DNA from: Terriglobia bacterium
GTDB lineage: Bacteria; Acidobacteriota; Terriglobia; UBA7540
DNA: 33,056 nucleotides
Reading direction: 5' to 3'
Assembly (NCBI GenBank): GCA_020072655.1
Contig: JAIQGH010000032.1
Span: 1-33,056 of the forward strand
The stretch's first letter is position 1, and the number at the start of each line of letters is the position of its first letter. The notes beneath the pieces are model-generated. The model ran no database searches. It was given only the letters and a program-made list of their open reading frames with translations, and had not been told where the DNA came from. The translations under genes were made by a program, and so were the position numbers. Shown in pieces: positions 1-33,056 of this stretch.

Positions 1-1890
1 GACTTCGCCCTCCTGGCGCTTGGTGACTTTCGTCAGCAGCCAGCTCACCACGCCCCCACAGAAGATGGGCGCGGTGGTGGCGATGGGCAGATATGACCCG
101 ACAGCAAACGCCAGCGAGCGGACGCCGCACAGCTCCATCACCACGACGATGAATACTCCCAGCAACACCAATCCCCACGGCAAGCTCTGGCGCAAGATGC
201 CGTTGATGACGGTGCTCATCAGGACGGCTTGCGGGGCAGGCAACTCTCCCGACCCGATCCCGACTTGCTCCCTAAACTCGATGCGTTTCGCCGTCGGATC
301 GTAGTAGTAACGGCCATCCCGAACGGTGTGAGAGCCGATGACGTTGATGACCTGGTAGTTCTTTCCCTTGTGTATCGTTTCGCCCACGACCTTCATCTCG
401 GCGCTCACTTGAACGTTTTCGATGGCCTGTGGCTCAATGCGCGTGTAGACGCGGTTGAGCATCACGAGGGTGAAGCCGACCACAAGTACCGAGGTGAGTG
501 CGCCCACGATCATGGCGATCTCGGCCCGGCGCGGCGTAGCGCCTACCAGAAAGCCGGTCTTGAGCGACTGCGAGGTGGCTCCGCCCACGGCAGCGGCAAT
601 GCAGACGATGCCGCCCACCGAAAGCGCCACGGCGGGATACGCGCCCGAAGTCCAACCTGCCGCCACAAAGAGCAGCGCCGTCAACATCAGCGTGGCAATC
701 GTCATGCCCGAAATGGGATTTGCCGAGGCACCTATTAGCCCTACGATTCGTGCTGATACGGTTACAAACAGAAAACCGAAAACCACGACGAGGATGGAGG
801 CGACGAGGTTGCCGCTCACGCCGGGGTTGACGCGGAAGGCGAGCAGGGCCCAGACAAGCAGAATCATCACGAGCGATCCGCCAAAGATGACTGTGCCAGG
901 CAGCTCGCGCTCCGTACGCGCCGCCAGCGGCTCGGCGGCCTTGCTTTTGCGCAACTGAGCGAGGGTCGAGCGGAGAGCCCGCACAATCGTCGGCAGCGTG
1001 CGGGACAGAGTGAAAAGACCGGCCATCGAGACCGCGCCGGCGCCGATGGGCCGAATGTAAGCATTCCAGATGGCGAAAGCGTCCATCTCGCGGATCGGCA
1101 CCGTGCCAGGAAAGATGACCGTCGTGAGGCCACTCCCGAAGAACTTAATCATGGGAATGATGACCAGCCAGGAGAGAACGCCGCCGGCAAAGATCATGCC
1201 TGCCGTCCGCGGGCCGATGATGTAGCCGACGCCGAGATATTCCGGCGTCACGTCCGCAGCGATCGTCGCGCCGGGATACCAGCCGGGCTGATAGATCGGC
1301 CGCGGCCGCCAAAAAAGCAGCGCTTCGTTGAGGAACTTGTAAACCAGGCCGAGACCAAAACCCGCGAACACTTTGCCGGCAAAACTGCCACCCTTCTCGC
1401 CGGCGATCAGGACGTCGGCGCAGGCCGTGCCCTCAGGGTAAGAGAGCGCGCCGTGCTCGACCACGTTCAATTGGTGACGGAGCGGGATCATGAAGAGCAC
1501 GCCGAGAATGCTGCCGACCAGCGCCAGGAGCAGCACGCGCGGGATGTCCGTAACACCGAGCGAGAAGCCGAGGAAGATGAGCGCGGGAAGAGTGAAGACC
1601 ACGCCTGCGGCGATGGACTCGCCCGCCGAGCCTGTCGTTTGCACGATGTTATTCTCCAGGATCGTCGAGCGGCCCAGCCACTTGAAGATGCTGATGGAAA
1701 GCACGGCCACGGGAATCGACGCGCTCACCGTCAACCCCGCGCGCAGGGCCAGATAGACCGTCACCGCGCCAAAGATGATGCCCAACAAAGCTCCGAGCAC
1801 GACGGCCCGCACCGTCAACTCGGGGACAAGGGTCTCCGCCGGGACATAGGGCTGAAAGGGCGCAGCTTTCTCGGCAGATTCTTCAGACAT
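1..1890 (-). CDS. Oligopeptide transporter, OPT family (3' end cut off by window edge)
   Basis: Polytopic inner-membrane protein of the OPT superfamily, which takes up oligopeptides or metal-chelate substrates by proton symport. The visible 630 residues begin with a short polar N-terminus (MSEESAEKAAPFQPYVPAE), followed by repeated hydrophobic segments. Typical family stretches include LTVRAVVLGALLG near residue 27, TGSAGESIAAG near 88 and LSYPEGTACADVL near 148. The frame is open to base 1 without a stop. Family members usually run 650-750 residues, so about 50-100 C-terminal residues should lie outside the window. The ATG at 1888-1890 is preceded by GTGGAGG at a good distance, which decides the start. 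It is transcribed away from yqeY with a 130-bp gap. The substrate cannot be told from sequence. Confidence 0.9.
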   Translation of the reverse strand, partial: MSEESAEKAAPFQPYVPAETLVPELTVRAVVLGALLGIIFGAVTVYLALRAGLTVSASIPVAVLSISIFKWLGRSTILENNIVQTTGSAGESIAAGVVFTLPALIFLGFSLGVTDIPRVLLLALVGSILGVLFMIPLRHQLNVVEHGALSYPEGTACADVLIAGEKGGSFAGKVFAGFGLGLVYKFLNEALLFWRPRPIYQPGWYPGATIAADVTPEYLGVGYIIGPRTAGMIFAGGVLSWLVIIPMIKFFGSGLTTVIFPGTVPIREMDAFAIWNAYIRPIGAGAVSMAGLFTLSRTLPTIVRALRSTLAQLRKSKAAEPLAARTERELPGTVIFGGSLVMILLVWALLAFRVNPGVSGNLVASILVVVFGFLFVTVSARIVGLIGASANPISGMTIATLMLTALLFVAAGWTSGAYPAVALSVGGIVCIAAAVGGATSQSLKTGFLVGATPRRAEIAMIVGALTSVLVVGFTLVMLNRVYTRIEPQAIENVQVSAEMKVVGETIHKGKNYQVINVIGSHTVRDGRYYYDPTAKRIEFREQVGIGSGELPAPQAVLMSTVINGILRQSLPWGLVLLGVFIVVVMELCGVRSLAFAVGSYLPIATTAPIFCGGVVSWLLTKVTKRQEGEV

Positions 1891-2019
1891 GCGACTGCCT
1901 CCACTATGTCTTTTGCTCGCTAGGGATCACACGCTGGAGCCGCTTCGATGTACCGGATCGGGGTCCTCACCCGGGTTTCCTGCATTCTGCTTGAGATAGC
2001 CGATTGTTGAGAATTCGGC

Positions 2020-2469
2020 TCAACCACCCAACTTGGCGCGCACGCGTTCGTTGACTCGCTTGCCGTCGGCATTCTTGCCGGCGAGTTTCGCCATCGCTGC
2101 CTTCATCACCTTGCCCAGGTCTTTCGGGCCCGTCGCACCGGTTTCGGCGATGGCGGCTTCGACCGCGGCATGGATGTCTTCGTCGCTCGCCGCCACGGGC
2201 AAGTAGCTCTCGATGATCTTGATCTCGGCTGCTTCCTTGTCCGCCAGATCGTCGCGTCTGCCCTTCCGGTAGGCCTCCACGGAGTCGTGCCGCTGCTTGA
2301 CCAGGGTGCGCAGAACCGCCATCGCTTCGGCGTCTTCGAGCGGTTTGCGAATCTCGATCTTCTTGTTCATGAGCGCGGCTTTCATCATTCGCAGGGTGCT
2401 GAGCTTCAATGCCTCCTGCGCCTTCATGGCGGCAAGCAGATCCTTTTCAACCTGTTCGACGAGATTCAT
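2020..2469 (-). CDS. GatB/YqeY domain-containing protein
   Basis: A 149-residue soluble protein that matches the YqeY family over its full length. This family resembles the C-terminal tRNA-binding helical domain of GatB and is found as a stand-alone protein in many bacteria, possibly linked to tRNA-dependent amidation. Visible family features are the N-terminal helix LVEQVEKDLLAAMKAQE, the segment STLRMMKAALMNKKIE, the central VKQRHDSVEAYRKGRRDDLADKE with E..I.ESYLP after it, and the C-terminal GKVMKAAM..LAGKNADGKRV. The start ATG (2467-2469) has GGGAAAGGGA just upstream. It may share a transcript with the transporter downstream. The family assignment is secure; the cellular role is only inferred from GatB. 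Confidence 0.93.
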   Translation of the reverse strand: MNLVEQVEKDLLAAMKAQEALKLSTLRMMKAALMNKKIEIRKPLEDAEAMAVLRTLVKQRHDSVEAYRKGRRDDLADKEAAEIKIIESYLPVAASDEDIHAAVEAAIAETGATGPKDLGKVMKAAMAKLAGKNADGKRVNERVRAKLGG

Positions 2470-2545
2470 TGGTCCCTTTCCCTGACCGCAGATGCCCGGC
2501 GACTATACCATAAACCCGCTCGGTGCCGCCGCCGGGCGCCCGATG

Positions 2546-2573
2546 GTAGGGGCGCAGCATGCTGCGCTCCTAC
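2546..2573. repeat. Extragenic palindrome, GTAG...CTAC type
   Basis: The left arm GTAGGGGCGCAGCA is followed directly by TGCTGCGCTCCTAC, an inverted copy matching at 13 of 14 positions. It lies between the stop of the BNR-like gene and the start of yqeY. It shares GTAG/CTAC ends with the other palindromes in this window. Confidence 0.7.
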
Positions 2574-2589
2574 GAAGGTTCTTGCCATC

Positions 2590-3834
2590 TCATTTGACAA
2601 CGATTCGGATGGAGCCAGGCGTGTAGCCGGACTTCGTCGCGGTGGCCGTAAGCGGCCCCGGCTTCGACGCCTTGGCCAAGGGGAGTGATGCGTGGCCCTT
2701 GGCGTCGGCGGTGAGGGGCTTGCCGGCAACCGAGATTGAGGCGCCCGCGACGGGGTCGCCGGCATCGGTGACTTCGAAAGTCACGGTCCCGCCTTGCGCC
2801 GCCGTGACCGTCTTAGGCGTGACGCCGACCGAGAGTCCCGGAAACACTTGCGTGTGGTAGGTCGCGAGTTCGTTGCCGGACTGGCAGGCTAGGAAGAGGT
2901 CCAGAGGCCACACCGACCCTTCGCCTTTGACCTTGAAGATTCCGGAGCTGGCCTTTCCTGCCGGAGGCGCAGCTTCCACAATTGCGCCGAAGCGCGTGGC
3001 GTCGCGGTTCGACCGGGTCGCGTAGGCCCGGCCGCTCCGTTGCCACATCACCCACAACCGTCCTTCGGGCCCCGCGGAAATGTTTACGAGTCGCGCGCCC
3101 GGAGCATTGGCCACCACTATAGGCGCTGAGCTGCCGTGGCGCCACAGGTTGACGGTTTTGTACGTTGGGTAGCCGGCGCCGTATGCCACATAGACGCCGG
3201 GCGCACCAATCCGGCCGGTGATGGCCATCCGCTGATCGATGGAAATTGACGAATTGCGGTCCGGCGTGGCGGAACCGGGAACAAACTGCTTCTCGCCGGC
3301 CGTCGGCGCAATCGTCTGCGTGTAGAGGCCGCTCTCCTTTGTGGCATTCGAGAACCAGCCCAGCACGGCTTCGCCGCTCCCGGCGTCGATGCCAAGGTCG
3401 GGCTGGTAGGCGCAGCAACTCGTCTGGAACTTCAAGTCCGGCGTTTTGGGATTGAGCCCGATGTGCGCCTGCAACGCGAAGGAAGTGGCCCACGCCGCCA
3501 CCGGTGTCTCATCCCGCATGACCGCTGTCCCGACGGGACTGGCGTAAACGGAATTCGATTGCGCGTGGGCACCCTTCTCGAGCGTCCAAGTTGCGCCGCT
3601 CGCAGGAGCCGTAGCGCTGAACAGTGAACCGCTGCTGTAAGGGTCCCTTGTCTCCGTGCTGCGCAGGCCGGCGAAAAAGAGACGTAACCCGCCGTCCTTG
3701 GTGGCCGTCAGGTCGGGATTATCGAGCGAGGCCCAACCTCCAAGCGCCGCCACCGGCGCCCCCACAATGCGGCCATCCGCGCCGATCGCCGTGTGCATGA
3801 AATCTTCCTTCGTTCCGTTCTTTCTCAACCACAC
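2590..3834 (-). CDS. BNR/sialidase-like repeat protein with C-terminal Ig-like domain, probably N-terminally truncated
   Basis: The 414 residues read as a beta-rich extracytoplasmic protein. The first ~310 residues show propeller-like stretches (LDNPDLTATKDGGLRLFFAG, GARLVNISAGPEGRLWVMWQ). The last ~80 residues resemble a bacterial Ig-like or carboxypeptidase-regulatory fold (TAAQGGTVTFEVTDAGDPVAGA, TADAKGHASLPL). The given start is a GTG without a convincing ribosome site. Good coding sequence continues upstream in the same frame for at least 15 residues (ALARTADGVLHVVWLRKNG), yet there is no usable start codon before the in-frame TAG at 4045-4047, and no signal peptide is visible. The upstream DNA instead carries a CoA-transferase fragment in another frame. 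I infer a 5'-truncated gene, or an assembly join. The exact function is unrecognised. Confidence 0.6.
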   Translation of the reverse strand: MWLRKNGTKEDFMHTAIGADGRIVGAPVAALGGWASLDNPDLTATKDGGLRLFFAGLRSTETRDPYSSGSLFSATAPASGATWTLEKGAHAQSNSVYASPVGTAVMRDETPVAAWATSFALQAHIGLNPKTPDLKFQTSCCAYQPDLGIDAGSGEAVLGWFSNATKESGLYTQTIAPTAGEKQFVPGSATPDRNSSISIDQRMAITGRIGAPGVYVAYGAGYPTYKTVNLWRHGSSAPIVVANAPGARLVNISAGPEGRLWVMWQRSGRAYATRSNRDATRFGAIVEAAPPAGKASSGIFKVKGEGSVWPLDLFLACQSGNELATYHTQVFPGLSVGVTPKTVTAAQGGTVTFEVTDAGDPVAGASISVAGKPLTADAKGHASLPLAKASKPGPLTATATKSGYTPGSIRIVVK

Positions 3835-3851
3835 GACGTGCAGAACACCGT

Positions 3852-3956
3852 CCGCCGTGCGCGCCAGGGCGTCTCCCGTAGCTGGTACCCGGCTGTGGGG
3901 TACTCGAGCCGGCCGGCCACGGGGTGATCGATCTCTGCGAAGAAGCCGCGGTGGCG
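3852..3956 (-). pseudogene. Remnant of CaiB/BaiF CoA-transferase C-terminus
   Basis: In the minus frame that runs 4112 to 3825, about 35 residues match the C-terminal signature of class III (CaiB/BaiF) CoA-transferases: RGFFAEIDHPVAGRLEYP followed by a tyrosine, ETPWR and ARR. Family members read close to RGFF.E.DHPV.G.L.YP...ETPWR.RR.AP. Nothing recognisable of the enzyme exists upstream, because the DUF421 gene starts at 4101 on the other strand. Downstream the frame dissolves as the BNR-like frame begins, around 3870. The rest of a ~400-residue enzyme is missing. This is my recognition of a short motif, not an alignment. Confidence 0.5.
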
Positions 3957-4100
3957 GGCCCCGCGGATCGACGGAGCGGGGGCGGCGACTCGGACATCCC
4001 GTTGCACAGTGGCGGCCCCGGCTTTGCCTGCTGCGAGCGCCGTGCTATGCTGCGAGGCCCGTCGGGGCAGGGAATCCTCAGGCCTGTGGAGGCGCATACC

Positions 4101-4694
4101 ATGCTCGCCCATCTTTGGCAGGACATGTTTTTGTTGGGATTGCCGCTGCTGGAGAAGATCCTACGGCCCGTGATCGTCTACCTGTTCCTGGTCGTTGCCT
4201 TGCGAATGGCTGGGAAGCGCGAACTGGCGCAATTGAATCCTTTCGACCTCGTCGTTCTGCTCACCCTCTCAAACACGGTGCAAAACGCCATCATTGGCGA
4301 CGACAACACTGTCACGGGCGGCCTGGTCGGGGCCGCCACATTGCTGGCGCTCAATTATTTCGTCGTGCGTTTTCTGTACGGCCACGAGCGCGTCGATCGT
4401 CTCGTCGAGGGGGGCGCCGATGTGTTGATCCAAAATGGGCAGCTCCACAAGGACCGGCTCAAAGAAGAACTCATCACCTTGCCCGAGCTGGAGGCTGCTG
4501 CCCACCGGCAGGGTTTCGCCTCGCTCGACGAGGTGGAGCGCGCGGTGCTCGAGCCGGGCGGGACGCTGAGCTTCGTCGGCAAAGAACCGCCACCTGAAGA
4601 GACTCGGCATCGTGAGCTCCTGTCGCGGCTCGACGGCCTTGCGCGCGAACTCGCGGCGCTGCGGGCCCAGGCGCCGCGGCCAGGGACGACGTGA
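4101..4694 (+). CDS. DUF421 domain-containing membrane protein (YetF-like)
   Basis: A 197-residue protein with three hydrophobic N-terminal helices (residues about 8-30, 45-62, 70-90) and then the soluble DUF421 domain. Family hallmarks are LRMAGKRELAQLNPFDLVVLL near residues 35-55, SNTVQNAIIG, and the later GQLHKDRLKEELIT segment. The last ~40 residues are charged and probably coiled (ELLSRLDGLARELAALRAQ), a common extension. I chose ATG 4101 because GTGGAGG precedes it by 8 bases. The same frame stays open upstream to 3924, but that DNA is non-coding or CoA-transferase remnant. YetF-type proteins are linked to spore or envelope functions in Bacillus; the role here is unknown. Confidence 0.9.
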   Translation: MLAHLWQDMFLLGLPLLEKILRPVIVYLFLVVALRMAGKRELAQLNPFDLVVLLTLSNTVQNAIIGDDNTVTGGLVGAATLLALNYFVVRFLYGHERVDRLVEGGADVLIQNGQLHKDRLKEELITLPELEAAAHRQGFASLDEVERAVLEPGGTLSFVGKEPPPEETRHRELLSRLDGLARELAALRAQAPRPGTT

Positions 4695-4749
4695 CCGCCC
4701 GCGGGCGCCGTATATTTCGCGCAGTTGCGCCTCACGCGGTCATGCACGG

Positions 4750-6879
4750 CTATTCCATTTCGATTTTGTGTCTGCCCTGCGGCGCGACGAGGCAGACGTG
4801 CCCTTCATCACTCAGAATCCTGGCGATGCCCGCTTGGCCATCGCAAAATAACTTGGCCGGTTTTCGGTTCGGCGTGATGTAGCAGCGTCCGCGGGATTCA
4901 TATTCCATCATCACCCGCTTCCCGGCGCGTTCTGCGCCGATGACGTTGCCGTTGACGTTTTCCACACGCAGCGTATTCGGATCAGCTTTTTCCGCCTGCG
5001 GACGCGTCAAGACGGGGTGCTTGCCGGCGGGAATCAGAACCTGGGAATCGGACGCGCAAGGCCACTCCCGGCCATCGAGGTACGGCGTTCTCCCCTGCGT
5101 GTTCGTCCGCCAGTAAAGCTGACGTCGCGCCTCGATCGGCACGGCATCCGCCACCTCGCCTATCACCTGCCGCGCACCCAGAACAAAAGGCAGCAAGCGC
5201 ATGTCGTCGGCCGAGAATGTGCTGACCCCATAGAGTGTGACCATGTCGGTGTTCGCAGCGACCGCGGCGACGAGTTCGTAGAGTTCCAGGCCGCGAGGTC
5301 TCGCGAGCGGGCGGACAGGGGGTGCTCGATCCACGACGTTGACATCGATGGAGAACGGCGTGCCGGGACGAAGCCGCGCGCGGTAATGTTCGCCAATGGC
5401 ATGGTAGCGGTCCGGGCCCGAATTCCACACCGTGTAAGGGTCTTCGACTTCAACCGCGAAGTCGTACTTCTCCTGCAAAGCCAGCAGACGGTCGGCATCA
5501 ACACCGTACCGGTCTTTCACCGTCGGGTCGCGCAGCGAATCGATGAAGGTGAGGGTGATCTGAAGGTAGGGTTTCTGCGCCCGGCAACGCGCCAGCGCGC
5601 CGAGGAACGATTCGGTCAGGCGTGTGACGACCTCGATTCGGTACTCGCTGAGCGCGCGGCGCAACTTCCGATCTCGCCGCCAAAAGGGCGCCGAGGCGGG
5701 GTCAAAAATCTCAATCGGGTCCGCCCCGTAGCGTTGCTGGAACATCTTGCGAAACGTGGGATGCATGGGGGTAAACTCGTCCGGTTTTCCGAAGCCCTTC
5801 CTCGACGCCTCGAAGTAGAGCTCCGCGAGGTCAACCCCATCCCAGTCGAGGTCCAGCACCCAGCGACGCATAAGCTGGATGACGGCGCGCAAGCAGTCGG
5901 GATCTTCGAGCGCCATGTGAAGGCGCCAGTCCATGATTGCTGGCTTACCGTCGGCGGTGATTTCCCGCCATTCGGGGTGTGCGTTCCAGAACTCTTCCCC
6001 CACCATCGGGTACTCCAGCCAGGCGTAAACCGCGATGCCCTCCAGGTGGGCCGCTGGGATAAATTGGCGGGCAAACCGCTTGAACTCCTCCGAGCCGTAG
6101 AAGACGCCCAGATGGACCTCGCGAACCGACCAACTCCGGAGCTGCGCCGCGACCGCGACCGGGTTGGCGACCGGCTCGCCGCCCACGTCGAGGTAGACGC
6201 ACAGGTTGTCTGCCGCAAGCGTCGGGGAGACGTGGAGTTCGTCGGCGATCGCCTGCGCGAGGAAGGGCAGGTATTCATAAACCATTCCTTTGGACGGCTC
6301 GAACGGAATGGCGCTGTGAATGAATCGCCCCTCGCCCCGGCTGCCCGAGACCACCAGCGGCGCGCCCGTCGCGGGATCGTCCGCCAGCACCTTGAGCGAA
6401 GCATTCCCCTGGTAGAGGGAGTAGGCAAGCTGGCCGGGCAGTCGGATGTGCTCTTCGGCATAAGGTTTCCAGCGGTATTCCGTCAATTCGGCATCAGTAC
6501 CGGTGGCATCGACCCCGAGCGCCGCGGCCAGTGGCGAGGTGCCATCCAGAAGCAACGGCATTCCGCGCTCAACGTCGCGAAGAATTGCGGAGAGGACTGC
6601 GCCGTCGAGTCGTCGGCCTTCCGCTTCGGGAACGATCAGAAGCGTGTCGCTGTTCCGTGAGAACGATAGGTAGCCCTCCGCCGATACCTCTCGCACACGA
6701 AATCCGACGCTGGATAGCGCCTGCGTGATCGCGGGGTAATGCGTCCCGGTGATGGAGAGGATCCAGCCCTGCGGGACGTGAGGATAATTGACTTCAGATG
6801 CTTCTTGGCCAACCCTCGCTGGTGTAGCCGTAAGCAATAAAGATATAAAGCTGAACAACAGGATGTGAGCCCGGCGCAT
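4750..6879 (-). CDS. Secreted glycoside-hydrolase-like (TIM-barrel) protein
   Basis: A 709-residue protein with a signal peptide (MRRAHILLFSFISLLLTATPA). Residues about 30-220 look like a substrate- or glutamine-amidotransferase-like lobe (LSITGTHYPAITQAL; SGSRGEGRFIHSAIPFE). Residues about 225-560 resemble the barrel of GHL10/family-10-like hydrolases: CVYLDVGG, VREVHLGVFYGSEEF, GIAVYAWLEYPMVGEEFWNAHPEWRE, DWDGVDLAELYFE, with acidic residues at strand ends. The end is a small beta domain (RVMMEYESRGRCYITPN). A perfect TATAAT lies only 7 bases before the ATG and no ribosome site is visible, so the transcript may be leaderless. A carbohydrate-related role is likely; the substrate is unknown. 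Confidence 0.65.
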   Translation of the reverse strand: MRRAHILLFSFISLLLTATPARVGQEASEVNYPHVPQGWILSITGTHYPAITQALSSVGFRVREVSAEGYLSFSRNSDTLLIVPEAEGRRLDGAVLSAILRDVERGMPLLLDGTSPLAAALGVDATGTDAELTEYRWKPYAEEHIRLPGQLAYSLYQGNASLKVLADDPATGAPLVVSGSRGEGRFIHSAIPFEPSKGMVYEYLPFLAQAIADELHVSPTLAADNLCVYLDVGGEPVANPVAVAAQLRSWSVREVHLGVFYGSEEFKRFARQFIPAAHLEGIAVYAWLEYPMVGEEFWNAHPEWREITADGKPAIMDWRLHMALEDPDCLRAVIQLMRRWVLDLDWDGVDLAELYFEASRKGFGKPDEFTPMHPTFRKMFQQRYGADPIEIFDPASAPFWRRDRKLRRALSEYRIEVVTRLTESFLGALARCRAQKPYLQITLTFIDSLRDPTVKDRYGVDADRLLALQEKYDFAVEVEDPYTVWNSGPDRYHAIGEHYRARLRPGTPFSIDVNVVDRAPPVRPLARPRGLELYELVAAVAANTDMVTLYGVSTFSADDMRLLPFVLGARQVIGEVADAVPIEARRQLYWRTNTQGRTPYLDGREWPCASDSQVLIPAGKHPVLTRPQAEKADPNTLRVENVNGNVIGAERAGKRVMMEYESRGRCYITPNRKPAKLFCDGQAGIARILSDEGHVCLVAPQGRHKIEME

Positions 6880-6886
6880 TCGCGGG

Positions 6887-6892
6887 ATTATA
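6887..6892 (-). promoter_or_regulatory. Predicted -10 box of the glycoside-hydrolase-like gene
   Basis: TATAAT on the minus strand, followed by seven bases (CCCGCGA) and then the start ATG. No good -35 hexamer sits 16-18 bases upstream. The spacing puts the transcription start at or next to the ATG. Confidence 0.45.
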
Positions 6893-6944
6893 CTGCATGA
6901 TCCGCCCGCAGCAGGGCAGCAGGGTGGACACCGTCAGGGCTCCT

Positions 6945-7017
6945 CTGACCGTGGGTTTTTGTTTCGATGGCAAACCAGTCGCTTGGGCTTTGATCCCGAT
7001 GAGAAACCCACGGTCAG
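6945..7017. repeat. 14-bp perfect inverted repeat, 45-base loop
   Basis: CTGACCGTGGGTTT at 6945-6958 is exactly complementary to AAACCCACGGTCAG at 7004-7017. It lies just after the stop of the 163-residue gene (7041) and before the promoter of the next minus-strand gene. The long loop is unusual for an intrinsic terminator and there is no T-run. It may act as a processing or retroregulatory stem, or be a repeat. Confidence 0.65.
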
Positions 7018-7040
7018 TTCGGATGGCGATTTGACGGCGG

Positions 7041-7532
7041 CTACCAGCTTTCAGATGCCTCAACGGCGTTTCCGTGCGCCGCCTCGGCATCGGGCATTGC
7101 TTCGAGTTGCGCCGCAATGATGCCGACCATCTTCAGCGGGACGGACACGTGAACGGTCTCGTTGGGGTTATCGACATCAATCACCAGGGCGCCACCCTGC
7201 TTGGCGATGAGGACCTTCTCATGCGGATTGGTGACCTCGACAAGTGGCCCGTCGGGACAATTGCCTAACTCCTCCGCGGCGGCTTTGATGGCGGGCAGCC
7301 AGGGCCTGGCCTCCTTGGCCGCTTCGCGGATATTCTTCTTAGGGGCAAGCCACAAGGCGACGGGCCCGGCCGCCGCAGGAACGACAAGGCGGATGTTATC
7401 TCCGCCCGGCTTCTTGGCCTTGACGGAAACCCAGACTCCACCCATGTCGTAGATGAGCGCACCCCCGGCCAGCGCTGCTCCGAGGAGAACCGTGCCCACA
7501 CCACCCGCTACTGCTGCGGCACTTGCCGGCAT
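7041..7532 (-). CDS. Conserved-looking hypothetical protein, diverged paralogue of its upstream neighbour
   Basis: A 163-residue protein of unknown function. It starts with a hydrophobic stretch (residues 6-28, AVAGGVGTVLLGAALAGGALIY), either one membrane anchor or a poor signal sequence. It then repeats the scheme seen in the gene before it: WVSVKAKKPGGDNIRLVVP near 34 and VEVTNPHEKVLIAKQGG near 98, followed by a second, shorter unit LVIDVDNPNETVHVSVPLK. GAGGAGG six bases before the ATG fixes the start. Only 11 bases separate it from the stop of the upstream paralogue, so the two form an operon. I do not recognise a named domain. Confidence 0.75.
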   Translation of the reverse strand: MPASAAAVAGGVGTVLLGAALAGGALIYDMGGVWVSVKAKKPGGDNIRLVVPAAAGPVALWLAPKKNIREAAKEARPWLPAIKAAAEELGNCPDGPLVEVTNPHEKVLIAKQGGALVIDVDNPNETVHVSVPLKMVGIIAAQLEAMPDAEAAHGNAVEASESW

Positions 7533-7543
7533 AGTGCACCTCC

Positions 7544-8101
7544 TCAGTCCGCCGTGTTCCGGGAATCGACCCAGATGCGGACCTTGCTGTGCTCGTCATT
7601 CACCGTGACCAGCACGGTGTCGCCTAGCGCCCCCAGCGCTCGCACTGCGGCGAGGAGATCCAGTTCATCCTTGCCGCCCGAAAGCAGCGCATCGACGACG
7701 GTGAACGGGACCGTGACTTCGACGTTCTCGGCCTTCCCTTTTTCGTTGCGAACCTTGACCAGAAGATTCCCGGCGGATTTCGCCACGCGAACATTCTGGT
7801 GCTCGCTCTCCACGGTCACGAACTCGTTCTCGGGAGCGGTGCGCAGCGCCTCGAGGATAGCCCGCAGATCCACATCCTTGAACTTCGCCTCGGACACTTT
7901 CACTCTGCCTTCGTTCAGCTCTTTGGTGTGAATGGCCGGCAGAACCTTCTCGGCTAGTGAGAGCGGCAAGTTAACGCGCACTATCTCCGCTTTTTCTCCG
8001 CCGTCTTCCACCTTCACATGGAGCCAGCGGTTCTCCGCCGCCAGCGCCCACGTCCCTACCGTGAGAACTACCGCGGCCGTAAGCAAAGCCTTTTTCATCA
8101 T
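7544..8101 (-). CDS. Secreted hypothetical protein with an internally duplicated domain
   Basis: About 185 residues, with a clear signal peptide (KKALLTAAVVLTVGTWALA, cut after ALA). The mature part is two copies of one ~75-residue unit. Unit A contains WLHVKVEDGGEKAEIVRVNL, later VDLRAILEALR and VTVESEHQNVRVAKSAG. Unit B contains LLVKVRNEKGKAENVEVTVP, later LDLLAAVRALG and VTVNDEHSKVRIWVDSR. Both have the same order of hydrophobic strand, helix and final EH..VR strand. Three consecutive ATGs (8104, 8101, 8098) follow AGGAGG; the second and third have better spacing (6 and 9 bases), so the exact start is open by one codon either way. Function unknown. The duplicated fold and secretion suggest an envelope or binding role. 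Confidence 0.75.
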   Translation of the reverse strand: MMKKALLTAAVVLTVGTWALAAENRWLHVKVEDGGEKAEIVRVNLPLSLAEKVLPAIHTKELNEGRVKVSEAKFKDVDLRAILEALRTAPENEFVTVESEHQNVRVAKSAGNLLVKVRNEKGKAENVEVTVPFTVVDALLSGGKDELDLLAAVRALGALGDTVLVTVNDEHSKVRIWVDSRNTAD

Positions 8102-8274
8102 CATCGACCTCCTCTCCAACCTCTCTTCAATGAAAACGTAGGCGGAGAGAGAAAAGTTCCCAGGAATCTCGCCCAGGGCACCTCGCCGGAAGAAAGCGGA
8201 CGTTTTGTCATGATTGGGAAAGGGTCTTTTTGGGGAGCTTACCGATGGGCGTTCTGGAGCTTTTGCGGAACGGA

Positions 8275-8349
8275 TAGCGCCCCGACGGATCGGCGCGGCT
8301 TTTCCATTTCCTGAACAGCCGCAACTTCGCAAAACGGAAGTTGCGCTAC
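8275..8349. repeat. REPIN-like double palindrome, copy 1
   Basis: It begins ATAGCGCC, forms a first hairpin (GCGCCCCGA with TCGGCGC), then has the linker GCGGCTTTTCC and ACAGCCGCAACTTC. It closes with a second hairpin, CGCAACTTC against GAAGTTGCG, and ends GCGCTACAC. The right half is the same as copy 2 at 8775-8811 except for one base. The remaining part of 8105-8414 shows no gene. Confidence 0.7.
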
Positions 8350-8414
8350 ACGGCTCCCGCGCGTGGCCTATACATCGCGAATGCTTGCGAAGCGTGCGGA
8401 ATGCACCCCTTCGA

Positions 8415-8642
8415 CTATGCCTTGGAGTGCTTGGGGAGGGCGTTGATAACAGACCGGAGCAGGGAATTGACGGACTCGGGAGAGTGGAATACCGAAGCAA
8501 CGTCGGGATCGAGCACGACCGCAACCGCCCCGCCCTTCATCAGAGATGCAAAGCGGTTCGGGCGGGCTTTGCGGTAGTCAAACTGATACTCCCGCCGCAT
8601 TTCCCCTCGCCCAGATCGCCTACCGCCCGACGTTTTCTTCAT
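8415..8642 (-). CDS. Small antitoxin-like protein
   Basis: A 75-residue, basic, soluble protein. Its pattern EYQFDYRKARPNRFASLMKGGAVAVVLDPDVASVF followed by SVNSLLRSVI resembles a widespread family of short proteins (Y.F....R.K.......VVLDPDVA..F..S.SVN.ALR) often annotated as hypothetical or as putative antitoxin partners of RelE/BrnT-type or PIN toxins. No toxin gene lies beside it, so it may be an orphan. I chose the ATG at 8640-8642 because residues before it (to 8750) look non-coding and an AAAGGA sits shortly upstream. REPIN-like repeats lie on both sides (8275-8349 and 8728-8809). Confidence 0.6.
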   Translation of the reverse strand: MKKTSGGRRSGRGEMRREYQFDYRKARPNRFASLMKGGAVAVVLDPDVASVFHSPESVNSLLRSVINALPKHSKA

Positions 8643-8727
8643 AATCCTTTCGCTCTCTTCTTGTTGCTGCTCTCCCGCTGAAGATTCTAACCGACTCGCC
8701 TTGTGCCGTAAAGCACACCACCAGCGG

Positions 8728-8809
8728 GTAGCGCAACATTCGCCATTCAATGTTGCGGCTTTCCCGTGTTTTGGACAGCCGCAACTTCACAAAACGGAAG
8801 TTGCGCTAC
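8728..8809. repeat. REPIN-like double palindrome, copy 2
   Basis: The outer ends GTAGCGCAAC (8728-8737) and GTTGCGCTAC (8800-8809) are perfect inverted copies. Inside are two hairpins: CGCAACATT with AATGTTGCG, and CGCAACTTC with GAAGTTGCG, joined by GGCTTTCCC and ACAGCC. This layout of two REP-type palindromes in inverted order fits a REPIN. The end touches the stop of glnD (8806). Confidence 0.75.
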
Positions 8810-11457
8810 ACCACTCCCGACAGCCTTTCCAGCACACCCTTGCGCACTTGATCTTGTTTCTCCGAAGACAACTTGCTTCCGCGCGAGGTCAGGTAGAACA
8901 CATCGATCACCTTCTGTCCTTCGGTGTCGATGAGCGCGACCTCGATGTTGCACTCCAGGCTGGCGAGGAGGGAGCTGACCTGATAGAGCAGGCCCGGCCG
9001 ATCGTGGGTGATGAGTTCGAGGAGCGAGCTGTGGGATGAGGAAGTATCGTCGAAGCGCACCTGGGTGGGGATGGGGACCTTGCGCCGCGCGGGCGCCTGG
9101 CGGCTCACGCGTCCGCTCATCAGGCTCTCCAACTTGACTTTTCCCGCGAGGACATCCACCACGCTGGCCTTGAAACGGTCAACTTCGGTCGGATTCAGCT
9201 CGAGCGTGCGGTGCAAGTCCACGAAGCGAAACGTGTCCAGGATGATGCCGGCGCGGTTGGCAAAGGCGTCGGCCTTCAGGATGTTCATCCCCCAAGCCGC
9301 GAGCGTTCCCGTAAGCGAGGCGAAGAGGGAAGGCCGGTCGGCGGTCAGGACGGTCAGTTCGAAATGGCGTTGGCGAGGGCGGAGCGCCAACTGCACCGGA
9401 GCGGAGGCGAGCTGGCCCGCCATCGCGAAATGCGCGGCGATTTCTTCCGGCGAGTGAGTCGCGAGATAGCGCTTCGGAAATCCCTCGAGAAATGCGCTGA
9501 GATCCTGCGAGCCGGCCGAGGGCGAAACCAGGCAGCGGACCTCCTCGACTTTCGCCAGGCTCTCTTCCCCGACGCGGACCCGCGCTTCATCAAGGCTTCG
9601 ATCCAAGTAGTTCGCGGCCTCGGTGTAGAGCCGCCAAAGCATCTCGGCTTTCCAGGGGGTCATGGCTTCGGGATTGACCCCCTTGATGTCGGCGTAAGTG
9701 AGCAACGTCAACATCTTCAGTCGTTCCGTCGCGCCAACTTTCTCCGCAAAGGCCCGGACAGTCTCCGGGTCGAAGATATCGCGCCGCTGCAGGGTTGCCG
9801 ACATTTCGAGGTGGCTGGCGATCAGGAAGCGAATCGTCTCCCGGTCGGCGGCCGCGAGCCCCAACCGCTCCGAAGCCGTCGCCTCCGCGGCGAGACTCCC
9901 TTCGACATGGTTCGCTTGCGGCATCCCTTTGCCGATATCGTGGAGAAGTAGGCAGAAAGACAAGAGCTCGGGTTGCTCCAGCTCAGCGTAGACTTCCGCC
10001 AGCCGTTGTTCCCACACTCCCTCGTCCTTCCCACTCGGCGGGGCGGAACGCCTCGCGCCCTGCACCGCGCCAAGGGATTGCAGGCTCTGAATGACCATCA
10101 GCGTATGCTCGTCCACCGTGTAACGATGGTAGAAGTCGCGAATCACCAGACAATCCACGGCCGCGAACTCGGGGAGAATGGCGACGAGCACGCGCAGCCG
10201 ATGCATGGTCCGAAGGGCTTCCCCGGCGTGAGGGAGCGCGAGAATCCGGCGGAAAGCAGGCCACATGCCGCCGAAACCCGCTGTCTTCGCGCTAACTCGG
10301 GGAAGGCACTCCTCAACCCAGCGCTCCGCTTCCTGGCTTAGCTCAAGGCCGTGGCGGGCGACCAGTTCGAAGAGGCCGAGCAACAGCGCAGGGTCATCAA
10401 CAATCGCAGGCTGCCGGGGATAGATCCGACCGCGCAGAACTGCAAAGTCGGCGTTGGAAAGGCGCGAGCGCCACTCCTGAAACAGGCCGTAGAGAGACGA
10501 GGCCGCGGGCACGGCCTCGTCGAGAAGTCGGTTCGTCAACTGGAATACTCCGCGGGCGTGGCGGAAGTACCTCCGCATCCAGTCAGCGGCGGGAAGCGGC
10601 TGGCCGGGCCCGGAGCCGATTCCGGTACTCGCAGCTTGATCCTGCATTTCGTAGGTCAGAACATTGTCGTCGCGTTCGTAGCGGTAGTGGAGCGCGCAGC
10701 GCGTGGCTGCTATGAAGGTAAAAGCCGCGTCGCCTGCCGCCCGCAGCACCGGTGGCCACAAGCCCTCAGTAGAGGCGGATCCTCCTTTCCTTTCGAACTC
10801 AGAAATCAGCGCCAGCCAATGCGCCACGTGGTAGTCGCGAAGACCACCCGGCGACTCTTTGAGGTTGGGTTCCAAATGGAAAACCGTATTCCCGTGCTTG
10901 GCGTGGCGTTGGCCGGTCATGTCCGCCAGATTTCGGACCAGCTCCTGGCGATCGCGCCCGACTAGGTGCGGAATGGCGTTCTCCCGCAGGCCGCGGAAGA
11001 GCTCGGGACTCCCCGCCAAGTAGTGGCCGTCGAGAAGGGCGATATTGAACTCCAAATTGTCGCGGTGAAGCTGGCCGCATTCACTGAGCGTTCGTGTAGT
11101 GTTCCCCACGCGCAGACCGAGGTCCCAGAGCGTCCGCACCATGGCGGCGATCGGTTCACGGTGGGATGCCGCCGCCCGGCCGTCGGCAGCAAGAAATAAC
11201 AAATCGATGTCGGACTGCGGGAAGAGTTCGCGACGGCCGTAGCCACCCAGGGCCGCGAGGCAGAGGTCCTGGGGAGGATTCAAATCGGGCGAGAGGAACT
11301 GTTCCCAGAGGCGCGCAACGAGGGCGTCAACTAAGTTCGAGCGCGCGAGGATGGCGGCGCGACCATCGCCCGTGGTCTCGAACTGGCGCCGAATCCGGGC
11401 GGATTCCGCCCCGTAGCATTCTGAAAGTGACGAATCCGGCGGAACCTGGAAGGTCAT
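8806..11457 (-). CDS. glnD: Bifunctional [protein-PII] uridylyltransferase / uridylyl-removing enzyme
   Basis: Cytoplasmic nitrogen sensor that uridylylates PII at low glutamine and removes UMP at high glutamine. The 883 residues carry all four expected parts. The nucleotidyltransferase domain has GGYGRRELFPQSDIDLLFL at about 71-89 (catalytic D83 and D85). A helical linker has HLEPNLKESPGGLRD. The HD hydrolase domain has VDEHTLMVIQ near 445 and LLHDIGKGMPQANH near 505. Two C-terminal ACT domains follow, LTVLTADRPSLFASLTG near 702 and LELITHDRPGLLYQVSSLL near 813. Length is normal for the family. It is last in an amt-glnB-glnD run and lies 74 bases after glnB. No clear ribosome site precedes the ATG. 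Its stop lies inside a REPIN-like repeat. Confidence 0.97.
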   Translation of the reverse strand: MTFQVPPDSSLSECYGAESARIRRQFETTGDGRAAILARSNLVDALVARLWEQFLSPDLNPPQDLCLAALGGYGRRELFPQSDIDLLFLAADGRAAASHREPIAAMVRTLWDLGLRVGNTTRTLSECGQLHRDNLEFNIALLDGHYLAGSPELFRGLRENAIPHLVGRDRQELVRNLADMTGQRHAKHGNTVFHLEPNLKESPGGLRDYHVAHWLALISEFERKGGSASTEGLWPPVLRAAGDAAFTFIAATRCALHYRYERDDNVLTYEMQDQAASTGIGSGPGQPLPAADWMRRYFRHARGVFQLTNRLLDEAVPAASSLYGLFQEWRSRLSNADFAVLRGRIYPRQPAIVDDPALLLGLFELVARHGLELSQEAERWVEECLPRVSAKTAGFGGMWPAFRRILALPHAGEALRTMHRLRVLVAILPEFAAVDCLVIRDFYHRYTVDEHTLMVIQSLQSLGAVQGARRSAPPSGKDEGVWEQRLAEVYAELEQPELLSFCLLLHDIGKGMPQANHVEGSLAAEATASERLGLAAADRETIRFLIASHLEMSATLQRRDIFDPETVRAFAEKVGATERLKMLTLLTYADIKGVNPEAMTPWKAEMLWRLYTEAANYLDRSLDEARVRVGEESLAKVEEVRCLVSPSAGSQDLSAFLEGFPKRYLATHSPEEIAAHFAMAGQLASAPVQLALRPRQRHFELTVLTADRPSLFASLTGTLAAWGMNILKADAFANRAGIILDTFRFVDLHRTLELNPTEVDRFKASVVDVLAGKVKLESLMSGRVSRQAPARRKVPIPTQVRFDDTSSSHSSLLELITHDRPGLLYQVSSLLASLECNIEVALIDTEGQKVIDVFYLTSRGSKLSSEKQDQVRKGVLERLSGVV

Positions 11458-11531
11458 ATCGCACAGACCGCGGCGCTACACCTGCGGACCCCAATACAGC
11501 TCATCGGGGCCGGCCGGCTAGCGCGCTGGTC

Positions 11532-11870
11532 TCAAAGCGCGGCTTCGCCTCGCTCCTCGTTGCGGATGCGAATCGCTTCGTCCACTTTGGTGAGGAAGAT
11601 CTTCCCGTCGCCGATCCGTCCGGTTTTGGCCACCTTCAGGATGGTCTGAATCGCTGCATCGACCCGGCTGTCCGGCAGAACCATCTCCAGCTTGACTTTG
11701 GGCAGCAGGTCCACCGTGTATTCACTACACCGGTAGACTTCCGTATGTCCCTTCTGCCGGCCGTGACCGCGCACCTCAAAGACGGTCATGCCATCGACGC
11801 CGATTTCCCGCAAAGCATTTTTGACGGAATCGAGCCGCGAGGGCTGAATGATCGCTTCCAGTTTCGTCAT
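11532..11870 (-). CDS. glnB: Nitrogen regulatory protein PII
   Basis: A 112-residue trimeric signal protein that binds ATP/ADP and 2-oxoglutarate and controls glutamine synthetase, transcription factors or the Amt channel. The T-loop is intact: GHGRQKGHTEVYR, then EYTVDLLPKVKLE, with Tyr51 (the site GlnD uridylylates) present. The B-loop TGRIGDGKIFL and the C-loop RIRNEERGEAAL are also typical. It lies between amt (93 bases upstream) and glnD (74 bases downstream), which argues for both GlnK-like gating of the ammonium channel and regulation by the neighbouring GlnD. GlnB and GlnK cannot be separated by sequence alone; the amt linkage favours the GlnK role. Confidence 0.97.
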   Translation of the reverse strand: MTKLEAIIQPSRLDSVKNALREIGVDGMTVFEVRGHGRQKGHTEVYRCSEYTVDLLPKVKLEMVLPDSRVDAAIQTILKVAKTGRIGDGKIFLTKVDEAIRIRNEERGEAAL

Positions 11871-11962
11871 AAAACCTCATTCTAGGCGAGATAGTTGAAG
11901 AATGGCGCGACGTTCTTTTCGGGACAGGCAAGGGACCAAAAGGGCTCACCCCGCCAGTTTAC

Positions 11963-13402
11963 TCAGACCTCCAGATTGTATCCCTCTTCGCCGTGCTGGG
12001 AGAGGTCGAGGCCCTGAACCTCGGCTTCGTTGGGAACGCGCAAGCCAATCACCGCGTCCACGACCTTCAGGATGACCAGCGTCCCCACGATCGCCAGGCC
12101 CCAAGCGATGATCACCGCTACAAACTGATTCAATATCTGACGCGCATTGCCTTCGAGCAAGCCGACCGCCAGCGCGTTTCCCCGCGCGTCCTTGAAAATG
12201 GGGTTCACGACGCTGGAAGCGAAAACCCCGGTTAGCAATGCTCCTGCTGTGCCGCCCGCGCCATGGACGCCGAAGGCATCCAGAGAATCATCATAACCGA
12301 ACAGGCCCTTAATCTTTGTCACCATCAGATAACACACGACCCCCGCGACCAGGCCGATAACCAGGGCGGGCATGGGCCCGACGAATCCGGAGGCTGGCGT
12401 GATGGCCACCAGACCCGCCACGCAGCCGGAGATCGCCCCCAGCACGCTGGGCTTACCATTGCGAATCCACTCCGCTCCTGCCCAGCCCACCGCGGCCGCC
12501 GCCGCGCCAAAGTGCGTGGCCACGAAGGCGCTCGACGCGAGGCTTCCCGCTCCCAAGGCGCTTCCGGCATTGAATCCAAACCAGCCGACCCACAGCAAAC
12601 AGGCGCCGATGAAGCTCAGCACCACGCTGTGCGGGGGCATCGGCTCGTGCGGAAAGCCCAGCCTCCTGCCGAGATAAAGCGCGCAGACCAGTGCGGAGAC
12701 GCCGGAGGTGATGTGCACCACCGTCCCCCCGGCAAAATCCAGCGCGGGGAATGCTCCTCCCGCCGCGGCGTTCAGCCATCCGCCTTTGCCCCAAACCATG
12801 TGCGCCATGGGGTCGTAGACGATGATCGACCACAAGACCATGAACGCTACCATGGCGCTGAATTTCATTCGCTCCGCAAAGGCACCGGTGATCAGAGCCG
12901 GCGTGATGATGGCAAACATTAATTGGAACATCATGAAAGTCTGTGCGGGAATCGTGGCGGCGTAGTCGACGTCCGGCGCGGCTCCCACGCCGCGCAGGAA
13001 GGCAAAGCTCAGACCGCCAATAAAGCGGTTGCCCGGCCCGAACGCCAAGCTGTATCCAAGGATCGCCCAGAGGATACTCACCAGCGCCATGAGCGTGAAG
13101 CTCTGCATCATCGTGGCGAGCACGTTCTTCTTGCGCACCAACCCGCCGTAAAAGAGCGCCAGCCCGGGACCGGTCATCATCAGCACCAGCGCGCAACTGA
13201 CCAGCACCCAGGCGTTATCGCCGGCGCTCTTGGCATCCGCGGTCTGGGCCTGGAGACGCGACATCTGTTCTTCGACTTGCGGTCCCGCGGCCGCCCCAGC
13301 CACCTGTTGCGAGGGAGCCGCAGATTGAGCGTAGCTCTCGACCAGCGCCGCCCCTGAGACGAGCACACTCACCAGGAGCAGGCGGACGACCAGCCTTTGC
13401 AT
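11963..13402 (-). CDS. amt: Ammonium transporter (Amt/MEP/Rh family) with cleavable signal peptide
   Basis: A 479-residue channel for ammonium uptake. The N-terminus MQRLVVRLLLVSVLVSGAAL is a signal peptide, followed by a ~45-residue Ala/Gln-rich periplasmic stretch and eleven membrane helices. Family signatures include LVLMMTGPGLALFYGGLVRKKN, GGTVVHITSGVSALVCAL (pore His) and the second pore His in DDSLDAFGVHGAGGTAGALL. The C-tail GLRVPNEAEVQGLDLSQHGEEGYN is the standard PII-contacting tail. I moved the start inward from 13483 to ATG 13400-13402 because GGAGGAAA lies directly before it and the signal peptide begins there. The partner PII gene follows 93 bases downstream. Confidence 0.97.
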   Translation of the reverse strand: MQRLVVRLLLVSVLVSGAALVESYAQSAAPSQQVAGAAAGPQVEEQMSRLQAQTADAKSAGDNAWVLVSCALVLMMTGPGLALFYGGLVRKKNVLATMMQSFTLMALVSILWAILGYSLAFGPGNRFIGGLSFAFLRGVGAAPDVDYAATIPAQTFMMFQLMFAIITPALITGAFAERMKFSAMVAFMVLWSIIVYDPMAHMVWGKGGWLNAAAGGAFPALDFAGGTVVHITSGVSALVCALYLGRRLGFPHEPMPPHSVVLSFIGACLLWVGWFGFNAGSALGAGSLASSAFVATHFGAAAAAVGWAGAEWIRNGKPSVLGAISGCVAGLVAITPASGFVGPMPALVIGLVAGVVCYLMVTKIKGLFGYDDSLDAFGVHGAGGTAGALLTGVFASSVVNPIFKDARGNALAVGLLEGNARQILNQFVAVIIAWGLAIVGTLVILKVVDAVIGLRVPNEAEVQGLDLSQHGEEGYNLEV

Positions 13403-13454
13403 GGCATTTCCTCCGTTGGCTTGTGATGCTTGAGACCTTCGACCTACAATCAGA

Positions 13455-13483
13455 ATTATACGATGTGACCTCTCGACAACCAA
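13455..13483 (-). promoter_or_regulatory. Predicted sigma-70-type promoter of amt-glnB-glnD
   Basis: Minus-strand TATAAT at 13455-13460, 17 bases after a weak -35 (TTGGTT, 13478-13483), and about 50 bases upstream of the amt start. I saw no sigma-54 motif (TGGCAC then TTGC) here, although amt operons often use one. Confidence 0.45.
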
Positions 13484-13562
13484 TCAATTCGTTTTATCGC
13501 GCCGATAAGAATTGCTTGTCCCGGCCGAGCGGCGAGAGGGACGCGCATTACCGGCCGGGCAG

Positions 13563-13571
13563 TGCTAGAAT
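13563..13571 (+). promoter_or_regulatory. Predicted extended -10 promoter for the Lrp-type gene
   Basis: TGCTAGAAT: the TG dinucleotide one base before TAGAAT makes an extended -10. There is no clear -35. It lies about 110 bases before the start at 13683. Confidence 0.3.
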
Positions 13572-13682
13572 TCAGGCTGTTCCGAAAGGCGAGTGTTCCA
13601 CAGGGGGCGGAAGCACGCGGCGGCCAGCCCGAAGTCCGCCGGCGGATGATTCTGTGCCTGCAACCTGCCAGGAGGGCCGCTC

Positions 13683-13910
13683 ATGAGAGCCTATGTCCTG
13701 ATCAACGTGCGCCCGGGGAAAGTACGCGACGTGGTCGGCGCGGTGAGCCAGATGGAGGGGGTGCGTCACGCCGACGCGTGCTGGGGACTGCCGGACGTCT
13801 TCGTTTATGTGGAGACGCCCAACGAGAAAGACCTCAACCAACTGGTGATCGACAAGATCCAGAAGCTCGAGGGCGTGGAACGAACCGAGACCCACATCAC
13901 CGTGGAGTAA
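13683..13910 (+). CDS. Stand-alone Lrp/AsnC ligand-binding (RAM) domain protein
   Basis: A 75-residue protein that equals only the C-terminal effector-binding domain of Lrp/AsnC regulators, without the DNA-binding helix-turn-helix. It shows the alternating fold: AYVLINVRPGKVRDVVGAVS, MEGVRHADACWGLPDVFVYV, then LNQLVIDKIQKLEGVERTETH and a final ITVE. Such domains assemble into dimers or octamers and bind amino acids, or act as partners of full-length Lrp proteins. AGGAGG seven bases before the ATG gives a firm start. It converges with the GGDEF gene, leaving just 7 bases between the two stops. Confidence 0.9.
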   Translation: MRAYVLINVRPGKVRDVVGAVSQMEGVRHADACWGLPDVFVYVETPNEKDLNQLVIDKIQKLEGVERTETHITVE

Positions 13911-13917
13911 TGGGTCT

Positions 13918-14862
13918 CTAACGGATCTCGGTTTCCGCCGCGATCTCGAGGCGATTGGGCCCCGCCTGCTTGGCCCGGGCCAGCGCCGCCTCCACCGGCC
14001 GCAGAAGCGTTGCCGACTCTTTCACCTTTTCTCCGGCAGCGATGCCCACGCTGAGGGTGACGTTCACTTTGTTGGCATCGCCGGTGGCGAACTTCCCCCA
14101 CTGGGACAAGTCCATGCTCTCGCTACTCAAGGCGGCGCGCAGGCGCTCCGCCTGGCCGCGCGCGCTTTGCGCGTCGCTGCCGGGGACGATGATCAGGAAT
14201 TCCTCAGAAGCGTAGCGTCCCACCGAGTCGTAAGGGCGGATGATGGAGCGAATCCGCCGCGCCGTTTCCCGCAGCACCGCGTCGCCCGCCACCATGCCAT
14301 AGATTTCGTTGATCTCCTTGAACCGGTCGACCTCGACAAGCAGGATCGCCATCCGAGAGCCCTCGCGGCCCGCGCGGGCGGCTCCGCGGTGGAGGGTGTC
14401 GAGAGTCGCCGCCCGGTTGGCCAGGCCCGTCAAGGGATCATGAGTCGTCTGGTAACCGATGGCGGCCTGGGCTTTCTCAGCTTCATCCTGCAGTTTCAGA
14501 ACTCGCTGGGCGAGCTGGAGACGGACCGCCAGCTCGGCAGCGGTGAAGGGCTTCATCAGGACATCGTCCGCGCCAGCCTTTATTCCTTCCGTTAACTCGC
14601 CGTCTTCACCCTCGGTAGAAGTTAGAAGGAGATACGTGTACGGCGGCGCGGTATTCTTCCTTATCTCCCGGCACACCGCGACTCCGTCCCACGCGGTCAG
14701 CTTGCGATCGAGGATGGCGAGTCTTGGCGCGCCCGCGACGCGCAGCTCGTGCAGCGCTTCCAGGCCGTCCCGCGCGGCGACGACCTCATGCCCCAGCTTG
14801 GCGAGCGCGGCCTCGAGAGCTATCCGCGACGAGTCATCTTCCTGCGCCACCAGAACCTTCAT
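13918..14862 (-). CDS. Response regulator with C-terminal GGDEF domain (degenerate signature)
   Basis: A 314-residue two-domain signalling protein. Residues 1-120 are a receiver domain: acidic pair E8-D9, phosphoacceptor D52 in LAILDRKL, T in LLLTST, and K in DDVLMKPF. Residues ~140-310 are a GGDEF domain with DPLTGLANR, LLVEVDRFKEINEIYG, and a signature that reads RYASEEF instead of RYGGDEF or RYGGEEF. The usual IND and GH residues are INE and GM. Receiver-GGDEF proteins normally make cyclic di-GMP on phosphorylation. The altered loop makes catalysis doubtful, so it may be a GTP-binding or scaffold protein. AGGAGG precedes the ATG by 8 bases. No histidine kinase is adjacent. Confidence 0.9.
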   Translation of the reverse strand: MKVLVAQEDDSSRIALEAALAKLGHEVVAARDGLEALHELRVAGAPRLAILDRKLTAWDGVAVCREIRKNTAPPYTYLLLTSTEGEDGELTEGIKAGADDVLMKPFTAAELAVRLQLAQRVLKLQDEAEKAQAAIGYQTTHDPLTGLANRAATLDTLHRGAARAGREGSRMAILLVEVDRFKEINEIYGMVAGDAVLRETARRIRSIIRPYDSVGRYASEEFLIIVPGSDAQSARGQAERLRAALSSESMDLSQWGKFATGDANKVNVTLSVGIAAGEKVKESATLLRPVEAALARAKQAGPNRLEIAAETEIR

Positions 14863-15670
14863 ACCTTAAACCTCCTTGGGCAACACGCCATCGCGCGCCC
14901 TGGGATTTGACTCGGTCCAGGCTGAAATAGAGTCCTCTCGAGGAGCGCCACGCATCCGTGCGCCCTTCGACTGCACCCTATCGGACACCACTTTCGCACA
15001 GCCGTCAAGTGCCCTGATTCGAATGGAGCGCCCCGGTTCGACGGGGCAGGTGGCGGGCTGCTCCGCGAGAGTGCAGCGGGGCAGGATAAGCCCGGCTCTG
15101 CGTCTCCACACCTTGCACGGTGTCAGCGTCTGGTTAAGAGGGGCCAATTTCATCAGGTTGAAGGGAGCCAGGCTTTTGAAACCCTCATCGGCGGGGAGGC
15201 GGTAGGAACTCGGCATCAGACTCTACAGATTTTTCGGTACTGGGTGACTTTGAATTCAATCGCAACCCGGGCATTCGTAAACACGAGGCGACCATCAAGG
15301 CCCCGTTTCTATTTGTGTAGTTGCGCGCACACGGCAGCGGCCAGTTTCCAACAAGCCGACTACACGTCGAGATGGCGTAGTCGGCGCCACACCGTTTGAT
15401 TTTCGATCAGTGCTGAGGTCGAGAACTGCGCAGGCGCTCCCTTCCGCGCGACATCCGCCAGCGTGGAGCCGGGACTCTCTTACAGGAATTCCTGGGCTAC
15501 GAAAGGGGTCGTCGGCCTCAGATCGCTTGAACGGCGCGATGACTGGATGGATTTTGCCGGAGACCGTAGCAACGCTACAGACAGCGGAACTTAGACCGCC
15601 ATCACTCCGTACTACTTAACAGATCGTGACTCGATCCTTGGGTCAAGATCGACCGCAAGGAGATGAGCCG
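14863..15670. other. Intergenic stretch without a convincing gene
   Basis: About 800 bases between divergent genes. Short frames on both strands lack ribosome sites and protein-like composition. I see only one palindrome (15355-15385) and no RNA gene. It probably holds the promoters of both flanking genes. Confidence 0.5.
15355..15385. repeat. Perfect 9-bp palindrome, GCCGACTAC type
   Basis: GCCGACTAC (15355-15363) and GTAGTCGGC (15377-15385) are exact inverted copies around a 13-base loop. The trailing GCCACACC resembles the flanks of other palindromes in the window. Confidence 0.6.
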
Positions 15671-16504
15671 ATGTCGTTTAAGGCTGTGGCGTGGACGCTG
15701 CTGGCCGCAATGGCGTTCACGACAGTTCTGCTCTTCAACTACTGGGCCGCATATCAGCCTTTAAGTACGCTGGCCTATTCGGGAATCGTGCTGGCGCTGT
15801 GTGGGCTGGCGAACCTGGTTCTTCCTTTCCGGTTTCTGGGAGTCCGCAAACGAGCCGTCGGAGCGCTTATTCTCGCGGGTGGCGTGGCCCTAACCCTTGC
15901 GGCTCTATTCTGGCCGGCCTCGATGATCCGCGTCGCGCAACCTAGAACCCGTCTCGACGACATCATGCCGGAGTACCAGTTTTTCGAGAGGCACTCGGCC
16001 CGCATTCACGCCCGGCCCGAGCAGGTGATGCAGGCTATTCGCCAGTCAACGTTCGGCGACATGAAATCCTTGGTCACGCTCCTGAAAATTCGCGGAGCGG
16101 CCTTGCGCATTCATGACACCGGCGATTTTTTGCAGGATAGGCGGGTTCTCGATGCGTTTTCGGCGTCTGGTTATCTTTTTGGCGGCAGCGAGCATGAAAT
16201 CGTGATGTTCGGGGTTTGGAATGTGCGGGCGAACCGCCGCCCCGAGGTGCGCACTTTGCAGGAGTTCGCTGATTATCGGGAGCAGGGTGCGGTCAAAATG
16301 GCTTATGACTTCAACGTGGAAGATGCGGGCGGCGGATGGTCCACAATCAGCACCGAGACGCGTGTCCTGGCGCTTGACGATTTCACCCGCCGCGGCATGG
16401 CCCGTTACTGGAGATTGATTGTGCCCGGAAGCGGGCTGCTCCGGCTCCAGTGGCTCGAGGGTATCAAGAAAAGAGCCGAGAGCATGCCCAACCCGCGGCC
16501 GTAG
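15671..16504 (+). CDS. Membrane protein with C-terminal SRPBCC/START-like domain
   Basis: A 277-residue protein of unknown function. Three hydrophobic helices lie at about 5-25, 33-53 and 60-85 (TLLAAMAFTTVLLFNYW, GIVLALCGLANLVLPF, ALILAGGVALTLAALFWP). They are followed by a ~175-residue soluble part opening with EYQFFERHSARIHARPEQVMQAI, a typical first strand and helix of polyketide-cyclase/START-like folds. Later come YDFNVEDAGGGWSTISTETRVLALDDFTRR and a final helix with YWRLIVPGSGLLRLQWLEGIKKRAE. The ATG at 15671 follows AAGGAG with correct spacing; an earlier in-frame start at 15626 has none. The fold is inferred from the pattern, not from alignment. Confidence 0.75.
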   Translation: MSFKAVAWTLLAAMAFTTVLLFNYWAAYQPLSTLAYSGIVLALCGLANLVLPFRFLGVRKRAVGALILAGGVALTLAALFWPASMIRVAQPRTRLDDIMPEYQFFERHSARIHARPEQVMQAIRQSTFGDMKSLVTLLKIRGAALRIHDTGDFLQDRRVLDAFSASGYLFGGSEHEIVMFGVWNVRANRRPEVRTLQEFADYREQGAVKMAYDFNVEDAGGGWSTISTETRVLALDDFTRRGMARYWRLIVPGSGLLRLQWLEGIKKRAESMPNPRP

Positions 16505-16867
16505 ATGCCCATCAGCGTTCAGTAACAGGATTGTAGAACACCAACACAGGGCTCTGAGGATTTGGACCGGTTATCTCTGCCACTCGAAAATTGGGCGACC
16601 GCGGTCAAGTTGACGAGAAACGCCCTTGCCGCGGAAGTGCCTTGCGCCCGCGCGAGGCGCCGATTTCTGCTCACGCTCCTGCGGACGGAATGCCGCGAAA
16701 ATGCTGGCAACTATTCGCCTGGGCTCACCGGCCGATAGGATCTTCGGTACGCTGCGAGCGACCACGACCCGGACATGGCATTGACCCATGACAGAAAACG
16801 CCTTCGCGGTACAATGCAATTCCAGCGAAGGGCGAATAGTGTCTTGATAGGGATTTGGCCCAGCTCT
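16505..16867. other. Intergenic stretch, no gene seen
   Basis: About 360 bases between convergent genes. A minus-strand alternative frame runs through part of it and could be a frameshifted tail of the cyclic-nucleotide-binding gene, but nothing in it is recognisable. Confidence 0.4.
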
Positions 16868-17311
16868 TTAGGCTCGACTTTGCGGAGACTTCCGCTGTAG
16901 TCGCCGCCTTCGGAAACGAGTTCGGCGGGTTTGATTGGCTTTAGAGCGGAGTCTGGCATCCATTTTGCGCAGCCGGTCGGCAATAACCTTCATCACCTCG
17001 AGGGCGAAGAACGGGCCCTCCGACACCATGTACTGAAATTCGCCCCGATCGACCGCCACCAGCCGGCAGCGGGTCTTCGCAACCACCGTAGCGCTGCGCG
17101 GTGCGTCATCAATAAGCGCCATCTCACCGAAAATGGAGCCTGGGCCGGCGATTTCCACGGTTGCGGATCCCACGAGGATTTTAAGCTCGCCTTCGATGAC
17201 GATGTACATGGCATCGCCTCGATCTCCTGCCTTGAAGACACATTGCCCAGGAGTGAAGCTCATCGCTTCCCTGTCACGAAACAGATTGAAAAACAATTCG
17301 GCGCCGGTCAT
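16868..17311 (-). CDS. Cyclic nucleotide-binding domain protein without DNA-binding domain
   Basis: A 147-residue protein consisting of one Crp-like cNMP-binding fold: SFTPGQCVFKAGDRGDAMYIVIEGELKI, then the phosphate-binding cassette PGSIFGEMALIDDAPRSATVVA (the GEMALI and PRSATV pattern of true cAMP/cGMP binders), and ADRLRKMDARL as the C-helix. No helix-turn-helix follows. The last ~25 residues are Arg-rich and low complexity (TRRTRFRRRRLQRKSPQSRA), unlike family tails, and an alternative frame is open past this point, so a small frameshift near 16950 is possible. A weak GAGAAGAG lies before the ATG. It may act as a regulatory subunit or second-messenger sensor. Confidence 0.85.
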   Translation of the reverse strand: MTGAELFFNLFRDREAMSFTPGQCVFKAGDRGDAMYIVIEGELKILVGSATVEIAGPGSIFGEMALIDDAPRSATVVAKTRCRLVAVDRGEFQYMVSEGPFFALEVMKVIADRLRKMDARLRSKANQTRRTRFRRRRLQRKSPQSRA

Positions 17312-17554
17312 GTGCTCTTCTCACTCAGCGGGGTTAGTTTCTCGGCTTCCAACGTTCGGATTATACGCCAGCCCCCTCCCGTGATGGACTGCCCATGTGG
17401 TTCGTCAAAGAGGAATTTTCACCCCGGAGGCGCTGACAGGCAGACGAAAGGATTCCAGCCTGGATTTCCATTTTCTGCTTATCCTCGACCGACAATCTAT
17501 CCGAAATTAGTCCGGTGCTGACATGCACGGTCGCAATCGGGGGGAGGTTCGAGC

Positions 17555-19723
17555 TCAGGCGGTTCGGCTTGGCGGTGGATTCACGGATCTTCCGGGGCCG
17601 GCCGGGCGAACGACCTTGAGGATGCGCGCGAGGGCATCAATCGTGTACGGCTTGCCGATAAAGGCTGCGGCTCCTTCCGCCAGGGCTCGCCGCGACTCGC
17701 GGACGCTGCTGTAGCCGGAGGTCACAATGACTCTCGCCTGGGGGCTGAGGGCTTGAAGTGCGTGGAGTGTCTCTGCCCAGCCGTCGCCGGGCATGATCAT
17801 GTCAAGGAGGATGATGTCGATTCTTCCCGTATATGAGGAAGCCACGGCGCGGGCGCGCGCGCCATCTTCGGCGGCGAGGACTTCATAGCCGAGTTCCCGC
17901 GCCGCGTCCGCCGCGAAGGAAAGCATCAGCGGCTCATCGTCCACGACGAGCACGGTTCCCGTCCCGTGCTCCGCCGCGAGCGGAGCTTCCTCGACGGCGG
18001 ATTGCTCGGGCGGCGAAACCACAGGAAGGTGGAGAATAAACTCCGACCCGCGTCCCGGCTGGCTGCGCACGCCGATAAAGCCGCCATGCCGGCTGACGAT
18101 CCCATACACCATCGCCAGTCCGAGGCCCGAGCCTTTTCCAGCCTGCTTAGTTGTAAAAAAGGGCTCGAAGACCCGTTGCAGGACCTCCGGTTCCATTCCT
18201 GCTCCACTGTCCCGAATGACGACCCGCACATAGCGGCCCGGCGGTCCTTGCGCATCGGGAGGCAAAAGTCCGGGCTCGAGAGTCACCGCCGAAGCCTCAA
18301 GGGAGAGCGGCCCACCCTCCCGCATGGCGTCGCGGGCGTTGATGCACAGGTTCAGAATGGCGAGCTCCAATTGTCCGGGGTCTCCCGCCACCCAGGGCAG
18401 TTCGGGCGGCACGCGCGCCTCGACGCGGATGCGACGGTCGAAGGTTTGGGTCACCATGGTAAGCACGGAGCTCAGGACTTTGCCGATTTCGAGCGGCTGC
18501 AGGAGGGGTTTTTCCTGCCGGGAAAACTCCAGCAACTGATGGGTCAGTTCGGCGGCACGATTGGCCGACTGCTCCATCCTGGCGACGGTCTCCTGCATGG
18601 GATCCTCGGGGGTCAGGCGGGTCCTGACCAGGGAAACGTACCCCAGGATGACGCCCAGGAGGTTATTAAAATCATGGGCGACCCCCCCGGCGAGGGTCCC
18701 GAGCGCCTGCATCTTCTGGGCCTGGAAGAGTTGTTCCTGCAAGCGGGCTCGCTCTTCTTCGGCCTGTCGCTGTTCCGCAGTGTCCTGGATGATCAGCAGG
18801 AGATAGGCGGGCTTGCCGGCGGAGTCTCGCACCAGGGATACCATCGTGTTGCACCAGATAGCCTTCCCGGACTTGCGGACGTAGCGTTGATCGAGGGTGA
18901 AGTGGTCCGCCGCTCCCGCGCGCAGGGAGTTGCTGTTCTCCAGGCTTCGGGGACGATCGTCCGGGTGAGTGATATCGAGATAGCTTCTTCCCCGCAGTTC
19001 GCCGGCGTCGTACCCGAGCGCCTGGGTGAGCGCCGTGTTGGTCTCGAAGAACCTCCCCTCCAGGTCGCAAAGCGCCACGCCGAGCGGGCTCTGCTCGAAG
19101 ACCGAACGGAAACGCTGCTCCGAGGCGCGCAGTTTCTTGTAGAGCTCGCTGCGCTCGATCGCCATCGCCGCCTGGCTGGCGAACTGGTCGATGAGCTTTC
19201 GGGTGACCGCACGGATGCCATCGACGTGGGCCGACTGGATGTCGAGGACGCCCACCAGGGTCGAGCCGACGACCAGCGGGACGGCATATTCCGCCTTGGC
19301 GCGTGGGTCCACGGCGAGATAACGAGGGTCCTCGGAGACATCGGCCGCGTACGCGCCCTCCCGCGATCGGGCTGCCCAGGCCACCAGACCGGGCCCGTCC
19401 ATCTGCAGCTTGCGGAAGGGCTCGAGGTTGAGATGCCCGGCCTGGGCGATACAGCGCAGTTCTCCCCGCTCGACGTCAAGCAGATAGATTGCGGCGTTGA
19501 TGAGCCGTATTCGGTCCGTGAGCAGTGCGAGAATCTGGCTCAAGACTTCTTCCGCATCGACGGCCGCGGCCAGCGCCGCATTCACCTCGACCAGCAGGGC
19601 TTGTTGGGTGCTTCGCGCCTTCATGGCCGCTTCGATCGCTTGGTCCGGAATTCCCGCTGCCGGGCTGAACGGCTCGCCCGCTGGGCGAAGATCCGGCTTG
19701 GGTGGCATTCCCGAATCGTGCAT
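17555..19723 (-). CDS. GAF-PAS hybrid sensor histidine kinase with C-terminal receiver domain
   Basis: A soluble 722-residue sensor kinase. Order: GAF domain about 40-195 (LLTDRIRLINAAIYLLD, AEYAVPLVVGSTLVGVLDIQ), PAS about 200-315 (RFRSVFEQSPLGVALCDLEG), HisKA with the phospho-His in GGVAHDFNNLLGVILGY near 347, HATPase with LNLCINARDAM near 464, DSGAGM, EPFFTTK and GSGLGLAMVYG, and a receiver domain from about 590 with acceptor Asp in IDIILLDMIMPG near 637 and a conserved GKPY. The H-box (HDFNN) is of the type common in PAS hybrid kinases. No membrane segment is present, so it senses a cytoplasmic ligand or redox state. The start is uncertain: I chose ATG 19721-19723; ATGs at 19795 and 19708 are alternatives and none has a strong ribosome site. 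Confidence 0.93.
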   Translation of the reverse strand: MHDSGMPPKPDLRPAGEPFSPAAGIPDQAIEAAMKARSTQQALLVEVNAALAAAVDAEEVLSQILALLTDRIRLINAAIYLLDVERGELRCIAQAGHLNLEPFRKLQMDGPGLVAWAARSREGAYAADVSEDPRYLAVDPRAKAEYAVPLVVGSTLVGVLDIQSAHVDGIRAVTRKLIDQFASQAAMAIERSELYKKLRASEQRFRSVFEQSPLGVALCDLEGRFFETNTALTQALGYDAGELRGRSYLDITHPDDRPRSLENSNSLRAGAADHFTLDQRYVRKSGKAIWCNTMVSLVRDSAGKPAYLLLIIQDTAEQRQAEEERARLQEQLFQAQKMQALGTLAGGVAHDFNNLLGVILGYVSLVRTRLTPEDPMQETVARMEQSANRAAELTHQLLEFSRQEKPLLQPLEIGKVLSSVLTMVTQTFDRRIRVEARVPPELPWVAGDPGQLELAILNLCINARDAMREGGPLSLEASAVTLEPGLLPPDAQGPPGRYVRVVIRDSGAGMEPEVLQRVFEPFFTTKQAGKGSGLGLAMVYGIVSRHGGFIGVRSQPGRGSEFILHLPVVSPPEQSAVEEAPLAAEHGTGTVLVVDDEPLMLSFAADAARELGYEVLAAEDGARARAVASSYTGRIDIILLDMIMPGDGWAETLHALQALSPQARVIVTSGYSSVRESRRALAEGAAAFIGKPYTIDALARILKVVRPAGPGRSVNPPPSRTA

Positions 19724-19971
19724 AGGTCCCGAGGGCGAAGGTCGGCGCCGCTCGTTCCGATCAGGCGGCCCTACACAACCCCCCCGATACGCCATCGGCA
19801 GATTGAAGGATTTAGTTGAGAGAATCAGCGCCCAGCGCAAATCGCATTGACCAGCCCCCGGCTCGTCCACGACCAAAGCCGTAACCCTTGGCCAAACGAG
19901 GTCTGCGTTATGGGGTCTTTGACATCTCCCGCAGCCCGGGAGTACCGTTGACTCAACTTGCGGAGGACTTC

Positions 19972-20364
19972 ATGCGTCAATCGTTGTGCGGGATCCTGGC
20001 GGTCGCCTTTCTTGCTGTAGCATGCCGCAAAGGCGAGGTGGCATCGCGAGACGCCATCCGGGAGGCCATCCAGGCTCACCTCCAGCAGCAACAAAACCTC
20101 GTGGTGTCCAATGTGGACCTCGAGCTTCGGGATGTGAAGTTCTCCGGCGAGACCGCCACGGCCCAAGTCCAGTTTCGAAGCCGGCAATCTCCCAACCTGG
20201 TGGTCGGGGTCAACTACCAGCTTCGGCGCGTTGCGGGTCGCTGGAAGGTCGAGTCGAGCTCGCTCATGAACGGGATGGGAATGGGGCCGCACGGGGGGTC
20301 GGGCGGCCCCGCCACGGCTCCCACGGCTACCTCTGCGGAAACGCCTCTCCAGCCGAGCCATTGA
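19972..20364 (+). CDS. Small lipoprotein, hypothetical
   Basis: 130 residues with a lipoprotein-type signal (MRQSLCGILAVAFLAVAC, Cys18 as the lipidation site). The mature domain (about 25-105) alternates helix and strand: EVASRDAIREAIQAHLQQQQ, NVDLELRDVKFSGETATAQV, VNYQLRRVAGRWKVESSS. This is the look of a small NTF2- or PepSY-like fold. The tail is Gly/Pro/Thr-rich and probably disordered. GGAGG five bases before the ATG defines the start; the same frame is open from 19888 but lacks a signal there. It diverges from the hybrid kinase. Exact function unknown. Confidence 0.75.
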   Translation: MRQSLCGILAVAFLAVACRKGEVASRDAIREAIQAHLQQQQNLVVSNVDLELRDVKFSGETATAQVQFRSRQSPNLVVGVNYQLRRVAGRWKVESSSLMNGMGMGPHGGSGGPATAPTATSAETPLQPSH

Positions 20365-20511
20365 GGAAGGCAGAAGGCAACACTCAGTGGTCACGGATCA
20401 GAAAATAGGTGTGCGCTCGCAGCGTGACGTGCCAGAGCTGTTGGCCCTTGCAGCCCGCGATAATCGTCCAGTTGGAATTCGTCAGGGCTTACGACCCCAG
20501 TGCCACGGTTT

Positions 20512-20601
20512 GGTAGTGTCCTAATTTGAATGTAGCGGCGCCCTTTAGGGCGGCAAATGCCGGGCTGAAGCCCGGCGCTACGTTCCAAACCAGGACACTG
20601 C
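20512..20601. mobile_element. MITE-like element with terminal inverted repeats and 9-bp target duplication
   Basis: The left end GTAGTGTCCTAATTTG and the right end (read inward on the other strand) GCAGTGTCCTGGTTTG match at 13 of 16 positions. The sequence CCACGGTTT occurs exactly at both borders, 20503-20511 and 20602-20610, as expected of a target-site duplication. The interior has two hairpins (GCCC/GGGC around TTTA; GCCGGGCT with AGCCCGGC) between GTAGCG and CGCTAC. At 90 bases it has no coding capacity, so a transposase elsewhere would be needed. Confidence 0.75.
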
Positions 20602-20618
20602 CCACGGTTTCTTCATTT

Positions 20619-20646
20619 TGACTTCTGACTCCTGTCTTCTGACTTC
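20619..20646. repeat. Heptamer tandem repeat (TGACTTC), 4 units
   Basis: Four 7-base units in a row: TGACTTC, TGACTCC, TGTCTTC, TGACTTC. It lies just downstream of the lipoprotein stop at 20658. The complementary unit (GAAGTCA) recurs at about 22355-22366. Confidence 0.7.
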
Positions 20647-20657
20647 CTCTTTGCCGG

Positions 20658-21548
20658 TCACATGTTCTTCCGGGCCGACTTGATATCGTCCTGAAGCTTC
20701 TTCAAAGACTTCTCAGCGGTCTTGTCGGGATTTTCCTTCAGAAAAGCCTGGGCGGCTTTCGCGGCCGCATCCGCTTCATCCAGCATTGTCCGGGACTTCT
20801 GAGGATCGTGGATATGTTTTTTGTCGAAGATGCTCTCGCCCACCAGAAGCTGCTGGCCCAAATAGATGGCGAAGTTCCCTCCATTCAGCTTGACCGGTCC
20901 AGCCCCCAGCGCGGCGCGCGCCTTCGGCCGGTCGCCGCCGACAATCTCCGCGAGCGCATCCTCGATGCCTTGAAACTGCGCGTGGCGGGCGAGGGCTTCC
21001 TGGTCTTCGGGCTCAACCCAGGCCCCTTCCTCGACCCGCGCCAGTTCCGGGGGTGCCTTCGCCTCCTCGCGGGTCGGATAGGGCGCCTCGAGTGTCACTT
21101 CTTTCGGGATGGGGCCCGCTTGCGTAATCCGGTGGGCCACGGCTGCAAGCGCGAGAGCGAGCTGCGAGGCAACCTGGAGATTGTCATGACGCAAGCTCAG
21201 ATAGGCGCTCTTGGCGCGCGGGGTCTTGTTGGCGTCTGAGCCTTTTTGATAGGCATCCGCCAACTGCCTATCGGCCTTGATGAAACCGCCATAAACGACA
21301 ACCTGCAGGACTTGCGCCCGCGCCGTGAAGGCGTTGGGCGGCGAGGCCGTGGACGGCCCCTCGCAAAATTCCAGAGTGCGGTCGAACCGGCCGCGCTTGA
21401 AAGAGTCCTTGGCGCTGTCAAATTCGTAGGCAACGCCTGTAGGCTTCGGCTGCGGCGGAGCACAGCTCAAGGCCAGAGCTAGCACGATCACGAGAATACC
21501 CAGCCCGCCTGCGGCGGGTCGAATGACAGGAACTTGAGGTGGAAACAT
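20658..21548 (-). CDS. Helical (TPR-like) lipoprotein, hypothetical
   Basis: 296 residues. A signal with a good lipobox (LGILVIVLALALSC, Cys about 29) is followed by an almost wholly helical domain. It opens with YEFDSAKDSFKRGRFDRTLEFCEG, similar to a TPR start, followed by LRHDNLQVASQLALALAAVAHRI. The C-terminus is Lys/Asp/Ala-rich (DEADAAAKAAQAFLKENPDK, SLKKLQDDIKSARKNM). GGGAGGAG before ATG 21546-21548 fixes the start; the longer frame to 21644 has no signal. It probably sits on the outer membrane as a scaffold. I do not recognise a named family. Confidence 0.75.
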   Translation of the reverse strand: MFPPQVPVIRPAAGGLGILVIVLALALSCAPPQPKPTGVAYEFDSAKDSFKRGRFDRTLEFCEGPSTASPPNAFTARAQVLQVVVYGGFIKADRQLADAYQKGSDANKTPRAKSAYLSLRHDNLQVASQLALALAAVAHRITQAGPIPKEVTLEAPYPTREEAKAPPELARVEEGAWVEPEDQEALARHAQFQGIEDALAEIVGGDRPKARAALGAGPVKLNGGNFAIYLGQQLLVGESIFDKKHIHDPQKSRTMLDEADAAAKAAQAFLKENPDKTAEKSLKKLQDDIKSARKNM

Positions 21549-21924
21549 GATGACTCCTCCCGCGAGGTCTCGATGCGGCGCTAGGTGTGACCCCGATGAA
21601 GCCCGTCGGGGCCGGGCAGGCAAAAGGTGTTCTGTCTCGCCCACGCCGCGGCGCGACCGCCCTGCCGCCCTCGTCCCAAGACTTTTCGAGGAGAAGTCCG
21701 GCTGAGCCGGTCAGCTTGGCGGCTCACTATATGCCAACGGGCTGGCGTTTTCAACGTGGTCAACCAGGATTGACAACCCCGGCGCGCAATGGTAGCTTGC
21801 GTGTGCTGGTGCCGTTCCATAACATTCGACTCCGTTACCCGAGCCGCGATCTCTCCCGTCTGGTTGAGGTCGCTGGTCTCAGGAATTGAGCCAAGTAGCT
21901 GGAACAGGACCGGCTGGTTCTTTG
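21549..21924. other. Intergenic region between divergent genes
   Basis: About 375 bases. It holds a small hairpin (CCGGCT, G, AGCCGG at 21698-21710) and the likely promoter of the cobalamin-controlled gene. I see no gene. Confidence 0.4.
21770..21798 (+). promoter_or_regulatory. Candidate promoter for the riboswitch-TonB receptor transcript
   Basis: A consensus TTGACA (21770-21775), a 17-base spacer and TAGCTT (21793-21798). It lies about 130 bases before the riboswitch aptamer, on the same strand. The -10 match is only partial. Confidence 0.4.
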
Positions 21925-22122
21925 AAAACCTTGGTTCCCGTGGTGCCCCGACCCGATCGGGGAAAAAGGAAAGGCCGTGCAAATCGGCTGCGGTCCCGCC
22001 ACTGTGATCGGCGAGCCGCCTCCTCCTGAGGCCTAAGGCCAGCCACTGGTCCGACGCGTCGGACTGGGAAGGCTGAGGATGCGGCAACGACCCGAAAGCC
22101 AGGAAACCTGCCCGGGAACTTG
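21925..22122 (+). ncRNA. Cobalamin (adenosylcobalamin/B12) riboswitch
   Basis: The aptamer core is recognisable. An early GGTTCCCGTGGTGCC is followed by GGAAAAAGGAA, then GGTCCCGCCACTGTGA, later CTGGGAAGGC, and finally the B12 box AAAGCCAGGAAACCTGCC at about 22095-22112. Length (about 200 bases) and order fit the family. It lies in the leader of a TonB-dependent receptor gene on the same strand and is followed by an intrinsic terminator, so cobalamin should switch the receptor off by premature termination. Confidence 0.95.
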
Positions 22123-22168
22123 CACTTAGACCCGCTCTTCGACGGAAAGAGTCCTGGGGTGACGTACC

Positions 22169-22209
22169 GAGGCCTTCCGGTTCCGCATCGAGGAATTGGG
22201 AGGCTTTTT
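22169..22209 (+). terminator. Rho-independent terminator, riboswitch expression platform
   Basis: The arms are GAGGCCTTCCGGTTCC and GGAATTGGGAGGCTTT. They pair over 16 positions (some G-U) around the 7-base loop GCATCGA. The 3' arm runs into TTTTTCGTTTT. It starts 57 bases after the B12 box and 330 bases before the receptor start, as expected for a riboswitch-controlled terminator. Confidence 0.8.
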
Positions 22210-22291
22210 CGTTTTCGCTGTCCCGCCTCGGAGCTCTTTCCGCCAGCGTCCCTCGTCGCGAGAACGGGGAGAAGGAGCTCCGTGTGAGGAA

Positions 22292-22319
22292 GTCAAAAGT
22301 CGAAAGTCGAAGGTCGAAA
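22292..22319. repeat. Heptamer tandem repeat (GTCGAAA), 4 units
   Basis: Units GTCAAAA, GTCGAAA, GTCGAAG, GTCGAAA lie end to end in the leader of the TonB receptor gene. The surrounding 22210-22485 is otherwise featureless, with related pieces such as GTCAGAAGTCAG. Confidence 0.7.
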
Positions 22320-22485
22320 GCAAGCAGCAGGCAGCCGGCCGCCGGCAGCCGAGGGGTCAGAAGTCAGCTCCGATTTGCGGTCCGATGGGTGGCATCGGAC
22401 CATCGGACTCCAGAAATCAGAGAGTCAGGAGCTAGAAGCGAGACAACGGACCCTGAACTTCGGGCCGCCGATTGCGGTCGCTTCC

Positions 22486-22520
22486 AATCCAAAATCCAAA
22501 ATCCCAAATCCAAAATCGAA
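22486..22520. repeat. Heptamer tandem repeat (AATCCAA), 5 units
   Basis: Units AATCCAA, AATCCAA, AATCCCA, AATCCAA, AATCGAA lie end to end, 18 bases before the receptor start codon. Confidence 0.75.
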
Positions 22521-22533
22521 AACCCCGAACCCC

Positions 22534-22554
22534 CCCCGATGAAATCCATCGGGG
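22534..22554 (+). promoter_or_regulatory. Hairpin enclosing the predicted start codon of the TonB receptor
   Basis: CCCCGATG (22534-22541) pairs perfectly with CATCGGGG (22547-22554) across a 5-base loop. The start ATG (22539-22541) forms part of the 5' arm. It could limit translation, or be chance in a C-rich leader. Confidence 0.4.
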
Positions 22555-24815
22555 CGAACTCCGAAGCCCGGGTATGTCTCACCAGACTTCTAAAGATCAC
22601 GCCCGCGATTGCCGCCCTGGCGCTGCTGCTGACAGCGGGCACTTGGAGCGCGCGCGCTGCGACGATCGAAGGGACAGTTTTCGACCCGAGCGGAAAGCCG
22701 GTGCCGAGCGCGCGGGTCAATCTGCTGGCTCGGCTCACGCCCGTGGCAGAGCGCCGGAGCGACGCGCAAGGGCACTTCCGTTTCGAGAACCTGTCGGCGG
22801 GCGCCTACCGATTGGTGGCCGACGTCCCGGGGTTCGCAGCTTCGGCAGTTTCAGTGGATCTCGCCGCTGACGAGACGCGATCAGCGGACCTGCGTCTCGC
22901 CCTGAGCGCTGTCGAGGAGCACGTTGTCGTGTCGGCCAGCCTGGGAGGCGCGCTGGCGCCGCAAGTTGGCTCGTCATTGAGCGTGCTCGCGCAGAAGGAT
23001 ATCGAGGAGCGCGGCGCGCAGTCCGTTCTGGAAGTCTTGCGCGATGTGCCCGGCGTGGCTGTGGCCGAAGCGGGCCGCCGTGGGGGGGCGACCGGCGTCT
23101 TCATTCGGGGTGGGAATTCCAACTACAACCTGGTGATGGTTGACGGCGTCCAGGTCAACCAGTTCGGCGGGGACTTCGACTTTGCGCCGCTGCCTGCCGA
23201 GGGCGTTGACCGCGTGGAAATCGTCCGCGGGCCCGAGAGTGCCCTCTACGGCTCAAACGCGGTTACGGGCGTCATTAACATTGTGACTCACCGCGGCCAG
23301 GGACCGCCGCATTTTACGGTGCTCGGCGAGGGCGGCAGCTTTACGACGCGACGCTTTGCGACGGGGGGAAGCGGCCTCACGCGCGGCCTGAGCTGGGCTT
23401 ATGACCTCTCGCGGCTGGACACCGGAGGCGTCGTCCCCAATGATGGCTTCCGAGACCAGAGCGCTTTCCTCAATCTCGGCTACTCGCGCAGCCTGCGGCG
23501 GCAATTGAACTTTCATTTCTTCGGCAACGCCAATGACGCGGGCGCGCCAGGCCCCTTCGGGTCCGACCCCCTGGGCGTTTTCCCCGGCATCGATCGCACC
23601 TCATACAACAAGCAGAACCTCTTCGGTTACCAGGGGACTTACATTGAGCAATTTAGCCCACGTTTGCGACAGGTGACGAGCGCGAGCGTCGCGAGCAACG
23701 ACTACTACTTCCACACGTCCTTTGGCGATTCGTATTCTGACAACCTGCGCGGAGTGCTGAACACGCGGAGTGAGCTGACGGTGTCGAGCCAGGATTTCCT
23801 CGTCTTCGGTTTCGAGTACAACCGCGAGCAGGTGAAGAACACCTATATCGCCGACGCCCGCAACACGCCATTCCTGCTGCCGCGGACAAGCTTTGCCTAC
23901 TTCGCGGAAAACCGCTGGAATCCTTCGCGGCGCTGGGTAGTGATCACCGGCGTCCGCCTGGACGACATTCGAACCCACCAGCTCCCGCCGGATGCCTTCG
24001 GGTCGCGCCCGCTGCTCCCCGCGCAGTCAGTAGCGAAGGCAAATCCCCGCCTCTCCGCCACCTATCTCGCGCGAGAGGCTTCGGCGATGAGCGGCTTTGG
24101 CGCGACGCGACTGCATGGGTCCTTCGGCACGGGCATTCGCGCCCCCAGTGGCTTCGAGCTGGCTTTTACCAACAACCCGCGCTTGAAACCGGAAAAGAGT
24201 CTCAGCTTCGATACCGGCGTCGAGCAACGTTTCCTCGCGGACCGCGTGGTTCTCGACGCCACCTACTTCTACAACCGCTTCAAGGATCAGATCGTCGTCC
24301 TGGGCAGCTCCCTCAGCAACCTGAGCAGCTTCACCTCTGCTAATCTCGCCAACGCGCGCGCCCGCGGATTGGAAACGTCCGTGCGCGTTCGGCCCGCGCG
24401 GTCGCTGGATCTTTCGGCCAATTACACGCGACTCGACTCAGCGATCCTGGCCCTCGACGGGACCACCCTCGCGCCATCGCCCTTTGCAGTTGGCCAGCCG
24501 TTGACGCGTCGGCCTCGCAACTCCGGCAGCTTCAACGCCACCTGGTATCACGGCCGGCTGATGCTGAACCTGAACGGCTATTGGCGGACTCGCGTGCTCG
24601 ACGTGGAACCGAATTACGGCGCCTTCGGTGGACTGTTTCCGAACCCTGGCTACTTCCTCGCGAACAGCGGCTTCGCCTACCGGCTTCCGCGGGGAGTCGA
24701 GGTGTATGGCCGACTCAACAATTCTCTGAACCGCAAATACGAGGAGGCCCTGGGCTTTCCGGCCCTGCACTTGAATTTCCTCGCCGGCATGAGGTTCACC
24801 TTTCCAGCCCAATAA
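22539..24815 (+). CDS. TonB-dependent outer-membrane receptor, probably for cobalamin (BtuB-like)
   Basis: 758 residues. Signal peptide to about 46 (AIAALALLLTAGTWSARA). An N-terminal carboxypeptidase-regulatory-like domain at about 47-125 (IEGTVFDPSGKPVPSARVNL) is a common addition in Acidobacteria. The plug, about 140-250, has VLEVLRDVPGVAV, RGGNSNYNLVMVDGVQVN, VEIVRGPESALYGSNAVTGV and INIV. A 22-strand barrel follows, with the typical end FLAGMRFTFPAQ (aromatic near the C-terminus) and the conserved GFGATRLHGSFGTGIRAPSG and LKPEKSLSFDTGVEQRF segments. The cobalamin riboswitch upstream is the reason to propose a corrinoid ligand; no BtuFCD genes are present here. The start is the only plausible ATG before the signal peptide but has no ribosome site. 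Confidence 0.9.
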   Translation: MKSIGANSEARVCLTRLLKITPAIAALALLLTAGTWSARAATIEGTVFDPSGKPVPSARVNLLARLTPVAERRSDAQGHFRFENLSAGAYRLVADVPGFAASAVSVDLAADETRSADLRLALSAVEEHVVVSASLGGALAPQVGSSLSVLAQKDIEERGAQSVLEVLRDVPGVAVAEAGRRGGATGVFIRGGNSNYNLVMVDGVQVNQFGGDFDFAPLPAEGVDRVEIVRGPESALYGSNAVTGVINIVTHRGQGPPHFTVLGEGGSFTTRRFATGGSGLTRGLSWAYDLSRLDTGGVVPNDGFRDQSAFLNLGYSRSLRRQLNFHFFGNANDAGAPGPFGSDPLGVFPGIDRTSYNKQNLFGYQGTYIEQFSPRLRQVTSASVASNDYYFHTSFGDSYSDNLRGVLNTRSELTVSSQDFLVFGFEYNREQVKNTYIADARNTPFLLPRTSFAYFAENRWNPSRRWVVITGVRLDDIRTHQLPPDAFGSRPLLPAQSVAKANPRLSATYLAREASAMSGFGATRLHGSFGTGIRAPSGFELAFTNNPRLKPEKSLSFDTGVEQRFLADRVVLDATYFYNRFKDQIVVLGSSLSNLSSFTSANLANARARGLETSVRVRPARSLDLSANYTRLDSAILALDGTTLAPSPFAVGQPLTRRPRNSGSFNATWYHGRLMLNLNGYWRTRVLDVEPNYGAFGGLFPNPGYFLANSGFAYRLPRGVEVYGRLNNSLNRKYEEALGFPALHLNFLAGMRFTFPAQ

Positions 24816-24894
24816 TTCTGGGCGCACGCGGACCGGGCCAAGGAAGCTTGAGAGCCCCCGAAGGCGAACCACACAGTGCCGATTTTCGTTGGTT

Positions 24895-25134
24895 CTAGAT
24901 CAGGCTGTCTTCTTTGCGGTGGGCACGCCAGCAATAGAGCTGCTCGACAGCAACTGAGAGCACGCAGATTCCGCCGGCAATCGAAACGCTGCTTTCGACC
25001 AACTCCTCGACAATATCCTGATTCTCCCGCAGAAGCGCATGGATTTGGGCGGCCAGCACAATGCCGTGCCCCAGAACCCACAGCCCGATGAAGGCGGCCA
25101 AGACCAGGGCGATAAGGCGCAGGGCGGTCTTCAT
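24895..25134 (-). CDS. Small two-helix membrane protein, hypothetical
   Basis: 79 residues. A first hydrophobic helix (residues 5-30, LRLIALVLAAFIGLWVLGHG) is followed by a short polar loop (LLRENQDIVEELVES) and a second helix (VSIAGGICVLSVAVEQLYCW), then a basic tail. It lies 161 bases downstream of the 158-residue gene and on the same strand. It could be the last member of the 26.8-24.9 kb group or an independent gene. The ribosome site is weak. Function unknown. Confidence 0.5.
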   Translation of the reverse strand: MKTALRLIALVLAAFIGLWVLGHGIVLAAQIHALLRENQDIVEELVESSVSIAGGICVLSVAVEQLYCWRAHRKEDSLI

Positions 25135-25295
25135 AATCGGTGGACGACCTCGAATCCGCGCAATGGCGGGAAACCGAAGGCGCTTGTTTCATACACCCGC
25201 GAAGATGCAATGTCAATCGCGGTAGGGACAGGCGCCTTCAACCGGTCCACAGGGGCGTCAAGCGGGGCACCCCGACTCATCGGCCTGGAATTGAA

Positions 25296-25772
25296 CTAAA
25301 GATTGAGGAGGTAGTCCGAGGCGGTCAAGTTTCCGAACCGAATCGTGCTGACCCGCTCGCCCACGACGTTGGCGAAGTATTGCAGAATGGCTGTCAGCCG
25401 GAGAATTGCTGGCTTCTCCTGCCGCCGCAGCCAGTGGCAGGCAACGAGGTAAAAAGAAATCGCATTGAAGTACAGGATAAGCAGACGCTCGTCGCGCGAG
25501 TAACGCTGATTGACGTTCGCCGCGTTCTTGAGCAGGTAGGTCAGGGCCAGGTAATCGCATTTGAGGGTCATCCGCACCCGCGGGTAGTCCACCGGCGCTT
25601 CGTACTCCTCAAGCGTCATGCGGACGACGGGGAACTCAAGCCGGTTGGCGTGAACGATCGCCAGGAAGTACTCCCGGTCAAACCGCCGGCGCAAGACTCT
25701 CTGGCAGGCAACCTGAAAATAAAAGAAGAATAGGCCAGTCGAGATGACCAGCACTAAACAGGCCCCGAACAT
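25296..25772 (-). CDS. Single-pass membrane protein of unknown function, partner of the 7-TM gene
   Basis: 158 residues. One N-terminal membrane helix (MFGACLVLVISTGLFFFYFQ) is followed by a cytoplasmic domain of about 130 residues. The domain has a basic juxtamembrane part (RVLRRRFDREYFLAIVHANR), two strands around EFPVVRMTLEEYE and PRVRMTLKCDYLALTYLLKN, and a helical C-terminus. I chose ATG 25770-25772, because GAGGGGA lies upstream and the longer frame to 26018 is a shadow of the neighbour. Its start lies only 14 bases after the stop of the 7-TM gene, so the two are surely co-transcribed. No named family recognised. Confidence 0.7.
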   Translation of the reverse strand: MFGACLVLVISTGLFFFYFQVACQRVLRRRFDREYFLAIVHANRLEFPVVRMTLEEYEAPVDYPRVRMTLKCDYLALTYLLKNAANVNQRYSRDERLLILYFNAISFYLVACHWLRRQEKPAILRLTAILQYFANVVGERVSTIRFGNLTASDYLLNL

Positions 25773-25786
25773 TACAACATCCCCTC

Positions 25787-26530
25787 TCAGACATCCCGGG
25801 TTGCCACCGCAACCAGTTCCTGGGCCGGTTCCTTCCCGGCCAGGATGGCGCTTGGCTGCGGCGCCCGGACGAGCGCATAAAACCAGGTCAATAACATCCC
25901 CAGCGTGCAAAGCGGGCTCACGTAACCATAGAGCGAGCTGGCAAAACCTTGACCCGTCGTCAAGCGGGCGAGGGCGAGGTTCGCTGCAGGGCCGGCAAAT
26001 TGGATTCCTAAGCCGCACACGAGCAGCGCCAGTTCGTCATCCGTGCTCTTGATCTGCTGCAGCAGGATATAGAGCAGCGTGTTCAAAACCAGGCAGGTGA
26101 AGTAGAGGTTTTGCTGGAATTCGACAATGAAGACCGTGCGGATCTGATCATAATTGCGGCCGAGCGCAAGAAGCGAAATCGCCAAGGTGAGGATGAGGAC
26201 AAAAACCAGCACCAGCCGAATGGAGTGCCACATCTTCTGCTCGTACTTGCAGGCCCGGCGGAAAAAGGCACAGACAAGCAGGAACGCCCCGAGGGTCAGC
26301 AGCACGTCCGTCAGCCAATAGAAGTACGCGTACTCCCGGGAGGAATAACCGTAGCGGTAAAGGATGTAGGGTCGGCTGACTCCGTCAAAGGCGAGTAGTA
26401 AGCTGAGATATAGGATAAGACAAACCAAACCCCCGAAGCGGCGGCGGACAGTCAGGTAGGCCAGCAGCCCCGCCTCGAGTAGATAAATACCGTACTGTAG
26501 CGCTACGCTAAGGTACCGCAACGTGAGCAA
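25787..26530 (-). CDS. Seven-transmembrane protein of unknown function
   Basis: 247 residues with seven clear hydrophobic helices (about 4-26, 31-50, 70-92, 104-124, 138-158, 165-187, 197-222), short loops and a polar C-tail. Conspicuous motifs are DGVSRPYILYRYGYSSREYAY after helix 2, a basic loop (RRACKYEQKMWHS) after helix 3, and GLGIQFAGPAANLAL in helix 6. The topology is receptor-like, but nothing links it to rhodopsins or to a named receptor family. The start is a TTG (26530 or 26521); no ATG is available and the first lies inside a perfect inverted repeat. The small repeat-protein gene lies 70 bases upstream and a one-TM gene 14 bases downstream, all on the minus strand. Confidence 0.7.
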   Translation of the reverse strand: MLTLRYLSVALQYGIYLLEAGLLAYLTVRRRFGGLVCLILYLSLLLAFDGVSRPYILYRYGYSSREYAYFYWLTDVLLTLGAFLLVCAFFRRACKYEQKMWHSIRLVLVFVLILTLAISLLALGRNYDQIRTVFIVEFQQNLYFTCLVLNTLLYILLQQIKSTDDELALLVCGLGIQFAGPAANLALARLTTGQGFASSLYGYVSPLCTLGMLLTWFYALVRAPQPSAILAGKEPAQELVAVATRDV

Positions 26531-26577
26531 CCTGGTTCAGCTGCCCAGCACGCCAGCTCTCTTCCGGGTTGCTCACG
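26522..26577. promoter_or_regulatory. 11-bp perfect inverted repeat over the start of the 7-TM gene
   Basis: CGTGAGCAACC (26522-26532) and GGTTGCTCACG (26567-26577) are exact inverted copies around a 34-base loop. On the mRNA, the stem would contain the TTG start at 26528-26530. It lies between the repeat-peptide stop and the 7-TM gene, so it may be an attenuator or a translation block. Confidence 0.6.
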
Positions 26578-26600
26578 CAAGCCGTAGAAAACCAGCGGGC

Positions 26601-26813
26601 TTAGTGACCGCCTCCGGGAAGCGGTGGTGGTGGCGAACCGCCGATCCCCAGCACGTGCGTTGGCAGGGGTGGTGGCGGCGAACCACCGATCCCGGTCACA
26701 TGCGTAGGCAGCGGTGGCGGCGGACTTCCACCAATTGCAAAAGCCTTCCGCAAACTTGCGCTGGCTAGTACGATCAGAACCGCCAGCAAGAACGTAACAA
26801 TAAGGTTCTTCAT
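26601..26813 (-). CDS. Tiny secreted protein made of three 15-residue proline-rich repeats
   Basis: 70 residues. A signal peptide (MKNLIVTFLLAVLIVLASAS, with LRKAFA at residues 21-26) should be cut after Ala26. The mature 44-residue chain consists only of three tandem copies: IGGSPPPPLPTHVTG, IGGSPPPPLPTHVLG and IGGSPPPPLPGGGH. GGAGGAG before the ATG gives a firm start, and a promoter and a palindromic leader lie upstream. Polyproline and Gly-Gly-Ser units suggest an extended, exposed peptide, either a wall or matrix linker or a signal released as repeats. It leads a group with the 7-TM and one-TM genes. No homologous family is known to me. Confidence 0.8.
   Translation of the reverse strand: MKNLIVTFLLAVLIVLASASLRKAFAIGGSPPPPLPTHVTGIGGSPPPPLPTHVLGIGGSPPPPLPGGGH
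26604..26735. repeat. Three 45-bp in-gene tandem repeats
   Basis: The copies lie at 26691-26735, 26646-26690 and 26604-26645 (the last shortened by one codon). Synonymous differences between copies (for example CCACC versus CCGCC at Pro codons) show that the protein repeat is kept while the DNA drifts. Confidence 0.75.
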
Positions 26814-26836
26814 CGCTCTCCTCCAGTTGTGGGTGA

Positions 26837-26856
26837 ATAGGATCAGAACATCCTAT
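26837..26856. promoter_or_regulatory. 7-6-7 palindrome in the leader of the repeat-peptide gene
   Basis: ATAGGAT, spacer CAGAAC, ATCCTAT: a perfect inverted repeat placed between the -10 box and the ribosome site. It is suited to bind a dimeric repressor or to form an mRNA hairpin. Confidence 0.55.
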
Positions 26857-26865
26857 ATGGAGGCG

Positions 26866-26894
26866 AGCGTAGAGAACTATTGGTTACAAGTCAA
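26866..26894 (-). promoter_or_regulatory. Predicted promoter of the repeat-peptide/7-TM operon
   Basis: Minus strand: TTGACT (26889-26894), 17-base spacer, TACGCT (26866-26871). It lies about 50 bases upstream of the start at 26813. The rest of 26814-27132 has no gene. Confidence 0.5.
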
Positions 26895-27132
26895 TAAGAA
26901 TCTACCAAACTCCCACGTGGTACATTGTGCCAGACAAGAACCCAATGTCAAGCCCAAACCCTTAGTACGAAGGTACTCAGACATATTGTCCGGACGAATG
27001 GCTAAGCGTCGTGCAGCCAGCGGGGGGAAGCTCATCAAAACCCGTGGCGGGTCAATTGGCGCGGGAGAGGGGCAATTGGACCTTGGGCAGCCCGCGCCCT
27101 TGCCGCTGGAGTGACTGGTAGGGGCAGCCCTT

Positions 27133-28173
27133 GTGTTTTGGGCTTCCGGCATTTCCCGGTCGCAGGACCAAAGTCCCAGCACCTCTGGTCCCAATCCGAA
27201 TGTGGGGGAGACCGTCCTAGTTCCCAAGAAGACCGCCCCCGCGCCTCAGCCCGAGGCGAAGAAGCCAGAGAAGATCAATCCCAGCGAGGTCTACACCATT
27301 TCCACGACGACCAACCTGGTAAATGTGGACGTCATGGTCGTGGACGGCAACGGGAATCCCATCCCCAACCTCGGCAAGGTGAATTTCAAGCTCTCCGACG
27401 ACGGCGTGCCGCAAACCATCACCAACTTTTCCACCGGTGAAGCCCCCATGACGATCTGCATGCTGATTGAGTTCAGCAACAAATGGTGGGGCTTCCTGTA
27501 TCTGGCGCTGGAGGACAGCTATGAGTTTGTGCGCGTCATCGAGCCCAAGGACTGGGTGGCGGTGGTTACCTTTGACATGCGGCCGCAAATCCTCCAGGAC
27601 TTCACCCAGAATCGCTACGAAGTCACTCAGGCGTTGGACCGACTGCGACTCCCGGGTTTCAGTGAGATCAATCTCTATGATGCGCTGGCCTTCACCATTG
27701 ATCGCATGAAGGACACCCAGGGTCGTAAAGCCATCCTGGCCGTCTGCACCGGTTACGATACCTTCAGCAAGCTCACTTACGATCAGATGCTGAAGATAGC
27801 GCGCACTTCTGACACCGCAATCTATCCCTTGAGCATCCTGGAGTTCGTGACCGTCCGTTACGGCGACTCCATCGACTCCCTGCAGGCTCGGAACGCTCTC
27901 ACCACCATCGCGAAGTATTCCGGCGGCCAAGCCTACTTCCCCCGTTTCGAGGGCGAACTCCCCGGCATCTTTCAACAGATTGCCGCGCAGCTCCGCATGC
28001 AATACAGTCTGGGATTTATTCCCACCAACCCGTCCCGAGACGGCAAATTCCACAAGCTAAAGATTGACCTGGTGGACGCGCAAGGCAACGAGCTGAAGAT
28101 GGTCGACCAAAAGGGGAAGAAGGTTAAATACCGACTCGTCGGCCGCGAGGGGTATTACGCCCCCAAGTCCTGA
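27133..28173 (+). CDS. VWFA-related Acidobacterial-type protein, short N-terminus
   Basis: 346 residues. The middle and C-terminal part match the VWFA-related domain family typical of Acidobacteria (TIGR03436-like): the N-terminal beta-sandwich YTISTTTNLVNVDVMVVDGNGNPI, the segment NFKLSDDGVPQTITNFS, and a von Willebrand A-like fold (MTICMLIEFSN in place of the MIDAS DxSxS, then DWVAVVTFDM, INLYDALAFTIDRM, GRKAILAVCTGYD). The usual end is present: QYSLGFIPTNPSRDGKFHKLKIDL and REGYYAPKS. The MIDAS serine/aspartate pattern is not intact (IEFSN), so metal-dependent adhesion is doubtful. The start is a GTG after TAGGGG. In the same frame upstream, LVGAALVFWASG looks like the tail of a signal peptide but is cut by a stop at 27112, suggesting a damaged N-terminus. 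Confidence 0.85.
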   Translation: MFWASGISRSQDQSPSTSGPNPNVGETVLVPKKTAPAPQPEAKKPEKINPSEVYTISTTTNLVNVDVMVVDGNGNPIPNLGKVNFKLSDDGVPQTITNFSTGEAPMTICMLIEFSNKWWGFLYLALEDSYEFVRVIEPKDWVAVVTFDMRPQILQDFTQNRYEVTQALDRLRLPGFSEINLYDALAFTIDRMKDTQGRKAILAVCTGYDTFSKLTYDQMLKIARTSDTAIYPLSILEFVTVRYGDSIDSLQARNALTTIAKYSGGQAYFPRFEGELPGIFQQIAAQLRMQYSLGFIPTNPSRDGKFHKLKIDLVDAQGNELKMVDQKGKKVKYRLVGREGYYAPKS

Positions 28174-28283
28174 GGGCAGGCATTCTTTAGGTTTCCAACC
28201 AACCTCCGGCGCGACTCGACGGCTCCCAGGGGCTCTCCTTCTCCGACCCTTTCAGCCAGTCTGGACATGAGCGAAGGGCACGC

Positions 28284-28925
28284 CTACTTCGCGCGTCGGG
28301 GCTTGGCGGCGGGACCGGTTAGTTCCAGGATGGGCTGCTGTGGTGGCGGAGGCATCGGTCCGGCCACCTTCAGGGTGTGGACGGTCTCCTCACAGGCCTG
28401 CATGTACAACTCCTCGTCCTCGCGGCCGGGCGTGCAGGAGGCTTCCACAATCCGCTCGGGGGAAATCACCCGCGCGGTCAGCAGCATGGCGCGCCCCTGG
28501 TACTGCGAGATCAGCACGGCGTCGCGGTTGTTGATTTTGGTGTGGTCAAAATGGTAGCGGGGAATTTCCTCGGTCACCCCCTGGGTTTCCCACTTGGCCA
28601 GGACTTCGGGTGAGAACTCGAAGCTGGCGTCGGGATTCGGCTGCGACGTGATGGTAAGGACCGGCGGGACACTCCAGAACTTGGGCTTCGTGATCCTCAC
28701 CCCGCCGGGGAAATCCTCGACCTTCCCGTAGAGGCCGGCGGCAATTTGCATTTCGATGCCCAAAGCGGCGTTCTGGTAAGGGAGGAGCTGAAGGGTCTCC
28801 TCGCGGACGCGCTCCCAATGTTTGGGGTACCACTTCACCAGCAGCATTTCGCCGCCTATAGCTCCGATGCCTACGAGCACGATCACCAACGCCACGATGA
28901 GTTGTGTGGGAATCTCCTTTTTCAT
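28284..28925 (-). CDS. Membrane-anchored protein of unknown function
   Basis: 213 residues. A lysine-rich N-terminus and one membrane helix (residues about 7-28, LIVALVIVLVGIGAIGGEML) are followed by an extracytoplasmic domain of about 165 residues (KWYPKHWERVREETLQLLPYQNAALGIE; EEIPRYHFDHTKINNRDAVLISQYQGR; VEASCTPGREDEELYMQACEETVHTLKV). The C-tail is Pro-rich (PPPPQQPILE). The shape resembles periplasmic DUF1795/PsbP-like lipid- or stress-related domains, but I cannot name a family. I chose ATG 28923-28925 at the helix; the frame to 28973 is open but shows no signal. It converges on the VWFA gene. Confidence 0.65.
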   Translation of the reverse strand: MKKEIPTQLIVALVIVLVGIGAIGGEMLLVKWYPKHWERVREETLQLLPYQNAALGIEMQIAAGLYGKVEDFPGGVRITKPKFWSVPPVLTITSQPNPDASFEFSPEVLAKWETQGVTEEIPRYHFDHTKINNRDAVLISQYQGRAMLLTARVISPERIVEASCTPGREDEELYMQACEETVHTLKVAGPMPPPPQQPILELTGPAAKPRRAK

Positions 28926-29001
28926 AGCCTGCCATCTTACCCGCACCGCTGGAGCGGCGCAATCCGCTTGCAACGCTCTGGCGGCCCGCGCTGGGGCGGG
29001 G

Positions 29002-29469
29002 CTATCTCAGGGTCAGCTCCATGAAGAGCGCGCCCTCGACGGGGTTCTCGCGATAGGGTGGGATGCGGCGAAATCCCAGCGGCTCGTAAAGCGCCATCGC
29101 CTCCTTCATCACGGGCAGCGTGTCGAGCCGCATCGAGTCATAGCCGAGGGCGCGAGCTTCGGCGATGATCGCCTCGGCGAGCTGTCGCCCCAGCTTCCGG
29201 CCGCGGAATTTCGGCCGCACATAGAGCCGCTTCATCTCCGAGACGCCCTCCTCTAACCTGCGCAGCGCGACGCAGCCGGCAGCCTCCCCGTTTTCCATCG
29301 CCAGCAGCAGCCGGCCCTGCGGTGGAGCATATTCGCCCGGCAGCGTTCGCACCTCTTTGTCGAAACCCTGAAAGCAAAGGCTGAACCCCAGCGAAGCCGC
29401 GTACTCGAGAAACAGCTCGCGGACTTTCTCGATCTCCTCCGGCGATGAGGCTTGGATGCAATCCAACAT
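29002..29469 (-). CDS. GNAT family N-acetyltransferase
   Basis: 155 residues with the complete GNAT fold: the first helix-strand part [25 protein letters not shown], strand 4 [29 protein letters not shown] with the acetyl-CoA loop R..GRKLG, and the end [17 protein letters not shown]. It transfers an acetyl group from acetyl-CoA to an unidentified amine. It is separated by only 20 bases from the stop of selD, so the two are probably co-transcribed. Confidence 0.93.
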
Positions 29470-29489
29470 GGGTTCCGGATAACGATGCT

Positions 29490-30530
29490 TCAGCGGATGC
29501 GAATCAGGGGATGAGTCTTCTCCATCACCTCGCCGACTTCACGTGCAGGCACGCCGCGCTCGGCGAGGGATTTCACTAGGTTTGCTGATGCCGCTGCTTC
29601 CACGGAGAACAATAGCCCCCCGGAAGTCTGCGGGTCGAACAGCAAGTTCTTGATCTCCTCGGGAATCCCCTCCGCGAACTCGACGCAACCGGCGACGAAT
29701 TCCATGTTGCGCTTGAGCCCGCCGGGCAAGTGGCCCTGGCGCGAGTATTCGACGGCTCCGGGCAGAAGTCCGATGCGTGTGTGATCGAGCACCAGACTTA
29801 CTTTGCCGGCAACCGCCATCTCGCGTGCGTGACCCAGCAGGCCGAAGCCGGTGATGTCTGTCGCGGCATGAACCGGAAACCCCAGCGCCACTTCCGCTCC
29901 CGCGCGATTCAGTGTGACCATCGACTCGGTTGCGGCCTTCACGGCCTCCTCGGTCGCTGCGCCGATCTTCAGCGCTGTGGAGATGATGCCGGTTCCGATG
30001 CGCTTGGTCAGCACCAAGCGGTCGCCCGCCCGCGCGCCGGCGTTGGCCCACACGCGCTGCGGATTGACGACGCCCGTCACCGCGTAGCCAAACTTCATTT
30101 CATCGTCGCCGATCGAATGGCCGCCGATCACCGCGCAACCTGCTTCCTGCATCTTGGCGTGGCCGCCTTGCAGGATCTTTTCGAGGATGTCGAGCCGATC
30201 GGCGTTGTTCGGGAAGCCCACGATGGAGAGCGCCGAAATCGGTCTGCCGCCCATCGCATACACGTCGCTCAGCGAATTCGCTGCGGCGATCTGGCCGAAG
30301 GTGTAAGGGTCGTCGACGATGGGCGTGAAGAAATCCACCGTTTGCACGAGGGCCAGCTCATCGCTCAGACGATACACTCCCGCGTCGTCGGCAGTGTCGA
30401 AGCCGATCAGCACATTAGGGTCGGATTGTTTCGGCAGCTTGCTGAGCACCGAGTCCAAAATACTTGGACTCAACTTCGCCGCTCAACCCGCCGCCTTCAC
30501 CATCGCGGTCAGCCGCGTGCGCTCATCCAT
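29490..30530 (-). CDS. selD: Selenide, water dikinase, itself a selenoprotein (Sec at residue 16)
   Basis: Makes selenophosphate from selenide and ATP, the selenium donor for Sec-tRNA and selenouridine. The 346 residues start at ATG 30528-30530 ([15 protein letters not shown]), pass an in-frame TGA at 30483-30485, and continue [17 protein letters not shown]. SelD proteins carry Cys or Sec at exactly this place with the catalytic Lys three residues later (here Lys19), so the TGA is read as Sec16. A SECIS-type hairpin follows. The rest is typical: [60 protein letters not shown] and [15 protein letters not shown]. Annotation that starts after the TGA (TTG at 30473) would drop the active site. 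A -10 TATAAT lies ten bases before the ATG and no ribosome site is seen, so the message may be nearly leaderless. A GNAT gene follows. Confidence 0.95.
30451..30471 (-). promoter_or_regulatory. Bacterial SECIS hairpin in selD
   Basis: In the mRNA, GAGUCCAA pairs perfectly with UUGGACUC around the loop GUAUU, extended by two U-G pairs at the base. The stem begins 11 bases after the UGA, so the loop is 19 bases from it and its first base is G, as bacterial SECIS elements require for SelB binding. Confidence 0.85.
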
Positions 30531-30540
30531 AAGGGATTGG

Positions 30541-30569
30541 ATTATATGCCTCCGGTATTCGATTCTAAA
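30541..30569 (-). promoter_or_regulatory. Predicted selD promoter
   Basis: Minus strand: TTTAGA (30564-30569), 17-base spacer, TATAAT (30541-30546), ten bases before the start ATG. Transcription would begin within a few bases of the ATG. Confidence 0.5.
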
Positions 30570-30631
30570 GCGGCGTACACTATAGCGCCGGTCGGAGCTT
30601 GCCCTGACGCAGGAAAGGACCAGCGTGCTTG

Positions 30632-30703
30632 GTAGGGGAGCGCTCCGCGCTCCCGCGGGAGCCCGTAGGGCTCCCCTGCTCGCTGCTCATCGAGCGGCGC
30701 TAC
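30632..30703. repeat. Extragenic composite palindrome, GTAG...CTAC type
   Basis: It starts GTAGGGGAGCGCTCCGCGCTCCC, has a second palindrome GGGAGCCC with GGGCTCCC, then GCTCG with CGAGC, and ends GCGGCGCTACAC. It fills much of the selD/acyl-CoA dehydrogenase gap, which otherwise holds no gene. Confidence 0.6.
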
Positions 30704-30836
30704 ACCGCCCTCGCTTGAACTGCCCCCCAACCGCCGATAGAATCCAGTGTTGCAGTGCGAATCGACCGCTGCTCCAGCAGGGGCGATTCGCGAATTGCCC
30801 CTATTTTGAACCTATGCCTCACGAAGGAGTGTCTTT

Positions 30837-32006
30837 ATGTTCCCATTTCATGGTGTTGATTACATGGAAATCGATTCCCTCTTTAGCGACGAAGAAAAGC
30901 TGGTGCGCCAGATGGTGCGCGAGTTCGTGGACAACGAGGTGAATCCGCACATCGAAGAATGGAATCGCGAGGGCAAGTTCCCGATGCATCTGGTGCCGCT
31001 GATGGCCGAGCTGGGTTTTTTCGGCGCCAACATGCAGGGCTACGGCTGCGCGGGAATGTCCAACGTCGATTACGGGCTCATCATGCAGGAACTCGAGCGC
31101 GGCGATAGCGGCCTGCGCAGCTTCGTTTCCGTGCAAGGGGCCCTGGTGATGTATCCCATCAAGGAATACGGCTCGGAAGAACAGAAAGAAAAATGGCTGC
31201 CGCTCCTCCAGCAAGGCAAGGCCATCGGCTGCTTCGGCCTCACCGAACCCGACTTCGGCTCAAACCCCGCCGGCATGAGGTCGCGTGGTGTGAAGGACGG
31301 CGACCACTGGATTCTGAACGGCGAGAAGGCGTGGATCACTTCCGGGACGATTGCCGACGTCGCCGTCGTCTGGGCGCGCACCGAGGAAGGCGTGCGCGGT
31401 TTTCTCGTTGAAAAAGGAACGCCGGGTTACACGTCGAAGGACATCAAGGGCAAGTGGTCGCTGCGCGCCTCGGTCACCTCCAGCCTTTCGCTCCAGGACG
31501 TGCGCGTGCCCGCGTCGAATATGTTCCCCAAGGCGCAAGGCATGAAAGCGCCCCTCTCCTGCCTGACCCAGGCGCGCTACGGCATCGGCTGGGGCGCGAT
31601 CGGCGCGGCCATGGCGTGCTATAACGAGTCGCTCGAATACGCCAAAATCCGCAAACAGTTTGACGATAAACCCATCGCCTCACATCAACTCGTCCAGGCC
31701 AAATTCGCCGACATGGTGACGGAAATCACCAAGGCGCAACTGCTGGCGGTGCAAGTCGGCCGCCTCAAGGACCAGGGCCGCGCTGACCATGCCCACGTCT
31801 CCATGCTCAAGCGCAATAACGTCAAGATCGCCCTCGACGTGGCCCGCGCAGCGCGCGATATCCTGGGGGCGAACGGCGTCGCCGACGAGTACCCCATCTT
31901 TCGCCACATGTGCAACCTGGAATCGGTCTTTACTTACGAGGGCACACACAATATCCATACCCTCATCATCGGGGAGCGCGTGACCGGGATTCCGGCGTAC
32001 CGTTGA
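30837..32006 (+). CDS. Acyl-CoA dehydrogenase family protein, glutaryl-CoA dehydrogenase-like
   Basis: A 389-residue FAD enzyme of the acyl-CoA dehydrogenase fold. N-terminal helices (EKLVRQMVREFVDNEVNPHIEEW) are followed by the flavin-binding strand region with GCFGLTEPDFGSNPAGM, WILNGEKAWITSG and the C-terminal bundle (ARYGIGWGAIGAAMACYN; GANGVADEYPIFRH; FTYEGTHNIHTLIIGERVTGI). The catalytic base is Glu368 in YEGTH. RSFVSVQGALVM fits the RSxxSVQ segment whose Arg and Ser hold the distal carboxylate in glutaryl-CoA dehydrogenase, which favours glutaryl-CoA over simple fatty acyl-CoA; crotonyl-CoA would then be the product in lysine or benzoate breakdown. Confirmation needs an alignment. AAGGAG precedes ATG 30837 by 7 bases. 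It runs divergently from selD. Confidence 0.9.
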   Translation: MFPFHGVDYMEIDSLFSDEEKLVRQMVREFVDNEVNPHIEEWNREGKFPMHLVPLMAELGFFGANMQGYGCAGMSNVDYGLIMQELERGDSGLRSFVSVQGALVMYPIKEYGSEEQKEKWLPLLQQGKAIGCFGLTEPDFGSNPAGMRSRGVKDGDHWILNGEKAWITSGTIADVAVVWARTEEGVRGFLVEKGTPGYTSKDIKGKWSLRASVTSSLSLQDVRVPASNMFPKAQGMKAPLSCLTQARYGIGWGAIGAAMACYNESLEYAKIRKQFDDKPIASHQLVQAKFADMVTEITKAQLLAVQVGRLKDQGRADHAHVSMLKRNNVKIALDVARAARDILGANGVADEYPIFRHMCNLESVFTYEGTHNIHTLIIGERVTGIPAYR

Positions 32007-32119
32007 TGAACAGGGCCTAGCCGGCTTGCCGTCCTGGCGGGTGTAAAATGGGGAGTAGACGTAAATGTCCGCAGGCAGAAGGACGTTCAGAGGTGCCTGA
32101 GCGTGTTCGAACTTAGTTG

Positions 32120-32359
32120 ATGGGCGAGACTGTGATAAAGGATAGGACATATTGGAGTGCTTGGGAATCGCAGGGACCTCTTCGAGAACCCCTCGGTTAC
32201 AGTCAAGCGCTCGCGCTTGGCGACGCGATGTATCAATATGCGCGATCCCTGGCCCTTTTTCCGCCGCCCGATCCACTGGCGGGGCTTGAGACGAAAATCT
32301 CCCTGGCGAGAGCTCTGAATGTTCACTCGACTCCTGGAACGGATCGCCCTCGGCCTTGA
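32120..32359 (+). CDS. Small hypothetical protein preceding a nucleotidyltransferase
   Basis: 79 residues, soluble and mostly helical: TYWSAWESQGPLREPLGYSQ, LGDAMYQYARSLALFPPPDP, LETKISLARALNVH. It overlaps the next gene by 41 bases in another frame, which implies translational coupling. Short proteins of this kind are often seen directly before AbiEii/MNT-type nucleotidyltransferase genes, sometimes as the partner in toxin-antitoxin-like pairs. TTG 32117 is an alternative start; neither has a strong ribosome site. Not recognised further. Confidence 0.6.
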   Translation: MGETVIKDRTYWSAWESQGPLREPLGYSQALALGDAMYQYARSLALFPPPDPLAGLETKISLARALNVHSTPGTDRPRP

Positions 32360-32873
32360 GCAGCGCCAAATTCCGTACATGATCATTGGCGGCCAGGCGG
32401 TGCTGATTTACGGCGAGCCCCGCCTGACGCGCGACATTGATGTAACGCTGGGGGTGGGGCCCGAGCGCCTGGCGGATCTGGTCGCTTTTGCGGAGGCGTC
32501 TCGATGGCGCTCGCTGGTCGAGGCGCCACAGGAGTTTGTCCAACGGACCATGGTGCTGCCTTGCGTCGATCCGGAGAGCGGCATTCGCATCGACTTCATC
32601 TTCTCGAACTCCGCGTATGAACAACAGGCTTTAGAGCGCATCCGGCGCGTGGAGATCGGAAAAGCAGCCGTGTGCTTCGCGGCCGCCGAGGATGTCATCG
32701 TGCACAAAATTATCGCCGGCCGCCCTCGTGACCTGGAAGATGTGCGAAGCATCCTTCTGAAGAACCCCCACCTCGATCGGGCGTATGTTCGTCAGTGGCT
32801 TGCGGAGTTTGACCGCAGCCTCGGCGAGTCGTATGCTCCAACCTTCGAACAGTTGGCGCAATCCTTACCCTAA
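32319..32873 (+). CDS. Nucleotidyltransferase fold protein (AbiEii/MNT-like)
   Basis: 184 residues. The N-terminal two thirds are a minimal nucleotidyltransferase: PYMIIGGQAVLIYGEPRLTR then DIDVTLGV, where GG and the D-x-D pair (DID) make the metal site, and a third acidic residue lies in GIRIDFIF. AAEDVIVHKIIAGRPRDLEDV near residue 125 is the usual helix after the core. A helical C-terminus ends the protein. Families of this type transfer NMP to proteins or tRNA and occur as toxins or antitoxins in defence modules. It is coupled to the small gene before it. Which target it modifies, and whether it is a toxin, cannot be told here. Confidence 0.85.
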   Translation: MFTRLLERIALGLEQRQIPYMIIGGQAVLIYGEPRLTRDIDVTLGVGPERLADLVAFAEASRWRSLVEAPQEFVQRTMVLPCVDPESGIRIDFIFSNSAYEQQALERIRRVEIGKAAVCFAAAEDVIVHKIIAGRPRDLEDVRSILLKNPHLDRAYVRQWLAEFDRSLGESYAPTFEQLAQSLP

Positions 32874-33056
32874 CGGAGTGCTCATGAATGTTGACGCGAT
32901 GTCATCCTGAGCCCATTCGCTGTCATCTCTGAAAGCGCGACGTGTCAACAACGAACTCCGGAGGTTCGATGGGGTCGAGCCCAGTCATCTCTCCGCCCTC
33001 TGGGGGGCATGAACATGTTCCGGAGGTGTGTCGCATTCATTCTGCGATCCCGGCGG

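What the first reader, a model, noticed from the sequence alone, without database searches (positions are those of the whole stretch)
25296..26894. Candidate undescribed secreted-repeat-peptide / 7-TM system
A single minus-strand run contains: a promoter-like -35/-10; a 7-6-7 palindrome in the leader; a 70-residue precursor whose mature part is exactly three 15-residue repeats after a signal-peptidase site; an 11-bp perfect inverted repeat covering the next start; a 7-TM protein; and a one-TM protein with a cytoplasmic domain, 14 bases downstream. Secreted repeat peptide, seven-helix membrane protein and membrane-anchored cytosolic partner together recall peptide signalling (multi-copy pheromone precursor plus receptor plus transducer). 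The function is inferred from layout alone.
Basis: partly seen in the sequence, partly recalled or inferred. Interest (0 to 1): 0.7.

Follow-up and report, generated by a model that had tools for sequence, protein, structure and literature searches.

The report
Acidobacterial repeat-peptide and seven-helix protein cassette
A three-gene cassette found across acidobacteria makes a small exported peptide carrying identical copies of one short sequence, next to a seven-helix membrane protein and a membrane-anchored partner of unknown families, and its pattern of evolution suggests a species-specific peptide signal and its receptor, although no function has been tested.

Summary
The trio (exported repeat peptide, 7-TM protein, 1-TM protein) is conserved in order: 34 of 38 family genomes have the 7-TM gene, the 1-TM gene follows in every locus, and the peptide precedes it in all 30 loci with enough upstream sequence. 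It recurs in other Terriglobia families (66 of 89 genomes in one). No component matches Pfam, NCBIfam, PADLOC or PDB sequences.

Key result: in 14 genes, all repeat copies are amino-acid identical within a gene, yet four-fold sites match only 39%, no more than between species, while the amino-acid unit changes between species in all copies at once. Slippage or gene conversion does not readily explain this; each copy seems separately held to one species-specific peptide. Units also co-vary with the 7-TM protein beyond GyrB divergence in two families. The predicted 7-TM fold ranks closest to GPCRs (weakly). Two covarying RNA hairpins cover the peptide's Shine-Dalgarno and the 7-TM start codon.

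Best reading: an undescribed peptide ligand, 7-TM receptor and cytosolic partner. Function is inferred; arrest-peptide, bacteriocin and envelope readings remain possible.

The parts
26924..26951 (-). promoter-like TTGACA-16-CACAAT, at about -138 from the peptide ATG in nearly all family loci
26866..26894 (-). second conserved promoter-like block TTGACT-17-TACGCT (TAGGCT in relatives); overlaps the 5' arm of the leader hairpin
   Evidence: sequence
26814..26870 (-). leader RNA hairpin ACGCTCGCCTCC...GGAGGAGAGCG that pairs with the Shine-Dalgarno of the peptide gene; includes the 7-6-7 palindrome 26856-26837
   Evidence: covariation in 24 relatives: 15 double-change cells against 3.4 in shuffles, 0/500; folds
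26601..26813 (-). precursor peptide gene, 70 aa: export leader MKNLIVTFLLAVLIVLASASLRKAFA followed by three repeats
   Evidence: homologues
26691..26735 (-). repeat 1 IGGSPPPPLPTHVTG
26646..26690 (-). repeat 2 IGGSPPPPLPTHVLG
26604..26645 (-). repeat 3 IGGSPPPPLPGGGH (tail degenerate)
26521..26578 (-). RNA hairpin GCGTGAGCAACCCGG / CCAGGTTGCTCACGT over the 7-TM start codon
   Evidence: covariation in 20 relatives: 9 of 10 pairs with compensatory changes, 86.5% paired against 75.1% in shuffles, 0/500; no Rfam match
25787..26530 (-). 7-TM membrane protein, 247 aa, predicted N-out/C-in, GPCR-like helix arrangement, single copy in the genome
25296..25772 (-). 1-TM protein, 158 aa: N-terminal helix and about 125-residue helical domain predicted cytosolic, no known family

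Best explanation
A species-specific peptide ligand with its receptor and a cytosolic partner. SHOWN from sequence: the conserved gene order; an export-type leader followed by 1 to about 8 copies of an 11-12 residue Gly/Pro unit; within a gene the copies are kept identical at amino-acid level while their codons have diverged; the unit changes between species in all copies together and co-varies with the 7-TM protein; RNA hairpins cover the peptide's Shine-Dalgarno and the 7-TM start codon. INFERRED: the precursor is exported by Sec, the leader is removed (window A26|I27; in the g23 group MA|NGG leaves exactly n x 12 residues), proteases release identical units, the unit binds the outer face of the GPCR-like 7-TM protein, and that protein passes the state to the membrane-anchored helical domain of the 1-TM protein. 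The start-codon hairpin probably keeps receptor output below ligand output or gates it. The downstream target is unknown, and whether the peptide leaves the periplasm (between cells) or acts within one cell envelope is open.
For: Conserved trio in the window's family: 7-TM in 34/38 genomes, one match each; partner in every locus; peptide in all 30 loci with upstream sequence. Same trio in family f6: 7-TM in 66/89 genomes, peptide in 25 of 30 loci read, partner related by profile. Copies: amino-acid identity 1.000 in 36 within-gene pairs, four-fold third-base identity 0.387, the same as between species (0.393/0.355) where amino-acid identity is 0.752; over all loci pS 0.52, pN 0.035. The same dodecapeptide NGGAPLPPTPWK occurs 3x in L121 and 1x in L130, so one copy is a plausible working unit. 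Partial Mantel, unit vs 7-TM given GyrB and partner: r 0.33, P 0.002 (f6); r 0.34, P 0.002 (f1); partner given GyrB and 7-TM not significant. AF2 7-TM model pLDDT 79.5; top PDB matches all GPCRs, Z up to 14.1, Foldseek E only 0.12. Hairpins.
Against: No ligand, receptor or transducer function has been measured anywhere. The GPCR-like ranking is weak for a helical bundle (no Foldseek E below 0.001). The 1-TM domain shows no enzymatic or signalling family and its model is poor (pLDDT 62.5). Co-variation on the predicted outer half seen in f6 did not replicate in f1 once alignment errors were corrected. Partial Mantel tests can be anticonservative on phylogenetic data. 7-TM/1-TM pairs exist in other acidobacterial classes without a visible peptide, so the pair must also do something without it or use another ligand. 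No dedicated exporter or outer-membrane exit is in the cassette. The core was picked as an exact amino-acid repeat, which biases pN down; anchors repeats by a loose motif that also favours similar units.
Confidence: 0.55

Rival explanations
1. Arrest or regulatory leader peptide. The exported Pro-rich nascent chain stalls the ribosome (as SecM, MifM or VemP do) and so opens the hairpin over the 7-TM start codon; the peptide acts in cis as a sensor of export and has no life of its own.
For: Export leader, poly-Pro motifs near the C-terminus, and a covarying hairpin over the next start codon are the layout of such systems (general knowledge, not tested).
Against: Identical tandem units, varying from 1 to about 8 and changing together between species, are not needed for a single C-terminal arrest site. 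The 5' arm lies about 14-22 nt past the peptide stop in f1 and roughly 20-50 nt in f6, beyond the likely reach of a ribosome stalled at the C-terminus. Units co-vary with the 7-TM protein.
Confidence: 0.12
2. Antimicrobial peptide with immunity: the repeats are a Pro-rich bacteriocin and the 7-TM (with the 1-TM) protein protects the producer.
For: Diversifying mature part under a conserved leader and co-variation with a membrane protein would also fit toxin and immunity.
Against: One copy in nearly all genomes of a family rather than patchy distribution; fixed RNA and promoter control; no bacteriocin, exporter or PADLOC match; units carry few charges.
Confidence: 0.1
3. Envelope component: an exported Pro-rich repeat protein that stays as one chain, anchored, folded or processed by the 7-TM/1-TM pair, with no signalling.
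For: Pro/Gly repeats resemble spacer or scaffold segments; a leader with Arg/Lys just after the hydrophobic stretch is unusual for a cleaved signal peptide.
Against: Copies are kept identical within a gene although the sequence differs between species; copy number falls to one in several species, so no array is needed.
Confidence: 0.15

Closest known systems
Phr propeptides with duplicated pheromones and Rap receptors, RRNPPA family, Bacillota (PMC11343458)
   Same: Exported propeptide with several copies of one short pheromone (two identical copies in Phr105; up to 8 copies cited), gene next to its receptor, pheromone copies more conserved than the rest of the propeptide.
   Different: The receptor there is a cytosolic protein that needs peptide import; here a 7-TM membrane protein and a 1-TM partner, Acidobacteriota, unrelated sequences.
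Fungal alpha-factor type precursors and Ste2 (Kex2-processed repeat proteins, PMC7329392)
   Same: Signal peptide plus repeated near-identical cores with diverse sequence, and a 7-TM receptor; Ste2 is among the weak Foldseek matches of the window's 7-TM model (rank 30, E 0.51).
   Different: No Kex2-type KR sites, no G protein; separate bacterial protein families with no detectable sequence relation.
SecM/MifM/VemP type secretion-monitoring leader peptides (general knowledge)
   Same: Exported leader peptide upstream of a gene whose start is buried in an RNA hairpin.
   Different: Tandem identical units with variable number, hairpin probably too far from the peptide stop, downstream gene is not a Sec or YidC component.
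Class C and other GPCRs (structure only)
   Same: Seven-helix N-out/C-in bundle; best PDB matches by VIA-align are GPCRs.
   Different: About 10% identity, Foldseek E 0.12 at best; short loops, no G proteins; a shared arrangement does not show relation.

Membership tests
RRNPPA/Rap-Phr quorum sensing | exported propeptide with pheromone copies | tested here: inconclusive
   export-type leader and identical copies present; release of the units not testable here
RRNPPA/Rap-Phr quorum sensing | cytosolic TPR-type receptor encoded alongside | tested here: not met
   neighbours are a 7-TM and a 1-TM protein with no Pfam/NCBIfam match
Membrane histidine-kinase peptide receptors (AgrC/ComD type) | kinase domain on, or next to, the multi-TM protein | tested here: not met
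   no kinase domain in the 7-TM or 1-TM protein
GPCR superfamily | seven-helix N-out/C-in bundle | tested here: met
   AF2 model with seven helices, GPCRs fill the structural match list; topology by positive-inside reading
GPCR superfamily | sequence or clear fold relation to a GPCR class | tested here: inconclusive
   no PDB hit by profile, no Pfam hit, Foldseek E 0.12
7TMR-DISM / MHYT and other bacterial 7-TM sensor families | Pfam match of the 7-TM protein | tested here: not met
   0 of 31 7-TM members match these at E 0.1
SecM/MifM-type arrest peptides | start or Shine-Dalgarno of the next gene in a hairpin | tested here: met
SecM/MifM-type arrest peptides | stalled ribosome at the arrest site can overlap the hairpin's 5' arm | tested here: inconclusive
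   arm starts about 14-22 nt past the stop in f1, about 20-50 nt in f6; arrest itself not testable here
Bacteriocin with immunity | growth inhibition and self-protection | not testable with these tools
   distribution argues against; no PADLOC match

The most novel reading that the evidence does not exclude
A phylum-specific bacterial peptide-pheromone system with a GPCR-like seven-helix receptor that has no kinase, a dedicated membrane-tethered transducer of unknown chemistry, and RNA hairpins that set ligand and receptor output: the first described peptide signalling system of Acidobacteriota.
Probability: 0.4. Interest if true: 0.93.

Novelty: categorically new. Interest (0 to 1): 0.76.

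Why it matters
Acidobacteriota are among the commonest soil bacteria, and no peptide signalling system of theirs turned up in the papers searched. If right, each species carries its own short linear signal that can be read straight from the genome and made synthetically, so a private peptide language in soil bacteria becomes directly testable. A GPCR-like peptide receptor without a kinase would also be a new way for bacteria to sense peptides. Even if the function proves different, the copies that change their amino acids together while their codons stay different are an unusual, measurable case of selection for identity, and the two covarying hairpins are new RNA elements.

Tried and rejected
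Repeat slippage or gene conversion as the cause of identical copies: rejected as the main cause because four-fold sites within a gene are as different as between species. First f1 Mantel run discarded: one 7-TM was truncated by a wrong frame and several units were misaligned; the corrected run does not confirm the outer-half signal seen in f6. A GyrB control run that could pick wrong ORFs was redone with BLAST-picked ORFs. One search used a wrong genome handle (G087 instead of G104) and says nothing. Rfam gave no match for the hairpins. Foldseek for the 1-TM model gave nothing usable (weak model). Pfam member hits (DUF7802, DUF2231 and others) are single-member weak matches and were set aside. 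Paper searches found no description of this cassette; only open-licence papers are held.

Full report
OBSERVATION. On the minus strand of the window lie, in order, a 70-residue exported peptide gene (26813-26601), a 247-residue 7-TM gene (26530-25787) and a 158-residue 1-TM gene (25772-25296), with 14 nt between the last two. The peptide's units after A26 are 15, 15 and 14 residues, so the claim of exactly three 15-mers is slightly off. The palindrome and the inverted repeat over the 7-TM start are real. Two promoter-like blocks precede the gene; the upstream one (TTGACA-16-CACAAT) sits at about -138 in nearly all family members.

CONSERVATION. A search of 200 relatives finds the 7-TM gene in 34 of 38 genomes of the same family (f1), one match each; several named records of such loci are labelled Acidobacteria gp13 or Terriglobia. 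The 1-TM gene follows directly in every locus read. The peptide gene precedes the 7-TM gene in all 30 family loci whose contig reaches far enough upstream, a few of them cut by the contig end. Flanking genes differ between groups, but the trio stays together. In a second family (f6) 66 of 89 genomes have the 7-TM gene; 25 of 30 loci read show the peptide (two others end at the contig edge, two were not parsed, one showed none), and the 1-TM gene overlaps the 7-TM stop by 4 bp and is related by profile comparison. Families f3, f11, f12 and f14 have the trio as well. In f10, short exported Pro-containing peptides without repeats precede the 7-TM gene, and in an f5 locus a 15-residue unit HGPVRPPGGDGNIVA is repeated. 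In other classes the 7-TM/1-TM pair occurs without a visible peptide, so the pair seems older than the peptide.

NO KNOWN FAMILY. The three proteins have no Pfam, NCBIfam or PADLOC match worth noting, and the 7-TM and 1-TM proteins have no PDB relative by sequence.

THE REPEATS. Leaders are alike across species; the repeated unit is species-specific, for example IGGSPPPPLP (window), GIGGTPPPLPPN, IGPSPAPIPPR, NGGAPLPPTPWK, NGGAPLPPNPWK, NGGAPAPPVPWK, NGSSPAPITPYR, HGGAPIPPIPF. Copy number runs from 1 to about 8; NGGAPLPPTPWK is present three times in one species and once in another. In 14 genes of f6 with two or three copies, all 36 within-gene pairs are identical in amino acids, but four-fold third bases agree at only 0.387, against 0.393 (same copy index) and 0.355 (different index) between species, where amino-acid identity is 0.752. 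In all loci with repeats taken together pS is 0.52 and pN 0.035, with the caveat that the core was chosen for amino-acid identity. DNA homogenisation would make third bases agree within a gene; they do not. The simplest reading is that every copy is separately selected to be the same peptide, which is expected if each is recognised by one partner.

PARTNER. Distances between units track distances between 7-TM proteins after control for GyrB and for the 1-TM protein: partial Mantel r 0.33, P 0.002 in f6 (23 species) and r 0.34, P 0.002 in f1 (27 species); the 1-TM protein adds nothing significant once the 7-TM protein is in the model. In f6 the signal sat on the predicted outer half; in f1 it did not, so its place on the protein is open. 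Mantel tests on related species can be too generous.

STRUCTURE. The 7-TM model is fair (pLDDT 79.5, pTM 0.75, built on 8 sequences). Charges suggest N-out/C-in. The leading PDB matches are nearly all GPCRs, but with Foldseek E of 0.12 at best and Z up to 14.1, a level that helical bundles can reach by arrangement alone. The 1-TM model is poor and matched nothing.

RNA. Between peptide and 7-TM gene the RNA folds better than shuffles (mean z -1.5). In 20 f1 loci a 10-bp helix whose 3' arm abuts or covers the 7-TM start codon has 86.5% paired cells (75.1% in shuffles, 36-41% when slid), 9 of 10 pairs with double changes and 30 double-change cells against 9.1, 0 of 500 shuffles. f6 has a helix in the same place with weaker covariation. 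The peptide's Shine-Dalgarno is paired in a second helix (f1: 15 double-change cells against 3.4, 0 of 500; f6 weaker). Its 5' arm overlaps the second promoter-like block, so a transcript with the full hairpin must start upstream, perhaps at the -138 promoter; use of two promoters is a guess.

MECHANISM. Best reading: exported multi-copy peptide ligand, GPCR-like 7-TM receptor, 1-TM cytosolic partner, with translation of receptor and ligand held down by hairpins. Shown: order, conservation, repeat evolution, co-variation, hairpins. Inferred: export by Sec, cleavage, binding, signal transfer. Rivals are a ribosome-arrest leader, a bacteriocin with immunity, and an envelope protein; the first is disfavoured by copy number and by the distance of the hairpin from the peptide stop, the second by near-universal single-copy presence, the third by identity of copies and by single-copy species.

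NOVELTY. Multi-copy pheromone propeptides are known in Bacillota with cytosolic Rap receptors (PMC11343458) and in fungi with alpha-factor type precursors (PMC7329392). What this cassette works like may be of that kind; its parts, their arrangement and its phylum match no described system that could be found here. 'Categorically new' refers to the parts and architecture, not to a proven function.

Noticed in passing
window 29490-30520, minus strand; TGA at 30485-30483: The selD gene (AIRS domains) reads [18 protein letters not shown] only if an in-frame TGA is decoded, so this selenophosphate synthetase is probably itself a selenoprotein.
   Followed up: partly
f6 loci such as L120-L143, about 80-150 nt upstream of the peptide ATG: A conserved stretch with self-complementary parts (GTCCCA...GGCGAAAGCC..CGAAA...TGGGAC...GTGTATCG...) lies upstream of the peptide promoter; a tRNA gene lies nearby on the other strand; no Rfam match for the stretch.
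   Followed up: partly
L101 (G050), about 857-1418: Upstream of a distant 7-TM homologue in family f5 a 15-residue unit HGPVRPPGGDGNIVA is repeated many times, part of it masked as N.
   Followed up: no
L103, L105, L107, L108, L110, L112, L114: In other acidobacterial classes the 7-TM gene is followed by a 135-163 aa 1-TM gene but has no visible exported peptide upstream; the ancestral role of the pair may not involve the peptide.
   Followed up: partly
L049 (G020:C242) 7-TM gene: The 7-TM frame of this genome is broken by one TGA although the neighbouring genes look intact; pseudogene or assembly error.
   Followed up: no
L039 798-1002; L065 990-1223: Cobalamin riboswitches in the neighbourhood of two family loci.
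   Followed up: no
window 24895-25134, minus strand: A 79-aa ORF with hydrophobic helices downstream of the cassette has relatives in other family loci; no Pfam match.
   Followed up: no
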